A stretch of 64,000 nt of DNA from Nitrospirota bacterium (GTDB taxonomy: Bacteria; Nitrospirota; Nitrospiria; 2-01-FULL-66-17). The notes below the pieces were generated by a model. It was given only the letters and a program-made list of their open reading frames with translations, was not told the origin of the DNA and did not search any database. Numbering within the stretch: the first letter of the stretch is position 1; every line of letters begins with the position of its first letter. The DNA lies in assembly GCA_040757335.1 (NCBI GenBank), contig JBFLXB010000001.1, forward strand, positions 124,001-188,000, in the 5' to 3' direction. Positions 1 through 64,000 of the stretch are shown in pieces. A program made the position numbers and the translations under genes.

Positions 1-1
1 G

Positions 2-790
2 TGGGTCGAACCAGGGACGTCGGTGCGCACGGCGGTCGCGGTGATGAGCCGACACCGCATCGGGAGCGTCTTGGTGGGGAATCGGGATGAGCCGCCGGCC
101 ATTGTCACGGAAACCGACGTGGTCCGTCGCGTGCTGGCCGAGGACAAGAATCCCGCGTCCGTGGCCGTGGATGAGATCATGAGTTGCCCGCTGATCAGCG
201 TAGACGAGAACCGGCCGATCGAGCAGGCCGGCGACTTGATGGCGGAACATGAGATCCGCCACGTGGCGGTTTCGTCAGGTGCGAGCGTGGTGGGGCTGCT
301 CTCGGTCCGGGACCTCCTCCCGGTCGTGAACCTGCTGCCGATCGCGGTGGAGCGCATGATGACCAGGATGCCGGTGATCATTCCCGCCGAAGAGACGGCT
401 CGCAACGCGGCGGCTCTCATGGCGCACGCGAAGGTCAGCGCGCTGCTGGTCGCGGGCCGGCGCCTGCAGCCCCGGGGGATCCATTTCCGCGGGTTCTCGC
501 GCCAGGACGTTGCGGGGATCGTGACCGGAACGGACTTGGTGCGGGATGTGGTCGAGAAGGACCTGGACGCCTCGGTGACGCCGGTCTGCGGCGTCATGGG
601 GAGTCCGTTGTTCACTCTGTCGGGTTCGGAAGACGTCATGACGGCGTTCGATGTCATGGCGCGGGGGAGCGTGCGACATCTGGCGGTCGCCGCGGGGGAA
701 GAGATCACAGGACTGCTGTCGGTCGAAGACATCATCGAACCCGCCTGGCTCCACGTGGCTTCCGGCGCGCTTCGAAAGGCGCGAGCGTAG
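2..790 (+). CDS. Four-CBS-domain protein, 5' end outside the window
   Basis: The reading frame is open to the first base, and the residues before the first internal GTG (position 23) already read like a CBS domain, so the true start lies upstream. Four CBS modules can be seen: a partial first one, a second around VDEIMSCPLISVDENRP, a third around VERMMTRMPVIIPAEE and a fourth around CGVMGSPLFTLSG. Each ends in the usual hydrophobic strand plus a D-[LI]-[LIV] helix. CBS pairs (Bateman modules) generally bind adenylates and regulate a partner. No catalytic or membrane domain is fused here, so the partner is unknown. The third CBS carries a basic loop of about 20 residues that the neighbouring gene shares, so the two are tandem paralogues. 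Family assignment is firm; function is open. Confidence 0.85.
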   Translation, partial: WVEPGTSVRTAVAVMSRHRIGSVLVGNRDEPPAIVTETDVVRRVLAEDKNPASVAVDEIMSCPLISVDENRPIEQAGDLMAEHEIRHVAVSSGASVVGLLSVRDLLPVVNLLPIAVERMMTRMPVIIPAEETARNAAALMAHAKVSALLVAGRRLQPRGIHFRGFSRQDVAGIVTGTDLVRDVVEKDLDASVTPVCGVMGSPLFTLSGSEDVMTAFDVMARGSVRHLAVAAGEEITGLLSVEDIIEPAWLHVASGALRKARA

Positions 791-827
791 CGTTGGAGGA
801 GGTTCTCAGGGACTTGGGTACGCCGCG

Positions 828-1652
828 TTGACACGGCTGGCCGACATTGGTGCCTCGCAAGGGTCCGTGGTCTCCCGCCGGTCACAGGTCCGGCAGGCCG
901 TCGATGTGATGGTCCAAGACGGCAACGGCGTCGTGGTGGCGGCCAACGACGACGGCACGCCCGCCGGAGTGTTGACTGAAACCGACATGGTGCGGCGGGT
1001 CATCGCTGGCGATCGGCATCCCTGGGTCACCCCGGTCGAGAGCGTGATGAGCGAACCCGTGGTCACGATTGACGACGGTTGCACGCTCGACGTGGCCGGT
1101 CGCCTGATGGCTGACCGGGGGATTCGACACCTCGGGATCACGCGCGAGGGGCGACTCGCCGGCTGGGTCACGGCCCGCAACCTGATCGCAGCGGCTCGTA
1201 TCCCGCCCACGCGCATCTGCGATGCCATGACCAAGTTGATCGCCACGATCCATTTGCAGGAAACAGTGCGCGAAGCCGCTGACCGGATGCTCGAGGCATC
1301 CATCGGGCTGTTGTTGGTGGGAGGACGGCGGACCCGACATCGCTCCGGTCAGTGGAGCGGGGCCGGTTATGACGACCTGGCCGGCATCGTGACCGAAGCG
1401 GACTTGGTCAACCGGGTGATGGCCGTGGATCGCTATCCCTACGTAACATCCGTGGGCGACGTCATGACGCCCAGGCCCGTGACCGTACGTCCCGACGACT
1501 CCTTGACGGTCGCGGCCGACCTCATCGTGAATCGAGGAATTCGCCACGTCCTGGTGGCGGACGGCGCCGACGTGGTCGGCGTGATCTCGATCCGCGACTT
1601 GCTTCCGGTCATGGCGGACCCCGGTGTGTCCGAGCGCGAACCGAACAGGTGA
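828..1652 (+). CDS. Four-CBS-domain protein, tandem paralogue
   Basis: About 274 residues with four CBS modules and nothing else. The sequence around VESVMSEPVVTIDDG, CDAMTKLIATIHLQE and VGDVMTPRPVTVRPDD marks the starts of modules two, three and four. Order and loop insertion (GRRTRHRSGQWSGAGYDDL before the third D-helix) match the gene just upstream. The frame is open far into the upstream gene, but a start inside it is unlikely. TTG at 828 is the only start codon after the upstream stop that leaves the first CBS whole. A GGAGGAGG sits at about 795-803, unusually far from that TTG, and GTG 867 is a shorter alternative. Probable role: adenylate-sensing regulatory protein co-transcribed with its paralogue. 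Confidence 0.8.
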   Translation: MTRLADIGASQGSVVSRRSQVRQAVDVMVQDGNGVVVAANDDGTPAGVLTETDMVRRVIAGDRHPWVTPVESVMSEPVVTIDDGCTLDVAGRLMADRGIRHLGITREGRLAGWVTARNLIAAARIPPTRICDAMTKLIATIHLQETVREAADRMLEASIGLLLVGGRRTRHRSGQWSGAGYDDLAGIVTEADLVNRVMAVDRYPYVTSVGDVMTPRPVTVRPDDSLTVAADLIVNRGIRHVLVADGADVVGVISIRDLLPVMADPGVSEREPNR

Positions 1653-1704
1653 GGTCGATCGCCGAGCCGTTGCATCCCATCGGTGGATCTGGTAGAAGAT
1701 CGGC

Positions 1705-2274
1705 GTGGACGACGCTGACCGGTCTCTCGTCGAACGGGTGAAGACGGGCGACGTCGCGGCATTCGAGCGCCTCTTCTCACGCCACCACGAGCGGATTTAT
1801 CGCTTCGCGTCCCGCATGTGCCGCCACGCGCAGGACGCGGAGGACATCCTCCAGGACACGTTCCTTTCCGCGTTCCGCCACGCCAAGACCTTCCGCGGAA
1901 AGGCCCGCTTCACCACCTGGCTCTACACCATCGCGGCCAACGCCTGCCGCCGCACCCGGCGCGGCGCTCGACCCGCGATGGCGGTCAACGAAGGCGACGG
2001 AGCCGGACCCGCCGCGCCGGTCGACGACTGGACGCGCCGTCCCGACGTCCAGGTGATGCGGAAGGAGACGAGGCGGGCGATCCACGACGCAATCGCCTCC
2101 CTTCCGAAGGATCAGCGTCTGGTGCTGGTGCTTCGCGACATGGAGGGACTGTCGGCCGAAGAAGTCAGCCGGATCGTGGGAGTCGGCGTTCCCGCGGTCA
2201 AGTCGCGCTTGCATCGCGCGCGGCTCGCCGTGCGGGCGCACCTCTCCCGGCGTTTTCAGGAACTCCGGCGGTGA
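1705..2274 (+). CDS. ECF-type RNA polymerase sigma factor
   Basis: A 189-residue sigma-70 family protein of the extracytoplasmic-function class. Region 2 is clear near the N-terminus (FERLFSRHHERIYRFASRMC, then DAEDILQDTFLSAFRH, the core-binding and -10 recognition helices). Region 4 lies at the C-terminus (LPKDQRLVLVLRDMEGLS, then an HTH ending AVKSRLHRARLAVRAHL). Region 3 and region 1.1 are absent, as expected. Start is GTG 1705, preceded by GGTAGAAG. The next gene overlaps its stop and encodes a zinc-finger anti-sigma factor, so the pair should form a signal-responsive switch. Likely targets are its own operon and the downstream efflux genes, but that is inference. Confidence 0.95.
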   Translation: MDDADRSLVERVKTGDVAAFERLFSRHHERIYRFASRMCRHAQDAEDILQDTFLSAFRHAKTFRGKARFTTWLYTIAANACRRTRRGARPAMAVNEGDGAGPAAPVDDWTRRPDVQVMRKETRRAIHDAIASLPKDQRLVLVLRDMEGLSAEEVSRIVGVGVPAVKSRLHRARLAVRAHLSRRFQELRR

Positions 2275-2594
2275 GCCCGCGGCGGTCATCGCACCCAGGG
2301 AAACCGTGCCTGCAGCGCCTCGCGCGCCTGTCAGCGTACATCGAGCGCGAGCTTCCGCCTGGGGTCCGCGACGAAATCCGCAGCCATATGACCCGCTGCG
2401 AGGACTGCCGCGTGATGCTCAGAACCCTCAGAAAGACCATCGCCCTGTGCCGGCGGGCTCGGGCAACGCCGCCGCCGCGCAGGGTCTCGCAGCGGGTACT
2501 GGCCGCCCTGAGACGGGAGTTGTCGTCCTGCGGACCCCGGCCCGGTGGTAAACGCGTGGTTCGACAGGCTCACCGCAAACGGAAAAATCGCTGA
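2271..2594 (+). CDS. Zinc-type anti-sigma factor (ZAS family)
   Basis: A 107-residue protein starting at GTG 2271, which overlaps the sigma factor stop in a GTGA junction typical of translational coupling. The anti-sigma zinc-finger signature is visible: Cys near residue 13, then SHMTRCEDC (H-x3-C-x2-C) near residues 39-47. No membrane helix is present, so this is a soluble cytoplasmic form, unlike the many ECF anti-sigma factors with one TM segment. The C-terminal half is strongly basic (ends RKRKNR). In this family the zinc-bound fold holds the sigma factor inactive until a stress signal, often thiol oxidation, releases it. Partner assignment is secure from gene order. Confidence 0.85.
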   Translation: MSPRRSSHPGKPCLQRLARLSAYIERELPPGVRDEIRSHMTRCEDCRVMLRTLRKTIALCRRARATPPPRRVSQRVLAALRRELSSCGPRPGGKRVVRQAHRKRKNR

Positions 2595-2624
2595 AAATTC
2601 AATGGTTGTCCGTTTGTCCCTGAG

Positions 2625-2656
2625 GTGAATCCTTTTCCGAGGTCGTGACTCTACAA
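2625..2656 (+). promoter_or_regulatory. Candidate ECF-sigma promoter upstream of the DUF2892-RND genes
   Basis: The 107-base gap after the anti-sigma gene holds GTGAATCC (2625-2632), followed at ECF-like distance by CGTGACTCTA (2644-2653). This resembles the bipartite -35/-10 layout of ECF promoters. There is no sigma-70 consensus nearby. The assignment rests on position only and is weak. Confidence 0.3.
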
Positions 2657-2701
2657 GGGTGGGAACGCAGTGTTTCGTCACCCTGAACCGAGGAGGAGGT
2701 C

Positions 2702-2905
2702 ATGGCTTTGGATATCAACGCGTGGTTGCGGGCGATCGCGGGGACCGTGGTCCTGGCGAGTGTGGGGTTGAGCGTGGTGCACGATCCTCGCTGGTTGTGG
2801 TTGACCGCGTTTGTGGGCTTGAATCTGCTGCAGTCTTCGGTCAGCGGCTGGTGTCCGATGATGGCGGTGTTGCGGAAAGCAGGGGTTCGGGAAGGTCGAT
2901 GCTGA
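2702..2905 (+). CDS. DUF2892 (YgaP-like transmembrane) protein
   Basis: A 67-residue protein with two hydrophobic helices (about residues 10-26 and 31-46), followed by the SGWCPM motif typical of the DUF2892 family, which is also found fused to rhodaneses such as YgaP. A strong Shine-Dalgarno (GAGGAGGAGG) precedes ATG 2702. The stop overlaps the start of the downstream adaptor gene by seven bases, so it belongs to the RND operon. Its role is unknown in most genomes; the conserved Cys suggests sulfur or redox chemistry at the inner membrane. Confidence 0.85.
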   Translation: MALDINAWLRAIAGTVVLASVGLSVVHDPRWLWLTAFVGLNLLQSSVSGWCPMMAVLRKAGVREGRC

Positions 2906-3945
2906 TCCGACGACTTGGCATCGCCGCGGCGGTGCTGGTCGCGGCGCTAGTCGCGTACCTGTGGTGGACGGGGAAACGCGGCGCGGAAGACGCCCAACAG
3001 GAGCGACCGACCGTCGCTGGCGAGACGCTGGTCACCGCGGTGGGCGACGTCCCCCGGGTGGTGGAGGCCACGGGCGTGGTGGTCTCGGCCCGTGAGGTGG
3101 TCTTGGCGAGCAAGGTGCTGGCCGCGGTGAAGGCCCTCAAGGCCAGAGAAGGGGCGGTCGTGGCCGCCGGAGACGTGCTCGTGGCGCTGGATGACCGCGA
3201 GTTGGCGGCGGATCTTGAGCGCGCCGAGGCGGAGCGGCGGAATGCCCAAAGTCGTTTGGAGCGCCTGCAGTCAGTGGCCAAGGAGGGACTGGTGGCGCCG
3301 CAAACGCTCGAGGACGCTGAGCGGTCGCTGCGCGTGGCTGAAGCGGCTCGGGACGCCGCGGCGGCGCTGCTGGCGTCCACGGTGATCCGAGCACCGTTCA
3401 GCGGCGTGGTCACCGACCGCTGGGTGGAAGCCGGCGACATGGCAACGCCGGGCAAGCCCCTGCTCAAAGTCGAGGACAGCCGCGAGTTGCGGCTGGAGGT
3501 CACGGTGGCGGGCGACGAGGCGAGCGGGATGACCGTGCGCCAGCCCGTCGAGGCGGTGGTCGATGCCCTCGGCCCCGCGCCCTTGTCCGGAACCGTGGCC
3601 GTGATCGTGCCGCGGGCCGAAGCCGCAACGCAGTCGGTGCTGGTCAAGGTGGACTTGCCGCGCACCCCGGGCCTGAAGAGCGGGCTGTACGGCCGGGCGC
3701 GTTTTACCGTGGGACAGGACCGTGTGCTGACCGTGCCGAGCACGGCGGTGTCGTCCGTCGGGGCCCTGGATCGCGTGTTCGTCGTGGACGCCGACCAGGT
3801 GGTCCACGCCAGACTCGTGCGCTTGGGGCGATCGTACGGCGATCGCATCGAGGTACGCGCAGGGCTGGAGCCGAGTGAACGCGTGTTGATCGAGGCCGGC
3901 CGCGGCGTCGACGGCGCGCAATGGACCGGTTCGTCCGGGCCATGA
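2899..3945 (+). CDS. RND efflux periplasmic adaptor (HlyD/MFP family)
   Basis: A 348-residue membrane-fusion protein. Start ATG 2899 overlaps the previous stop and gives an immediate N-terminal anchor (MLIRRLGIAAAVLVAALVAY). After it come a biotinyl-lipoyl half (KVLAAVKALKAREGAVVAAGDVL region), a short alpha-hairpin rich in E, A and R, the second lipoyl half with the typical TVIRAPFSGVVTDRW strand, and beta-barrel and membrane-proximal domains. Such adaptors bridge an inner-membrane RND pump to an outer-membrane channel. The next gene overlaps its 3' end and encodes the pump. No outer-membrane factor is present in the window, so a TolC-like channel must be supplied from elsewhere. Confidence 0.93.
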   Translation: MLIRRLGIAAAVLVAALVAYLWWTGKRGAEDAQQERPTVAGETLVTAVGDVPRVVEATGVVVSAREVVLASKVLAAVKALKAREGAVVAAGDVLVALDDRELAADLERAEAERRNAQSRLERLQSVAKEGLVAPQTLEDAERSLRVAEAARDAAAALLASTVIRAPFSGVVTDRWVEAGDMATPGKPLLKVEDSRELRLEVTVAGDEASGMTVRQPVEAVVDALGPAPLSGTVAVIVPRAEAATQSVLVKVDLPRTPGLKSGLYGRARFTVGQDRVLTVPSTAVSSVGALDRVFVVDADQVVHARLVRLGRSYGDRIEVRAGLEPSERVLIEAGRGVDGAQWTGSSGP

Positions 3946-6900
3946 CTGCACGCCTCGGCCTCGCCGGCCGGATCGCCAAGGCGTTCGTCAACTCGCGTCT
4001 CACCCCGCTCGCCATGATCGCGGCCTTGTTGCTCGGAGCCGCGGCCATCGCCATCACTCCCCGCGAAGAAGAGCCCCAGATCGTCGTGCCCATGGCCGAC
4101 GTCGTCATCCCGTTTCCCGGCGCCTCGGCCGGGGAGGTCGAGGAACAGCTCACCAAACCCATTGAGCGCAAGATCTCCGAGATCCGGCGCGTCGAGTACG
4201 TGTATTCGATTTCGCAGGCGGAGCTGAGTCTGATCATCGTGCGGTTTCGAGTGGGCGAGGACCTCGAGAAGAGTCTGGTGGATCTCTACGACAAATTGAT
4301 GTCCAACCAGGATCTCATCCCGTCCGGCGCGGGGCCGTTTCAGGTCAAACCGCGCGACATCAACGACGTCCCGATCGTCACGGTGACGTTGTGGAGCGAG
4401 CGCTACGGCGACGACCAACTTCGGCGGGTGGCCGACCACGTGCTCGAAGAGGTCAAGAAAGTGCCGAAGACCGCCGGAGGGTTCGTGGCCGGCGGTCACC
4501 CGCGTCGGCTGCGGATCGAACTCGACCCCGCGCGCCTGACGGCCCACGGACTCGCCCCGCTGGAGGTGGCGGAGCGCATCGGCGGCGCGAACCGCCAGCA
4601 AATCGCCGGGCAGCTCCAGGCCGGCAACCGCGAGCTGCTGGTGGAAGCCGGCGGGTTTCTCTCCTCGCGCGACGCGTTCGAGTCCCTGGTACTGCGCGCG
4701 TCGCGCGAAGGGGTGGTGCGTCTCGGCGACGTGGCTGCGGTGCGCGACGAGGCCGAAGAGGTCTCGCGCTACGTGTGGTTCGGCGACGGCCCGGCCGCTG
4801 TGGAGAAGGGGATTTCGCTGCGGAGCGGATTGGTTCCCGCCGTGACCGTGGCGGTCGCAAAACAGCCGGGAGCGAACGCGGTCGCGGTGGCGAGGGAGGT
4901 CATCGCGACCGTTGATCGCTTGAAGGGATCCGTGATTCCGTCCGACGTGCAGGCGACCGTGACCCGGGATTACGGCGCCACCGCCAATGAGAAATCCAAC
5001 GAACTGTTGGAGCACCTCCTCATCGCGGTCGTGGCCGTGGTGCTCTTTCTCGGATTCGCCCTCGGGGTCCGTGAGGCCGGTGTGGTCGCGCTGGCAATCC
5101 CGCTCACATTGGGACTGACGCTCTTCGTGTCGCTGTTGATCGGGTACACCATCAACCGCGTCACATTGTTCGCCCTGATCTTCGCCATCGGCATTCTGGT
5201 GGACGATGCGATCGTGGTGGTGGAGAACATTTACCGTCATCTGCGGCTGGGCCGCCAACCGCCGATGGACGCGGCGATCACGGCCGTGGACGAGGTCGGA
5301 AACCCCACCATCCTGGCCACGTTCACGGTGATCGCGGCGCTCCTGCCCATGGCGTTCATTTCCGGCCTGATGGGGCCGTACATGCGGCCCATTCCCATCA
5401 ACGCGTCGATCGCGATGTTCGCGTCGCTGTTGGTCGCGTTCATCGTGGTGCCCTGGTTCTGCAGGCTGTGCCACCAACAGGGACTTCGGAGCTCGGGCCA
5501 TGAAGAGCCCGGCCCGGTGGAAGCCGGTCGCTTGTACCGGATCTACCGGCTCGCGCTCACGCCCCTGATCGAGCGCCGGTGGCTCCGCGTGGTGTTCTTC
5601 CTCACCGTCGCCGCGCTGCTGCTCGGCTCCGTGGGGCTCTTCGCAAACCGTTCCGTCATCGCCAAGATGTTGCCGTTCGACAACAAGAGCGAGTTCGAGA
5701 TCGTCATCGACATGCCAGAGGGCACGACCCTCGAGACCACTGCCGACGCGGCCCGATCGCTGGGACGTTTCGTGGCGACGATCCCGGAAGTCACGGACTA
5801 CCAGATCTACGCGGGCACCCCTGCGCCGTTCAACTTCAACGGCCTCGTGCGTCACTACTTTCTCCGCGAGGAACCGTACCAGGCTCAGATCCAGGTCAAT
5901 CTGATCGGCAAACACGAGCGCTCGGCCCAGAGCCACGAGATCGCGCGCCGGATCCGGCCGGACGTGGAACGCCTGGCCCGCGAGCACGGCGCGGCCGTGA
6001 AGATCGTCGAAGTGCCGCCGGGCCCTCCGGTCCAATCGGTGTTGGTCGCCGAGGTCTACGGGCCCAACGAGGCCGCCCGCCGCGCAACCGCCGCGGAGTT
6101 GGCGGGCGCGTTCGCATCATCGCCGGGCGTGGTGGACGTGGACGACACGCTCGAAGCCGAACGGCCCAAGACAGTGGTGCGCGTGGATCAGGCGAAGGCC
6201 GCGGCCAGCGGCGTGGCCACGGCTGACATCGTAGACGCGCTGACCTTGTCCCTGGCTGGACTGCCCGCAGGCCGGCTGGCGGACCCGCGCGAAAAGCAGC
6301 CGATCGATGTGATCCTTCGCCTTCCGTATGACGTCCGCACGGGTTTGAATAGCCTCTTGAGTCTGCGGCTACGCGCGGCCAACGGGGGGATGGTGCCGAT
6401 TTCAGAGTTGGTCCGGGTCGAGCGCCAACCGGAGGAGCCCAAGCGGTATCACAAGAACCTCAAACCCGTGGTCTACGTCACTGGAGATGTCGGGGGGAGG
6501 GAAGAGAGTCCTGTTTACGGGATGTTCGCGATCAACGAGCGGGTGGAGGCCTTGCGCGGACCGAACAACGCGCCGATCGACATCTACTACACCGGGCAGC
6601 CCGCGTTGGAAGATCGCGTGGCGATCAAATGGGACGGGGAGTGGCAGATCACCTACGAGACATTCCGCGACATGGGCATCGCGTTCGGGATCGCAATGGT
6701 GCTGATCTACCTGTTGATCGTGGGCCAGTTCCAGTCGTTTTTAGTCCCGCTCGTGATCATGGCTCCGATCCCACTCACATTGGTAGGCGTGATCCCCGGA
6801 CACTGGCTGACCGGCTCGTACTTCACCGCCACGTCGATGATCGGGTTCATCGCACTCGCCGGCATCGTGGTGCGCAACTCGATCCTGCTGGTGGACTTCA

Positions 6901-7178
6901 TCCAAACGGAACAAGCCGAGGGCCGCCCTCTGACCGAAGCGGTCCTGCGCGCGGGCGCAATCCGCACGCGCCCGATCCTACTCACCGCTGCCGCGCTCAT
7001 CGTGGGGGCGTTCGTGATCATCCTGGACCCGATCTTCCAGGGCCTGGCGATTTCGTTGCTCTTCGGCGTGGTGGGATCCACGCTGCTCACGCTCGTCGTC
7101 ATCCCGGTGTTGTACGTCACCCTGGCGGAACTGACGGGTTCACGCAGCGCCGGGCGGCCCGACCACAACGTTGGTTGA
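3921..7178 (+). CDS. RND multidrug/cation efflux pump, inner-membrane subunit
   Basis: A 1085-residue AcrB/HAE1-type transporter, full length for the family. TM1 follows the start (LTPLAMIAALLLGAAAIAI), then a large periplasmic porter domain. The proton-relay motif of TM4 is intact (GILVDDAIVVVENIYRHL, near residue 427), with the adjacent Asp pair. A second porter domain and TM7-12 follow (GQFQSFLVPLVIMAPIPLTL, GIVVRNSILLVDF). The first ATG at 3921 overlaps the adaptor stop by 25 bases; ATG 3942 is an alternative start. Substrate cannot be read from sequence; proximity to an ECF sigma/anti-sigma pair and a DUF2892 protein suggests stress-induced efflux. Confidence 0.93.
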   Translation: MDRFVRAMTARLGLAGRIAKAFVNSRLTPLAMIAALLLGAAAIAITPREEEPQIVVPMADVVIPFPGASAGEVEEQLTKPIERKISEIRRVEYVYSISQAELSLIIVRFRVGEDLEKSLVDLYDKLMSNQDLIPSGAGPFQVKPRDINDVPIVTVTLWSERYGDDQLRRVADHVLEEVKKVPKTAGGFVAGGHPRRLRIELDPARLTAHGLAPLEVAERIGGANRQQIAGQLQAGNRELLVEAGGFLSSRDAFESLVLRASREGVVRLGDVAAVRDEAEEVSRYVWFGDGPAAVEKGISLRSGLVPAVTVAVAKQPGANAVAVAREVIATVDRLKGSVIPSDVQATVTRDYGATANEKSNELLEHLLIAVVAVVLFLGFALGVREAGVVALAIPLTLGLTLFVSLLIGYTINRVTLFALIFAIGILVDDAIVVVENIYRHLRLGRQPPMDAAITAVDEVGNPTILATFTVIAALLPMAFISGLMGPYMRPIPINASIAMFASLLVAFIVVPWFCRLCHQQGLRSSGHEEPGPVEAGRLYRIYRLALTPLIERRWLRVVFFLTVAALLLGSVGLFANRSVIAKMLPFDNKSEFEIVIDMPEGTTLETTADAARSLGRFVATIPEVTDYQIYAGTPAPFNFNGLVRHYFLREEPYQAQIQVNLIGKHERSAQSHEIARRIRPDVERLAREHGAAVKIVEVPPGPPVQSVLVAEVYGPNEAARRATAAELAGAFASSPGVVDVDDTLEAERPKTVVRVDQAKAAASGVATADIVDALTLSLAGLPAGRLADPREKQPIDVILRLPYDVRTGLNSLLSLRLRAANGGMVPISELVRVERQPEEPKRYHKNLKPVVYVTGDVGGREESPVYGMFAINERVEALRGPNNAPIDIYYTGQPALEDRVAIKWDGEWQITYETFRDMGIAFGIAMVLIYLLIVGQFQSFLVPLVIMAPIPLTLVGVIPGHWLTGSYFTATSMIGFIALAGIVVRNSILLVDFIQTEQAEGRPLTEAVLRAGAIRTRPILLTAAALIVGAFVIILDPIFQGLAISLLFGVVGSTLLTLVVIPVLYVTLAELTGSRSAGRPDHNVG

Positions 7179-7563
7179 CGGACAGATCCGACCCCGACGG
7201 TTTTGTCGAACTGGATGTATCGCGCGCCCACTGCTCCCCCCCCCTTTTTTTTTCTTGACAAGCTTTCTAAGACTCCTTTATATTCGCGCTCGCTTCTACC
7301 TTTTTTGAGGGGATTCCAGAGGAGCATCCTGGGAATCTCCTGGTCGTCGGTCGACTTTGTGAGCGTGTCACCGACTCAACGTCTTAGGCAACCAGATCCA
7401 AGGCGTTGGTGACTCACTCCAAAGCATGTCAGGCCGCGTAGTTTCGTCACGCTACTGGTAACGAACTGAACTGTTGTCTGATATGGGCGGGCGGCGAGCC
7501 CCTGTTCGCCGCAGGTTCATTCCACGGTGGTGTTTTAGAAAAAACACACAGGAGGCCTAGACA
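7179..7563 (+). promoter_or_regulatory. Promoter and long 5' leader of the lipoprotein gene
   Basis: This 385-base gap has no credible gene. It contains nine C then nine T (7236-7253), immediately followed by a sigma-70 promoter: TTGACA at 7255-7260, an 18-base spacer and TATATT at 7279-7284. Transcription would begin near 7291, leaving a 5' leader of about 270 bases before ATG 7564. The leader contains an inverted repeat (GTCGGT near 7339 paired with ACCGAC near 7369). AGGAGG lies just before the start codon. The promoter call is strong; any regulatory role for the homopolymer tracts or leader is inference. Confidence 0.75.
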
Positions 7564-9369
7564 ATGAAAAGGAAGTCGTTGAGAGGACCATTGAGTATGG
7601 TGGGTATTCTGGGGGCCCTTGTGGCTTGTGACATCGAAGCGCCAAGTTCGCTGACCGTGACGCAGGGCGTCGACTCGGCGCCTGGCGTGATCAGCGGGCA
7701 AATCATCAGTGGGACCACGCAAAAGCCTCAGAAAGGTCTTACCGTCGAGGTGGCTTCTGGGGTCGTCAAGACCGATACCACCGATGCGAACGGCCGATTC
7801 CACATCACGGGTCTTTCTGTAACTGACTTCTGTGACAATACCGCTCCCGGCAGTACAGGTTGTTGGGACTTCGCGCTATCAGGGTTAACGGGCCATCAGG
7901 TCACGATCACGGACAAGCGATCCGTCGGAGGAGGCAGCAACCAGATTCCGACCGAGGCTGATCGTCTTGCCCCGTTACATCTGAGGGTCCATATTGTTCA
8001 AGCCGCAAACACAGGTGGGAGGAACCCGATTGCTGAAACGGATACGGGCCTCATTCGCATGAACCCCGGCGTTAGCCTCGACGTGTTGGTAACCGCAGAT
8101 GGAGCGCCGGTCCCTGCCGGGGTGACGGTCGCCGCGTATCCGAGCAACGAGGACGGCACCTGTGACGGGACCTACCAAAACGTGGACGAAGTGACGGATT
8201 CAGATTTGGTCGATTTGGACGACGTTCACTCAGTCCCATTTTCCACGACCACGAATGCAACGGGGATCGCGACATTGAGTGGTTTGGATCGGTGCCAGGA
8301 GTATGAGGTAGTCGTTCCGGCCCAGGTGATTGGCGGAACTCCGATGTACTCGGGCGGGGTTTCCCTGGAAGATCTTGCCGACGGGACGCCGAATAAGACG
8401 GTCGCGTTGTCCGCGGCGGTTCCGCAAGAGGATATCTTCATCGTCGCCACCAACATGGAGGCTGCTAGCGCGTTCTTCGCCCAGCTTCAAGACTGCTGCT
8501 CGACCGCCAGCTATCCAGGGTTTTCTACTAGCCAGGTTGCGTATACCAATGCCGCAGCGTCGACGCTGAACGATCCCAACGCATCCTATACCGCACCGAA
8601 GACCGGCAACCTCATCGTGGTCACCAGCGTGCCGGCAACGGTGGATAACGATATCGGGCTCTTCTACGAGGACAACTTGGCTGATCCGGATACGGATAAC
8701 GACGGAACCTTAGATGGGCCCGCAGATGCCGACAATGATAAGGGATGGTCGCCAGGACCACCCGTCACTGCGCCGAATAAGACGGTAGCTGGCGTAACCG
8801 GAACGTTTGACTCGTTCGGTTCGATCTTGACCGTTGTCCATACCGAAGACCTCAAGAAAAACCAGTTCTACCAGCTCACTGGGACTCTTCGGAACAATGC
8901 GAACAATAACCTCTTCAACCTCGCCGAGAGCTTTGGGGATATCTATGTCAGCGACAGTGACTCGGCGCCCTCTGCAACCACGATCTTCGTGGATAACCTG
9001 GACGGGGACCAAGTTGCTGGTACGGGAACCCCGCGCCTGGTGTTTGCCGAGGCCGTGGCTGGAACTGGTCGGGTGATCTCGTACACCGACGACGGAACCA
9101 CAACGGTCGTCAATGGTTCGAACTTCCTCATCCGCCCGAGCAGCCAAACACGATACTCCTCGCATACCGGAAGTCCTGCGCCGAGCTGTTCGGCCTGCTT
9201 GTCCACCGTCTCGCCCTTCACCTCGGACGAGGACAAGGTGATCCAGACGATCTCGGGCGTTCCCGCACTCAATGACGATGGCGGCAACGATTCCGTGGAA
9301 GCCTTCCTTGACGTCGTTGACATGCAGGGAAATCGTTTCGTGGGGACGACCACGTTCCCTGTGAGGTAA
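7564..9369 (+). CDS. Large secreted lipoprotein of unknown function
   Basis: A 601-residue protein with a basic N-terminus, hydrophobic stretch and lipobox LVAC (Cys22), so it should be lipidated and exported. Residues about 43-85 look like a carboxypeptidase-regulatory-type beta-sandwich (GVISGQIISGTTQKPQKG, then TDTTDANGRFHITGL). A later acidic run (DPDTDNDGTLDGPADADNDK, near residue 380) resembles thrombospondin-type-3 or EF-hand-like calcium loops. Cysteines occur in close pairs (CC, CSAC), suggesting disulfides. Start ATG 7564 has AGGAGG upstream. It is monocistronic, between a strong promoter and a strong terminator. Base composition is less GC-rich than flanking genes. No family function can be given. 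Confidence 0.75.
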   Translation: MKRKSLRGPLSMVGILGALVACDIEAPSSLTVTQGVDSAPGVISGQIISGTTQKPQKGLTVEVASGVVKTDTTDANGRFHITGLSVTDFCDNTAPGSTGCWDFALSGLTGHQVTITDKRSVGGGSNQIPTEADRLAPLHLRVHIVQAANTGGRNPIAETDTGLIRMNPGVSLDVLVTADGAPVPAGVTVAAYPSNEDGTCDGTYQNVDEVTDSDLVDLDDVHSVPFSTTTNATGIATLSGLDRCQEYEVVVPAQVIGGTPMYSGGVSLEDLADGTPNKTVALSAAVPQEDIFIVATNMEAASAFFAQLQDCCSTASYPGFSTSQVAYTNAAASTLNDPNASYTAPKTGNLIVVTSVPATVDNDIGLFYEDNLADPDTDNDGTLDGPADADNDKGWSPGPPVTAPNKTVAGVTGTFDSFGSILTVVHTEDLKKNQFYQLTGTLRNNANNNLFNLAESFGDIYVSDSDSAPSATTIFVDNLDGDQVAGTGTPRLVFAEAVAGTGRVISYTDDGTTTVVNGSNFLIRPSSQTRYSSHTGSPAPSCSACLSTVSPFTSDEDKVIQTISGVPALNDDGGNDSVEAFLDVVDMQGNRFVGTTTFPVR

Positions 9370-9392
9370 ATCACCGTAGGTCTGGTCTGAGG

Positions 9393-9434
9393 GAAGCCCC
9401 CCGGATACTGTCTTCCGGGGGGCTTCTTCTTTTC
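9393..9434 (+). terminator. Rho-independent terminator
   Basis: A perfect 13-bp stem (GAAGCCCCCCGGA at 9393-9405 with its complement at 9414-9426), an 8-base loop and the T-rich tail TTCTTTTC. It lies 23 bases after the lipoprotein stop. Confidence 0.9.
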
Positions 9435-9453
9435 GGGGTTAGTGGGGTTGGGC

Positions 9454-10443
9454 ATGCAAGGACGAGTTGTGGCACTACTGATTGTCAACGCGTTGATGCT
9501 GGCAGACACCTCTGGACTCGCGTCGGATGGGAAGGCGACGCCCCGGGCTGCTGATGCCCAGGTTGCCCCGTCGAAGGTACCCGGTTGGCTCGACCAGTTG
9601 ACCGCAAAGGACGCTGCCCAACGCGCCAAAGCAGCGATTGCACTTGGCGGCGCAAAGGACCGCTCGGCCGTTGCCCCGCTGCTGAAGGCCTTGGATGACC
9701 CTGATCCCACGGTCCGCTTCCGGGTGGCCGAGGCGCTGGGGAAGATCGGTGATCCTCAGGCAGTCGACCCGCTCATCACGCGTCTCTCCGACGACGCGTT
9801 CAAGGTCCGATACGGTGCGGCATGGTCATTGGGCCGACTCAGAGATCCGCGTGCCGTCAAGCCGCTCGTCAAACTGCTGAAAGACCGGCAGCCCGTGGTG
9901 CGGCAAACCGTGGCCACGTCCCTGGGCGAGATCGGGGACCGCGGGGCGGTCGACGGATTGGGCCGTGCCGTCAAAGATCGCGATCCCAAGGTGCGTCAAG
10001 CAGTCATGAGGGCCCTCACGGAGATCGGTGATCCAGCGGCAGTGGACGCATTTCTCAAAGGACTGAAGGATTCTGACGCGGATGTCCGGCGGGTAGCGGC
10101 CAGGGGATTGGGGACGATCAAGGATCCCAAGGCAGTGGCCCCGCTGCTGAGAGTCTTGGAGAAGGATTCGGATGTCAGGGTTCGGCAGTCTTCGGCGCTT
10201 GCTCTCGGCGCTCTAGGGGACCCCAAGGCGATTGATCCGTTGGTGCGAGCCATGAAACATACCGACGCGCAGGTGAGGGAGGGGGCGGCATCAGCTCTCG
10301 GTCTATTGAAGGCCGAGAAGGCCGTTCCAGTTCTAGAAGCGGCGGTGAAGGATCCGGACAAGCGGGTGCAATGGCAAGCGGCCATGGCTCTGCAACGAAT
10401 TCGGGGCCCGGCGGGAGCTGATTCCGCGGCCCCTGCGAATTGA
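9454..10443 (+). CDS. Exported HEAT-repeat (PBS-lyase type) protein
   Basis: About 329 residues. The N-terminus (MQGRVVALLIVNALMLADTS) looks like a signal peptide. The rest is a regular array of roughly nine HEAT repeats of about 31 residues, each with the pattern A-V-x-P-L-hydrophobic followed by D-x-x-V-R, for example GDPQAVDPLITRLSDDAFKV and KDPKAVAPLLRVL. Such solenoids act as protein-binding scaffolds; no catalytic residues are implied. ATG 9454 is preferred because AGTGGGG lies six bases upstream; GTG 9442 is an in-frame alternative. It sits between a terminator and an outer-membrane protein gene, with which it may be co-transcribed. Confidence 0.85.
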   Translation: MQGRVVALLIVNALMLADTSGLASDGKATPRAADAQVAPSKVPGWLDQLTAKDAAQRAKAAIALGGAKDRSAVAPLLKALDDPDPTVRFRVAEALGKIGDPQAVDPLITRLSDDAFKVRYGAAWSLGRLRDPRAVKPLVKLLKDRQPVVRQTVATSLGEIGDRGAVDGLGRAVKDRDPKVRQAVMRALTEIGDPAAVDAFLKGLKDSDADVRRVAARGLGTIKDPKAVAPLLRVLEKDSDVRVRQSSALALGALGDPKAIDPLVRAMKHTDAQVREGAASALGLLKAEKAVPVLEAAVKDPDKRVQWQAAMALQRIRGPAGADSAAPAN

Positions 10444-10527
10444 GCTGCGCACGCGTTCTTCGCGTCCCAGACTCGCAGCCTTGATCATGCCGAACAGTTG
10501 GTCATGGGCGCTGCCCACCCACGCAGA

Positions 10528-11328
10528 ATGAAAATCCCCACTTTGAAAAAGGGGGGAAGGGGGGATTTTCTAACGAGGTGCCCCATCATCCTCCTTCTTG
10601 CGTTCTGGTGTCTCCTTCTGCTGTGGCTTCTTCCCCGCGACGCAGCGGCAGCCGATGCGCCGTCCAAGAATTGGCGCGTGGAGCCGATCGTGGCGGGCGG
10701 GGCGGTATTTGAATATCTCAACTATGCCTCCGCATATATCGGTGGCGGGGTTTCGCTTCGGTACGCGCCTGGCCCTTGGTCCGCGAGGGTGCGGTATCGC
10801 GTTGAGTCGTACGACATGACCTATTTTGGCGCCACCAGTGATTCCGTGTCGACCATCATTACAGGGGGGACGCTGAGCTCGCCGTTCCTCCAACAAGTGC
10901 GGGTGGACGAGGTGAGGCAGGATTTTTTGTTCGACGTCGGCTTTCAGGTGGGAGAGCATGTGACAATTGCGCCTGGTATCAGGCGGATTCTTTTCGAGAA
11001 CGACTTTTCGTCGTTCACCTTCGCGGGTCCTGCGCTGGGAGGGGAGTGGACCCTGCCTTGGCGAACCTATCGGTTCGTCCTAGGACTGGATTTCGCGGCC
11101 AACCTCTCCGGGAAAGTCGAGAATCACGCGGAAGAGTTCCTGGCCTTCGATGGTCGCGAGACGATTTCCTTCTACGGCGAACCGGTCTCCCGCTTGGATT
11201 GGCGCGCCCAGTTCGCGGCCCAGCCGCTTGATTGGATGGGGTTTTCGGTTGGATACGAAGGATCGGTCACGTTCTTGGAGGGCGGCTATCGCTATGCCCA
11301 CGGACTGACGCTGGGGGCGGAGTTCTAG
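10528..11328 (+). CDS. Outer-membrane beta-barrel-like protein with repeat-encoded N-terminus
   Basis: About 266 residues. A hydrophobic signal-peptide core (CPIILLLAFWCLLLLWLLP) ends in AAAADA, and the mature part alternates polar and aromatic/hydrophobic residues in strands (GGGVSLRYAPGPWSARVRYR), ending in Phe, as in outer-membrane barrels. The only upstream ATG codons are 10504 and 10528, and no start occurs between the repeat and the hydrophobic core. The positively charged n-region (MKIPTLKKGGRGDFLTR) is therefore encoded by the palindromic repeat at 10531-10569. The stop codon overlaps the stop of the convergent gene within the shared tetramer CTAG. No specific family was recognised. 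Confidence 0.65.
   Translation: MKIPTLKKGGRGDFLTRCPIILLLAFWCLLLLWLLPRDAAAADAPSKNWRVEPIVAGGAVFEYLNYASAYIGGGVSLRYAPGPWSARVRYRVESYDMTYFGATSDSVSTIITGGTLSSPFLQQVRVDEVRQDFLFDVGFQVGEHVTIAPGIRRILFENDFSSFTFAGPALGGEWTLPWRTYRFVLGLDFAANLSGKVENHAEEFLAFDGRETISFYGEPVSRLDWRAQFAAQPLDWMGFSVGYEGSVTFLEGGYRYAHGLTLGAEF
10531..10569. repeat. C/G-rich palindromic repeat, copy 1
   Basis: A 39-base element: AAAATCCCCACTTTG, then AAAAAGGGGGGAAGG and GGGGATTTT. It is the same family as the elements at 13965-13999 (inverse orientation) and 14118-14153 (same orientation). Unlike those, it lies inside a reading frame. Confidence 0.85.
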
Positions 11329-11696
11329 CCTCTCACGCAGCCGAGCGCATAGTCATAGAGCTTGGCGTCGAGAGCTCCCATGGCGGTTTGCAGGCCCTTT
11401 GCGCACAGGCCGTCGAACTCCGCCTGAATCCGTCCGCGGCTCGCAAGCAGACAGTCCTTGACGCGCGGTTTGTTGAGCGTGGTCCATCGGTCGGCTTTTG
11501 GACTGCCGAGCAGTTCGTCGATCGCGGCTTCATAGGCTCGGTCTCGGTCCTCACCCTGGACCGAACTCCACGCTGAACAGTCGATGGCCAGCGCCGGGGT
11601 CGGCATTCCGGCGACGAGTGCCAGGGCCAGCGTGACGTTCGCAGCGACGCTGACGCGCCGGACGTTACGCAGGTAAATCGATCGAGTCTTGCTCAT
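11325..11696 (-). CDS. Small secreted protein with four cysteines
   Basis: A 123-residue protein with a clear signal peptide (positively charged start, then VTLALALVAGMPTPALA). ATG 11696 is preceded by AAGGAGGG. The mature part of about 85 residues is predicted mostly helical and has exactly four cysteines (IDCSAW, VKDCLL, GLCAK, LGCVRG), so two disulfides are likely in the periplasm. No known family was recognised. It is convergent with the preceding barrel gene and shares a 4-base stop overlap with it. Confidence 0.65.
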   Translation of the reverse strand: MSKTRSIYLRNVRRVSVAANVTLALALVAGMPTPALAIDCSAWSSVQGEDRDRAYEAAIDELLGSPKADRWTTLNKPRVKDCLLASRGRIQAEFDGLCAKGLQTAMGALDAKLYDYALGCVRG

Positions 11697-11778
11697 CACC
11701 GCCCTCCTTGTTCGCTGGCTGGCAGTCTACAGCGATTGGTGGGTTTCTCGCAAATGGGGTTGGGGGGGCGCGAGCCGA

Positions 11779-11832
11779 CTAAGCCGCATGCGGCAGATCG
11801 CGGTCGATTTCGACCACGGCTTCAATAAACAG
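11779..11832 (-). pseudogene. Remnant of an aminotransferase 3' end
   Basis: Read on the minus strand, this stretch encodes LFIEAVVEIDRDLPHAA plus stop. That matches the last 17 codons of the aminotransferase at 12599-12652 (LFTEAVVEIDRELPHAA) with 45 of 54 bases identical and mostly synonymous differences. Upstream codons show no further similarity. It forms a direct repeat with the intact gene end, with the toxin-antitoxin genes in between. Confidence 0.75.
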
Positions 11833-11890
11833 CATGAACAACGGGACGGACTCATTCTGAAGGGACACTTATGACCGCCGCCGGGATATC

Positions 11891-11920
11891 TTGACATTGC
11901 CTAGCAATCGCGGCTAGGCT
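11891..11920 (+). promoter_or_regulatory. Promoter and palindromic operator of the toxin-antitoxin pair
   Basis: TTGACA (11891-11896), an 18-base spacer and TAGGCT (11915-11920). A perfect inverted repeat, GCCTAGC (11899-11905) and GCTAGGC (11913-11919), fills the spacer and covers the -10 box, as expected for an autorepressor site. The expected transcription start falls at or next to the ATG at 11928, and there is no Shine-Dalgarno, so the mRNA is probably leaderless. Confidence 0.7.
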
Positions 11921-11927
11921 CGGTTGC

Positions 11928-12155
11928 ATGAGCTATCACGATATCATCACCATTGAGCCAGGGAAACGCGGCGGCAAACCGTGTATTCGTGGACTGCGCA
12001 TCACGGTGTACGATGTGCTCGACTATTTGGCCTCCGGCATGTCGGAGGCCGAGATTTTGAAAGACTTCCCGGATTTGACGCGCGAAGACATTCGCGCCTG
12101 CCTCGCGTTCGCTGCGGATCGAGAGCGTAAGCTGGTCTCGATCCCCGCGCGGTGA
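11928..12155 (+). CDS. DUF433 antitoxin
   Basis: A 75-residue DUF433 protein. The family signature is visible: an N-terminal I-x-x-x-P-x-x-x-x-G-K-x-C-I-R-G-x-R-I-T segment (ITIEPGKRGGKPCIRGLRIT), then VYDVLDYLASGMS and the helical EILKDFPDLTREDIRACLAFA. DUF433 proteins pair with DUF5615 nucleases as type II antitoxins and carry a helix-turn-helix, so this protein probably binds the palindrome just upstream. The stop overlaps the toxin start (GTGA). Confidence 0.92.
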   Translation: MSYHDIITIEPGKRGGKPCIRGLRITVYDVLDYLASGMSEAEILKDFPDLTREDIRACLAFAADRERKLVSIPAR

Positions 12156-12484
12156 AACTGCTCTTCGACCAAAATCTTTCTCCGTGGTTTGTGGATGCGC
12201 TGCGGAACCTCTACCCAGGATCCGTGCACGTCCGTGACGTCGGTCTGAGGGACGCCGATGACGACGCGATTTGGCAGTACGCGACTCGACACGGTCTGAC
12301 CATTGCCTCTAAGGACGCCGATTTTCACCAACGAAGTTTCCTGTTCGGCCACCCGCCGAAGGTCATCTGGATCAGGCGAGGGAACTGTTCGACGGCTGAC
12401 ATCCTGAGCATCCTCCGTGCGCGGCATACAGAAGTTGAGGCTTTTGGGCTGGACGCGGAGGGGGCCTTTCTTGCCTTGGAATAA
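12152..12484 (+). CDS. DUF5615 PIN-like toxin
   Basis: A 110-residue DUF5615 (Mut7-C/PIN-like) protein. Acidic residues typical of the fold are present: LLFDQNLSP at the N-terminus (Asp6), RDADDDAIW in the middle and SKDADF (Asp near residue 55). These would coordinate metal in a ribonuclease active site. GTG 12152 overlaps the antitoxin stop by four bases, indicating coupled translation. It most likely cleaves RNA and is held inactive by the DUF433 partner. The module is flanked by direct repeats of an aminotransferase gene end, which suggests arrival by recombination. Confidence 0.9.
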   Translation: MKLLFDQNLSPWFVDALRNLYPGSVHVRDVGLRDADDDAIWQYATRHGLTIASKDADFHQRSFLFGHPPKVIWIRRGNCSTADILSILRARHTEVEAFGLDAEGAFLALE

Positions 12485-12598
12485 CTGCCGTCCGCGTCAA
12501 CGGGACTCAGCCGAACGGCTAAGGCGGACAGTGACCGGTGGTCCCAGCGGGTTTCGAACCATGTTGCCGGCGTGAGGCCGGCGGCCTTGAGGGCGCGA

Positions 12599-13888
12599 TT
12601 ACGCCGCGTGCGGCAACTCGCGGTCGATCTCGACCACGGCTTCGGTGAACAGCGCGATGGCTTGATCGATCTGCTGGTCAGCGACGACCAGGGCGGGGAT
12701 GAAGCGCACCACGTGTTTCCCGGCGCCGACCAGCAGCAGGCCTTTTTCGAAGCAACGCTGGATGATCCGGTTGCGCGCCTCGGGAGCCGGGGATCGGCTC
12801 CCGCGATCTTTCACGATCTCCACGCCGACCATGAGGCCTTTGCCGCGGATCTCGCCGATCAACGGCGAACGGTCTGCGCTCCGTTTGAGCGCGTTGATCA
12901 GCCGCTCGCCAGCTTGGGCCGCGCGCTGGATGAGGCCGCCGTCGAAGAGGTGGCGGAGCGCCACCAGCGCGGTCTCGCACGAGATCGGGTGTCCTCCGAA
13001 CGTATTGGCGTGCGCGCCAGGCGGCCAGGTCATCAATCTGGTCGGCGCGATGGTGGCTCCCAACGGCATCCCCGCGGCGATGCCTTTTGACATCGCCACG
13101 ATGTCCGGGACAATGCCGTCGTGTTCGCAGGCGAGGAACTTGCCGGTGCGGCCCATGCCGCACTGAATCTCATCCAGGATCAACACGATCCCTTGCCGGA
13201 TGCAGAGGTCCCGGAGCCGTCGCAGAAACCCTTCGGGCGGGATCACGTAGCCGCCTTCGCCTTGGATCGGCTCCACCACTACGGCCGCGACCTCGTCGGG
13301 GGACACCACGTGGCCAAACAGTTCGCGCTCGATGAAATCGACGTCTCCGTAGGGCGCGTGGAACACCCCGGGCACCAAAGGACCGAATCCGCGGCGGTGC
13401 ACGGTCTTGCTGGCCGACAGCGACAGCGCGCCCAGGGTCCGGCCGTGGAAGGCGCCGTAGAAGGCGATGAGGTGTTGGCGCTTGGTGAAGTACCGCGCCA
13501 GTTTGATCGCGGCTTCAATCGCCTCGGCGCCGGAGTTGGAGAAAAAGACCTGCTTGGGCTCATCGCCCGGGCAGCGCCTGGCAAGTTCCTCGGCCAGGCG
13601 GATCTGCGACGGGTAATAGAAGTCGGTCCCGGACATGTGAATCAAGCTATTGGCTTGGTCCGTGATCGCCCGCACCACGTCGGGGTGACAGTGACCGAGC
13701 AGCGAGGTGCCGAGCCCGGAGGTGAAGTCCAAATAGACGTGGCCGTCCACGTCTTCGACGTGCAGTCCGGATGCGAGTTTGACCACCAGCGGGTACGTCC
13801 TGGTGTAGGAGGGCGAGACGACCTTGGCGTCTCGCTCGACCCACGCGCGGGCTTCGGGTCCGGGGCGCGATGAAGGCGTGGACGACAT
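12599..13888 (-). CDS. Class III PLP-dependent aminotransferase (acetylornithine/GABA type)
   Basis: A 429-residue fold-type I aminotransferase. Motifs in order: LDFTSGLGTSLLGHCHP near the N-terminus; SNSGAEAIEAAIKLAR for PLP phosphate binding; FYGAFHGRTLGALSL; the Asp contacting the pyridine nitrogen in LILDEIQCGMGRTG; and the Schiff-base Lys in AMSKGIAAGMPLGA. Substrate (4-aminobutyrate, acetylornithine or a hydrophobic amino acid) cannot be told from sequence. ATG 13888 fits the family N-terminus; the frame extends upstream through a repeat, but that part is not protein-like. The 3' end is duplicated as a remnant at 11779-11832. It is transcribed away from the repeat region at 13965-14153. 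Confidence 0.93.
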   Translation of the reverse strand: MSSTPSSRPGPEARAWVERDAKVVSPSYTRTYPLVVKLASGLHVEDVDGHVYLDFTSGLGTSLLGHCHPDVVRAITDQANSLIHMSGTDFYYPSQIRLAEELARRCPGDEPKQVFFSNSGAEAIEAAIKLARYFTKRQHLIAFYGAFHGRTLGALSLSASKTVHRRGFGPLVPGVFHAPYGDVDFIERELFGHVVSPDEVAAVVVEPIQGEGGYVIPPEGFLRRLRDLCIRQGIVLILDEIQCGMGRTGKFLACEHDGIVPDIVAMSKGIAAGMPLGATIAPTRLMTWPPGAHANTFGGHPISCETALVALRHLFDGGLIQRAAQAGERLINALKRSADRSPLIGEIRGKGLMVGVEIVKDRGSRSPAPEARNRIIQRCFEKGLLLVGAGKHVVRFIPALVVADQQIDQAIALFTEAVVEIDRELPHAA

Positions 13889-13964
13889 GGCGGGACGAGT
13901 ATAGCACACGGTCCTGGACTGACCGGATGGAGAATCAGAGCGTGACGGAGACAGGCGAAGGGGC

Positions 13965-13999
13965 AAATCCCCCCTTCCCCCCTTTGTCAAAGGGGGGGG
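13965..13999. repeat. C/G-rich palindromic repeat, copy 2 (inverse orientation)
   Basis: Begins AAATCCCCCCTTCCCCCC and ends CAAAGGGGGGGG. It is the reverse complement of the copies at 10531-10569 and 14118-14153, and lies upstream of the aminotransferase start. Confidence 0.85.
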
Positions 14000-14032
14000 C
14001 ATTCTGCGGTCAGTCAAACGGGGCATTCTGCG
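13997..14032. repeat. Short direct repeat, 24-base period
   Basis: GGGCATTCTGCG occurs at 13997-14008 and again at 14021-14032, and each copy follows a TCAAA-G-rich stretch. It looks like a local duplication that includes the end of palindromic repeat copy 2. Confidence 0.6.
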
Positions 14033-14117
14033 CTGGTGGCGGTTCTCCGCAGACGTGACGGCGCTCGAAGTCAATTCCCGCGAAGGGCGGGCATTCAGAA
14101 TCGCGCTCTACCTAATG

Positions 14118-14153
14118 GATCCCCCCTTTGAAAAAGGGGGGAAGGGGGGATTT
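14118..14153. repeat. C/G-rich palindromic repeat, copy 3
   Basis: Begins GATCCCCCCTTTG and ends GGAAGGGGGGATTT. It sits six bases from the stop of the sigma-54 activator gene and is inverted relative to copy 2. With copy 2 it bounds a 189-base segment that has no gene. Confidence 0.85.
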
Positions 14154-14158
14154 GCCTT

Positions 14159-16285
14159 TTATGCGTCGCTTTGGCTGGCGCCGGGGTCGAGGGATTCTTT
14201 TTCGAGTTTGCGCAGCCAACGGTAACTGCGCTTCAGGGTGCGCGCGGCGTGGCTCTTGTTGCCTTGGTGCTCGCGCACCGCGCGTTCGGTGATGGCCCAC
14301 TCGATGCGGTGGAGTAGGTCGTCAAATGATCCGCCGCGATCAAAAAAATCGGCAAAGCAGGACCAGTCCATCTTCCCGATCACGGCCCACGGCTCTCCCG
14401 CGGCGGCGCCGACCTCTATTCGGTCGCCGAACCATTCGGCGGGGAGATGAGATGCCGTGATGACGGATTGATCCCCAGCCAGGATCAAGGCGCGTTCGAT
14501 CACGTTTTCCAGTTCTCTGACGTTGCCCGGCCACTGGTGTTCCATCAGCACGCGCACCGCATCCGGGGAGAAGCGCTCCGCGAAGCGGCCGGTCCGCGTG
14601 CGCACCTTGTTGAGCAGGGCCTGGGCCAGGAGCGGGAGGTCTTCGCGGCGCTCGCGTAGGGGAGGGATCGTGATCGGCATCACATTGAGTCGGTAATACA
14701 GGTCCTGCCGGAAGCTCCCGACCTTTACCATTTCGGGCAGGTTGCGATGCGTAGCGGCCATCACGCGGATGTTGATGGCAATGTCTTCGTCGCCGCCCAC
14801 GCGGCAGATGGTCCGCTCCTGCAACACCCTCAGCAGCTTGACCTGCAGGGCGGGCGACAGTTCGCCCACTTCGTCCAGAAACAGCGTGCCGCCGTGGGCC
14901 GCCTCGAACTTCCCCACGCGGCGCTGCAACGCGCCGGTGAAGGCCCCGCGCTCGTGCCCGAACAGCTCGCTCTCCAACAGCCCTTCGGGCAAGGCTCCGC
15001 AATTTACGGCCACGAACCGGCCGGTCTTGCGCGGCCCATTGTAATGGAGCGCGCGGGCGACGACCTCCTTCCCGGTCCCGGTTTCGCCCAGCAAGAGGAC
15101 GGTGGAGTCGCCGTCCACCACGCGTTCCAGATTCGCGCACAGCGCGCGCATCTTTGGACTGACCGCGATCAGGTCGGTGAACCGGTGCCGGTCGACCAGC
15201 TCGGATTTCAGTTGCGCGTTCTCCTCGCGCAGACTCGCGTTGTCGCGCTCGCAGCGCAGCAGCCGCCGCTGGGTCTGTTTGAGCTCGTGCAAGTGGGTGA
15301 ACAACAGGCGCGACGCGTCGCGCAATCGCGACTCCGCGGGGATTGTCGTGGCGCCGCGATCCGTCCAGCGGAAACGCGCCTTCGAGTACGGCGCGCCGTA
15401 CACCGCGCCGGTCTGGAGCGGAACCCTGACGCGACCGCGGCGCAACTCGCCGCCGTCCACGATCCGCACGGCCTGGGCCTTGGCGAGGGGCGCGGGCTGG
15501 GCTCCGGCGGCGCTCCACACGGTGTATTCGGAACCCGCGGGCGTGACAATGGCCCCGTCTTGCGCGGGCAGGTGTTGGCCGGCGGGCAGGCGTTCGACCC
15601 CCAGCGTGATGCCTTCGGCGCTGGCCACGAGCGACCCCCCACGGTCGACGATGCGCAAGCGTTCGCCCTGCTGAGTGAGTTCGTAGCCGTCGAAATCGTG
15701 GAGCAGGTGCTGGAGCGAGAGCTGGGTGAACTCTTCGCGGAACACAGCCTCGGTCTGGCGCCCGAACAGCGCCGGAAATCCTTCGCACTGGCCGCGGATG
15801 AATAGGGCCGGCAGGCGCGTGAGGCGTCCACGCGTTGACACCAACGACAAGACCGTGGCCTCCGGGCGGTCGCCGTGGTCGAGCGCTTGGAGCGCGGTAT
15901 TGGTGGTGAAGGCGCTGGCCCATCCGCTCGAAGCCAACACCACGCTGCGGACGTCGTCGAACAACGTGACGATGATCTCGAAGATCGAAGGGCCGCGCCG
16001 ATGGGGCCGCTCGAAGTGCGCGCGCGTCGCCAGGTAGGCCAGGTCGGCCTCCCCGGTGGCGTCCTCGGCAGCGAGGACCAGCCGCGCGAGCACCTCCTGG
16101 GGCAACCACTGATTCGGATCGGTCAGGAGCGCCCGAGCGTCTCCGGCTCGGTTCGCGAGCTCGGTGCCGGCGAAGATCGCCGAGTAGGGCAGTGCGCGCG
16201 CCGCGTCAGGGTGACGTTCTTCGAGGTAGTCGACGACGATGCTGGTGAGAAATCCCGTGGCCCAGGATGTGTCAGCGCCCGCCAT
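14159..16285 (-). CDS. Sigma-54-dependent transcriptional activator
   Basis: A 708-residue bacterial enhancer-binding protein. Residues about 1-310 form an unassigned sensor region; part of it is beta-rich (residues ~215-300) and could be FHA-like. A coiled linker follows ([17 protein letters not shown]-like heptads near 340-360). The AAA+ domain has Walker [15 protein letters not shown], the sigma-54 contact GAFTGA, Walker [13 protein letters not shown] and the arginine-finger region [12 protein letters not shown] Fis-type HTH closes the protein ([20 protein letters not shown]). Start ATG 16285 lies 14 bases inside the upstream DJ-1 gene, so the two are translationally linked. Target promoters are unknown; no clear -24/-12 element was seen nearby. 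Confidence 0.92.
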
Positions 16286-16838
16286 GTGCCGTCCCCGCTG
16301 CCAACACGTCGTCGGCGATGCGCTTGCTGACCGATTCGCCCGCCAGGTGCTCCACCAGGGTCAACGCGAACTCCAACGCGGTGCCTGGTGAACGACTGGT
16401 GATCAGGCGCCCATCGACCACCACGCGGTCGGTCTGGTAATCGGCCGCGGCAAACTGGGACTGATACGACGGATAACTGGTGACCCGTCGGCCGACGAGC
16501 AGGCCCGCGTCGCTCAACACGGTCGGCGCGGCGCAGATCGCAGCCACGTATCCTCCGCGGTCGGATTGCGCTTTGACGAGCCGGGCGATCCGCGGGTCGC
16601 GGCGAAGGTTCTCGGTGCCGGGCCCACCGCCGGGGAGGACGACCATGTCGTACTCCACCTCCGCGGCGCTGTCGAGCCTGGCGTCGGGCACGATGGCCAC
16701 GCCACGACTCCCGGTCACCGGCCCGGCCACGGTGCCCGCCACCGTGACGTGGATATCGGCGCGGCGCAGGATGTCGATGATGGTCACGGCTTCGATTTCT
16801 TCGAAGCCGGGAGCGAGGGGAACGAGGACGCGTTTCAT
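16272..16838 (-). CDS. DJ-1/PfpI family protein
   Basis: A 188-residue protein of the DJ-1/ThiJ/YajL group, with the nucleophile-elbow cysteine ([10 protein letters not shown], near residue 103), the conserved Glu of the N-terminal loop ([10 protein letters not shown]) and the glycine-rich turn [14 protein letters not shown]. Members are described as deglycases, glyoxalases or redox chaperones. Start ATG 16838 is preceded by GAGGTG. The 3' end overlaps the start of the sigma-54 activator, suggesting a shared stress-response operon. The exact activity cannot be set from sequence. Confidence 0.9.
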
Positions 16839-16857
16839 ACGGCACCTCGTTGAGTCA

Positions 16858-16898
16858 CCTCACCCTCCCCCTCTTGCGGGGGAGGGCGGGGTGGGGGG
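16858..16898. repeat. C/G-rich palindromic intergenic repeat, second type
   Basis: CCTCACCCTCCCCCTCTTG followed by CGGGGGAGGGCGGGGTG. It forms a hairpin between the carbonic anhydrase stop and the DJ-1 start and could act as a transcript boundary. Its sequence differs from the CCCCCC/TTTG repeats at 10.5 and 14 kb. Confidence 0.7.
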
Positions 16899-16905
16899 AA
16901 CGTCG

Positions 16906-17607
16906 TTAGTGTGCCGCCGGTTTCTTCCCGTTGTACCCGTCGGCGAACTGCGTGTTGACGTGAACCACGGCTTTGTTCAAGTCTTTGAAGGGATAATCGT
17001 CCGTGATCGCGGCGAGGGCGTCGGCGTCGGCCTGTTTGGTCAGAACCGTTCCGGCGGGGACGATGCGCTTTTCACCGATCTTGACCCCAATGACCTTGGC
17101 GCCGGGCTCGATCACCGTGCCGTTTCCCACCTCGGCCTTAAAGACCAAGGCCTGCATCCCGATGAAGACGTCGTTGCCGACCTTTGCCGGGCCGTGGACC
17201 TGCGATTGGTGAGCCATGGACACGCGATCACCGATATGGACCGAGTACTTCTTGCCGCCGACGTCCTCCAGGTTCTTGGCGATGACCTCCTTGCCTTCTT
17301 GCGTCTCCAGGCCGTGAACCACCACGCTGTCCTGCACGTTGCTTTCGTTCCCGATATAAATGGGCTGCCCTTCATCCCCGCGGACCGACGCAGTGGGCGC
17401 GACGTACACGCGCTCACCGATGGTGACCGCGCCGATGACGGAGCCGATCTCGTGCACGAAGGCCGACTTGGCCACGGTGGGCCGGTCGACGTCGGAGTTG
17501 AACGACGTCAAGACATTGGGACCCTTGAACCCCATCAAGAATACGCCGAGGAACAGGCCGTTGAGGAACAGACTGATCGAGAGAGCGATGCGACCGCGGT
17601 GACCCAT
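16906..17607 (-). CDS. Gamma-class carbonic anhydrase, membrane-anchored or exported
   Basis: A 233-residue left-handed beta-helix protein of the Cam type. The three zinc histidines are visible: VVVHGL, then MAHQSQVHG (two His five residues apart). The acidic/Arg active-site strand TASVRGDEGQPI also matches the archetypal Cam enzyme. An N-terminal hydrophobic segment (ALSISLFLNGLFLGVFLMGF) acts as signal or anchor, placing the enzyme outside the cytoplasm, where it would interconvert CO2 and bicarbonate. ATG 17607 has AAAGGAG upstream. It reads divergently from the HAD gene. Confidence 0.88.
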   Translation of the reverse strand: MGHRGRIALSISLFLNGLFLGVFLMGFKGPNVLTSFNSDVDRPTVAKSAFVHEIGSVIGAVTIGERVYVAPTASVRGDEGQPIYIGNESNVQDSVVVHGLETQEGKEVIAKNLEDVGGKKYSVHIGDRVSMAHQSQVHGPAKVGNDVFIGMQALVFKAEVGNGTVIEPGAKVIGVKIGEKRIVPAGTVLTKQADADALAAITDDYPFKDLNKAVVHVNTQFADGYNGKKPAAH

Positions 17608-17726
17608 GTTGCTCCTTTCGTCCGGTACCAGGCTATGGTACGATGCGCCGTCCGCGAGAGCCCGGTGAGACGGGAGGGGTGCGGACGGGGGGCGAACCTA
17701 GCACAAAACGTTTCCGAGGGTCAAGC

Positions 17727-18431
17727 GTGAAACTTCCCCAGGGATTACGAGCCGTCATCTTCGACTTTGACGGCGTCATCGTGGACAGCGAGCCGTTGCA
17801 CTTCCGCCTGTTTCAGCGGCTGCTGGGCGAGGAGGGCGTGCCGCTGACGCGCGAAGACTACGACGCGATCTATCTGGGCATGGACGACCGCGAATGTTTT
17901 TCCGAGGCGCTCTCTCGGAACGGGAAGACCTCGGCCCTGCCCAAAGTTCCCGAGATGATCGACCGCAAATCCCGAATGTTGATGGCCGAGATCGCGGAAA
18001 AGCCGCCCGTGTTGCCCGGAGCCGTTGATCTGGTCCGCGCACTCGCGAAAAGTGTCCCTCTCGTCATCTGCTCGGGCGCCCTGCGCCGGGAAATCCAGGC
18101 CATGCTCGAGCACGCGGGCATTCTTCCGTGTTTTTCCGGCATCGTGAGCGCCGAGGACGTGAGCCACGGGAAACCGCACCCGGAAGGCTTCACCAAGGCC
18201 CTCGCGTTGCTCAACCGAACACGGAACCCGACCCCGCCGATCGCGCCGAGCGCCTGCCTGGTGATCGAAGACTCGCTCGCTGGCATCGCAGGAGCCAAGG
18301 CGGCCGGGATGCGCTGCCTGGCAGTGGGGAATTCCTATCCGGCGGCGGCACTGAAACAGGCCGGTGCAGACCGTGTCGTGGCCACGCTAAGGGACGACCC
18401 TCTGGGCGAAGTCACCTTGTTATTCGCGTAA
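17727..18431 (+). CDS. HAD-family phosphatase / beta-phosphoglucomutase-like protein
   Basis: About 234 residues. HAD motif I DFDGVIVDSEP with both Asp residues, a helical cap (residues ~18-85), motif II Ser in LVICSGALRREI, motif III Lys in HGKPHPEGF, and motif IV IEDSLAGIAGA. This cap type is shared by beta-phosphoglucomutase, phosphoglycolate phosphatase and sugar-phosphate phosphatases. GTG 17727 is chosen because GAGGG lies six bases upstream and translation begins right before the fold; the open frame continues to 17643 but is Arg/Gly-rich and unlike protein. Substrate is not determined. Confidence 0.88.
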   Translation: MKLPQGLRAVIFDFDGVIVDSEPLHFRLFQRLLGEEGVPLTREDYDAIYLGMDDRECFSEALSRNGKTSALPKVPEMIDRKSRMLMAEIAEKPPVLPGAVDLVRALAKSVPLVICSGALRREIQAMLEHAGILPCFSGIVSAEDVSHGKPHPEGFTKALALLNRTRNPTPPIAPSACLVIEDSLAGIAGAKAAGMRCLAVGNSYPAAALKQAGADRVVATLRDDPLGEVTLLFA

Positions 18432-18824
18432 CGCTCCTTTTCTGCCAGGACCAATCAACTGTTTGAAATTCTGATGAAATAGGCTTGCTTCGGCTCAAGC
18501 TTTCTGATATGTGAATCTCCTCCCCGTCTGACTCCAGCGCGGGGCCGTGGGGGCGACGAGCGGCTGGAGGCATCGCACCGTCGCTGTCGTCAGGCCAAGG
18601 TGGACCCCTCTCTTGAGCAATAGATGCCCCCTCGGGGGGACTAGTTTGATGGGTGGTCTACCAGGGGTGAGGCGCTCGACTACTGAGGATGCCGATCAAG
18701 ACATGCATGCTGCCTCCTTGCGTCGGCGCGGGCGGTTGAGATCTGGGTGGAAACGCCGATCGCTGCTTGGAAGTATAGCTCAGCATGTATTGGGGACGAA
18801 CTCCGACGGCTGATCTCAGGGTCT
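18432..18824. other. Intergenic region between convergent genes
   Basis: These 393 bases contain no supported gene, tRNA-like fold or terminator. The only point noted is a 16-codon minus-strand frame (18658-18708) with a good GGAGG before its ATG, too short to call. Local composition is less regular than in neighbouring genes, compatible with decayed sequence. Confidence 0.5.
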
Positions 18825-19814
18825 CTAGCCACTGTCCTCCGGCGCTCCCCCGGTTCTGGCCAGGTCTTCCGACGTCAATTTCGCGGGGTTGAATTTGGCT
18901 GCGGCTTTGGTAATTCGGTCCATGGCTTCGTCGTAACTCAAGGGCGGGGCATCTTTGGGGCGGAAGCGGAGCGGATTGATGCGGGCGACCACAGCAGCCT
19001 TCAGATAGGGGCTGGTGAGGCCTCGGGCTTTCAGGGTTTCGACGTGTTGGTTCACCTGATCGTCCAGCGCCAGCAGTTGGGTGGCGCGTGAGCGGCGGAT
19101 CTCGAACGCGTCGCGGAGGGGTTTTTTCAGGAACTGGTCGGCGCGTTTGAGCATGGGATGATACGCGCCGCCTGAGAAACGCGGGCGTTCTTGGTAACAC
19201 AGTCCCAACGTAACGAACGACGGCTCCTCGAATTCGAGGGCGTAGGACTCTTCGGTCGCGTCACCCAACCGTACCAACTCCTCGTACATGCGAACCACCT
19301 CCAGGGCTTTCTCTCGGAGGTTGTGCGCTTTTTCGGTGTTGAGCGCCAGGATTTGGTAGGCCGCGGCGTGTTCGGGAATCACGATCGCGGTGATGGTTTT
19401 GGCGCCCAGCGTGCGCATGGCGGTGAGCCGGTGGTTGCCGTTGGGCGTCCAGTATCGTGTCGCGCCCTCGGTGGCCTGATCGGCGCGGACCGCGATGATG
19501 GGGTCCAAAAAGCGCCCCAGCTTGCTGATCACGGCTTCGAGCCGGCGCACGTGCGTTTCGGAGATGTTGCGCTGGTAGGGCGTGGGCTCGACTTGTTCGA
19601 TAGGCAGCGCGGCAAACACCACCCAGCGGCCGTTGAACGGTTCGCGGTAGGTGGCCAGGACGTGGCCGCCGTCGCCAGCAATGGCGGAGGTCAGATTAGT
19701 AGCTTCTTTCGGGGCGTTGTCTCCCGCCAGCTCCTGGGCGGTGAGGCCCGACGACGCGCCCGCGGGTCTCTTGCGACGGCGCGCTGTAGACTTGCGCGGC
19801 GCCTTGGACGGCAT
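18825..19814 (-). CDS. ParB/Srx-like N-terminal domain protein
   Basis: A 329-residue protein. A basic N-terminus (APRKSTARRRKRPAG) precedes a ParB/sulfiredoxin-type domain at about residues 60-150: LPIEQVEPTPYQRN, then PIIAVRAD and the nucleotide-loop-like PNGNHRLTAMRTLGAK. The rest is helical (residues 170-320) and unassigned. ParB-fold proteins hydrolyse CTP or ATP and often bind DNA. No ParA partner or parS-like site is nearby, so chromosome partition is doubtful. The start codon overlaps the exonuclease III stop (TGATG), indicating coupled translation and perhaps a DNA-related role. Confidence 0.75.
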   Translation of the reverse strand: MPSKAPRKSTARRRKRPAGASSGLTAQELAGDNAPKEATNLTSAIAGDGGHVLATYREPFNGRWVVFAALPIEQVEPTPYQRNISETHVRRLEAVISKLGRFLDPIIAVRADQATEGATRYWTPNGNHRLTAMRTLGAKTITAIVIPEHAAAYQILALNTEKAHNLREKALEVVRMYEELVRLGDATEESYALEFEEPSFVTLGLCYQERPRFSGGAYHPMLKRADQFLKKPLRDAFEIRRSRATQLLALDDQVNQHVETLKARGLTSPYLKAAVVARINPLRFRPKDAPPLSYDEAMDRITKAAAKFNPAKLTSEDLARTGGAPEDSG

Positions 19815-20590
19815 CAGATACCAGAAAATTCCGCCCAGACGATGGTGTGGTCGGACGCCTTCGGGGCCCGGCGCGGTTCGATGTCCACCGCCACCTCTTT
19901 ACACTGGGCGACGAGCGGGCGGGTCACGAGGATGTGGTCGATCCTCCACCCCTTGTTCTTCTCGATGTTGTCGGGCCGTAAGTAATCCCAGAACGTAAAC
20001 TGTTGGCGGTCCGGGTAGAGCGCGCGGAAGGTGTCCACGAATCCCCAGGCGACCGTGTCCTTGTAGGCCCTGCGTGCGTCTTCGTGAAAGCACACGTGCT
20101 TGAGGTGTTTTTCGGGGCTGTGCACGTCGATGGGTTCCGGCGCCACGTTGAGGTCTCCCAACCAGACGGCGGGACGGTCGGGCGAGAGGTGATTCTTAAA
20201 GTAATTCTTTAGACGTGTGAACCACTCGAGTTTGTACGCGTATTTGGGGGAGTCGATCTCGTAGCCCTGCGGCACGTACGTGTTGATGATCGGAATGCCA
20301 CGGACCACCACGCGCACGAGCCGCTCCTCGTCGGGCGGCCCCCCGTTGTCGAGTCCGAACGACACCTCGTCGAACCGGTGCCGGCTCAGCACGGCCACGC
20401 CGTTGTACGCCTTCATCCCCCGGTACGCGATGTGATAGCCGGTCCCCTTGAGCGCGAGTTCCGGGAACTCGCTGTCCTGCACCTTGGTCTCCTGCAGGCA
20501 CAACACGTCCGGCTGGTGCTTCGCGAGCCAGTCCGTGACCGCGGCCATTCGCATGCGGATCGAGTTGACGTTGAACGTGGCAATCTTCAT
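19814..20590 (-). CDS. xth: Exodeoxyribonuclease III (AP endonuclease)
   Basis: A 258-residue ExoIII-type enzyme with the family motifs in order: ATFNVNSIRMRM, CLQETKVQDSEFP (metal-binding Glu), YVPQGYEID, GDLNVAPEPIDVHSP (catalytic Asp and Asn), WRIDHILVT and the terminal SDHTIVWAEF with the catalytic His. It cleaves DNA at abasic sites and removes 3' blocks in base-excision repair. ATG 20590 is chosen since it begins the first beta-strand directly; six extra codons upstream are unlikely. It ends in a TGATG overlap with the ParB-like gene. Confidence 0.96.
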   Translation of the reverse strand: MKIATFNVNSIRMRMAAVTDWLAKHQPDVLCLQETKVQDSEFPELALKGTGYHIAYRGMKAYNGVAVLSRHRFDEVSFGLDNGGPPDEERLVRVVVRGIPIINTYVPQGYEIDSPKYAYKLEWFTRLKNYFKNHLSPDRPAVWLGDLNVAPEPIDVHSPEKHLKHVCFHEDARRAYKDTVAWGFVDTFRALYPDRQQFTFWDYLRPDNIEKNKGWRIDHILVTRPLVAQCKEVAVDIEPRRAPKASDHTIVWAEFSGI

Positions 20591-20638
20591 GGCGCCGTAT
20601 CGTACCAACTCAAGCGCCTCGTGGCAACGGTGTGCGGG

Positions 20639-21346
20639 CTAGAAAAGGAATCCGGCGGTGCCGCCGAACATCGTGTACCGCGCGTCGGCACTGCTGAAGC
20701 TTTGCCGCAACGCCACCCCGACAAAGAACTGACTGGCCAACAAGAAATCCACGCCTCCCCCGAGGCTATAGTCGAACCTGACGTCGCCTCCGCCCACCGG
20801 GACCCCTTTCTCGCCCAGCTCTGGAGGGAGCGGTCCTGCGCCGCAGGCCGATTCGCTGTCCGTCCTCTCGTTGGTTCGACATAGAAAGAGATTGAACAGC
20901 ACTCCCAACGTGAGGTACGGCTGGAACCTGCGGGCGACGCTTCCGGGCTCCCCCAACTTGTCGAACTTGTACTTCCCGCCGAGAAGGACCTGAAAGGTCG
21001 TGATCTCGAAATCGGTGATCGTCACCCCGCTGAACACGATCGGGGGCACCGTGGCGCGACTCCTCGAATGCCCGAACATCAACTCCGCCATGAATTTCTG
21101 GCCGAACAACGGATCCGACTTCGTGATCGGGAGGTCCAAAAACCCGTTGAAGTAAAGGGCATAGTCGGTCCGAAAGGGACCGCTGGTCCCTCCCAGCGTG
21201 AAACCGTACTCGGCTCCCAGGAGATCGGAATTCGCGAGGCTCTGGCGCGGAGCGACCATCATACCGATGAGAAGAGCGCCTCCCAAAAGGGCCTGAATCG
21301 CACCGCGCACGAGCGTCGAATGCTGCTTGCTGTTTCGACGATTCAC
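20639..21346 (-). CDS. Outer-membrane beta-barrel protein
   Basis: A 235-residue exported protein. The signal peptide is ALLGGALLIGMMVAPRQSLA. The mature region consists of alternating strands with Gly turns, such as GAEYGFTLGG, YALYFNGFLDLPI and FDYSLGGGVDFLLASQFFVGVALRQSF, and ends in FLF as barrels do. Two cysteines lie in one loop (LCRTN and SACGAG). It starts at GTG 21346 with no obvious Shine-Dalgarno, 28 bases after dnaJ, and is probably read with it. No specific porin family was recognised. Confidence 0.75.
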   Translation of the reverse strand: MNRRNSKQHSTLVRGAIQALLGGALLIGMMVAPRQSLANSDLLGAEYGFTLGGTSGPFRTDYALYFNGFLDLPITKSDPLFGQKFMAELMFGHSRSRATVPPIVFSGVTITDFEITTFQVLLGGKYKFDKLGEPGSVARRFQPYLTLGVLFNLFLCRTNERTDSESACGAGPLPPELGEKGVPVGGGDVRFDYSLGGGVDFLLASQFFVGVALRQSFSSADARYTMFGGTAGFLF

Positions 21347-21373
21347 GGAGGGTCCCGGATGTCGAGTCTCGAA

Positions 21374-22474
21374 TTAGACGGCGCCGCCTTTGGCCGCGCT
21401 CCTTGCCGCGTCGCGCAGACGCTGGTACATCTCTCGTTCGGCGCGTGTGAGCTTTTCCGGGATTCTCACCCGAATGCGGATATTGAGGTCGCCGCGGCCC
21501 GTCGCGCCGAAGTGCGGGAGCCCCTTGCCGCGAAGCCGCATGACCGTGTCGGGCTGGGTTCCCGAAGGGATCGTGGCGCTCGCCGAGCCGTTCAACGTGG
21601 GCACGGTGACGCGGGTTCCCAACACGGCGTCGGCTACGTCGATCGTCTCGGTTCGCCACAGGTGTGCGCCGCGGCGCTCGAAGCGCGCGTCGGGAGCCGT
21701 GCGCACGACCACGTAGAGATCCCCCGGAGGGCTTCCCGGCTTGGGGCCCGGCATCCCGTGCCCCGCCACGCGCAACGCCATGCCGTCGTCGATCCCCGGT
21801 GGGATCTTGATCGCCAGCGTTTCCTCTTGGGGGGCTTCGCCGCGGCCCGCGCACGCGGGACAAGGGTGATCGATGATGGTGCCGCGCCCTTCGCATTCGG
21901 GGCACATTGTGACTCGTTGCATGCTGATGCCGCCCTCGCGGCGCCTGGTGACCTGCCGGCCCGTTCCAGTGCACTTCGCGCAACTGCGCGGGGCGGTGCC
22001 TTGCGCAGCCCCCGAGCCGCGGCATGCGGAACACGTTGTCAGTCGCGCCACGCGGACGGTTTCTTCGCCTCCGGACGCGATGCGAGCGAGCGGCACGACC
22101 AGTTCCACTTCGAGGTTGGCGCCGGGAACCGGGCCCGCGCTCCGGCGGAAGAATCGGTCGAACAGACCGCCGCCGAAGTCAAACCCCAATCCCGAGAACA
22201 GTGTGTCGAAGTCGACGCCGCCAAACAGGTCTTCGGGCGAGAAGCCCGCCACCCCGGCAAAACCTCTGTCGTCATACGCGGCGCGCTTCTGGGGGTCCGA
22301 GAGGACCGCGTAGGCCTCGGCGATTTCTTTGAATTGCTCTTCGGCACCGGGCTCCTTGTTGCGGTCGGGGTGGTACTTGAGTGCGAGCGCGCGGAAGGCG
22401 TCTTTGATGGCCTTCCGGTCGGCGTCGCGAGCCACCCCGAGGACTTCATAGTAGTCGCGTTGCGCGGTGACCAT
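21374..22474 (-). CDS. dnaJ: Chaperone DnaJ (Hsp40, class A)
   Basis: A 366-residue protein. The J domain (residues ~6-71) has the HPD tripeptide (KYHPDRNK) that stimulates DnaK. A Gly/Phe-rich segment follows ([20 protein letters not shown]). Four zinc-binding CxxCxGxG repeats come next ([32 protein letters not shown]), then two C-terminal substrate-binding sheets and the dimer tail. All zinc ligands are intact. It lies 24 bases downstream of dnaK on the same strand. GrpE is not encoded here. Confidence 0.96.
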
Positions 22475-22498
22475 AGGTGGTCGACCCGCGGGAGGCGG

Positions 22499-24367
22499 TT
22501 AGCCTTTCTTGGTCTCGGTGTACTCCGCGTCCACGACTCGCTCGTGTGGGCCGATCCCCTCGGGGGACGGCGCACCCGGCGTGGGTCCGCCGGCGGGTGA
22601 TGGTCTTCCCGCTGCGGCCGCTTGGGCGTAGACGACCTTGCCGACTTCCTGCAGCGCTTGCTTGAGCGTCTCGGTGCGTTGCGCGACGAGCGCGGCGTCC
22701 CGTTTGGTATACGCTTCTTTGGTGTCCGCCACGGCCTTCTGAATGCGGGCCCGAAGTTCCGGGGCCAGCTTGTCGCCGAACTCTGCCAAGGTCTTATCGG
22801 CTTCGTAGCAGAGGTTGTCGGCGGCGTTGAGGGCCTCGGCGTCGGCCTTGCGCTTCCTGTCCTGCTCAGCGTAACGCTCGGCCTCTTGGATCATCCGACG
22901 CTTGTCTTCGTCGGAGAGCCTGGTGGAGCCAGTGATCCGAATCGATTGCGATCTCCCGGTCGCCATGTCCTTGGCCGACACATTCAGGATGCCGTTCGCG
23001 TCGATGTCGAAGGCCACGTCGATCTTGGGCACGCCGCGCGGGGCGGGCGCGAGGCCATCGAGGTTGAACGTGCCCAAGGTGGTGTTGTCGGCGGCCATGG
23101 GGCGCTCACCTTGGTACACGTGGATGGTCACGCTGGTCTGCATGTCTGCGGCGGTGGTGAAGGTCTCGGCGCGCCGAACCGGAATCGGCGTGTTGCGCCC
23201 GATCAGCGACGTGGCGACGCCGCCGAGGGTCTCCACGCCGAGGGTGAGCGGCGTGACGTCGACCAACACGATCTCCCCCAATCCTTTCTCGCCCGCCAGC
23301 ACGCCAGCCTGGATCGCGGCTCCGGCGGCCACGCACTCCATGGGATCGACCCCGACTTCGGCCTTTTTGCCGAGCAAGTCCTCGAAGAACGTGCGGACCA
23401 CGGGCATCCGAGTAGGACCGCCGACGAAGATCAGGCGGTCGATGTCCTTGGACGTGATGCCCGCGTCGCGGAGCGCCTGCTCCACGGGCGGGCGGCAGCG
23501 CTCGATGACGGGGCGGACCACGCGTTCCAGCTCCGCGCGCGTGAGCTCGTACTCGAAATGCTTGGCCTCGCCCCGTACCGCGGTCAGGTAGGGGAGGCTC
23601 ACGCGCGTCGTCATCGTATTCGAGAGTTCGATCTTCGCGATTTCAGCCGCTTCGAGCATCCGCGCCTCGGCCTTGCGGTCGCCGCGGATGTCGGCGCCGA
23701 GTTGGTCGCGCACCCGATCCGAGAGGTGGGCCAGGAGGCGCTGGTTCATGTCCGTCCCGCCCAGTTGGGTATCGCCGCTGGTGGCTTTGACCTCAAACAC
23801 GCCTTTGCCGAACTCCATCACGGTCACGTCCAGGGTGCCGCCGCCCAGGTCGACGACCAGGATTCGCAATTCCTGGCCGAGGCGGTCGAGACCGTACGCG
23901 AGCGACGCGGCGGTCGGCTCGTTCACCAGCCGCAACACCTCGATCCCCGCGATGCGGCCGGCGTCCTTGGTTGCGCTTCGCTGGTTGTCGTCGAAGTACG
24001 CGGGAACGGTGATGACGGCCTGGGTCACGGGCTCGCCGAGAAACGCTTCGGCATCCCGCTTGATCTTTTGCAGGAGGAACGCTGAAAGTTGTTCGGGCGA
24101 GAACTCACGGTCGCGTAGTCGGATGGTCTCACGCCGGCCCATGCGGCGCTTGAATGCGGTTGCCGTGCCTTCCGGGTTCACCACGGCTTGGCGTCGCGCG
24201 GGCTCGCCGATGATCATCTGACCATCTGCGGTCACGGCCACATAGCTCGGGAAGGCCTTGCCGCCCAGGCTCACGCCTTCCGCGCTCGGGATCGTGACCG
24301 GCCGGCCGCCGCGCAAGACCGCGGCGGAAGAGTTGGACGTTCCCAGGTCGATACCGATGACAAGCAT
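22499..24367 (-). CDS. dnaK: Chaperone DnaK (Hsp70)
   Basis: A 622-residue Hsp70. ATPase motifs: IGIDLGTSNSSAAVL at the N-terminus, VITVPAYFDDNQRSATKDAG, VVDLGGGTLDVTV and the adenosine loop VFVGGPTRM-like stretch (RLIFVGGPTRMPVV). The linker VLVDVTPLTLGVET leads to the substrate-binding domain and a lid, ending HERVVDAEYTETKKG. The phosphate loop has TSN where most DnaK proteins have TTN, so this is likely a divergent or second copy. ATG 24367 starts the first strand directly; an 11-codon extension is unlikely. No CIRCE element was found upstream. Confidence 0.95.
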   Translation of the reverse strand: MLVIGIDLGTSNSSAAVLRGGRPVTIPSAEGVSLGGKAFPSYVAVTADGQMIIGEPARRQAVVNPEGTATAFKRRMGRRETIRLRDREFSPEQLSAFLLQKIKRDAEAFLGEPVTQAVITVPAYFDDNQRSATKDAGRIAGIEVLRLVNEPTAASLAYGLDRLGQELRILVVDLGGGTLDVTVMEFGKGVFEVKATSGDTQLGGTDMNQRLLAHLSDRVRDQLGADIRGDRKAEARMLEAAEIAKIELSNTMTTRVSLPYLTAVRGEAKHFEYELTRAELERVVRPVIERCRPPVEQALRDAGITSKDIDRLIFVGGPTRMPVVRTFFEDLLGKKAEVGVDPMECVAAGAAIQAGVLAGEKGLGEIVLVDVTPLTLGVETLGGVATSLIGRNTPIPVRRAETFTTAADMQTSVTIHVYQGERPMAADNTTLGTFNLDGLAPAPRGVPKIDVAFDIDANGILNVSAKDMATGRSQSIRITGSTRLSDEDKRRMIQEAERYAEQDRKRKADAEALNAADNLCYEADKTLAEFGDKLAPELRARIQKAVADTKEAYTKRDAALVAQRTETLKQALQEVGKVVYAQAAAAGRPSPAGGPTPGAPSPEGIGPHERVVDAEYTETKKG

Positions 24368-24510
24368 TGACGATCTCCCGGGGTGGGACGTGCGAAACAA
24401 GGATCAGTTGGCAGAATCGCACAAGCCGGGAGTGGAGTCTATCCTCCTTCCGAGTAGCGCGAATAGCCAGAACGAGGGATGGGGACCTGGGAGAACCGGA
24501 CGTCCGGGAG

Positions 24511-25536
24511 CTACGCCGCCAGGCGGTCCGGCCGCCAGGCCAGGCCCAGCGTCAGGATGCGTTGCATCAGCGCTTTGTACGACAGGCCGACGCGCTTGGC
24601 GGATTCGGCGAAGTCTTCGCCGTCGCCGATCTGGGGGTTGGGGTTGGCTTCGATGATGTAGACGTGGCCCTCCGGGTCGAGGCGCAGGTCCAGGCGCGCG
24701 TAGCCGGATAAGCCAAGGACGCGATAGACGCGTTTGGCCAGGTGGTGGATACGGTCGGGCAGGCCGTTGGGGAGGTCCTTGGCCACGCCCGAGGTAATGT
24801 TGTACTTCTTCTGGTACGCGAGGCTCCACTTGACCCGCTGCGTGGCGATTTTCGGTGCGTCTTCGGGCATGCGGCTCAGGTCCAGTTCCCAGACCGGGAG
24901 CACCTGCAGCTTCTCATTGCCCAACACGCCCACGTACAATTCGCGGCCTGCGATGTAGCGCTCCACGATTGCGGGCGTCTTGACGTTCTGGTGCATGAAC
25001 GCCACGCGCTCGCGCAGCTTCTCGTCGTCGGCCACGATCGAAGCCTGTGAGATGCCGAGCGAGGCCTCTTCGCACACGGATTTCACGATCAACGGAAATT
25101 CGAGACGCTTGGGCCGACGGGGCTTGCGCCCGATGGGCACCACCATGAAATCCGGGAACGGAATCCGATGGTACGAGAGCAGTTTCTTGGAAAGCCCTTT
25201 GTCTCGGGCCAACATGAGGCCGCGCGGATTGCAGCCGGTGTAGGGGATGCCCATCAATTCCAAAAACGAGACGACGTTCTGATCCCACAACGGTACGTCG
25301 TTGAATTCCTCGAGCAGGTTGAACGCGATGTCGGGTTTGAAGTCCTCGAGGGGTTTCCGGAGCACGCCCAGGTCGCTGCGCACGCCGACCGGCAGGACTT
25401 CGTGCTTCATGCAACGCAACGCCTTGACCACGTCGTACTCGGTCTTCCACTCGACCGTGTTGAGGTCGATACCCGTGACGTCCTCCGGCGGGATCAGGTC
25501 CTCATGCATTAGCGCCGCGATTCGTAGCCTCTTCAT
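24511..25536 (-). CDS. ATP-grasp ligase (D-Ala-D-Ala ligase-like)
   Basis: A 341-residue ATP-grasp enzyme. The N-terminal Rossmann-like part holds PDIAFNLLEEFNDVPLWDQN and GIPYTGCNPRGLMLARDK, as in D-Ala-D-Ala ligases. Central ATP-binding elements are FPLIVKSVCEEASLGIS and ERYIAGRELYVGVLG. C-terminal metal ligands are in YARLDLRLDPEGHVYIIEANPNPQIG. The family joins a carboxylate to an amine through an acyl phosphate. Substrate is unknown. Start ATG 25536 overlaps the stop of the zinc metallopeptidase gene (ATGA), so the two are co-translated and probably act on the same peptide or amide. Confidence 0.88.
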   Translation of the reverse strand: MKRLRIAALMHEDLIPPEDVTGIDLNTVEWKTEYDVVKALRCMKHEVLPVGVRSDLGVLRKPLEDFKPDIAFNLLEEFNDVPLWDQNVVSFLELMGIPYTGCNPRGLMLARDKGLSKKLLSYHRIPFPDFMVVPIGRKPRRPKRLEFPLIVKSVCEEASLGISQASIVADDEKLRERVAFMHQNVKTPAIVERYIAGRELYVGVLGNEKLQVLPVWELDLSRMPEDAPKIATQRVKWSLAYQKKYNITSGVAKDLPNGLPDRIHHLAKRVYRVLGLSGYARLDLRLDPEGHVYIIEANPNPQIGDGEDFAESAKRVGLSYKALMQRILTLGLAWRPDRLAA

Positions 25537-26567
25537 AACGCTACGCGGTGACGACCGCTATGCAGGAAGTTCATGGTCTGCACCGTGAGCAACAGCATGA
25601 AGTCCAGTTTAGCCTGTTCGGGCGCCATGGCCAGTCTCAGGTCGAGTTCACGGCAGCGCGCGATCATGGATTCCAGTAATCGGTCGATGGTGTATTGGTA
25701 CGCGCCGGTCCGCTCCGCGACTCTGCGCCGCGCTTCCTTGCGCAGGCGCGCGATGAAGTGCGCCGCGGTCATCGCGCCGTTGGCCGACGCCGCGTCCACG
25801 AAGAGGCGTTTGAGATCCTGATCGTAGAAGTGCGGGTGTTCCAGGCCGTAGTGCGCGCGCCGACTCTGGTAGTGCTCGCGCAGGGTCTTGGTCAATGACG
25901 GCAGAGGATCGACCTGGTCGGTGCGAGCCACCGGCGGCGGAACGTCCGCGAGCTCGCCCATCAGCGCGTCCACATATTCAAGCTTTTTCAACGCGGGCCA
26001 GCCCGCGTACTGCGTTCGCCAGTCCGAGTTCGGGTCGAGCCACACCGCGAACGTCTCGGCAAAGTCTTCGTCCGGATGGCTCTGGGAGTACCAGAGGTCC
26101 AGGTGCAGGACAAATCGTTTGCTGTAGGGGCGGGGCGTGTAATAAGTGGGGTAAGGCACGTTGGATTTCCCGAACACCTGCTTGCGCCGCTTGCGCAGCC
26201 GTAACCGGTAGGCGTTTTCGATGGCGTGCCCAACCTCGTGTCTGAGAATTTTCATGCACCATTCCGGGGTGCCGCCTTCAACCTCAAGCATTTGTTGAAG
26301 TTCGAGTTTGGCGAGCCGGGGGTGGACCAGATAGAAGGGAACCGCGATTCCGGGGATCCCGTCGGGCGTGAACCACTCGTCCGCGATCCACACGTGCGGG
26401 CGGAACAGGAGCCGGTGGCCGGCCAACTCCGCAGCCAGTTGGTCGAGTCGCGCGACCAGCGAGCTGTTGTCGATCGACAGGTGGAGATCGCACAGCCGCA
26501 GATCCAGCAGCTTCTCGTCGGGCCAGGAGGCCCACTCGGGCTCAAGGGTCGGAGTGTCGGGCTCCAT
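25533..26567 (-). CDS. Putative zinc-binding metallopeptidase
   Basis: About 344 residues. A zincin motif is clear: ILRHEVGHAIENAYR (HExxH near residue 120), with a probable third ligand in DEDFAETFAVWL about 60 residues later. The sequence around matches uncharacterised putative zinc metallopeptidases found in many environmental bacteria. There is no signal peptide or membrane segment, so it is cytoplasmic. ATG 26567 is preferred; GTG 26585 is an in-frame alternative, and neither has a strong Shine-Dalgarno. It overlaps the ATP-grasp ligase gene by four bases. A ligase/peptidase pair suggests making and trimming of a small peptide, by inference only. Confidence 0.8.
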   Translation of the reverse strand: MEPDTPTLEPEWASWPDEKLLDLRLCDLHLSIDNSSLVARLDQLAAELAGHRLLFRPHVWIADEWFTPDGIPGIAVPFYLVHPRLAKLELQQMLEVEGGTPEWCMKILRHEVGHAIENAYRLRLRKRRKQVFGKSNVPYPTYYTPRPYSKRFVLHLDLWYSQSHPDEDFAETFAVWLDPNSDWRTQYAGWPALKKLEYVDALMGELADVPPPVARTDQVDPLPSLTKTLREHYQSRRAHYGLEHPHFYDQDLKRLFVDAASANGAMTAAHFIARLRKEARRRVAERTGAYQYTIDRLLESMIARCRELDLRLAMAPEQAKLDFMLLLTVQTMNFLHSGRHRVAL

Positions 26568-26648
26568 CAGCTCGCTGCGTTGCACACGCGGTCAATTTTA
26601 ACAGGTTTACGGACCGACGGAGCGTGTCACCGTGGGGCCATCCCCGCG

Positions 26649-26676
26649 TTGACAGATGACGTGCCGCTGGTATGGT
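26649..26676 (+). promoter_or_regulatory. Sigma-70 promoter of the FHA-GGDEF gene
   Basis: TTGACA (26649-26654), a 16-base spacer and TATGGT (26671-26676). The implied transcript starts near 26683, which supports translation from ATG 26701 and excludes the longer frame beginning at 26656. Confidence 0.7.
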
Positions 26677-26700
26677 GGAGCCGAACGTCTTGGCCCGGTC

Positions 26701-27645
26701 ATGACCGCGACACCCGAATCATCTGGGTCTACCCGCAACGCCCGTCACGCCGATGAAACCACGGTCGGCATGGCCGACGCGTCCGAAAAGCGCCGGCTCA
26801 ACCGCAAAGTCCGAAATCTGGCGTGTTTGGTCGTGATCAGCGGCGCGTCGATAGGCGAGAAGATCGCTCTGGCCAAGGACCGGTACCTGGTCGGCCGACA
26901 GGCGGATGCGGACATCTGTTTCGATGACGCGTTGGTCTCCCGGCGGCACGCGGAACTGCTGGTCGCGCCTGAGGGCGTCGTCATTCTTCGGGATCTGGGG
27001 AGCCGCAACGGCACGTACTGCAACGAGCAGAAGATCACGGAACGCGAACTCAGAGACGGCGATCTGTTGTGGATCGGCGGCTCGGTGCTCAAATACGTGG
27101 CGCCGGACAGCGCCGAGAGCCTGTATGTGAACGTGATGTCGGACCGGGCCCGGCTTGACGGGCTCACCGGGCTGTTGAATCGACGGACTCTGGAGGACTA
27201 TCTCGAGCGGATCTTCCAGCGCTGCCGAGCCCTCCACGAGCCCCTCTCGGTCGCCATGGTGGACGTGGACCATTTCAAAAGGGTCAACGACGAGTGGGGG
27301 CATCAAGCCGGCGACTTCGTGCTCAAGGAGATCGCCTCGCTCCTGAAACACGGGTTTCGACCCACCGATCTCCTCGCACGATACGGAGGGGAAGAGTTTG
27401 GCCTGATCCTGCCGTACACCAACGAGCAGGAAGCCCTCACGGTCGGCGAACGGATCCGCTCCGCGGTGGCAGCGCATCGGTTTGAGTTTCGAGAGCAGCG
27501 GATACACGTCACCATCAGCGTCGGAATCGCTGAGCTGTCCGAACGTTTGGAAGCGGCGCCCGTGTTGATCGGTCATGCCGACCGCGCCCTGTACGCGGCC
27601 AAGCAACGCGGCCGGAACCAAACCGTCTGCTTTAGCGCGACCTAA
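26701..27645 (+). CDS. FHA-GGDEF diguanylate cyclase
   Basis: About 314 residues. An FHA domain (residues ~40-130) shows the phosphothreonine-binding core YLVGRQADADICFDD, VSRRHAELL and LGSRNGTYCN. A GGDEF domain follows, with LDGLTGLLNRRTLEDYL, MVDVDHFKRVNDEWGHQAGD, the active-site GGEEF and the terminal ADRALYAAKQRGRN. The active site is intact, so it should make cyclic di-GMP from two GTP. The product-inhibition RxxD lies five residues before GGEEF (RPTDLLARYGGEEF). Activity is probably tuned by Ser/Thr phosphorylation read by the FHA domain. The kinase is not in the window. Confidence 0.93.
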   Translation: MTATPESSGSTRNARHADETTVGMADASEKRRLNRKVRNLACLVVISGASIGEKIALAKDRYLVGRQADADICFDDALVSRRHAELLVAPEGVVILRDLGSRNGTYCNEQKITERELRDGDLLWIGGSVLKYVAPDSAESLYVNVMSDRARLDGLTGLLNRRTLEDYLERIFQRCRALHEPLSVAMVDVDHFKRVNDEWGHQAGDFVLKEIASLLKHGFRPTDLLARYGGEEFGLILPYTNEQEALTVGERIRSAVAAHRFEFREQRIHVTISVGIAELSERLEAAPVLIGHADRALYAAKQRGRNQTVCFSAT

Positions 27646-27777
27646 CGCGCGCTTCCCTGCCCCGTCGCAGTTTTCGGAGTACCGTCGGGGCCATTTCGTC
27701 CAGGCGGATTGACAAGCGCGCGCCCGGGTGGCAGGGTAGACGAGGTCGCTCTGCCGAGCCGACGTCGACGACACTGC

Positions 27778-28836
27778 GTGATTGAAGAGACTCGCCGCGC
27801 GTTCCTGCAACGGGCGCTGGCCCGGCTCGGGGTGCTGGCCGCACCGTGGCTCGGGTACGCGCCGCGGGCCGAGGCGCATCCACCGGGCCCATCCGACGCG
27901 CCCGCGCTGAACACGCCCAAATACCTCGAACTCTTGGACGAACTTCAACGCGAACACGGCTTCGAGCGGAATGCCCTTGCCGCGCTGTTCGGGAAGGCAC
28001 GACTGCGATCAGAGATCGGAGGTCTCTTCGAACATGCTCCGGAGCGCTTGCCGGTGGAGCAGTATTTCCACCGGCTGGTCACGCCGGACCTGACGCGCGG
28101 CGGGGTGACCTACCTTCGCCAGCGGCGCGGGCTGTTTCAGACCATCGAGAAGCGGTACGGGGTGGATCCCGCGGTCATCACCGCGATTGTGGGAGTTGAG
28201 ACGCGGTACGGCCGTCGCCCCGACGGTGGATATCGGGTCTTCGACGCCCTCAATACCATCTTCTCCGAGGTCGGGCGGCGTGAAGGATTCGCGCGCCGCG
28301 AATTGATCCAGTTTCTCCTGCTGTGTCGCGAGGAAAAATGGAACCCGCTGGACGTCAAGGGCTCCTACGCAGGGGCGATGGGCACGCCGCAGTTCGTCCC
28401 GTCCAGCTACCGGAACTACGCGGTTGACCATGACGGCGACGGCCGGCGCGACCTGTGGCGGTCTGACGGTGACATCGCAGCGAGCGTGGCGAACTTCCTC
28501 ATTGCTCACGGGTGGCGCTCCGGCGAGCAGATACGCCTCTACGTGAACGTGGACCCAGAGCAGGGCCGGATCCGCGACCTGCTCGATCAGGGACTAGAGG
28601 GGAGGGTTCGTCTCAAAGAGTTGCCCGATCTCGGCGGCGGGTGGAGCGCTGATCTGCGCCCCTCGGAGCTCGATCAGGAGGTGTCGCTGTTCGCCTATGC
28701 GTGGAAGGAGGGCCGCCGGACCGTGGCGCTCCTGCCCAACTTCCACACGCTTCTGCGGTACAATCGCTCGGTGAACTACGCGCTGGTGGTGGCCGACCTG
28801 GCGGAGTTGTACGGCGGGTTGGCGGGCAGCGCATAA
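27778..28836 (+). CDS. mltB: Lytic murein transglycosylase B with Tat-type signal
   Basis: About 352 residues of the MltB/SLT_2 family. Catalytic Glu is in AIVGVETRYGRR, followed by FDALNTIFSEVGRREGFARR, GSYAGAMGTPQFVPSSY and VDHDGDGRRDLW, all typical. It would cleave the MurNAc-GlcNAc bond of peptidoglycan, forming 1,6-anhydro ends, in the periplasm. GTG 27778 gives an N-terminus ETRRAFLQRALARLGVLAAP that fits the twin-arginine pattern (T-R-R-x-F-L) and ends AEA, so export may be by Tat. That is unusual for MltB proteins, which are commonly Sec lipoproteins. The frame upstream to 27709 is not signal-like. Confidence 0.9.
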   Translation: MIEETRRAFLQRALARLGVLAAPWLGYAPRAEAHPPGPSDAPALNTPKYLELLDELQREHGFERNALAALFGKARLRSEIGGLFEHAPERLPVEQYFHRLVTPDLTRGGVTYLRQRRGLFQTIEKRYGVDPAVITAIVGVETRYGRRPDGGYRVFDALNTIFSEVGRREGFARRELIQFLLLCREEKWNPLDVKGSYAGAMGTPQFVPSSYRNYAVDHDGDGRRDLWRSDGDIAASVANFLIAHGWRSGEQIRLYVNVDPEQGRIRDLLDQGLEGRVRLKELPDLGGGWSADLRPSELDQEVSLFAYAWKEGRRTVALLPNFHTLLRYNRSVNYALVVADLAELYGGLAGSA

Positions 28837-28875
28837 GTCCGGGTTGCGCAGCGACTGCGGAGCGTGTCCGGGACG

Positions 28876-29499
28876 ATGAAGACGCGGCTTGGCGATTCGA
28901 GCGGGAGTCCCTCCTACCGGGCGCCTCGGCGCGTGTCTCGCGTTGCGCTTTGGGTCGGCGCGGCCGTCCTGGCGGTGGCGGCTGTCGCGTTCATCGTCGG
29001 GTGGTTCCTGCCTGCGGACTACCATATCGGGGCCGAGCTTGTCATCCCTACGCCCGCGGAGCGGGTGTGGCGGGGATTGGTGGTACCCGACCGCTGGAGC
29101 AAGTGGCTTCCGTGGATTCGAACGGTTATCGTAACCAACGATCTCCGCGGAGGGGTGGGCAGTCGACGCCGGATTGTGAGCGTTCTTCCCGGAGGGCGAG
29201 AGCTTGTCAGCGACGTGGAGGTGACGGAGTGGACGGAGGGCTCGCGGTACGCTCACCGTCACCTGACGGATTCTCTCGATGGGTGGACTCTGCCGGTCTC
29301 GGACGGCCGAGTCGAGGTGGACCTCGAACGCGTGGCCGATCACGCGTGTCGCCTTCGGATCACCGCCTCCTTTCGAGCGAGCGGGGCGCTGGCTCGGTGG
29401 TGGGCGTTGGTTGTGGCCAAACCGCTTGCGGGAAGGGCGCTGAACGAACGGCTCGACGAATTCTCCTCCCGCATCCAGAGCGCCACGCCGGAAACCTGA
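28876..29499 (+). CDS. Membrane-anchored SRPBCC (polyketide-cyclase-like) protein
   Basis: About 207 residues. One N-terminal helix (VALWVGAAVLAVAAVAFIVGWFLP) is followed by a domain of about 145 residues starting AELVIPTPAERVWRGLV and PDRWSKWLPWIRTV. That is the START-like SRPBCC pattern (helix-grip fold binding a hydrophobic ligand). The ligand is unknown. ATG 28876 is preferred; GTG 28864 is possible, but GGAG would then be only one base away. The gene lies between the transglycosylase and NhaA genes on the same strand. Confidence 0.7.
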   Translation: MKTRLGDSSGSPSYRAPRRVSRVALWVGAAVLAVAAVAFIVGWFLPADYHIGAELVIPTPAERVWRGLVVPDRWSKWLPWIRTVIVTNDLRGGVGSRRRIVSVLPGGRELVSDVEVTEWTEGSRYAHRHLTDSLDGWTLPVSDGRVEVDLERVADHACRLRITASFRASGALARWWALVVAKPLAGRALNERLDEFSSRIQSATPET

Positions 29500-29595
29500 A
29501 CGGTCCGTCCGAGTTGTTTCTGGTAAAATCCCTCCGCTGTTCACTCTTCGTGCACACGCTCGATTGCGTTGAGCGTGCAACCGGATAATCGTTCC

Positions 29596-30999
29596 ATGCC
29601 GACTCTGATCGAACGCTCGTTGCGGCCGTTCGAACGATTCGTCAAGCTCGAGTCTTCGGGGGGCGTTCTCCTCCTCGGGTGCTCGCTGCTCGCTCTTCTT
29701 GCGGCGAACTCCTTGTGGGCAGGAGCGGTTGAACACCTCTGGGAAACGCCCGTCACGATCGGCGCGGGCCGCTGGATATTGACGCTGTCTCTCCACCACT
29801 GGATCAACGACGGTTTGATGGCGATTTTTTTCTTCGTCATCGGCCTGGAGATCAAGCGGGAATTTTTGGTGGGCGAACTCGCGTCCCCCCGACATGCTGC
29901 GCTTCCCGTTGCGGCCGCGGTCGGCGGGATGGCGATTCCCGCCGCCATCTATGCGCTGTTCAACGGCGGGACCCCCACCGCGCGCGGGTGGGGCATCCCG
30001 ATGGCGACGGACATTGCATTCGCCATCGGTATCCTGACGCTGTTGGGCAAGCGTGTCCCCCTCTCGCTCAAGGTCTTCCTCACCGCGTTGGCGATCGTGG
30101 ACGACCTGGGCTCGGTGGTGGTGATCGCCTTGTTCTACACGGAGACCATCAACTGGGGGAGCGTGTTCCCGGGCCTCATTATTCTCGTGGTTCTGATGGA
30201 ACTGAACCGGCAGGGCGTGCGGCACCCGCTGGTGTACGGGGTCTTGGGCTTGGGGCTCTGGTTCGCGGTCCTCTCATCCGGAATCCACGCCACGATCGCG
30301 GGCGTCTTGTTGGCGATGACCATCCCGTCGCGCGCCCGTCTCGACAGCGATCAGTTCCTGGCGCAGAGCCGCGCGACGTTGGAGGAGTTCGAGCGGGCCG
30401 GGCACTCCCGGGAGGACGAGTTCATCTCCGAAGCGCATCAATCCGCGCTGCAGGCGTTGAAAAGCGGGACGATTCACGTTCAGACCCCGATGGAGCGATT
30501 GGAGCATACACTGCATCCCGGGATGCAGTTTGTGGTCATGCCGCTCTTCGCGCTGGCGAACGCCGGCGTTTCGTTCTCGGGGCTGGGGCTTGAACTGCTG
30601 GCTGATCCGGTCGTGCTGGGTGTCTTCTTCGGGCTGGTGGTCGGCAAGCAGGTCGGGATCTTTTTGTTTGCGTGGGGCGCGGTCCGAGCGGGTCTCGCCG
30701 CATTGCCGTCGGAGTTGGGGTGGCGCCACATCTACGGCGCGGCGTGGCTGGGCGGCATCGGGTTCACCATGTCGCTGTTCATCGCGAACCTGGCGTTCGC
30801 CGAATCCGCGTTGTTGTCCTCGGCCAAACTCGGAATCTTGAGCGCATCGCTGGTCGCCGGATTGACCGGATGGGCGATCCTGAGCCGCACGCGGGCCGGC
30901 GGGACCCGCACCCCTGAGACTGCGTCGGATGGTCACGCCCGCGCTCCGCTCGGGGCGTCACGGCCTGGGGAGGCGGTCGAGAAGACAGGGGGACGGTGA
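29596..30999 (+). CDS. nhaA: Na+/H+ antiporter NhaA
   Basis: About 467 residues, longer than the roughly 390 of E. coli NhaA because of an extra loop and a polar C-terminal tail. Family hallmarks: HHWINDGLMAIFFFVIGLEIKREF in TM2, WGIPMATDIAFAIGIL in TM4 and the ion-binding Asp pair in ALAIVDDLGSVVVIALFYT. The later segment GGIGFTMSLFIANLAF is also typical. It exchanges two protons for one Na+ and defends cytoplasmic pH and sodium level. ATG 29596 is chosen because the helix pattern starts there. Its end is 52 bases from the convergent TreY gene, at the edge of the osmotic/trehalose island. Confidence 0.96.
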   Translation: MPTLIERSLRPFERFVKLESSGGVLLLGCSLLALLAANSLWAGAVEHLWETPVTIGAGRWILTLSLHHWINDGLMAIFFFVIGLEIKREFLVGELASPRHAALPVAAAVGGMAIPAAIYALFNGGTPTARGWGIPMATDIAFAIGILTLLGKRVPLSLKVFLTALAIVDDLGSVVVIALFYTETINWGSVFPGLIILVVLMELNRQGVRHPLVYGVLGLGLWFAVLSSGIHATIAGVLLAMTIPSRARLDSDQFLAQSRATLEEFERAGHSREDEFISEAHQSALQALKSGTIHVQTPMERLEHTLHPGMQFVVMPLFALANAGVSFSGLGLELLADPVVLGVFFGLVVGKQVGIFLFAWGAVRAGLAALPSELGWRHIYGAAWLGGIGFTMSLFIANLAFAESALLSSAKLGILSASLVAGLTGWAILSRTRAGGTRTPETASDGHARAPLGASRPGEAVEKTGGR

Positions 31000-31051
31000 G
31001 CGTCACGGCGTTCGAGCAACCGAGCGCCCTGCCCTGGTGGCGGTCCGGCGG

Positions 31052-33961
31052 TCAGGTGCGGCCTTCCAGAAGCGAGACGGGAAACGTGGAAAAGACCTCC
31101 GATGCCCGCAGCGCAGGCTGTCCGTCGATGATCGTCGCCGTCACCGGTTCTCCGGTGAAGAGATTGTGAAAGGTGGAGTCGGGGCGAGTGGGCGGAAGCC
31201 TGATCCCGGTGTCCCCCCACACCGCGGAGCCGTGCGGCAGCGCATCGGCATCGGGCAGGAGGGTCGCCACCAAACGCGGAACCGCTGCGATGATCATCCG
31301 ATCTCGGTGGGTTCTGGCGAAAGCGACCACGTGCCGGCGCCGTGCCCCGACCGTGTCCAACGGAACGTACGAGCCATCGAGGAACAGCGGCGCGTGGTGC
31401 CGCCGATACCGGAGGGCGGTCATGATTACAAACAGCTTGATCCGACCGTCCGTCCTGGTCCGGACGAGGTCTTCGGCCAGCGCGCGTCGGTTGCCCGCGG
31501 CCGACCTCTGCTGCAGGTCCTCGACGAGGGAGACTCGACGCTCGAACTCGACAGGGCGCCGGTTGTCGGGGTCGACCAGGGAGAGATCCCAGAGCTCGGT
31601 TCCCTGATAGAAGTCCGGGACGCCCGGCGCGGCGATCTTCAAGACCTGCTGCGCCAGCGAATTGTAGATGCCCAGTGGCGAGACACGCGCGACGAACCGT
31701 GCAATATCTTCCAAAAACGCACGAGCCGAGCCGCGGTCCAGGATGGTCGAGATGAATCGGGCGACCGCGTCCTCGTAGGGCTGGTTGGGGTTGATCCAAC
31801 TGGTGTGGACTTTGGCTTCCCTCAGTGCTTTGGTCATGTACTGCTGGATGCGATCGTGAAACGCGTCCCACGCCGCTCCGGAGACGTCGCCCGAGGGCCA
31901 GCTGCCGATCAGCGTTTGATACAGAAAACACTCTTCGTTGGGGTCCGGAGTCGGTTGGTCGTCGACCACGATTCGCTTCTTCCGATTCAGCCGGTGCCAG
32001 CGCCCCAGCCGCGCGCGCCACTCTTTGGGGATCTCCGAGAGGACGTTAAGGCGGGCCCGCACGTCTTCACCGCGCTTGGTATCGTGCGTCGAAGTGATGG
32101 AGAGGGCATACGGCCAGCGGGCAGCGCGTTCGAGCATGGCGTCGTGGAAGGCGCGTGGCTCGACGCCGAACCGCTCCGGGTCACCGCCGACTTCGTTCAA
32201 CGAGAGGAGCCGATTGTAGACATAGTGCGCGGTGTCTTCGACGCCCTTTGCGGTGACCGGGCTGGTCGTTTGCTGAAACTTCATCAAGAAGGCCACGCGC
32301 TCGTCACGGTCCGTCGGAGTGCCTTCATCGGATGCTTTCAGCAGGAGGTCGCGCACGAAGTCAAACACCAAACCGCTGAGGGCGGGATTGCGTCGTTTCG
32401 CTTTGGCGACCGCCAGTCGGATATACGCGCGGTCCCGGTCACTGACCGGGGTGTTCGGATCCGGCGTGACGTACGTACGGTAGACCGGAAAGGAAGCGAT
32501 GATCTCGCGGATCGCGTGGGTGAGACTGTTCAGCGTGAAGTCGCGGAATCGGCGGTTGCGCTCCGATAAGAGATTCACGTGGTGCGCCAGCACATTGATC
32601 TCGCTCGCCATGGACGTCTGCATGATCAACTGCTTGCTGTGGTACGCAAGTTCGTCGAACCGCGTACGGACGCCGGTGAATCGGCCGTAGATGTCGCTCA
32701 TCAGGCGCTCGTTTCCGCCCTCAACAAAAAGTCCGTTCACCAGATTCAGGAAGTCATAGCCCGTGGTCCCGTACACGGGCCAGTCCTCGGGAACGCGTTC
32801 GGAGGCTCCCAGGATCTTCTCCACCACGACAAAGACTGGGCGCCCGGTCTCGTGCGGCGTGGTTGCCGAGACGGCCGATGCCTGGAGTTGGCGCAGGTAA
32901 TCGCGGGGGTCGTAGAGCCCGTCCACGTGATCGATCCGCAGCCCGGTGACGGCCCCCTGACGAATGAGCTCAAAGATCAGCGCGTGCGTCTTCTGGAACA
33001 CATCGGGGTGCTCCATCCGGAGGGCGACGAGTTCATTGACGTCGAAGAATCGCCGATAGTTGATCTCTTCCGAGGCGACGCGCCAGTCCGCCAGGCGGTA
33101 GGCTTGGTCATCGAGCAGCGCGTGGAGCGAATCAAAGCTTCCAGGCTGGCCCTTTGCGCCGTTGAATGCGCGGACGTTGTCCTCGATGAAGCGCGCGACC
33201 GTGGGACTCTCCCGAACCACGGCCGCCAGGCGCTTTTTGATGATCTCCTTCTCGCGATAACGCTCCGCCACGCTCGCGGGGTCCTGCTGGCTCCTGGCGG
33301 GAAGATGCCCGATGGCGGTCACGATACTTTGCAGTTCTTGGACGGACGGATTCTCCGCACCTGTCGCCGCGATCAGCTCGTCGAGCCGATGGGTGAGGAT
33401 ACGGGTGTAGGATTTCGGCGCAACCGGCAGGGTGTGATCGTAGTACCGGATCACGAAGGTGCCGTCCGAGTATCCCAGTAGAATCTCCTGGTTCTCCAGG
33501 GACATGCCGTATTGATTGCCCAAGATCGGGAGCAACACCTTCTCATTGAGTTCGAGTTTGAGCGGGTGCCAATCGATGTCGAAGAACGCGGCGTAGCGGG
33601 AACTCGGTCCGTTTTCGAGCACGTCAAGCCACCAGGCGTTTGCCGACGCAGCGATGCCCATGTGGTTGGGGACCACGTCAAGCAGGTGTCCCATGTCGTG
33701 GCGTGCCAGTGCGGCAACGAACGCATTGTAGTCCGTCTGGGTTCCCAACTCGGGATTCAGCGTCGTGGGATCGACCACGTCGTAACCGTGGCGGCTGCCG
33801 GGTACGGCTTTCAAGTAGGGAGACGTATAGCAGTCTGTCACGCCGAGGGCGTGAAGATACGGAATGATCCGTTCCGCGTCGGCGAACGCGAACTCCGGGT
33901 TCAACTGCACCCGGTAGGTCGAAACCGGAATCCGTAAAGCGTGCGGCTGGGGGGCGTTCAT
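31052..33961 (-). CDS. treY: Maltooligosyl trehalose synthase TreY
   Basis: A 969-residue GH13 enzyme. N-terminus STYRVQLNPEFAFADAERII, then VVPNHMGI. The nucleophile region is GLRIDHVDGLYDPRDYL, the acid/base Glu lies in VVEKILGASERVPEDW, and the third Asp is in SITSTHDTKRGEDVRAR. It converts the reducing-end maltose unit of a maltodextrin into a trehalose unit, the first step of the TreY-TreZ route. Length fits the family (about 900-970). Start ATG 33961 overlaps the maltokinase stop by four bases. TreZ lies 14 kb upstream on the same strand, so the two are split within the island. Confidence 0.97.
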   Translation of the reverse strand: MNAPQPHALRIPVSTYRVQLNPEFAFADAERIIPYLHALGVTDCYTSPYLKAVPGSRHGYDVVDPTTLNPELGTQTDYNAFVAALARHDMGHLLDVVPNHMGIAASANAWWLDVLENGPSSRYAAFFDIDWHPLKLELNEKVLLPILGNQYGMSLENQEILLGYSDGTFVIRYYDHTLPVAPKSYTRILTHRLDELIAATGAENPSVQELQSIVTAIGHLPARSQQDPASVAERYREKEIIKKRLAAVVRESPTVARFIEDNVRAFNGAKGQPGSFDSLHALLDDQAYRLADWRVASEEINYRRFFDVNELVALRMEHPDVFQKTHALIFELIRQGAVTGLRIDHVDGLYDPRDYLRQLQASAVSATTPHETGRPVFVVVEKILGASERVPEDWPVYGTTGYDFLNLVNGLFVEGGNERLMSDIYGRFTGVRTRFDELAYHSKQLIMQTSMASEINVLAHHVNLLSERNRRFRDFTLNSLTHAIREIIASFPVYRTYVTPDPNTPVSDRDRAYIRLAVAKAKRRNPALSGLVFDFVRDLLLKASDEGTPTDRDERVAFLMKFQQTTSPVTAKGVEDTAHYVYNRLLSLNEVGGDPERFGVEPRAFHDAMLERAARWPYALSITSTHDTKRGEDVRARLNVLSEIPKEWRARLGRWHRLNRKKRIVVDDQPTPDPNEECFLYQTLIGSWPSGDVSGAAWDAFHDRIQQYMTKALREAKVHTSWINPNQPYEDAVARFISTILDRGSARAFLEDIARFVARVSPLGIYNSLAQQVLKIAAPGVPDFYQGTELWDLSLVDPDNRRPVEFERRVSLVEDLQQRSAAGNRRALAEDLVRTRTDGRIKLFVIMTALRYRRHHAPLFLDGSYVPLDTVGARRRHVVAFARTHRDRMIIAAVPRLVATLLPDADALPHGSAVWGDTGIRLPPTRPDSTFHNLFTGEPVTATIIDGQPALRASEVFSTFPVSLLEGRT

Positions 33962-35601
33962 GTTCGCAACGAACCGCGGCCGGATCGAGTGATGACCTCA
34001 CGGATCCCCGCCAAGGGGATGCGGAGCCAGTCGGGACGATGGTTCAGCTCGTACGCGGCCTCGTACAATGCCTTGTCGAGCAGAAACGTCTCCAACCAGA
34101 ACACGGTCTCCGCCGGGTCCTCGGGAAGGAGCGACGAGCGGGCGAGTGTGTCGAAATACGCGCGCAAGAAGACGCCCGCCATCGTGGCGTACCAGACGTG
34201 GGCCCACGGCCACAGGTCCGCCAGGTGCCGTCCCGTTTCCCCTCGCTGAAACAGGGCCGCGTAGGCCACGTAATGAAACGACCGCATCATGCCCGCCACA
34301 TCCCGCAAGGGAGGGTGTTTGCCGCGGCGAGCCGCCAGCGGCTTGGTGGGTTCTCCCTCGAAATCGATGATGACGAAATCGTTCCCCGTATACAGCACCT
34401 GCCCCAAGTGATAATCGCCGTGGCATCGAATTCTTGGCGCGCTGAGTCGGACGGCGCCCAGTCTGCGGATTTTTGCGAGCGACTCGTTTCGGAGACGCAG
34501 CGTGGCCCTCACCTCGTGCTTCAACGCAACGGGCAGCCCGGCCAGTGAACGGCTGAGCAACCGGTACGTCTCCTTGGCCCGGGCGATCCCGTCCCGTGCC
34601 AACGCCCGCTGATAGGCCAGGGTGCAGCGCGCCGGAGCGAACGCGGGGTCACGGCGGTCGGCCGCCAGTGCGCGATGCAGCTCGCCGGTTCGCCTCCCCA
34701 GGAGCACGGCCATCTCCGTGGCCTCAGCTCCGATGAGGCGCTGCTCGACCGACGACCATCCGGTTCGCGCGACAGTGAACGGAGAGGCGGGCGCCCCTGG
34801 AGCGCGTCGCTGGAGTGACGCGGAGCCCGCCCGTTCAAAATAGGGAGTGAGGAGTTCCAGGGCGTAGCGCCAGCCATCGCCGACGTTGGGGACGAATCCC
34901 TGAAGCACCCCCAGCGCCACGGGGAGGTGCCCGCGGCGTTGATACTCGATCGTTCCGGCGAACGGGGGAACATTGGTGAACGCCGCGGTCTCGGACAGAA
35001 AGCGGCTGAACTCCACGTCGGGGTGGATCCCCTCGTCGAGTTTTCGGAAGACTTTGAGAAACAGCGCGTCGCCGTACAGCAACGCGGTGTTGCTCTGCTC
35101 GGACCCCAGAACCCGGCAGGCGCTCGGGAGGTCACGCTCCTCATGCTGCGCAAGGACGCGCGGCAATGCGGGACCGCGTTCGCCGATAACCGATCCATGC
35201 CCCCCGCGGATCCGTTGCCGGCGCGTGATCAGCGCGAGCAGTCGCCGGTGGACTTCGTGGTCGTAGAGGCCGTCGTGACAGACGATCACCCGGTTTCCAC
35301 GCGTGCGGGATTTTACCAGCGGGGGGCGTCCGCTGGCGTTGCCATCGTCCATCGGGACGTTGCGGCACGAGAGGGCAAGCAGGTAGCGCTCCGGAGGACC
35401 GCTGGTGTACCGGACCTTCAGGACGATCAGGTGGCTGCGGGGCGCTGTCGTGAGCTGAACCGTGTCCAGCACGCTGACCCGGTGGATCGATCTGGCTTTT
35501 CCGCCGAACCAACGTTGACGGGCCAGGAAACCGGGGAGTTCCCGGATCAGGTCCGCGTGAAGACCGCTCGGTAAGCCTGGTGCGCGATGGACGGACGGCA
35601 T
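33958..35601 (-). CDS. mak: Maltokinase (Pep2/Mak type)
   Basis: About 547 residues. The N-terminal cap LPGFLARQRWFGGKAR is a strong marker of maltokinases (and of the C-terminal half of TreS-Mak fusions). The kinase catalytic loop RIRCHGDYHLGQVLYTG and the metal-binding DFVIIDFEGEPTKPL follow. It phosphorylates maltose to maltose-1-phosphate with ATP, feeding GlgE. In many bacteria the domain is fused to TreS; here it is separate and lies downstream of treS and glgE. ATG 35601 is chosen because translation meets the cap quickly; the longer frame reaches into the preceding gene. It overlaps treY. Confidence 0.92.
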   Translation of the reverse strand: MPSVHRAPGLPSGLHADLIRELPGFLARQRWFGGKARSIHRVSVLDTVQLTTAPRSHLIVLKVRYTSGPPERYLLALSCRNVPMDDGNASGRPPLVKSRTRGNRVIVCHDGLYDHEVHRRLLALITRRQRIRGGHGSVIGERGPALPRVLAQHEERDLPSACRVLGSEQSNTALLYGDALFLKVFRKLDEGIHPDVEFSRFLSETAAFTNVPPFAGTIEYQRRGHLPVALGVLQGFVPNVGDGWRYALELLTPYFERAGSASLQRRAPGAPASPFTVARTGWSSVEQRLIGAEATEMAVLLGRRTGELHRALAADRRDPAFAPARCTLAYQRALARDGIARAKETYRLLSRSLAGLPVALKHEVRATLRLRNESLAKIRRLGAVRLSAPRIRCHGDYHLGQVLYTGNDFVIIDFEGEPTKPLAARRGKHPPLRDVAGMMRSFHYVAYAALFQRGETGRHLADLWPWAHVWYATMAGVFLRAYFDTLARSSLLPEDPAETVFWLETFLLDKALYEAAYELNHRPDWLRIPLAGIREVITRSGRGSLRT

Positions 35602-35656
35602 GGTCAAGTTCCGCGTCTCGACGAGTGGAGTTACGAGGCGTTTGCGGCGCCCGGGG

Positions 35657-36358
35657 CTACAGGTGCGAGATCTCGTCTTTCTCGGGCTTGCTGTCCTCGG
35701 CAAATTGCCGCTCGAGAAAACGCCTGGCCACGTCGCGCCCGCCGATGCCGAATGCAATGGCCAGACCGAGCATCACGGCCCCGAAGGCGATGGAAAACGC
35801 AATCAAGACGACGGTCTTGGCCAGCGCAACCTGTTCGAGGGCCATCGCGACCGTCAGAATCACGAGGAACACACGGACCGTGTTGCTCAGCAACCGGGCC
35901 GACGGCACGTTGGCGTTGACCATTCCCAACAGCACGGCCCGCGCCGCGAAGTTGGCGAAGAGGATGCCGATAAAGAGGATGATCAGCGCAATAAAAATTT
36001 GGGGGACGTACAAAAAGAACCGGGAGATTTGTTCCTGAAGCACGATGATCCCGAGCGTGCTGATCCCCAACATCAGGAATCCCGCCAAAGTGACCCAGAA
36101 CACCAGGCTGCTCAGGAGTTCGGTCGGCGGGGGCAGATCCGCTTTGGTGAACATCTGGGTCGCCCCGACGTTGTCGCAGAGCACGTCGAACTTCACCAAT
36201 TTGAGGAAGTGACGGACAAGAATCTTGACGACGATCGCGATCACCCAGCCGACGGCGATGATGATCAACATCCCGAGGATCTTGGGAAAAAGATCCAGCG
36301 CCATCTTCATCGCGGTGTCCAGCGTCTGCGCGACGCCATGCAGGAGGGTCTCGGTCAT
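35657..36358 (-). CDS. Conserved TM-helix (channel-like) membrane protein
   Basis: About 233 residues with five to six hydrophobic segments: LFPKILGMLIIIAVGWVIAIVVKIL, LLSSLVFWVTLAGFLMLGI, YVPQIFIALIILFIGILFANF, LLSNTVRVFLVILTVAMALEQV and IAFSIAFGAVMLGLAIAFGIGG. The last ends in GIGGRDVARRFLE, as in the conserved TM-helix repeat family related to the pore region of MscS-like channels. It lacks the MscS cytoplasmic domain. A role in osmotic or cell-envelope stress is plausible from its neighbours. Start ATG 36358 lies seven bases after the glycosyltransferase stop, with GAGGCACCC before it. Confidence 0.8.
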   Translation of the reverse strand: MTETLLHGVAQTLDTAMKMALDLFPKILGMLIIIAVGWVIAIVVKILVRHFLKLVKFDVLCDNVGATQMFTKADLPPPTELLSSLVFWVTLAGFLMLGISTLGIIVLQEQISRFFLYVPQIFIALIILFIGILFANFAARAVLLGMVNANVPSARLLSNTVRVFLVILTVAMALEQVALAKTVVLIAFSIAFGAVMLGLAIAFGIGGRDVARRFLERQFAEDSKPEKDEISHL

Positions 36359-36365
36359 GGGTGCC

Positions 36366-37637
36366 TCACTTGGTTGGAGTCCAGCGCTCGACGAGATACG
36401 GCTTGAACCGTTCGTATTCCAGGCAGAGCGCCTCGACCCGCTGTTTGAAGTCGAGCGAGTCGGTTTCGAGATGCTCCGCCACAAAGCAACTCGTTCGCCC
36501 CAAGTACAGCGGAACGAGGGCCTGCAGCAGGTGATCGCGATGGATCACCGCGTGATGGTAGGACGCGGCGAACTCGTAGACCGTCTTGACCCAGAGATCA
36601 TCGGGATATCTCATCTCCGCATCACCGACCTCGGCGAGACGTTGGATCGCCTGAAGAGTTTCGGGGGAAAGAATCGGACCGAGGATCGATGCGAACTCGC
36701 GGACCCCGGTTCGAAAGACCTGCAGCATGCGCTCGCGATTGATCCGGACAGGTTCCAGGCTCAATTCGTATTCGAATCCGAAGATCGGTGTGGGTTCAGA
36801 TCCGCTTCGGGAAAGCCAGAAGGACTGATCGGTCTCCATACACTCGAACAGAGCGCCGACCACCCGTTGCAACACGGTCGTCAGGTCCGGTTCCTCGTAG
36901 TTAGGCGCGTGAAGCTTGGGCCCAAGGAACGCCTGGCAGAGGAGGTAGCCATCTCTGATCGCCGACGTGGTCAGTCGGAGATCGACGCCGGGGCGAAACG
37001 GCTGCCCGGCCTGGAGACTCGTTCCGAGAAAGGCCTTGGCGAGGCGCGCGGACACGCCGAACTCTTTTCCCAACGGTTCTTTGACCCGAGCTCCGTACAC
37101 CGCCCGAACCACGGGATACATCACGTTGGTGATCAAGAGCCCGTCAAACTTGTGGCGATGGTAAATCGGCGCGACGAAATCGAACTGCTCCTTGTAGACC
37201 GGACGAATCAATCCCTCGATCCACTCCGGCGTCACGCTCTGGAGTTCCGCGCTCACCACCGCGCACGCCTTGGCCCGGAGGAGATCCGCGGCCGCGAAAA
37301 TGGTGCGCAGCGCGTGCTCACGCCCCGGACCGCCGCTGGACGGCGTGGTGATCCGGTGGAGCGTTCGCAACGGCTGGGACGTCATCAGCGTCCGAAAATC
37401 GCTGATGGTGGCGTCGCGGACCACGTCGAGCGTCCCGTCGGTCGAGCCGCCGTCCGGATTGATCAGCACGGTCCGCGCGCGCGGAAAGTACTTCAGGAAC
37501 CCGACCTGCACGGCGCGAACCACCTGCCCCGCGGTCTTGACGTTGTTGAACGTGGGCACGCCGACCAGGATGTCGACTTCGCCAACCGCAATCAGTTGGC
37601 TCAGCAAGTCGTCCGATAGTACGGTTTCGTCCGCCAA
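36366..37637 (-). CDS. GT-A family glycosyltransferase, possibly glucosyl/mannosylglycerate synthase-like
   Basis: A 423-residue cytoplasmic protein. The Rossmann-like nucleotide-sugar site is visible: DILVGVPTFNNVKTAG near residue 22, then VLINPDGGSTDGT. Later segments include CAVVSAELQSVTPEWIEGLI and DFVAPIYHRHKFDGLLI. The layout resembles glycerate glycosyltransferases of the GT78/GT81 type, which make the compatible solutes mannosylglycerate or glucosylglycerate, but I could not match donor or acceptor residues. Start is TTG 37637. It sits directly behind treS and before a channel-like protein. Specificity is inference; an alternative is a general sugar or lipid glycosyltransferase. Confidence 0.65.
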   Translation of the reverse strand: MADETVLSDDLLSQLIAVGEVDILVGVPTFNNVKTAGQVVRAVQVGFLKYFPRARTVLINPDGGSTDGTLDVVRDATISDFRTLMTSQPLRTLHRITTPSSGGPGREHALRTIFAAADLLRAKACAVVSAELQSVTPEWIEGLIRPVYKEQFDFVAPIYHRHKFDGLLITNVMYPVVRAVYGARVKEPLGKEFGVSARLAKAFLGTSLQAGQPFRPGVDLRLTTSAIRDGYLLCQAFLGPKLHAPNYEEPDLTTVLQRVVGALFECMETDQSFWLSRSGSEPTPIFGFEYELSLEPVRINRERMLQVFRTGVREFASILGPILSPETLQAIQRLAEVGDAEMRYPDDLWVKTVYEFAASYHHAVIHRDHLLQALVPLYLGRTSCFVAEHLETDSLDFKQRVEALCLEYERFKPYLVERWTPTK

Positions 37638-37676
37638 CGTCTGTCTCCGTCTTCAAACGGATCGCATCGCTGCGGG

Positions 37677-39314
37677 TTACAGCCGCCGCAAGGAGAACCA
37701 GAAGAAGTGAAACGGTCCCAGCGTCAGAAGATACGGGAGATCCCCGATGCGAGGAAACGGATTGCCTCCGAACATTTCGATCGGGATCGCACCCTTGAAC
37801 TCGCGCAGATCGAGCTCAACGGCCTGGGCCGTCCGCGACAAGTTGTTGACCACGAGCACGGTCTCGCCGTCCATCTGGCGCAGGTAGGCAATGATCCGGT
37901 GGTTTTTGGGGTTGACGAACCGAATGGTTCCGCAACTGAACACCGCGGAGGACTTCCAGAGGCGGAGCAGTTTCTTCATCCAGGAGAGTAACGAATGATC
38001 GGACCGCCGCTGGGATTCGACGTTCACGGCCTGATACCCGTACACGGGATTCGAAATGACCGGCAGAAAGAGCTGCTCAGGGTCCGCAGTGGAAAACCCC
38101 GCGTTCCATCCGCCGGTCCATTGCATTGGGGTGCGAACTCCGTTTCGGTCTCCCAAGAAAATGTTGTCTCCCATCCCGATCTCGTCTCCATAGTAGATGA
38201 TCGGGCAGCCTGGGAGCGAGAGGAGCAGACTGTTCAGGAGCTCGATTCGCCTCCGGTCGTTTTGCAACAGCGGGCCCAGCCTTCGCCTGATCCCGAGGTT
38301 GATTTTGGTTCTGGGGTCATTGGCGTAGACCTCGTACATGTAGTCCCGTTCATCCTCCGAGACCATCTCCAACGTCAGCTCATCGTGATTGCGCAGGAAC
38401 GTGCCCCACTGGCACGTTTCCGGGATCGCGGGAGTTTTCTCCATGATCTCAACCAGCGGCTTGCGATCTTCGAGCTCGACAGCCATGAACACGCGCGGCA
38501 TGAGCGGGAAGTGGAAGGCCATGTGGAATTCGTCCCCCTCTCCAAAATACGCGCGGACGTCGGACGGCCACTGGTTCGCCTCGGCGAGCAGCATTTTGTC
38601 CTTGTACTGCTCGTCGAGGCGGCGTCGCAGGAACCGGATCACCTCGTGGGTCTCCTGGAGGTTCTCGCAGGACGTGCCCTCCCGCTCGATCAGGTAGGGC
38701 ACCGCGTCGACCCGGAAGCCGTCGACCCCCATGTCGAGCCAGAACTTCATGACGTTCCAGATCTCCTCGCGCACCGCCGGGTTGTCGAAGTTCAGATCCG
38801 GTTGATGGTTGAAGAACCGATGCCAGTAGTACGACTTCGAGATCGGGTCCCAGGTCCAGTTCGATCGCTCGGTGTCCACAAAGATGATGCGCACGTTCCG
38901 ATAGCGGTCGTCGGAATCGCTCCACACGTACCAGTCGCGTCGCGGGTGGTCCCGCGAGCTGCGGGCCTCTTGAAACCAGGGGTGCTGGTCCGACGTGTGG
39001 TTCAGCACCAGCTCGGTGATGACCCGAAGCCCGCGGGCGTGGGCGGCGTCGAGGAAGGCCCGGAAATCGTCGAGCGTGCCGTAACTGGAATGGACGTTGT
39101 AGTAATCGGAGATATCGTACCCGTCGTCCCGGAACGGCGAGGGGTACATCGGGAGCAGCCAGATGCAGTCGATCCCGAGGTCCTGCAGGTAGTCCAATTT
39201 CCCGAGCAGCCCCCGAAAGTCGCCGATGCCGTCCGCGTTGCTGTCGCAGTAGGCTTTGACGTGCAGCTCGTAGAACACAGCCTTCTTGTACCAAGGATAC
39301 GAACGAGCCGTCAC
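37677..39314 (-). CDS. treS: Trehalose synthase TreS (maltose/trehalose isomerase)
   Basis: A 545-residue GH13 subfamily 16 enzyme. N-terminus [26 protein letters not shown]. Catalytic residues: Asp nucleophile in [13 protein letters not shown], Glu in [12 protein letters not shown], Asp in [11 protein letters not shown]. TreS-type signature [12 protein letters not shown] appears as [14 protein letters not shown]. It interconverts maltose and trehalose without cofactors. The maltokinase domain often fused at the C-terminus is absent and encoded separately. Start GTG 39314. It lies next to glgE, consistent with the trehalose-to-alpha-glucan route. Confidence 0.95.
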
Positions 39315-39338
39315 CGGTCGAGCGCCTCTCTCACGCGC

Positions 39339-41351
39339 CTAGGCAAACGCGTCGACGTCGCGCTCGGTGCGCAATCGTCGGCGGAGGCGGAAGACATGCG
39401 CGGGACACACCGCAGGGTCCAGTCGCACGTAGTTGGACTCTCCCTGCCACAGGTACCCGGTGTTGCTCAGGAGGTCATGGACCTCGTACGGATCCGATGG
39501 CGCAATGCTCAAGGTCTCGATCGGCACATGAACGTGCCCTTCCTGCGCGTGGTGGGCGTCGAGATTTACGACCACCACGATGACGTTCGACAGGTCGTCG
39601 GTGGACTTGGCGTAGGAGATGATCCGGTCGTTCGTGCACGCGAAAAAACGCAGCGAACGGTCGCTGTGCAGCGCGGGGTTTTGGCGGCGGATCGCGTTGA
39701 TCGTCGCGACCAGGTCCTTGATGTTGCCGGGTTGATTCCAGTCGCGCACGCGGATCTGGTACTTCTCCGAGTCGTGGTACTCTTCGGTCCCGGGAACGGC
39801 GTTGCCGTCGCAGAGCTCGAACCCGCTGTAGATCCCGTAGCTCGCGCCCAGAGTGGCGGCCAGGACGAGACGGACCTGGAACGCGGCACGACCGCCGGTT
39901 TGGAGGTACTCGTGGAGAATGTCGGGCGTGTTGGCGAACAAGTTCGGGCGATAGTACTCGCGAACCTCGGTCTGCGTGAGTTCCGTGAAATACTGGGTCA
40001 GTTCGGACTTGGTGTTTCGCCAGGTAAAGTATGAATAGGATTGTGTGAAGCCGACCTTGGCCAGCGCGTACATCACCGCCGGACGCGTGAATGCCTCCGA
40101 GAGAAACACCACGTCAGGATACTTCGATTGGACGGAGTCGATCAACCACTCCCAGAAGTGGATCGGTTTGGTGTGCGGGTTGTCGACGCGGAACATGCGG
40201 ACGCCCTGCTCGGTCCAGAACAAAATCACGCGACGGAGCTCTTGCCACAGGTTTTTCCAATCCGGAGTATCGAAATTCAGCGGATAGATATCCTGGTATT
40301 TCTTGGGCGGGTTTTCCGCGTATTTGATCGACCCGTCAGGACGATGCCGGAACCACTCGGGATGCTCCTTCACATAGGGGTGGTCCGGCGAGCACTGAAA
40401 CGCGATGTCCAGCGCCACCTCCAGTCCGCGGGTCTTGGCCGCCTCAAGAAATCCCCGAAAGTCGGCGAGCGTCCCGAGACTCGGTTCGACGGCGTCGTGG
40501 CCGCCGAGTTCGTTTCCGATCGCCCAAGGAGAGCCGGGATCACGGGGTCCTGCCGTGAGCGAATTGTTCGGACCCTTGCGATAACTTTGCCCGATCGGAT
40601 GAATGGGCGGCAGGTACACCACATCGAAACCCATCGCCGCGATGTCGTCGAGCCTCGCGGCCGCCTCCCGGAAGGTGGCGCTACGGGTCGGATCGGTTCC
40701 CGCGGAGCGGGGGAACATTTCGTACCACGCGCCGAAACGCGCCCGCTCGCGGTCGACCGTCACCTCCAGCACGCGATCGTACACCGTCACCGGCTCGCGG
40801 TCGGCACAGCGGGACATCGCCGCCTGCAGGGCGGGATCCAGCGCGGCCTCCGTGCGTTGCGAGACCGGCCGGTTGCTCGCCAGCAGTGATGCGCGCTCGG
40901 ACAGCCAGCGCCGGTCGGGTCCGGCCGTGCGCGATGCGGCCGTCACCAGCGCGGCACCCTCCAAGAGTTCGCTCGACACCTCTTGTCCGACCTGAACCCG
41001 CTTGGCCAGGTCGGCTTGCCACGAGGCAAAGCGATCGATCCACCCCTCGACCGTGTACTCGAACCGGGCATTGGCCGTGACCACGAACGAGGCCTGCCAC
41101 CAGTCATTGCCTTGGGGCGACATCGGCACATCGGTCCACTGGCGTGCCCCCTTCTTCCGGTAACGGAGCCTGGCTGCGAGGACGTCGTGGCCGTCGGCAA
41201 AAATCCGAGCGGACACCGCCACGGATTCGCCGACCGTCCGTTTGATGGGATAGCGCCCGCCGTTGATCTCCGGCGTGACATCCTCGATGACCACCCGTTG
41301 GGTGGCGTGCGGCGCGAACCGGGGAGCAGGGACCGAAGGGGCACGCCTCAT
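39339..41351 (-). CDS. glgE: Maltosyltransferase GlgE
   Basis: A 670-residue GH13 subfamily 3 enzyme. N-terminal domain: [20 protein letters not shown], characteristic of GlgE. Nucleophile Asp in [18 protein letters not shown], general acid Glu in [15 protein letters not shown], and phosphate-pocket region [14 protein letters not shown]. It transfers maltosyl units from alpha-maltose-1-phosphate to the non-reducing end of alpha-1,4-glucan. Full family length. ATG 41351 overlaps the glgX stop (ATGA). With TreS and maltokinase nearby it completes the classical GlgE pathway. Confidence 0.97.
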
Positions 41352-43495
41352 ATGGGCTCGTCCCTGCGTTCTCCTTGGGCGGCAAGGCGGAACACGGCGA
41401 GGGAGCGCGCCTGCAGGTCGTACGCGCGTCCCCCGCGTTCGAGATGGTTACGAGGCCGTTCGCGGTCGCGAGCCGTATCCATGACCGCGATCCACCGAGT
41501 TCCCGCCCGATGCGCGGGCAGTACAAACGGCACGGCCTCGTGGTGGGCGTTCAGCAGGATCAACAGCGTATCGTCCGCGATCGGTCTGCCGCTTTCGTCG
41601 GTTTCTTCAATGGCGTCACCCGAGAGGCGCATGCCCATCGAGCGCACGTGATCCGCCATCCACTCCTCATCGGTCATTTCCCGGCCGGACGAGGAGAACC
41701 ACGCGATGTCCTTGATCTCCGAGCCGCGAATCCGCCTGCCCTGAAAGAACGTGCGCCGCCGCAGCACGGGATGTCGCCTGCGAAACGCAATGAGGCGGCG
41801 GGTGAACTCCAAGAACTGTCGCTGATCCTTGGTGAACTCCCAGTCGAACCAGTTCAGGTCGTTGTCTTGGCAGTAGGCGTTGTTGTTGCCTCGTTGGGTT
41901 CGCCCGAACTCGTCGCCCCCGCAGATCATCGGGACGCCCTGAGACACCATCAGCGTGGCCATGAAGTTCTTGCGCTGGCGCTCTCTCAGCCGGTTGACCT
42001 TCGGGTCGTCGGTCGGTCCTTCGACCCCGCAGTTCCAACTGTCGTTGTGGTTGCACCCGTCGCGGTTCTCTTCGTCGTTCGCCTCGTTGTGCTTTTCGTT
42101 GTAGCTCACGAGATCCTGCAACGTGAAGCCGTCGTGACACGTGACGAAGTTGATGCTGGCGTGCGGTCTGCGGCCCGTTTGCTCGTACAGATCGCTGCTG
42201 CCGGCCAGGCGGCTGGCGAGTTCGGCGACCTGCCTGCCCTCGCCCTTCCAAAACCGCCGGACCGTGTCGCGGTATTTCCCGTTCCACTCGGTCCACAACA
42301 CCGGGAAATTCCCGACTTGATAGCCCCCCTCGCCAAGGTCCCAGGGCTCGGCGATCAACTTGACCTGGGAGATGATGGGGTCCTGGTGGATGATGTCGAA
42401 GAACGCGCCGAGCCGGTCCACGTCGCGTAGCTCGCGAGCCAGCGTGCTCGCCAAGTCGAACCGGAAGCCGTCCACGTGCATGTCGGTGATCCAGTACCGG
42501 AGGCTGTCCATGATCAGTTGCAGGACCTGGGGATGCTGCATGTTGAGCGTGTTTCCGCATCCGGTGTAGTCGACGTAGTAACGGGGGTCGGTAGGCGACA
42601 GCCTGTAGTAGGCCGCGTTGTCGATGCCGCGAAGCGACAGCGTCGGTCCCAGGTGGTTGCCCTCCGCGGTGTGGTTATAGACCACATCGAGGATCACCTC
42701 GATGCCGGCCTGGTGGAGGGTGCGGACCATGGTCTTGAATTCCGACACCGGAGCCATCATGCCCGAGTGATAGCGGAGGTCCGGCGCGAAATACGAGAGG
42801 GTGTTGTAGCCCCAGTAGTTGACCAGTCCACGTTCGACCAGGCGGCGGTCGTCCACGTGGTGGTGCACGGGCAGCAGCTCGACGGCGGTGATGCCCAGTT
42901 CCTTGAGGTAGCGGATCACCGGTTCGGAGGCGAGTCCCGCGTAGGTGCCCCGAAACGGTTCGGCGATGTCGGGATGCCGCGCGGTCATTCCTTTGACGTG
43001 CGTCTCGTAAATGACGGTCTCGTGCCAGGGGGTCTTCGGGTGCCGGTCGTCGCCCCAGGTGAATGCGGGATCAACGACCCGAGCCAGGGGGGCGAACGCC
43101 GCGCTGTCGCGATCGTCCGGAACCAGATCTTCGTCGGGATTGCCGACCCGGTATGCGAAGAGCGAGTCGTCCCAACGGGCCTTCCGGGCGATGGCCTTCG
43201 CGTACGGGTCGACCAGCACCTTGGCCGGGTTAAAGCGATGGCCCGCGGCGGGATCGTACGGACCGTGAACCCGATACCCGTACAGCAATCCCGGACGCGC
43301 GTCCGGGAGGTAGACGTGCCAGATGCGGTTGGTTTGCTCCGTGATCCGGATGCGATGGATTTCTTTCTCCGAGTCCGCCGAGTCGAACAGGCACAGGTCC
43401 ACCCTGGTGGCGTTCTCGGAGAAGAGCGCAAAGTTCACCCCCTTCCCGTCCCAGGTCGTGCCGAGGGGATAGGGAGAGCCCGGCATCATCCGCAT
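41348..43495 (-). CDS. glgX: Glycogen debranching enzyme GlgX
   Basis: A 715-residue GH13 isoamylase-type enzyme. CBM48-like N-terminus [20 protein letters not shown]; catalytic Asp in [11 protein letters not shown], Glu in [19 protein letters not shown] and Asp in [10 protein letters not shown]. Typical [13 protein letters not shown] and [16 protein letters not shown] are present. It hydrolyses alpha-1,6 branches of phosphorylase-limited glycogen, releasing short maltodextrins that TreY could use. Start ATG 43495 (two further in-frame ATGs lie within the first four codons). It overlaps glgE. Confidence 0.97.
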
Positions 43496-43526
43496 GCGCT
43501 TCTTATAAATGCCAACCGCGGAGATG

Positions 43527-44396
43527 TCAACGGAATTGGTCGTTCAGCGACGACGCCCGGACGGGGGGGCGGCGGTCGACCGCCCAGCCGACCGCGGCGC
43601 CGAAGAAGAAGACTGCGGCACTGTAATACAGCCACAGGATAAACAAGACGAGACCTCCGATCGCGCCGTAGAGGACCGTCATGTGGCGTACGGAGGCGGC
43701 GTACCAGCCGAACGCCCAGCGGAAGATCTCCAGTAAGACCGTGGTCGTGAGCGCGGCGACGACGAGGCCGCGGGGCCGAAGCGATCGCGCCGGGCAGACG
43801 CGGTACACCAGATAGCAGAGCGCCAGGATGAACAGCGTGCCGAGAAGTTCGCTTGCGATGAACCAGTCGGAGCGGAGGATCGGTCCCACGAACGGGACGG
43901 AGTCGCCGGCTGCGCGGGCGGCTCCGAGCGCGGAGTTGAGGGCGATAGTCGCCGCGAACAGGGCCGCCAACAGGACGATCATCAGCGCGTCCACCCCCAT
44001 GCCCCTGAAGAAGCCCCGGCGTCGTTCGACGCCGAACAGCACGTTCAACGCGAAGCGGGCGGTGCCGAAGGTCGTGGTGCTGAACAGCGCGAACAGCACC
44101 AGTCCGTAGAGACCGAGTGCGCGCCGGTGCGCCGCCGCGGTGGCGAGGCCCTCGACGGCTGTCTGTTCGATGTCCGGGAGGATCTGTCGGAGGATCGCCT
44201 GGATCTCGGCCAAGGCGCGATCCGACTCCACCACGGTCTGTCCGAGCGCGGCCACGACGAGCAGGACCAGCGGGACCGAGTACAGCAGGAGACTGAACGC
44301 GAGCGCGGAGGCGAGAAAGAGGCCGTTGACGCTGAGAAATCGGCGGACCGCCTCCCGCAACACGAGCCACACCTCGGACACGACCGGGAGGTTCAC
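43527..44396 (-). CDS. YihY/BrkB family inner-membrane protein
   Basis: A 289-residue protein with about six membrane helices: [105 protein letters not shown] and [26 protein letters not shown]. The last is the family signature (G-x-x-x-x-x-x-W-x-Y-x-x). The family was once misnamed ribonuclease BN; its true role is unsettled, with transport and surfactant resistance proposed. It lies 25 bases downstream of the AI-2E-type gene. Confidence 0.88.
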
Positions 44397-44421
44397 GGCG
44401 TCCGTATCCGGTCGGACGGGC

Positions 44422-45531
44422 TCATGGCGACGAGGGGAGGCCGGCGGCGCGATCCCGTTCTAGGATCACGATGCTCAGCGCGGCGACCAGCGGTCCCACG
44501 ATGATCCCGATCAGCCCGAAGACCTGCAGGCCTCCGAGCACGCTGAAGAACACCACCAGGGTGTGCAACTGCGAGCGCTCGCCGATCAAGATCGTGCGGG
44601 TGACGTAATCGAGAAAGGCGATGCCGATGCCTGCCGCGACCAGGACGGCCACCCCTCCGTACGCTTCCTGGAGGGCGAGGTACACGGCTGCGGGCGCCCA
44701 CACGAACGAGGCACCCAGAAGCGGGAGAAACGCCAAGACTCCCATGACCACGCCCCAGAGCACCGGCGCCGGGAGCCCGACGGCCCAGAACGCGAGCCCG
44801 CCGGCAAGACCCTCCAGGACCGCGATCAGGGTGTTGCCGAAGACCGAGCCGTGCACGACCTGTTGAAACCGCTCGACCACGATCCGCTGCTGCTCGGGTG
44901 GAAACGGCAGCGTGGCGTGAAGCCAATCGACCAACCGCTGACCGTCGCGGAAGAAGTAGAACATGGCCAGGAGCACGAACAGGAACTGCAGGAGCCCCAC
45001 CAGAACATTCGTCGCCACCCGTGTGAGTCTCTGGACCACGAAGCCGCCGAACTCCGCCAGATTGTCGGCGACTACGGACCGGAGATTGACGCCGGTCAGC
45101 TGTTCGTAGGTTTGAATCTTTGCAAGGACAGCGGTCGCCAGCGGGTGGTTCTGCCAGGTCTGGAGAACCCCACCCTGTTCCCTGACGGCCGTGACGATGG
45201 TCCGGTACGTCCGGGCGAGTTCCTCGCCGATTAGAATCAGCAGGTACAACAGCGGCAGGATTAGGCCGATCGTGACGGCACCACACATGAGCAAGGCGGC
45301 GAGGTTTTCGTGCCCGCGAACGAACCGAAGAACGGCACGGTAGGCAGGATGGAGACTATACGCCACGAGGGCGGCCCATGCCAACGCCGAGAAAAACGGG
45401 CTGAAGGTCACGAAAAGCAAATAGGCTGCTCCCAGGGTGACGGCCAGCGTCAACCAGCGAGCCAGTTGCGACGGCGGGACCGAGCGCGGGCTTACCGATG
45501 CGTCTGCAATTCGAGAAGGCGGTGAGTCCAT
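44422..45531 (-). CDS. AI-2E family transporter
   Basis: A 369-residue membrane protein of the AI-2E/PerM family. Seven to eight helices: N-terminal pair LTLAVTLGAAYLLFVTFSPF and ALAWAALVAYSLHPAYRAVL, a central cytoplasmic or periplasmic helical stretch (YRTIVTAVREQGGVL), then GLLQFLFVLLAMFYFFRDG and the conserved C-terminal cluster VFFSVLGGLQVFGLIGIIVGPL. Some members export autoinducer-2, others act as Na+(Li+)/H+ antiporters. The ion-transporter neighbours favour the second role, but this is inference. Start ATG 45531. Confidence 0.9.
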   Translation of the reverse strand: MDSPPSRIADASVSPRSVPPSQLARWLTLAVTLGAAYLLFVTFSPFFSALAWAALVAYSLHPAYRAVLRFVRGHENLAALLMCGAVTIGLILPLLYLLILIGEELARTYRTIVTAVREQGGVLQTWQNHPLATAVLAKIQTYEQLTGVNLRSVVADNLAEFGGFVVQRLTRVATNVLVGLLQFLFVLLAMFYFFRDGQRLVDWLHATLPFPPEQQRIVVERFQQVVHGSVFGNTLIAVLEGLAGGLAFWAVGLPAPVLWGVVMGVLAFLPLLGASFVWAPAAVYLALQEAYGGVAVLVAAGIGIAFLDYVTRTILIGERSQLHTLVVFFSVLGGLQVFGLIGIIVGPLVAALSIVILERDRAAGLPSSP

Positions 45532-45573
45532 CAGCGTGCCGTATTGATTCGCGGCGCCTCCTGCGCGGTGTGG

Positions 45574-47727
45574 TTACGGCGTTGCGGACGTTGGGGACGC
45601 CTCATTCAGCAATCGGTTGATGCCTTCCGCCCACCCGGAGGGTCCCGCGCCCGGCAGGTGGGTCAACCGTTCGAGCCGCAAGAGGCCTTTGCCCGGCGGG
45701 CCGTCGGATCGAGCCACCAGAAACGGTCGGTCCACGGCTTTCAGCATGGCGATGTCCGTCGAGGTGCTGCCGAACGCGGCCGTCCGGAAGCCGGAACCGC
45801 ACTGTTTCCGGAACAGCTCAATCAGGGCCCGGCAGGCGCGTCCCTTGTCAGTCCCGCCGGTCAAATGGAGAAACCGCACTCCGGCAACGACGGTCAGCCC
45901 GAGTTCCGCGGCGGCGTCGCGGATCTGCCCCAGGGTCTCGGGAGTCACCGGGACGCCCCCGTTTAACACGAACGGCTCGTCGTACTCGCGCTGCCGCGCC
46001 CGCTCGGCGCCGGGCTGTTCGAGTCCGGTGTGACGCACGATCTCCTCGATCGTCATATCGCCGAACCCGGTCAGCTTCAGATCGACCGCGCTCTCGATGG
46101 TTCGGAGCGCCTCGCGCAGGCGCGTATAGGGAACGCCATATTCGAGGACGTCGTAGCCGTTCCGTTTCGCCGGCGGAGCGGGCAGCGCCGGGAAATAGCC
46201 TTCCGGGATGTAGACCGCGCCCCCGCTTTCGACGATGAACGGATCTCGGTTGCCGATTTCGCGCCGGAGGTACTCGATTTCGGCACGCGTTTTCCCGGAA
46301 CAAATCACCAGGGGCACGCCTTCCTTCTGCAGGCGGTCCAGAGCCGGCCTGGATTCATCGAAGCGAAACGTCGTGGGATCGAGCAGGGCGCCGTCCAATT
46401 CCGTGAACACCGCCCAGCGCGGGGCTTGCGGGGGGGCGGGCGACTGCGCGGCGTCCTCGAACGACGGAGGGGCCGGTGCCTCGGCCCGCGCCGTGTCACG
46501 GCGCTGCTGCAGATACAGCGAAACCGTCATATGGAGGATCGAGAACCCGATCATCAAGAGGGCGTAGAGCGGAAAGGCCTCGGTGTTGGGGACCCCCTGC
46601 GCGGCGGGGACAAACGCCATGACCGCTGCGGACAACCCGCGCGGCAGCATGGCCACGATGGTTCGGCGATCGCGTGGGCTCCAGCTTCGTTTGAGCAGAC
46701 TCATACCGGCGGTGAGCCCCCACCGACAGCCCAGCACCGCCAGGAACAAGAGAAGGCTTCCGGCGGCGACCAACGGGGTCAGGCTGGCGAGGTTGAAAAT
46801 CAGGCCGAGCAGGACGTAGAAGAACGTCCGGACCAGGAACGAAAGCTCTTCGTTCAGTCTCCGGAGAAAGACGTCGATCGCGAAATTCGCGACCTCCAGA
46901 TTCCAGCCGATAATCCGTCGGACGTGCGCGTGCGCTCGGGCGACGACTTCCTCCATGTTGCCGAGCACCAGGCCGAAGAACAGGATCGTGATCGCGCCGT
47001 TCGCTCCCAACGCCTCGGCGGCGGAGTACAGGAGTAACACGGCGGCCAACGTGAGCATGTACGACAGCGGCTGGCCCTGGAGCATGCCCATGAATCGTGC
47101 CCACAACATCCCGGCGACAAGGGCGAGCAGCAACGCGTCCACGAACGCGTGGAGGATCAAGGGGACTATCGCGGTCTCCAGGGACGTGGGACTGACCAGC
47201 AAGTTGACGAAGATGAGCGCGGCGACGACCACGAACACGTCGGTAAAGGCCGATTCCAGACTCAACAAGATGCGCGTTTCGTCCGAAATCGATTTCATCT
47301 GCGTCACCACCGGAATCACCACCGCGCCGGTGGTTCCGCCGAGGATGACCCCGAGGAGGAAAGCGACCGTCCAGTCGCCCCCGAACACGCTCTGGTAGAC
47401 GACGGCGACGGCCGCGGCGCTGGCGCAGAACACGAGCGTGGTGTAGAGCAACGCGAACGGCGCTTCTCGAACCACCTTCAGGATCTTGAGATTCAGCCCG
47501 CCGTCGAACAGGATGATCAACAGGGCCAGGGTCCCGAAGAACGGCGCCGCGGCGGTCATCGACTCGGAGCTGACCACGCCCAATACCGGCCCGAGCAAAA
47601 CGCCCAACCCGATGAGGATGATGGCGTTGGGCACGCCGGTCTTCTTGAAGATCCACTCGCCGGCGAGCCCGACGAGAATGATCATGCCGACGAGACCCAA
47701 GACCGCAGGGACACCCAACTCAGCCAC
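45574..47727 (-). CDS. Cation/proton antiporter fused to a degenerate mannosyl-3-phosphoglycerate phosphatase domain
   Basis: A 717-residue two-part protein. Residues ~1-405 form a CPA-type antiporter with about 12 helices, including LLIILFDGGLNLKIL, GGTTGAVVIPVVTQM and the ion-site region LSLESAFTDVFVVVAAL. A proline-rich linker (APAPPSFEDAAQSPAPPQAP) follows. Residues ~440-717 match the HAD-IIB mannosyl-3-phosphoglycerate phosphatase family: VICSGKTRAEIEYLRREIG, PFIVESGGAVYIPEGYF, YDEPFVLNGG, GGTDKGRA and MLKAVDRPFLV. Motif I reads FTELDGALL, with Glu for the nucleophilic Asp, and motif IV reads FGSTSTD where the family has GDSxND. It is therefore probably a non-catalytic ligand-binding module controlling transport. 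GTG start. Assignment of both halves is solid; the sensor role is inference. Confidence 0.85.
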   Translation of the reverse strand: MAELGVPAVLGLVGMIILVGLAGEWIFKKTGVPNAIILIGLGVLLGPVLGVVSSESMTAAAPFFGTLALLIILFDGGLNLKILKVVREAPFALLYTTLVFCASAAAVAVVYQSVFGGDWTVAFLLGVILGGTTGAVVIPVVTQMKSISDETRILLSLESAFTDVFVVVAALIFVNLLVSPTSLETAIVPLILHAFVDALLLALVAGMLWARFMGMLQGQPLSYMLTLAAVLLLYSAAEALGANGAITILFFGLVLGNMEEVVARAHAHVRRIIGWNLEVANFAIDVFLRRLNEELSFLVRTFFYVLLGLIFNLASLTPLVAAGSLLLFLAVLGCRWGLTAGMSLLKRSWSPRDRRTIVAMLPRGLSAAVMAFVPAAQGVPNTEAFPLYALLMIGFSILHMTVSLYLQQRRDTARAEAPAPPSFEDAAQSPAPPQAPRWAVFTELDGALLDPTTFRFDESRPALDRLQKEGVPLVICSGKTRAEIEYLRREIGNRDPFIVESGGAVYIPEGYFPALPAPPAKRNGYDVLEYGVPYTRLREALRTIESAVDLKLTGFGDMTIEEIVRHTGLEQPGAERARQREYDEPFVLNGGVPVTPETLGQIRDAAAELGLTVVAGVRFLHLTGGTDKGRACRALIELFRKQCGSGFRTAAFGSTSTDIAMLKAVDRPFLVARSDGPPGKGLLRLERLTHLPGAGPSGWAEGINRLLNEASPTSATP

Positions 47728-47894
47728 GTCCTTTCGCGTTGGGTTCGGTGATCGACGCCGTCCGTGGAGCCATGACGCTGAGAAACAGGGGCGCCGGTGT
47801 GGGCGGATCCTTCGCGGCGGAGTCTAACACGGGCAGGACCGCGGCCGTCAACACGGCACCGCGAAGCGCCCGGCGGGTCGCCGGAACGATGGCC

Positions 47895-49751
47895 CTACGC
47901 CGGGAGGAACACGAAGGCTGGATAGCCGCTCACTTCGGCCGACACCCCGTCGGAGGTGATACGCACCGTGGACAACGAGGGGGACGTCCCTTTGCCGCCG
48001 AACATGGCATCTCCGGCGTCCAGGTGTCGGCGCCAGGCACCAACCGGTTCGTGGAGCGTCAGCGTGGTGGGCGTGGGAGAGAACCCCAGAATCACGAGGG
48101 CCGCTGATCCGTCTGGGCCTCGCCGGTGAACGATCAGCAGACGGTCCGATTCCCGCGTCCAGACCGTGTGCCTCGCCGTCTGCCCGGCGCCGAGCGCCGG
48201 GATGGAGACGCGAAGGGCGATTAGCGCGCGATACCAGCAGAGCAGGGCCTCCTGCTGGCGAGTGCGCGGACGGTCGCGTGTGAGTCGGGAGCGCTCGAAC
48301 GTGCCGGGGCTTTGCGGGTCCGGGATCTCGCCGGCCCACCCGAACGAGGCGAACTCCTCCGCTCGACCGCGTCGGACCGCTTCGACGAGGGCGGGATCGC
48401 CGTGGCTCACAAAGTACTGAAACGGGGCGGTCTCGGCGTACTCCTCGCCCATGAACAGCAGCGGAACGTTCGGCCCCAACAAGAGCGCGGCCGCCGCGAC
48501 CCTCAGCGCCTCGTGGGGGATCAACGTGCCGAGGCGATCACCCTGGGCGCGGTTTCCGACCTGGTCGTGGTTTTGCGCGGAGACCACTAGTTGGAAGGGC
48601 GGCCGATTGCGCGAGGAACTTCCGTGGCGACGGCGTCTGAAGACCGACCGCTGACCCGAATACACGAACCCTTCTCGGATTGCGGACGCAAGCTGTTCGA
48701 TCCGGCCGAAGTCCTGGTAGTAGCCCCTCCGTTCGCCGGTCAGGACGGTGTGCAATGCATGATGAAAATCGTCGTTCCATTGCCCGTCCAGACCGTAACC
48801 GCCTTCGGCTCGGGGCGCGATGACACGGACGTCGTTGAGGTCGCTCTCCGCGATCACCGGAACGATCCGGCCCAGTCCTTCGGCTTGCGCGTGCACGGCA
48901 TCGCCAAGTTCCTCCAGGATGTGCCGCGCGCCAAAATCGAAGATGCCGTGAATTGCGTCCAGGCGCAAGGCGTCCACGTGGTACTCGGTGATCCAATACA
49001 GCGCGTTGCTCACGATGTAGTGGCGAACCTGATCGCTGTCGGGTCCGTCGTAGTTGATGGCCTGACCCCAAGGGGTGCGATAGCGGTCGGTAAAGTAGGG
49101 GGCGAAATCCGCGAGGTAGTTTCCCTCCGGGCCCAGGTGATTGTAAACCACGTCGAGGATCACGGCCAAATCCTTGGCGTGGCACGCGTCGATTAGCCGC
49201 TTGAGGCCGTTGGGGCCGCCGTAGCTTGCCTGCGGCGCAAACGGGTAGGTGCCGTCGTACCCCCAGTTCCGCGTACCGGGAAACTGCGCCACCGGCATCA
49301 GCTCGATTGCGGTTACGCCGAGTTCGGTCCGAAGGTAGTCCAAATGAGGGATGATCGCGTCGAACGTGCCTTGGGCCGAAAACGTCCCGACGTGCAGCTC
49401 ATAGATAATCATGCGGTCCAGCGGGAGACCGCGCCAACGGGCGTCCGACCATTGGAACGCCTTCGGATCGACGACTTCGGACGGACCGTGCACGCCCTCG
49501 GGTTGGAATCGGGAGGCGGGATCGGGCCGCTCCACGCGGCCGTCAAGCACATACCAGTACCGGGACCCGGGCGCCACGTCGGCCACGAGGCCTTCGAAGT
49601 ACCCATCACCGGCGGGAGCCAGGGAAACGACCGGACGGCTGCCGCCGATGAGCCGGACACCGATGGTGGCTGCCCGAGGCGCCCACACCCGGAAACGAAC
49701 CGCCGACGGGCCCTGAACACCCGCCCCTAGATCCAGGGTCCACGCCGTCAA
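47895..49751 (-). CDS. treZ: Malto-oligosyltrehalose trehalohydrolase TreZ
   Basis: About 618 residues of GH13 subfamily 10. An N-terminal CBM48-like domain (VRFRVWAPRAATIGVRL) precedes the barrel: IIYELHVGTFSAQGTFD, VYNHLGPEGNYL, nucleophile in VDALRLDAIHGIFD, acid in IVPVIAESDLNDVRV, third Asp in VSAQNHDQVGNRA, plus GPNVPLLFMGEEYAET. It releases free trehalose from the product of TreY. The start is TTG 49751, inside the TTGA overlap with the UspA stop; the frame continues upstream but lies wholly within that gene and is not protein-like. A 168-base gap separates it from the antiporter fusion. Confidence 0.95.
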   Translation of the reverse strand: MTAWTLDLGAGVQGPSAVRFRVWAPRAATIGVRLIGGSRPVVSLAPAGDGYFEGLVADVAPGSRYWYVLDGRVERPDPASRFQPEGVHGPSEVVDPKAFQWSDARWRGLPLDRMIIYELHVGTFSAQGTFDAIIPHLDYLRTELGVTAIELMPVAQFPGTRNWGYDGTYPFAPQASYGGPNGLKRLIDACHAKDLAVILDVVYNHLGPEGNYLADFAPYFTDRYRTPWGQAINYDGPDSDQVRHYIVSNALYWITEYHVDALRLDAIHGIFDFGARHILEELGDAVHAQAEGLGRIVPVIAESDLNDVRVIAPRAEGGYGLDGQWNDDFHHALHTVLTGERRGYYQDFGRIEQLASAIREGFVYSGQRSVFRRRRHGSSSRNRPPFQLVVSAQNHDQVGNRAQGDRLGTLIPHEALRVAAAALLLGPNVPLLFMGEEYAETAPFQYFVSHGDPALVEAVRRGRAEEFASFGWAGEIPDPQSPGTFERSRLTRDRPRTRQQEALLCWYRALIALRVSIPALGAGQTARHTVWTRESDRLLIVHRRGPDGSAALVILGFSPTPTTLTLHEPVGAWRRHLDAGDAMFGGKGTSPSLSTVRITSDGVSAEVSGYPAFVFLPA

Positions 49752-50593
49752 CGCCGAAACACCAAGACCGACGCCGGACTCTGCAGGATCACTTCGTGGG
49801 AAACGGTGCCGAGCAGGAAGCGTTTCAGGCCGGTCAGTCCCCTGGAGCCGACGACCACCAGCCCCGCGTGCTTGCGTCGGGCGATCCGCGCGATCTCGTT
49901 CGCAGGACGGCCAGTCGCGAACTCGACGTGGTCCGCGAGGCCGGCGCGGCGCATGACTCTGGCGCAACGCTCTCTGACAAGGGCCTTGGCCGACGCGGGC
50001 ACCGGTATGCGATCGGGGAATTCCCACACGCACACCGCGGTGGCGCGAATCTGCCGCCTTGCGAGCATCGCTCCGACGAAGGCGGCGGCGTCCGCGGCGT
50101 ACGGCGAGCCATCGAGCGCCATGAGCACGTTCTTCAGGTGTCTCGGCGGCTCTTTGACGACGAGGACCGAACAGGGGGCGTAGGTGGTCACCCGATGGGA
50201 GACGCTGCCCATGACAAATCTCTGGAGGTGCCCGAGCCCTCGCGATCCCACCACGATGAGCTCCGCCTTCCGCCGTTTCGCGGTGGCAAGAATCGTGTCC
50301 GCCGCGGGCCCTTCCTCAACCACGGCTCGGACCCGTGTCCATCGTTTGCGAAGACGTTCCAGCGGTCGTTTCACGAGCGCGTGCCCGCGCTCGCGTTTTT
50401 CTGCGACCTGCTCACGCAAGGCGGTGCTGTATGCGTGCCGCTCCGTCGGGGTCAACATGGCGCGGACCTCGGGCAGGGGTTCGACCACATGGAGCACGGT
50501 GATCGTCGGCGCCTTCGCCAGCGGAAGGGCCGACAACAGAGCGGTCGCCCACGCGGCGTGTTCTGAACCGTCGACGGCAAGGAGAATATTCAT
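49748..50593 (-). CDS. Tandem universal stress protein (UspA) domains
   Basis: About 281 residues made of two UspA domains in tandem. Each has the N-terminal strand with Asp (ILLAVDGSEHAAWA and VLMALDGSPYAADA) and the ATP-binding loop G-x2-G-x9-G-[ST] (VVGSRGLGHLQRFVMGSVSH and VVGSRGLTGLKRFLLGTVSH). Both loops are intact, so ATP binding is expected. ATG 50593 precedes the first strand; GTG 50605 is an alternative. It is the first gene of the minus-strand group and its stop overlaps treZ. General stress role; molecular function unknown. Confidence 0.93.
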   Translation of the reverse strand: MNILLAVDGSEHAAWATALLSALPLAKAPTITVLHVVEPLPEVRAMLTPTERHAYSTALREQVAEKRERGHALVKRPLERLRKRWTRVRAVVEEGPAADTILATAKRRKAELIVVGSRGLGHLQRFVMGSVSHRVTTYAPCSVLVVKEPPRHLKNVLMALDGSPYAADAAAFVGAMLARRQIRATAVCVWEFPDRIPVPASAKALVRERCARVMRRAGLADHVEFATGRPANEIARIARRKHAGLVVVGSRGLTGLKRFLLGTVSHEVILQSPASVLVFRR

Positions 50594-50931
50594 CGGTGCG
50601 TGCACGAACGAGAAAAGGCAAGTATTCTCTCACGTCGGCGAGATAAAGGAAAGCCGTGCCACAATCGGCGTGCTCAACCCGCGTCGAGAAACCTCTTGAC
50701 CGGTGAGGCCGCTTCTGTCGTAAGATAGCGGCGGCTCACAGATCATTTCACCGTTGTCGTGAGTCGACCGGCCGCGGATGCGGCCGCGTAGTGTACCTCA
50801 AGCGTTTTCCGTTGTCAGCGCTCGATAACGGTATATTCCGACGGACTTTGCGTTCTTCGACATCCCGGTACGCGTCATCGGCCCGCCGTGCGTCGGAGGT
50901 GAATTGGTGATCGCCCCCTACGAGGGATTCT
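50594..50931. promoter_or_regulatory. Divergent intergenic region with candidate plus-strand promoter
   Basis: This gap of 338 bases separates the UspA gene (minus) from the DUF948 gene (plus). TTGACC (50696-50701) and TAAGAT (50721-50726), with a rather long 19-base spacer, could drive the plus-strand genes through a leader of about 200 bases. No terminator, small gene or clear minus-strand promoter was recognised. Confidence 0.4.
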
Positions 50932-51306
50932 GTGATCATTGAAGTGGCGGCGGTTGTGATTGCATTCTGCCTGGTGGTCATTACCGTGGTCGCCGTGGTC
51001 GCTCTGCTGCGTGTCAACGCGGCGGCGGAAAAGATCGAGCGGCTGCTCACAACGCTGGATGCCGAAATCCGTCCGGTTACCCGCGCGGTCAGCCGGACGG
51101 CCGACTACCTCTCGGAGGCGTTGTCGGTGGTGCGGAGGAGGGTCCACCGGACCGACGACGCCTTGGACGCGGTCACGCATCGCCTGGTTCGTTTGAGCGA
51201 CCGATTGTTCACCCCGTTGGAGGATGTTGCGGCGCTCCTCCACGGCGTAGGAGTCGGTCTTCGTTACCTGCTTTACCCGCGCCGCAGAAAGGAAAGGGAT
51301 TCGTGA
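50932..51306 (+). CDS. DUF948-type membrane-anchored coiled protein
   Basis: A 124-residue protein starting at GTG 50932. One N-terminal helix (AAVVIAFCLVVITVVAVVALL) is followed by an alpha-helical stretch (AEKIERLLTTLDAEIRPVTRAV) typical of DUF948 proteins, and a basic end (YPRRRKERDS). The family is associated with general stress and the cell envelope, with no known biochemical activity. Its stop overlaps the YtxH start in a TGATG junction. Confidence 0.8.
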   Translation: MIIEVAAVVIAFCLVVITVVAVVALLRVNAAAEKIERLLTTLDAEIRPVTRAVSRTADYLSEALSVVRRRVHRTDDALDAVTHRLVRLSDRLFTPLEDVAALLHGVGVGLRYLLYPRRRKERDS

Positions 51307-51674
51307 TGTCGGACCGCCACAACGACTTCGGGTGTGTGGGAACCGCGTTCTTGCTTGGGGGCGCCATCGGCGCTGCGGTGGCGTTGCTGTTCGCGCCACG
51401 CTCCGGCGAAGAAACGCGGGAGGAGATCCGCAAGTTTTACGATCGCTCCCGATCCCGCATGGGAGAACTGCAGGAAGACGTGACCGACCGGATCGGGCGG
51501 CTTGTCGACGAGATTCAGGAAAAGACGAACGAACTGGTCGCCAGCGGCAAGGCCATGGCTGAAGAGCGCAAGCGGGATCTTCAGGAGGCCATCGCCATCG
51601 CGAAGCGGGCGCTTGAAGAGGAGCGCGCGCTCCTCCGTCGAATCCGCGAGCGCGGTCGAGCCGACGTCGAGTAG
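51306..51674 (+). CDS. YtxH-domain protein
   Basis: A 122-residue protein of the YtxH family: short hydrophobic, glycine-rich helix near the N-terminus (TAFLLGGAIGAAVALLFAP), immediately followed by the diagnostic RSGEETREEIR. A long charged coiled coil (residues ~45-120) follows. ATG 51306 overlaps the DUF948 stop; GTG 51303 is one codon earlier. YtxH-like proteins are general-stress membrane proteins of unknown action, and they often pair with DUF948 proteins, as here. Confidence 0.88.
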   Translation: MSDRHNDFGCVGTAFLLGGAIGAAVALLFAPRSGEETREEIRKFYDRSRSRMGELQEDVTDRIGRLVDEIQEKTNELVASGKAMAEERKRDLQEAIAIAKRALEEERALLRRIRERGRADVE

Positions 51675-51909
51675 GCGCGTCGGTCGAGCCGAACGTGCGG
51701 CGTGCTCCGCTCGGGGACGCGTGGCGGAGCAGGACGCCAAAGTGCGGCTGGCGGGCCGTCTCGCGTAACTGTTCCGCGACGCGAGGCCGCCGGGCGCCTC
51801 GTCCGTCGCCCTTTCCGCCGCTCCCGGGCGTCATTCGACCGCCCCCCCTTTGACTCTCACTTCCCATTTCGGGATGATACGTCGTGATGACGGTAAAGGA
51901 CCCGTCGGC

Positions 51910-53502
51910 ATGAGCGACGCGACCATTCCCGCCAAAGCCGTGATCGATCTCCGGCGATTCGATGCACTGCTGGTGGATCTCGACGGAGTGGTCACCAAGA
52001 CCGCGGCGGTGCACGCGGCGGCGTGGAAGCAACTGTTTGACGAGTATCTTCGGCGGCGCGCCGAATCCGGGACCGAGGTGTTTGTGCCGTTCGACATCGA
52101 GGCCGACTACCGGCGGCTGGTGGATGGGAAGCCTCGCGCCGATGGCGTCCGGAGTTTTCTGGCCTCGCGCGCCATCAGTGTTCCCGACGGCTCGCCGGAC
52201 GATGGGCCGGACGCCGAGACCGTGCACGGCCTCGGGAACCGAAAGAACCTCTACTTTCAGGAACGTCTCCAGCGCGAGGGCGTCGAGGTCTATGAGCCCG
52301 CGGTGGCGATGTTGCGCAACGCGTGCGAGCGGGGGTGTCGACTCGCGGTGGTCTCGTCCAGCCGCAATTGCGAGGCGGTGGTGAAGGCCGCCGGGCTCGA
52401 CGATCTCTTTGATGTTCGAGTCGATGGGGTGGAGATGGCCCGACTCGGAATCAAGGGCAAACCCGCGCCGGCCGTGTTCCTCGAAGCCGCGAAACGGTTG
52501 GGTGTGGGGCCCGAGCGCGCGGTGGTGATCGAGGATGCGGTGGCGGGCGTTCAGGCCGGGCGTAAGGGACGGTTCGGACTGGTGGTGGGCGTTGATCGCG
52601 GCGGGCAGGCCGAGGCGCTCAGACAACACGGTGCGGACGTGGTCGTCTCGGATCTGGGTCAGATCGTCTTTAAGGGGGAGCGGGTGACGACGCGAGCAGG
52701 CAGCGACACGATTCCGTCCGCGCTGGACCGCCTGGCTGATCTGGCGCGGCGGAGCGAGGGCAAGCGAATCGCGGTATTTCTCGACTACGACGGGACGTTG
52801 ACGCCGATCGTCGCGCGTCCCGATCTGGCCGTGCTGTCCGACGCGATGCGGGCCACGGTCGCCGATCTGGCTGCGCGCTGTCCGGTGGCCGTCATCAGCG
52901 GACGCGATCGGGCCAATGTTGCCGAACTTGTCAGGTTGGAATCCGTCTATTACGCCGGCAGCCACGGGTTCGATATTTCGGGTCCGGATGGCTGCCGCAT
53001 GCAGCATGAAGGGGGCGTGGCCGCGGCGCCCGCGCTTCGAGCGGCCGAGGAACAGCTCCGCAGCCAGCTCGCCGGCGTGGACGGCGCGGCGGTCGAAGGC
53101 AAGGCGTTCGCCATCGCCGTGCACTATCGCCTGGTGGACGGGCGCCAGGTGCCGCTCGTGGCCGAAGTGGTCAACAGCGTGGCGGCCGGATATCCCGGGC
53201 TTCGCGTCACGGGCGGGAAGAAGATCTTCGAGTTGCGGCCGCGTCTCAAGTGGGACAAGGGCCGGGCCGTCCTGTGGCTCCTCCGGGCATTGAAGCTGGA
53301 TCTTGCCGACGTGGTTCCGATCTACATCGGCGACGACGAGACCGATGAAGACGCGTTCGAGGCGCTGGCGGAGTGCGGCATCGGGATCCTGGTCCGCGAC
53401 GGGCCGCGCGAGACCACGGCCCGGTACGCGCTGGATGATCCGGAGGACGTCCGGCGGTTCTTGGAGGGGCTGCGCTCGGTGATCGAGCGGAGGGGCCGGT
53501 GA
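51910..53502 (+). CDS. otsB: Beta-phosphoglucomutase-like / trehalose-6-phosphate phosphatase fusion (OtsB1 type)
   Basis: About 530 residues with two HAD domains. The N-terminal one (residues ~15-245) is beta-phosphoglucomutase-like: LLVDLDGVVTKTAAVHAAAW, VVSSSRNCEAV and VVIEDAVAGVQAG. The C-terminal one (~290-525) is a trehalose-6-phosphate phosphatase: VFLDYDGTLTPIV, VAVISGRDRANV, GSHGFDI and IYIGDDETDEDAFEAL. Both sets of catalytic Asp are intact. The order matches the first two-thirds of mycobacterial OtsB1 (Rv2006), whose last third, GH65, is here the next gene and overlaps by four bases. No trehalose-6-phosphate synthase (OtsA) is in the window. ATG 51910 is chosen over 51850 by fold boundary. 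Confidence 0.9.
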   Translation: MSDATIPAKAVIDLRRFDALLVDLDGVVTKTAAVHAAAWKQLFDEYLRRRAESGTEVFVPFDIEADYRRLVDGKPRADGVRSFLASRAISVPDGSPDDGPDAETVHGLGNRKNLYFQERLQREGVEVYEPAVAMLRNACERGCRLAVVSSSRNCEAVVKAAGLDDLFDVRVDGVEMARLGIKGKPAPAVFLEAAKRLGVGPERAVVIEDAVAGVQAGRKGRFGLVVGVDRGGQAEALRQHGADVVVSDLGQIVFKGERVTTRAGSDTIPSALDRLADLARRSEGKRIAVFLDYDGTLTPIVARPDLAVLSDAMRATVADLAARCPVAVISGRDRANVAELVRLESVYYAGSHGFDISGPDGCRMQHEGGVAAAPALRAAEEQLRSQLAGVDGAAVEGKAFAIAVHYRLVDGRQVPLVAEVVNSVAAGYPGLRVTGGKKIFELRPRLKWDKGRAVLWLLRALKLDLADVVPIYIGDDETDEDAFEALAECGIGILVRDGPRETTARYALDDPEDVRRFLEGLRSVIERRGR

Positions 53503-55928
53503 CTCGGTGGTCCGACTGGTCACTGATCTACGAGGAGTTCCTGCCGGATCGGCAACGATTGCGCGAGGCGCTGTGCACCCTCGGCAACGGGTACTTTGCA
53601 ACGCGGGGCGCCGCTGAGGAGGCGGTCGCCGACGAGGTGCACTATCCAGGCACTTACCTGGCCGGCGGGTACAATCGGCTCCGGTCGGAGCTCGCCGGGC
53701 GTAAGATCGAACACGAAGACCTGGTCAACCTGCCAAACTGGCTGGCGCTGAACATCCGCGTCGGCGATCAGCCGTGGTTTGATCTCCGGATCGTCTCGAT
53801 TCTGGCCTTCCATCAAGAGTTGGACCTGAAACGCGGCGTGCTTATGCGGATGGTGCGGTTCCGGGACGACCAGGGCCGTGAGTCGACTTTGAGCGGCAGC
53901 CGGCTGGTCCACATCAGAGACCGCCACATGGCCGCGCTCCACGTCACACTGACGGCCGAGAATTGGACCGGACCGGTGGTGATTCGGTCGGCGCTTGATG
54001 GTCGCGTGGTGAACGCCGGGGTCGAGCGGTATCGCGATCTGGCCAACGCCCATCTGCAGCCCGTGACCGCGGACCTGTGGGGGCGCGATGTGATGGGCCT
54101 TAAGGTCCGGACCACGCAGTCCGAACTCGTGGTGGCGGAAGCCGCGCGGAACCGACTGTTTCGGCACGGACAGCCCGTGGCGGCGGAGCCGCGCGCGCTC
54201 GCCGAGCCTGCGTACGTCGCGCAGGAGTTCTCGTTGGACCTTGCGCGGGGCGAGAGCGTGTCCTTCGAGAAAGTGGTGGCGCTGTACTCCTCCCGCGACC
54301 ATGCCATCGCGGATTGCGGACTCGAGGCGCAGACCGCGATCGCGCGGGCCCCGAGGTTCTCCGACCTGTTGGACACGCACGTCGAAGCGTGGGCCCACCT
54401 CTGGGCGCGCTTCGGCATCCACGTCGACCTGGAGGCCGACCACCCGGCGCATCGTCCGGTGGGCGTGCTGCGGCTCCACATCTTTCACCTCTTGCAGACC
54501 TGCTCACCGCACGTGATCGATCTGGACGTGGGGGCACCGGCGCGAGGGCTCCACGGCGAAGCCTATCGCGGTCATATTTTCTGGGACGAACTGTTCATCT
54601 TCCCCTTGTTGAATTTCCGGATGCCGGAAATCACCCGCGCGTTGCTCCTGTACCGCTACCGTCGGCTCAAGGAGGCGCGCGCCGCGGCCGTCGAGGCGGG
54701 GGTGCGCGGCGCGATGTATCCATGGCAGAGCGGGAGCAACGGGAGGGAGGAGACACCGATGCTCCACCTCAATCCCCGATCCAAACGCTGGATTCCCGAC
54801 AACAGCCATCGGCAGCGCCACGTCAACGCGGCGATCGCCTACGACATCTGGCAGTACTATCAAACCACCGGGGACATGGAGTTTCTGTCCTTTTACGGCG
54901 CGGAGATGATGCTGGAGATCGCCCGATTCTGGGCGAGCATCGCGACGTATCGCGAGGATCTGGAGCGATTCGAGATTCTGGGGGTGATGGGCCCGGATGA
55001 GTACCACGATGGGTACCCGGACGGGAATCGCTTCGCGGGTGCGCGCCCGGCCTTGAACAACAACGCCTACACCAACCTGATGGCGGCGTGGGTCCTATGG
55101 CGAGCTCTCGACGTGCTCGACGTGCTGCCCGAGGACCGTCGCGCCGAGCTGTGCGACACGCTGGCTCTCGGCCCGGACGAGCGCTCCCACTGGGACCGGG
55201 TCAGTCGCACCATGCGTATCGTGTTTCACGACGACGGCATCATCAGCCAGTTTGAGGGGTACGCCGAGTTGGAGGAGTTCGACTGGGTCGGCTATCGGAA
55301 CAAATATGGGGACATCCAGCGCCTCGACCGGATCCTGGGGGCGGAGGGCGACTCCACCAATCGCTACAAGCTCTCCAAGCAGGCCGATGTCCTCATGCTC
55401 TTCTACCTGTTCTCATCCGAGGAATTGCGTGAGTTGTTCGGCCGGTTGGGATACCCCTTTGAATACGAGACGATTCCCAAAAACATCGATTACTACCTGA
55501 AGCGGACTTCTCACGGTTCCACGCTCAGCCGCGTGGCGCACTCGTGGGTCTTACTGCGAGCAGACCGCCCTGGGTCCTGGGCGCTCCTCTGCGAGGCCTT
55601 GGACAGCGACGTCGCGGATATCCAAGGCGGAACCACCGCGGAGGGCATTCACCTCGGCGCCATGGCTGGCACCGTGGACATGATTCAGCGCGGGTATACC
55701 GGCCTCGAAGTGCGGGCGGACGCGTTGTGGCTCAATCCGCGGTTGCCCGAGCCGGTCGCCGGGTTGCGGATGCAAGTGCGCTATCGGGGGCACAGTCTTG
55801 ACCTTCTGTTCGGCCAGCGCGCGGTAACCATCTGCGCCTGCCGCGCGCTGGCGGCCCCGATCCAGATCGGCATCAAGGGAGTCCTCCACACGATCCAAGG
55901 AGGTGAAACACATGAATTCCCGTTGTGA
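53499..55928 (+). CDS. GH65 disaccharide phosphorylase (trehalose/kojibiose/maltose type)
   Basis: An 809-residue GH65 protein. N-terminal beta-sandwich: LREALCTLGNGYFATRGAAEE. The (alpha/alpha)6 barrel holds the general-acid Glu in VMGPDEYHDGYP, the substrate segment GHIFWDELFIFPLL and the phosphate loop RTSHGSTLSRVAHSWVL, so phosphorolysis rather than hydrolysis is expected. It would split an alpha-linked glucosyl-glucose into glucose and beta-glucose-1-phosphate, the substrate of the beta-phosphoglucomutase domain encoded just upstream. GTG 53499 overlaps that gene's stop. Exact disaccharide is uncertain; trehalose is favoured by context. Confidence 0.92.
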   Translation: MTRWSDWSLIYEEFLPDRQRLREALCTLGNGYFATRGAAEEAVADEVHYPGTYLAGGYNRLRSELAGRKIEHEDLVNLPNWLALNIRVGDQPWFDLRIVSILAFHQELDLKRGVLMRMVRFRDDQGRESTLSGSRLVHIRDRHMAALHVTLTAENWTGPVVIRSALDGRVVNAGVERYRDLANAHLQPVTADLWGRDVMGLKVRTTQSELVVAEAARNRLFRHGQPVAAEPRALAEPAYVAQEFSLDLARGESVSFEKVVALYSSRDHAIADCGLEAQTAIARAPRFSDLLDTHVEAWAHLWARFGIHVDLEADHPAHRPVGVLRLHIFHLLQTCSPHVIDLDVGAPARGLHGEAYRGHIFWDELFIFPLLNFRMPEITRALLLYRYRRLKEARAAAVEAGVRGAMYPWQSGSNGREETPMLHLNPRSKRWIPDNSHRQRHVNAAIAYDIWQYYQTTGDMEFLSFYGAEMMLEIARFWASIATYREDLERFEILGVMGPDEYHDGYPDGNRFAGARPALNNNAYTNLMAAWVLWRALDVLDVLPEDRRAELCDTLALGPDERSHWDRVSRTMRIVFHDDGIISQFEGYAELEEFDWVGYRNKYGDIQRLDRILGAEGDSTNRYKLSKQADVLMLFYLFSSEELRELFGRLGYPFEYETIPKNIDYYLKRTSHGSTLSRVAHSWVLLRADRPGSWALLCEALDSDVADIQGGTTAEGIHLGAMAGTVDMIQRGYTGLEVRADALWLNPRLPEPVAGLRMQVRYRGHSLDLLFGQRAVTICACRALAAPIQIGIKGVLHTIQGGETHEFPL

Positions 55929-55952
55929 GCCGCTGCTGAAACGCAGCTCGGC

Positions 55953-56966
55953 ATGCTGTTAGCCTTCGGGATCTTCGCGCTGAGTGCGGCGGTCATCGTG
56001 TATGCCGGGACGAAGTTGACCCGGTACGGGGATCAGATTGCGGACATCACGGGACTGGGCGGCTTATGGATCGGCGTGGTGTTGATGGCATCGGCGACGT
56101 CGCTGCCGGAGATTCTGACCGACGTGAGCGCCGCGTTGATGAATGCGCCGGATATCGCGGCCGGGGATCTGTTCGGCAGTAGTATGGCGAACATGCTCAT
56201 CTTGGGCATCATCGACTTGATGCACCGGCAAAAACGGCTCTGGCAGCAGGCGGCCTTCGAGCACGCCCTGAGCGCGGGACTTGCGATGGTTCTGACCAGC
56301 CTGGCCGCATTCTTCGTGCTCTACGGCGTCAACGTCAAGCATGCTGGCGTCGGCCTGGGGAGTCTGGTGTTGTTGGTCTTGTATATTTTCGGCATGCGAG
56401 TCGTCTTCAGGCAGGAGAGCCTCAAGCGCCGGCAGCGGGAGCAAGAGAAGGTTGCGGAGGCGCATGCCGGTGAAGCCCCCAAGCAACCGCGCAAACGTGA
56501 AGGTCTTCGCAAAGCCGGCGTCGGTTTCGGCCTGTCGGCTCTCGCGCTGCTGGTCGCCGCGCCGTTCTTGGCCGGATCAGCCACCGCGATTGCCGAACAG
56601 TCCGGCATTACGGAGACGTTTGTCGGCACATCCTTGGTCGGCATCACCACGTCGTTACCGGAACTGGTCACAACCATCGCCGCGGTGCGGTTGGGGGCCT
56701 TTGATCTGGCGGTAGGCAATCTCTTCGGAAGCAATGCCTTCAACATGGCGGCCTTTTTTTTCGTGGATCTCGCGTTTTTGGAAGGCCCCGTGTTCCAAGC
56801 CGTGTCCGATGCGCATGCGCTGACCGCCTTGTGGAGCATACTTCTCATGAACATCGCGTTGATGGGGATCATCTACCGCGTGGAAAAGCGCTATCTGTTG
56901 ATCGAACCCGACAGCTTTCTCATTATCCTCGGCTACTGTCTCGGACTCTGGCTGCTGTTTCAGTGA
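55953..56966 (+). CDS. CaCA-family cation (Ca2+/Na+ or K+) exchanger
   Basis: A 337-residue protein with about ten helices and the two inverted alpha-repeats of the calcium/cation antiporter superfamily: ATSLPEILTDVSAALMNA with DLFGSSMANM, and TTSLPELVTTIAAVRLGA with NLFGSNAFNM. Both ion-binding Glu residues are present. A charged cytoplasmic loop (RRQREQEKVAEAHAGEAPK) separates the halves. It should exchange Ca2+ or another cation for Na+ or H+ across the inner membrane. ATG 55953 comes 24 bases after the GH65 stop. Confidence 0.92.
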   Translation: MLLAFGIFALSAAVIVYAGTKLTRYGDQIADITGLGGLWIGVVLMASATSLPEILTDVSAALMNAPDIAAGDLFGSSMANMLILGIIDLMHRQKRLWQQAAFEHALSAGLAMVLTSLAAFFVLYGVNVKHAGVGLGSLVLLVLYIFGMRVVFRQESLKRRQREQEKVAEAHAGEAPKQPRKREGLRKAGVGFGLSALALLVAAPFLAGSATAIAEQSGITETFVGTSLVGITTSLPELVTTIAAVRLGAFDLAVGNLFGSNAFNMAAFFFVDLAFLEGPVFQAVSDAHALTALWSILLMNIALMGIIYRVEKRYLLIEPDSFLIILGYCLGLWLLFQ

Positions 56967-57022
56967 ACGGAGGTTCGACCGCGCGGTGATGAGGGTCCAC
57001 CCCCTGAGTGCGGAGAGGTCAG

Positions 57023-58714
57023 ATGCTTGACGAGTTCACTCGCGAACCTCGGATCGCCTACTTCTCCATGGAGATCGCGATCCAAAACGACATCCCCACC
57101 TACAGCGGGGGCCTTGGTGTGCTTGCGGGCGACACGGTGCGCGCGAGCGCGGATCTGGATCTACCCATCGTGGCCGTGAGTCTGGTGAGCCGCGCGGGCT
57201 ACTTCCGTCAGGAGATCGACGCGCGGGGACGGCAGATCGAGCACCGGGACACGTGGGACCCGGCGAAGGCGGCGCGGCCGCTCGGCGCCAAAGTGGCGGT
57301 GCGCATCGAAGAGCGCGACGTGTGGGTCCGCGGGTGGCTTACTGTGCTCGACGGACAAATGAATGGGCGCGCGCCCATCATCCTGTTAGATACGGATCTG
57401 GACGAAAACCGCGCGGACGACCGGGAGTTGACCCATTACCTCTACGGCGGGGATCAGGTGTACCGCCTCAAACAAGAGATCGTGTTGGGCATTGGCGGCG
57501 TGCGGCTGCTGGGGGCGCTGGGCTTTCAGGTTCAGCACCATCACATGAACGAGGGACACTCGGCGCTGCTGGGCCTGGAGTTGCTGCGGCGGTATGCGTA
57601 CCCGCCGGAGGACGTCCGGCCAGGGGAATCGCGCTACGACATTCCACGGGTCCGATCGCTCTGTCATTTCACCACCCACACGCCGGTGGAAGCTGCGCAG
57701 GACCGGTTTCCGTACGACCTGGTCCAGCGGATCATGGGGGAGGTGGTGGATCCGGCCACGTTAAAGGCGCTCGCGGGGAGGGACCTCCTGAACATGACAC
57801 GGCTGGCGCTCAACCTCAGCGAGCGAGTCAACGGTGTGGCCTCCCGGCACGCCGAGGTGTCGCGGCGGCTCTTTCCCGGGTATCAAGTCGATGCGATCAC
57901 CAACGGCGTGCACCCATTCACGTGGACGCATCCGGCCTTCGCATCGCTGTATAGCCAACACATGCCCGGGTGGTGTCACGAGCCCGCGATCCTGGTCCGG
58001 ATCGATCAGATCCCCGACAGTGCCATCTGGGACGCGCACAGCCGTGCGAAGTCCGACCTGATCGCAATGGTCAAGACGCTCACCGACGTGACCCTGAACC
58101 CAGACCTTCCAGTGTTGGGATTTGCGCGCCGCATGACGGCGTACAAGCGTCCGGACCTGCTCTTCTCCGACCTCGACCGCCTGAGCGAGATCGCGCGCCG
58201 GCGGCCGTTTCAGATCGTGCTCGCGGGCAAGGCCCACCCGAAGGACGAGGGCGGTAAACAGCTCATCGAGCGGCTCCACGGACACGCCCGGGAGCTGGCC
58301 GGACGCATTCCCATCGCGTATCTCCCCAACTACGGCATGGATACCGCGGCGGCAATGACCGCGGGGTCCGACGTCTGGTTGAACACGCCGCTGCGGCCCC
58401 TGGAAGCGTCCGGCACGAGCGGGATGAAGGCCGCCTTCAACGGCGTGCCGAGTCTCAGCGTGCTCGACGGGTGGTGGATCGAGGGATGCATCGAAGGCGT
58501 CACCGGCTGGGCCATCGGGGATTCGTCCGAGTCGCCCAACGGAGGAGACGCCAAGGCGCTGTACGCCAAACTGAACGACGTCGTGCTGCCGCTGCTGACC
58601 GGGCCGCGGGCCGGGTGGATCGCGGTGATGAAAGGCGCGATCGGCAAAAACGCGTCATACTTCAACAGCCACCGCATGATGCGGCGCTACGCGATCGAAG
58701 CGTATCTCCGGTAG
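57023..58714 (+). CDS. glgP: Alpha-glucan (glycogen) phosphorylase, short form
   Basis: About 563 residues of GT35, the short alpha-glucan phosphorylase type that lacks much of the N-terminal regulatory part of the 800-residue enzymes. N-terminus [21 protein letters not shown] with [55 protein letters not shown]; and the PLP lysine region [19 protein letters not shown]. It releases alpha-glucose-1-phosphate from glycogen or maltodextrin. ATG 57023 has GGAGAGG upstream; a start at 57008 is less likely. Confidence 0.95.
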
Positions 58715-58884
58715 GCCGCCCGCCGACGCGATCTGCCGAAAGACGGCTCGCGGGCAGGTAAGGTGCAACCGATGATCGCTTCGCGTCCCAGGTTGATGTT
58801 GAGCCAATCTACGATAGGCGGCTAAGATCGACGTGGGTTGCGTAAGGGTTGTGTCGATCAGGAAATCGGAACGCGGAGGCGGGG

Positions 58885-59394
58885 ATGGGCGTAGCGATCG
58901 AGCAGTTGAAGAAGGAACACGCGGCCATCGAGCGGATGCTCGTCGTGTTGGAGATCGTGTGTCGAAGGCTGCAGGCGGGCCAAGCGGTGGAGCCGGGGCA
59001 CCTCGAACAGATCGTCGCGTTCTTCCGTGGTTTCGCGGACGAGTGCCACCATGGCAAGGAAGAGGCGGTGCTCTTTCCCGCGTTGGAGAAGGTCGGGATT
59101 CCCAGGGAGGGCGGGCCGGTCGGGGTGATGCTCCACGAGCACGACCAGATGCGGGGGGCCTTACGCGCAGTGCGCGACGCGGTTGAGCGCCATCGAGCGG
59201 GGGAAGTGGGCGCGGCGAGCGACATCGTCCGGCACGCGGGGAACTACGCGAGCGCGCTGCGGCTCCACATCGACAAGGAAAACTCCGTGCTGTTCCGGAT
59301 GGCCGAGATGCGGCTGGGACCAACTCAGGAGCAGCAACTCGCCGAAGCGTTCGAAGTCGTCGAATCTCAGAAGATGGGAGCGGGCAAACACTAG
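58885..59394 (+). CDS. Hemerythrin HHE-domain protein, apparently shortened by an amber codon
   Basis: A 169-residue four-helix di-iron protein. Metal ligands: EHAAIERML, ECHHGKEEAVLFPALE, MLHEHDQMRGAL and LHIDKENSVLF. Such proteins bind O2, NO or act in redox sensing. ATG 58885 has GGAGGCGGGG upstream. After the TAG at 59392-59394 the same frame continues for 19 codons (ELHALLDRLEGIYLHGRLA) to TGA at 59452-59454. That peptide looks like the usual C-terminal tail of these proteins, so the gene probably lost its last segment by a point mutation. The four-helix core is unaffected. Confidence 0.9.
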   Translation: MGVAIEQLKKEHAAIERMLVVLEIVCRRLQAGQAVEPGHLEQIVAFFRGFADECHHGKEEAVLFPALEKVGIPREGGPVGVMLHEHDQMRGALRAVRDAVERHRAGEVGAASDIVRHAGNYASALRLHIDKENSVLFRMAEMRLGPTQEQQLAEAFEVVESQKMGAGKH

Positions 59395-59454
59395 GAACTC
59401 CACGCGCTGCTCGACCGTCTGGAAGGCATCTATCTCCACGGTCGGCTCGCGTGA

Positions 59455-59742
59455 ATGGGAGCGGCGGGGCCTGACAGGGGACCGCGGTGGGCTGAACACG
59501 CTGGACCAGCGGCTCTTTTGTCTAGGTGGGTGCCGCGGAGCCGACCCGTTCGTGGGGCGGCGTTGCGGCTCCCAATCTCGTCGTGTTGGCCCGGCCAGAC
59601 AGGCACGCCCACCGCGGCCCGCCGGACCTTACCTCCGGCGCGTGAAAAATGTCAACGTGAAGTGCAGCGTCAACCATAGAAGTCCGCCGACGCGCTCAAC
59701 CAGCGGCGTTAACACCGTGTAGGTGAACTCCCTCCGTTTCCT
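59455..59742. other. Intergenic region between convergent genes
   Basis: These 288 bases contain no supported gene. Open frames here are short, Arg/Gly-rich and lack ribosome binding sites. No clear terminator was seen. Confidence 0.5.
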
Positions 59743-62700
59743 CTATCCCGAGTGACGATCTCCCAACACCACCCGCACCCGGTGGGTGGCGCCGTCCAAA
59801 ATCAACGGAATCTCCGCGGGGTTCACCGGCGCGCCGTCGAGTTCGGCCTCCGAGACACAACGACAGCGACGTTTGGGATTGAGAACGGTGATTTCGTACC
59901 GGGTGCCCCGCGTCCCATCGGCCTGCCAGACCAGCGAATACTCGGGCCAGGCCGTGGGGATGCAGGGGTCCATTGCGAAATGGGCGCCCTTTCGCCTGAG
60001 TCCCAGGATGCTCTCCAGTCCGGCGCGGTACATCCACCCGGCTGAGCCGGTATACCAGGTCCATCCGCCTCGTCCGGCGTGGGCGGGGTGGGCATAGACG
60101 TCGGCGGCCACTGCGTAGGGCTCGGCCTTGTAGCGCTCGACGTCGGCGGGCGTGCGCGCATGGTTGATCGGGTTGAGCATGTGCAGCAGTTCCACGGCTT
60201 CATCCCCGCTGCCCAGCCGCGCGACCGCCATTACGGTCCAGAGCGCGGCGTGGGTGTACTGTCCCCCGTTTTCCCGAATCCCGGGCAGATATCCCTTGAT
60301 GTAGCCGGGATCCTGGGACGAGCGGTCGAACGACGGCGCAAACAACAGCACCACGCGGGCGCCCCGTTGCACCAGATGCGCGCGCACTGCGTCCATGGCG
60401 CGTTCGGCGCGAGGGAGGGGCGCGGCGCCCGAGAGCACGGCCCAGGATTGCGCGATCGAATCGATCTTGCACTCGTCGTTTTGCTCCGAGCCCACGGGTG
60501 CGCCATTGTCGAAGTACGCGCGGCGATACCAATCGCCGTCCCACGCGAGTTCGATCATGCCCGCCAATCGGGCCGCCTCGTGCCGGTACCGGGCGGAGCG
60601 CTCGCTCTCGCCGCGGACCTCGCACACTGACGCGAACCGGGTCAGCACGGCGTGGAGGAACCATCCCAGCCACACGCTCTCGCCGCGTCCTTGATAGCCG
60701 ATCCGGTTCATGCCGTCGTTCCAGTCCCCGCTGCCGATCAGCGGGAGGCCGTGGCTGCCGACGGTGAGGCCCTTGTCGATCGCGCGCACACAGTGCTCGA
60801 ACAATGACGCGGAGTCATTTGAGACCTGGGGTTGGAAGTACGCCTCCTGCTCTCCGGGCGCCAGCAACGGAGCGGCCAGAAAGGGAACGACTTCATCGAG
60901 CACGGCGCGGTCTCCGGTCGTGTCCACGTAGTGGGCCACGGCGTAGGGGAGCCAGAGCAGGTCGTCCGAACACCGTGTGCGGGTGCCGCGTCCGCTGGGC
61001 TCGTGCCACCAGTGCTGCACGTCGCCCTCGATGAATTGGTGGCTCGCGGCTCGGAGCAGGTGCTCGCGAAAGAGATCGGGCCGGGCCCACGCGAGCGCCA
61101 TGACGTCCTGGAGCTGATCGCGAAATCCGTAGGCGCCCCCTGGTTGAGAATAGGCCGAGCGCGCCCACAGGCGACAACTGATGTTTTGATAGAGCAGCCA
61201 TCGGTTCCACAGCAGGTCGAACGAGTTGTCCGGGGTCTGCACCTGAACCGTGTGAAGAGTCTGGTCCCAGGACCGACGCACCGCGTCGAGGGCTGCTTGC
61301 GCGCCTGGCGCGTGGCCGAAGCGGCGGACGAGATCTCGCACCTGATCCAGGTCCTCCCCCTGGCCGTGAAGGAACACGAGGGAACGGGTCTCGCCAGGCG
61401 CGAGGGTCATGGCCACGTGCAACGCGGCGCAGGGATCGAAGCCGGCGCCGAATCTTCCGGAGAGCGCCTCACGGTCGAGGGCCGCGGGGTGCGACAGCGA
61501 ACCGTTGCGGCCCACGAACTCCATGCGGTCGCCGGTGGCCGAGGCCAGGCCGTCATCAACGTACGCGAACGCGACCCGGCCCGCGAACTCCGGGTGATAG
61601 GGGTTTCGCGCCAGCACCGCCGCCGTGACTACGTCGAATTCCGTCACCACGTGACGGGACTCCCCAGCGCTGGGTGGCCCCAGCACCCATTCGTTGTACG
61701 CGAACACGCCAAGCCGCCGGGTGTGCTCGCTCGCGTTGGTCACGGTCAGCACCGAGATCTTGACGGGGTCTTCCGCCGCAACGAACACCGCGAGCTCCTG
61801 GACCAGACCGTGGTCGGCGAGGGTGAACCTGGAGACCCCGGCCGAGTGGCGGATGACGAAGCGCGGGCTCTCGCGGTGTCGCCGCACGGGGCCCGGCGTG
61901 GCCGACCACACGTCGCCCGCGTCCTCATCCCGCAGAAAGATGGCTTCACCGGTGGGATCGCTGATCGGGTCGTTCGCAAAGGGCGTCAGGCGATTCTCGC
62001 GGCTATTCTCCGACCAGGTATACGCGGACCCCGAGGCCGTGATCACGGTCCCGAAGTGAGGGTTGGCGATGACGTTGACCCACGGCAGCGGCGTTTCGCG
62101 ATCTCCTTCCAGGACGATGACATAGTCCCGTCCATTGTCGGCGAATCCGCCGAGCCCGTTGGCGAGGGTGAGGGCAGGGATTGCGACGGGCGGTTCGGGA
62201 CGGGTCGGGATTGGCTCCTGAGCGCTGGGGGGTTTGAAGGCGTCCCGCCATTGCGGTTCGGGATAGGGTCGATCCAGTTGGGTGGCCAGCCCCCCGCGGT
62301 CGCCGCTGACGATCGCCCGGGCCACGCCGGCGAGCAGAAGACGCTCGGCCTCGCCCATGCCGTCGCCACGCAGGAGGTAGATGCCGCCCGGACGGTGTTT
62401 CCACGCGCCCCACGGCCCGCTTTCCAGGAGCGCGACGAGCGCGGCGTGCATTTCGTTCAAGTAACTGACCGGGTGTTCGTTGACGATGACGACATCCGCG
62501 CTCAGTCCCTTCATGCGCCAATACTCCTGGGCCTGCAAGACTTGGCGCACGAGGGGCAGGTCGTGTTCCTTGACCACGCGTACCAACAGAATCGGTAGAT
62601 CGCCCGAGATCCCGTGGGCCCAGAGCCCGGCCTGGCCCAGGACGTTGCGGGCCAACACCTCCGGGGCCGCGCGCAGCGAGCCGTCGGTGTATAACACGCG

Positions 62701-64000
62701 GGAGGCCAAGCGATCGAAGAGTTGGGCTTCGTCGCTGGAGATGCCCAGGTGCCGCAGGCGGATCTGCGCGTGGGTGAACGCGAGCGCAAAGGTCCGGCCT
62801 TGCGCGCTGGGGTCGTGGTACTTCTGGGCCAGGACCAGGGCGGCGTCGCGGGTTCCGGCCATCCCGGTGGCGAACGAGAGGCGCACGAAGCCGCCGGGGG
62901 CGAGGCGGATACGCGTCCTGAGGCTCACGATGGGATCGAGCACCGCGCCGGTGGTGCCGGATAAGGCTCGTCCATCGAGCGCGATCGGGTCGTCGGGGCC
63001 GCGACCGCGTCCGAGGAAGCGAGCCCGATCGCTCTCCCATTCGACCGGTCCCTGCATGCGTGCTTCCACGCCGAGGACGTGCACCGCCCACGCGCCTGAT
63101 TCGTCGCCGGCGCGCGCGCGGCGTGCGCACAGCAGGGCGGCGCTCTCGGGGAGGTATTCGGTCTCCACGAACAGGTTGCTGAAGGTCGGGTGAACCAGAT
63201 CATCGGCGGGCGGGGCCAACACGATTTCCGCATAGCTCGTCACTTCGAGTTCGCGCGGGCGGTCGCTGCGATTGGTGACCGAGAGGCGGCGAACCTCGAC
63301 GTCGTCCTCCGCCGATACCGCGATCTCGATCTGCGTCTCGATCTCGTCGTCGCGGCGGTGGAACACGGCTTTCTCCGCCAAGAAGGTGGCGAGGTAGTTG
63401 TCGGGCGCGCCGCCCATCGGATGAGCCGTCGCGGACCACACCGACCCGCTGCGAACGTCGCGCAGGTAGAGGAACTGGCTTCCCGGGTCGCGGGTCGGGT
63501 CCTCGCGATACCGCGTGACCGCGCGGCCGCGGCAGAGGCTGGCGCCCCCTCCCGCGTTGGTGATGATCACGGTGTAATTGCCATTGGAGAGAAAGTGCGC
63601 GTGAGGGTACAACGTGTGAGGCGACCGGAACCGGCGCACTGCCTGGGGCGGCACCGGGGCCGCGACCCGCGTTTCCTCGGCCGGTCGAGGTTGGGTGATC
63701 GGCAGGTGGCGCGGCACGCGCTCCTGGAGCAGCAGCTCGGTGGCCTGCACCCGCGGGTCGGCGTGGAATCGCTCCACCATCGGATACCCCAGGAGGGTAT
63801 TGGCCAGGGCGACCAGGGTCATGCCCTGGTGGTGCGCGAGGTAGGCCTGCACCACCACGCCGTGCGAGCCGTGCGGTCGGGGACCTGGTCGGGGATCGGC
63901 CTCGTCGGTCCGGCGGGTGGTGAAGTCGATGGCGTCGTAGTAGCCGTACCGTCCAGCCCGCGTTCGGAGAGGTGTTGCAGGTTCTGGATCGCCTCCTTCG
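59743..64000 (-). CDS. ndvB: GH94 part of a cyclic beta-1,2-glucan synthase, 5' end outside window, frameshifted
   Basis: At least 1371 residues of the C-terminal half of an NdvB-type protein. It begins with [20 protein letters not shown], a core element of these synthases. Two consecutive GT36/GH94 beta-sandwich domains follow ([18 protein letters not shown] and [18 protein letters not shown]), then the GH94 barrel with [20 protein letters not shown], catalytic Asp in [14 protein letters not shown], and [16 protein letters not shown]94 in NdvB trims chains by phosphorolysis. GTG 63858 is not the real start: the same frame reads [14 protein letters not shown] farther upstream, and before that the neighbouring frame reads [17 protein letters not shown], so a frameshift lies near 63948-63953. 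Confidence 0.88.

Follow-up and report, generated by a model that had tools for sequence, protein, structure and literature searches.

The locus analyzed here raises the question of how a cation/proton antiporter came to carry a phosphatase domain of the MPGP/GpgP family, and of what this domain may be doing there. We analyzed a window of 64,000 nucleotides (the whole stretch of DNA under study) from a Nitrospirota bacterium whose genome is a draft of 61 contigs, 99% complete, and is the one genome from which the fusion is known.

Architecture of the fusion gene

The two domains are encoded by a single frame of 717 codons without internal stop. The gene, its domains and the catalytic motifs discussed below are located as follows in the window (residues refer to the 717-aa protein):

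45574..47727 (-): fusion gene, cation/proton antiporter plus MPGP/GpgP-type HAD domain (717 aa; open reading frame and domain searches)
46537..47679 (-): antiporter domain, residues 17-397 (Pfam Na_H_Exchanger; 3/72 conserved columns changed)
46417..46536 (-): antiporter end and Ala/Pro-rich linker, residues 398-437 (comparison with the tails of standalone relatives)
45607..46410 (-): MPGP/GpgP-family HAD domain, a putative pseudophosphatase, residues 440-707 (family score and structure matches)
46399..46401 (-): motif I nucleophile position, D443E, codon GAA (alignment and codons)
46297..46299 (-): motif II Ser477, retained (alignment)
45844..45846 (-): motif III Lys628 of DKG, retained (alignment)
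45754..45774 (-): motif IV FGSTSTD, residues 652-658, with D654S and N657T and with D658 retained (alignment and codons)

Family models match both halves of the protein, in agreement with the antiporter-HAD fusion proposed in the initial annotation. Pfam Na_H_Exchanger matches residues 17-397 (E = 5.5e-27) and TIGR01486, the MPGP family model, covers residues 440-707 with a score of 211.2 bits (curated cut-off: 164.75). The closest solved relatives of the HAD domain by sequence are the MpgP enzymes of Thermus and Pyrococcus. Its AlphaFold model has a mean pLDDT of 84 and the top Foldseek matches of this model in the PDB are structures of Thermus MpgP (3zty/3ztw; E about 1e-24, best 1.4e-24), which suggests that the fold of the solved MpgP enzymes is present in the domain.

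Judged by its conserved residues, the antiporter half is normal. It has the features of CPA cation/proton antiporters (PF00999): the transmembrane domain is present, and so are the residues that standalone relatives within its class conserve, with only 3 of 72 conserved columns changed relative to close relatives. It resembles the K+/H+ antiporter models PRK05326 (CvrA/NhaP2 type) weakly. The fusion differs from these antiporters by its C-terminal MPGP-type HAD domain: all 21 antiporter relatives found in 270 genomes of the class are standalone, with frames of at most 481 aa that are too short to include a HAD domain, and their short C-terminal tails stop where the linker of the fusion begins. 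The window also encodes an NhaA-type Na+/H+ antiporter (PF06965; 29569-30999, + strand).

Catalytic motifs and divergence of the HAD domain

The codons of motif I are GTG-TTC-ACG-GAA-TTG-GAC-GGC, which yields FTELDG with Glu443 (GAA) in place of the nucleophilic Asp of the DxD motif. Those of motif IV are TTC-GGC-AGC-ACC-TCG-ACG-GAC (F652-G653-S654-T655-S656-T657-D658), such that FGSTSTD stands for GDSxND and the GDxxND signature is replaced by GSTSTD. Two separate motifs are affected and some of the changes require more than one base, which argues against a sequencing slip. The second Asp of DxD (Asp445), Ser477, Lys628 and Asp658 are all retained; the motif II Ser and the DKG Lys hold phosphate in HAD enzymes. 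The initial annotation had described Glu at the nucleophile position, Ser for the first Asp of motif IV with the Asn also replaced, and the retention of the Ser and the Lys, and each of these observations is confirmed by codons or alignment. It had also stated that just the catalytic acids were lost. D443E and D654S are indeed present, but the statement was slightly overstated, as seven other conserved columns are changed too (Y454F, A459S, N501S, G549D, Y639F, S655T and P660A).

We compared the domain to 58 other MPGP homologues, including two crystallised enzymes; 57 of them cover motif IV. The nucleophilic Asp is present in all 58 and is kept by the standalone relatives of the domain. Five of the 57 have another residue in place of the motif IV Asp (Asn in L016, L020, L021 and L005; Ala in L010); all five keep the nucleophile, and three of them come from GpgS-bearing genomes. 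Replacing the nucleophilic Asp with Glu abolishes turnover in well-studied HAD enzymes such as P-type ATPases. These losses predict that the domain is inactive and that it is a probable pseudophosphatase.

Ten of the 66 conserved columns of the HAD domain are changed, versus 0-7 in other divergent members of the phylum. Conserved columns are retained at 23/24 positions of the cap and 42/50 of the core; together with the family score above cut-off and the predicted fold, this upholds the earlier assignment to the MPGP family across both cap and core. Changes affect 2/5 catalytic columns vs 8/61 of the remaining conserved columns (Fisher test, P = 0.16), a catalytic bias that is suggestive but not significant. 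The domain clusters with its own class in the phylogenetic tree, on a branch of 0.65 relative to sister paths of about 0.45 and 0.58, a similarity in length that argues against runaway decay. GC-content at third positions is high across both domains (0.87 and 0.81), and the value for the HAD domain resembles that of neighboring genes. Constraint on the domain thus seems relaxed, yet far from free, and the pattern would fit either a recent relaxation or a continued constraint on the fold and the pocket.

The glucosylglycerate pathway in the genome and its relatives

GpgS makes glucosyl-3-phosphoglycerate, which is then dephosphorylated by a specific phosphatase (PMC2581804). In relatives, GpgP shares a locus with GpgS (NF040724; a search with this family model was positive in 8 of the 12 genomes that it covered), with another glycosyltransferase that is GpgS-like and with an MscS channel, and the antiporter is found 5.2-7.8 kb from GpgP in three genomes (G143, G233 and G163). 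The phosphatase is present in 189 of 396 genomes of the phylum: 177 possess both GpgP and GpgS, 12 the phosphatase only, 6 GpgS only and 201 neither, indicating that GpgP and GpgS co-occur strongly across the phylum. The fusion genome is one of the phosphatase-only genomes, and no match to GpgS was obtained in this draft at E <= 1 with either a protein query or the NF040724 model; GpgS has presumably been lost.

The idea that GpgS loss predicts catalytic loss was rejected as a general rule: among the 11 other GpgS-less genomes with the phosphatase, the nucleophile is kept in 10/10 readable copies and the motif IV Asp in 8/9 copies reaching this motif. One of these genomes (G125, source of L010), from the same class, has Ala for the motif IV Asp and an intact nucleophile.

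Over its full length the HAD domain is homologous to characterized MpgP/GpgP enzymes (TIGR01486; PDB 3ZTW and 1WZC), with which it has the fold, the cap, the Ser of motif II and the Lys of DKG in common; the locus of its relatives provides a further link. It differs from these enzymes by its attachment to an antiporter, by the replacement of the nucleophile and of the motif IV Asp and Asn, and by the lack of a detected GpgS in the genome. The window likewise resembles the GpgS-GpgP glucosylglycerate loci of Nitrospirota and Gallionellaceae in having a phosphatase, a GpgS-like glycosyltransferase and an MscS channel. It differs from them in that GpgS was not found, that the glycosyltransferase is divergent (SAE) and lies in a GlgE-TreS-maltokinase locus, and that the phosphatase is fused and probably inactive. 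The two neighboring genes in question are:

36366..37637 (-): GpgS-superfamily glycosyltransferase with SAE for DxD (alignment; member of a divergent clade that also occurs in two genomes of a different family)
35657..36364 (-): MscS-type channel adjoining the glycosyltransferase, as in relatives (locus comparison)

Of 141 columns that are invariant in 36 relatives, 47 are changed in the glycosyltransferase, those of the DxD motif among them. GpgS binds its metal through the second Asp of this motif (PMC2581804), a position occupied by Glu in the glycosyltransferase of the window. Forty of the 47 columns are also altered in G495 and G496, two genomes of another family (60-62% identity), and the order GlgE-TreS-GT-MscS, with TreS and maltokinase beyond, is common to the window and to both genomes. 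These shared features suggest that the gene belongs to a maintained divergent clade and is not a fresh wreck. The trehalose genes reported as neighbors are present, and the glycerate-glycosyltransferase-like neighbor was correctly recognized as GpgS-like, with the qualification that it is a divergent form with an altered DxD. The window further contains a gene with two HAD domains, one beta-phosphoglucomutase-like and one trehalose-phosphatase domain (51850-53502, + strand), fused in one protein and followed by a GH65 gene.

Origin and role of the fused domain

We favor, with a probability of roughly 0.5, a scenario in which the phosphatase of a glucosylglycerate locus was orphaned by GpgS loss, fused to the neighboring antiporter, lost its catalysis and survives in the cytosol as a domain without catalytic function. 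The phosphatase would formerly have been part of a GpgS/GpgP osmolyte locus and, with GpgS absent, would have been left without a home-made substrate. It would have been joined to the antiporter via the C-terminal tail of the latter, after which the nucleophile and the metal-binding Asp would have been lost. The outcome would be a folded, most likely inactive domain with a largely intact cap pocket. Comparison with relatives points to a likely series of steps: proximity of antiporter and phosphatase, no detectable synthase, fusion and catalytic loss. The domain most likely serves as a structural or assembly tail that is kept because it is attached to a normal antiporter; ligand-dependent control of the antiporter is possible. 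Overall, its features suggest a remnant of an osmolyte pathway that was given up, either put to new use or simply left over, and do not establish it as a sensor. Two observations temper this orphan scenario: GpgS loss alone does not seem to predict catalytic loss, and the conservative changes and the intact cap could equally reflect retention for ligand binding. Even if the domain is a relict, the fusion calls for caution against annotating such a protein as a phosphatase.

Besides a relict domain on a normal antiporter, sensing by the domain is the other live account. As a tentative alternative, the cap pocket of the dead phosphatase may bind glycosyl-(phospho)glycerate, 3-phosphoglycerate or a comparable anion, and this binding may gate the antiporter, which would link cation/proton exchange to the status of organic solutes or of carbon. 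The retention of 23/24 cap columns and of the phosphate-holding Ser and Lys, the predicted intact fold, the normal antiporter, and the nearby osmolyte genes and MscS channel are all consistent with it. The initial annotation had specified sensing of a phosphorylated compatible-solute precursor, and this proposal was not supported and is weakened: GpgS was not found in the genome by two kinds of search, leaving the named ligand without an obvious maker, the nearby glycosyltransferase is divergent with an altered DxD, and no second genome with the fusion was found. A reading in which a sugar-phosphate phosphatase has been converted into a ligand sensor that no longer catalyzes and instead gates an ion antiporter, so that a single polypeptide ties ion flux to the status of organic osmolytes or of 3-phosphoglycerate, is on balance unlikely. 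If the domain does sense a metabolite, it would connect organic to inorganic osmolytes directly at the molecular level and would serve as a model of how abandoned pathways give rise to pseudoenzymes.

It is improbable that the domain is still an enzyme in which Glu443 or another residue supports slow phosphatase activity or a different reaction. Asp445, Ser477, Lys628 and Asp658 are retained, and the position of the first motif IV Asp is perhaps tolerant, as four Asn and one Ala replace it in nucleophile-intact homologues; however, the nucleophile is otherwise invariant, its change to Glu abolishes turnover elsewhere, and a second motif is damaged. An assembly or sequencing artefact fusing two genes is very improbable, since, although the evidence comes from a single draft genome, the join is in frame, has a plausible linker and lies within a contig of 433 kb, several motif changes involve multiple bases and third-position GC-content is high through both domains.

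The fusion appears unique within what was searchable. No second copy was detected by an 8-residue peptide pattern scan of 84,980 genomes, which reaches close relatives only and returned only standalone or otherwise fused phosphatases, by homology in 270-396 genomes of the class or phylum, or among the plasmids searched. Likewise, no antiporter-HAD pseudoenzyme was found in openly accessible literature, and we know of no documented case of an MPGP/GpgP phosphatase turned into a transporter appendage. Among the phosphatase matches listed, only one, in G167, has a frame that could accommodate an antiporter-HAD fusion (732 aa); it was rejected because the upstream part overlies an unrelated gene in another frame. 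Another homologue (G380:C101:8870-9677) gave matches to three disconnected segments only, two of which contain a stop, and represents either a decaying copy or a poor assembly. Finally, a Gallionellaceae locus (L004; 3716-5923, + strand) encodes an MPGP-type phosphatase fused to DUF4147-MOFRL domains, which we take to be glycerate-kinase-like, and this gene adjoins a glycosyltransferase, MscS and GpgS.
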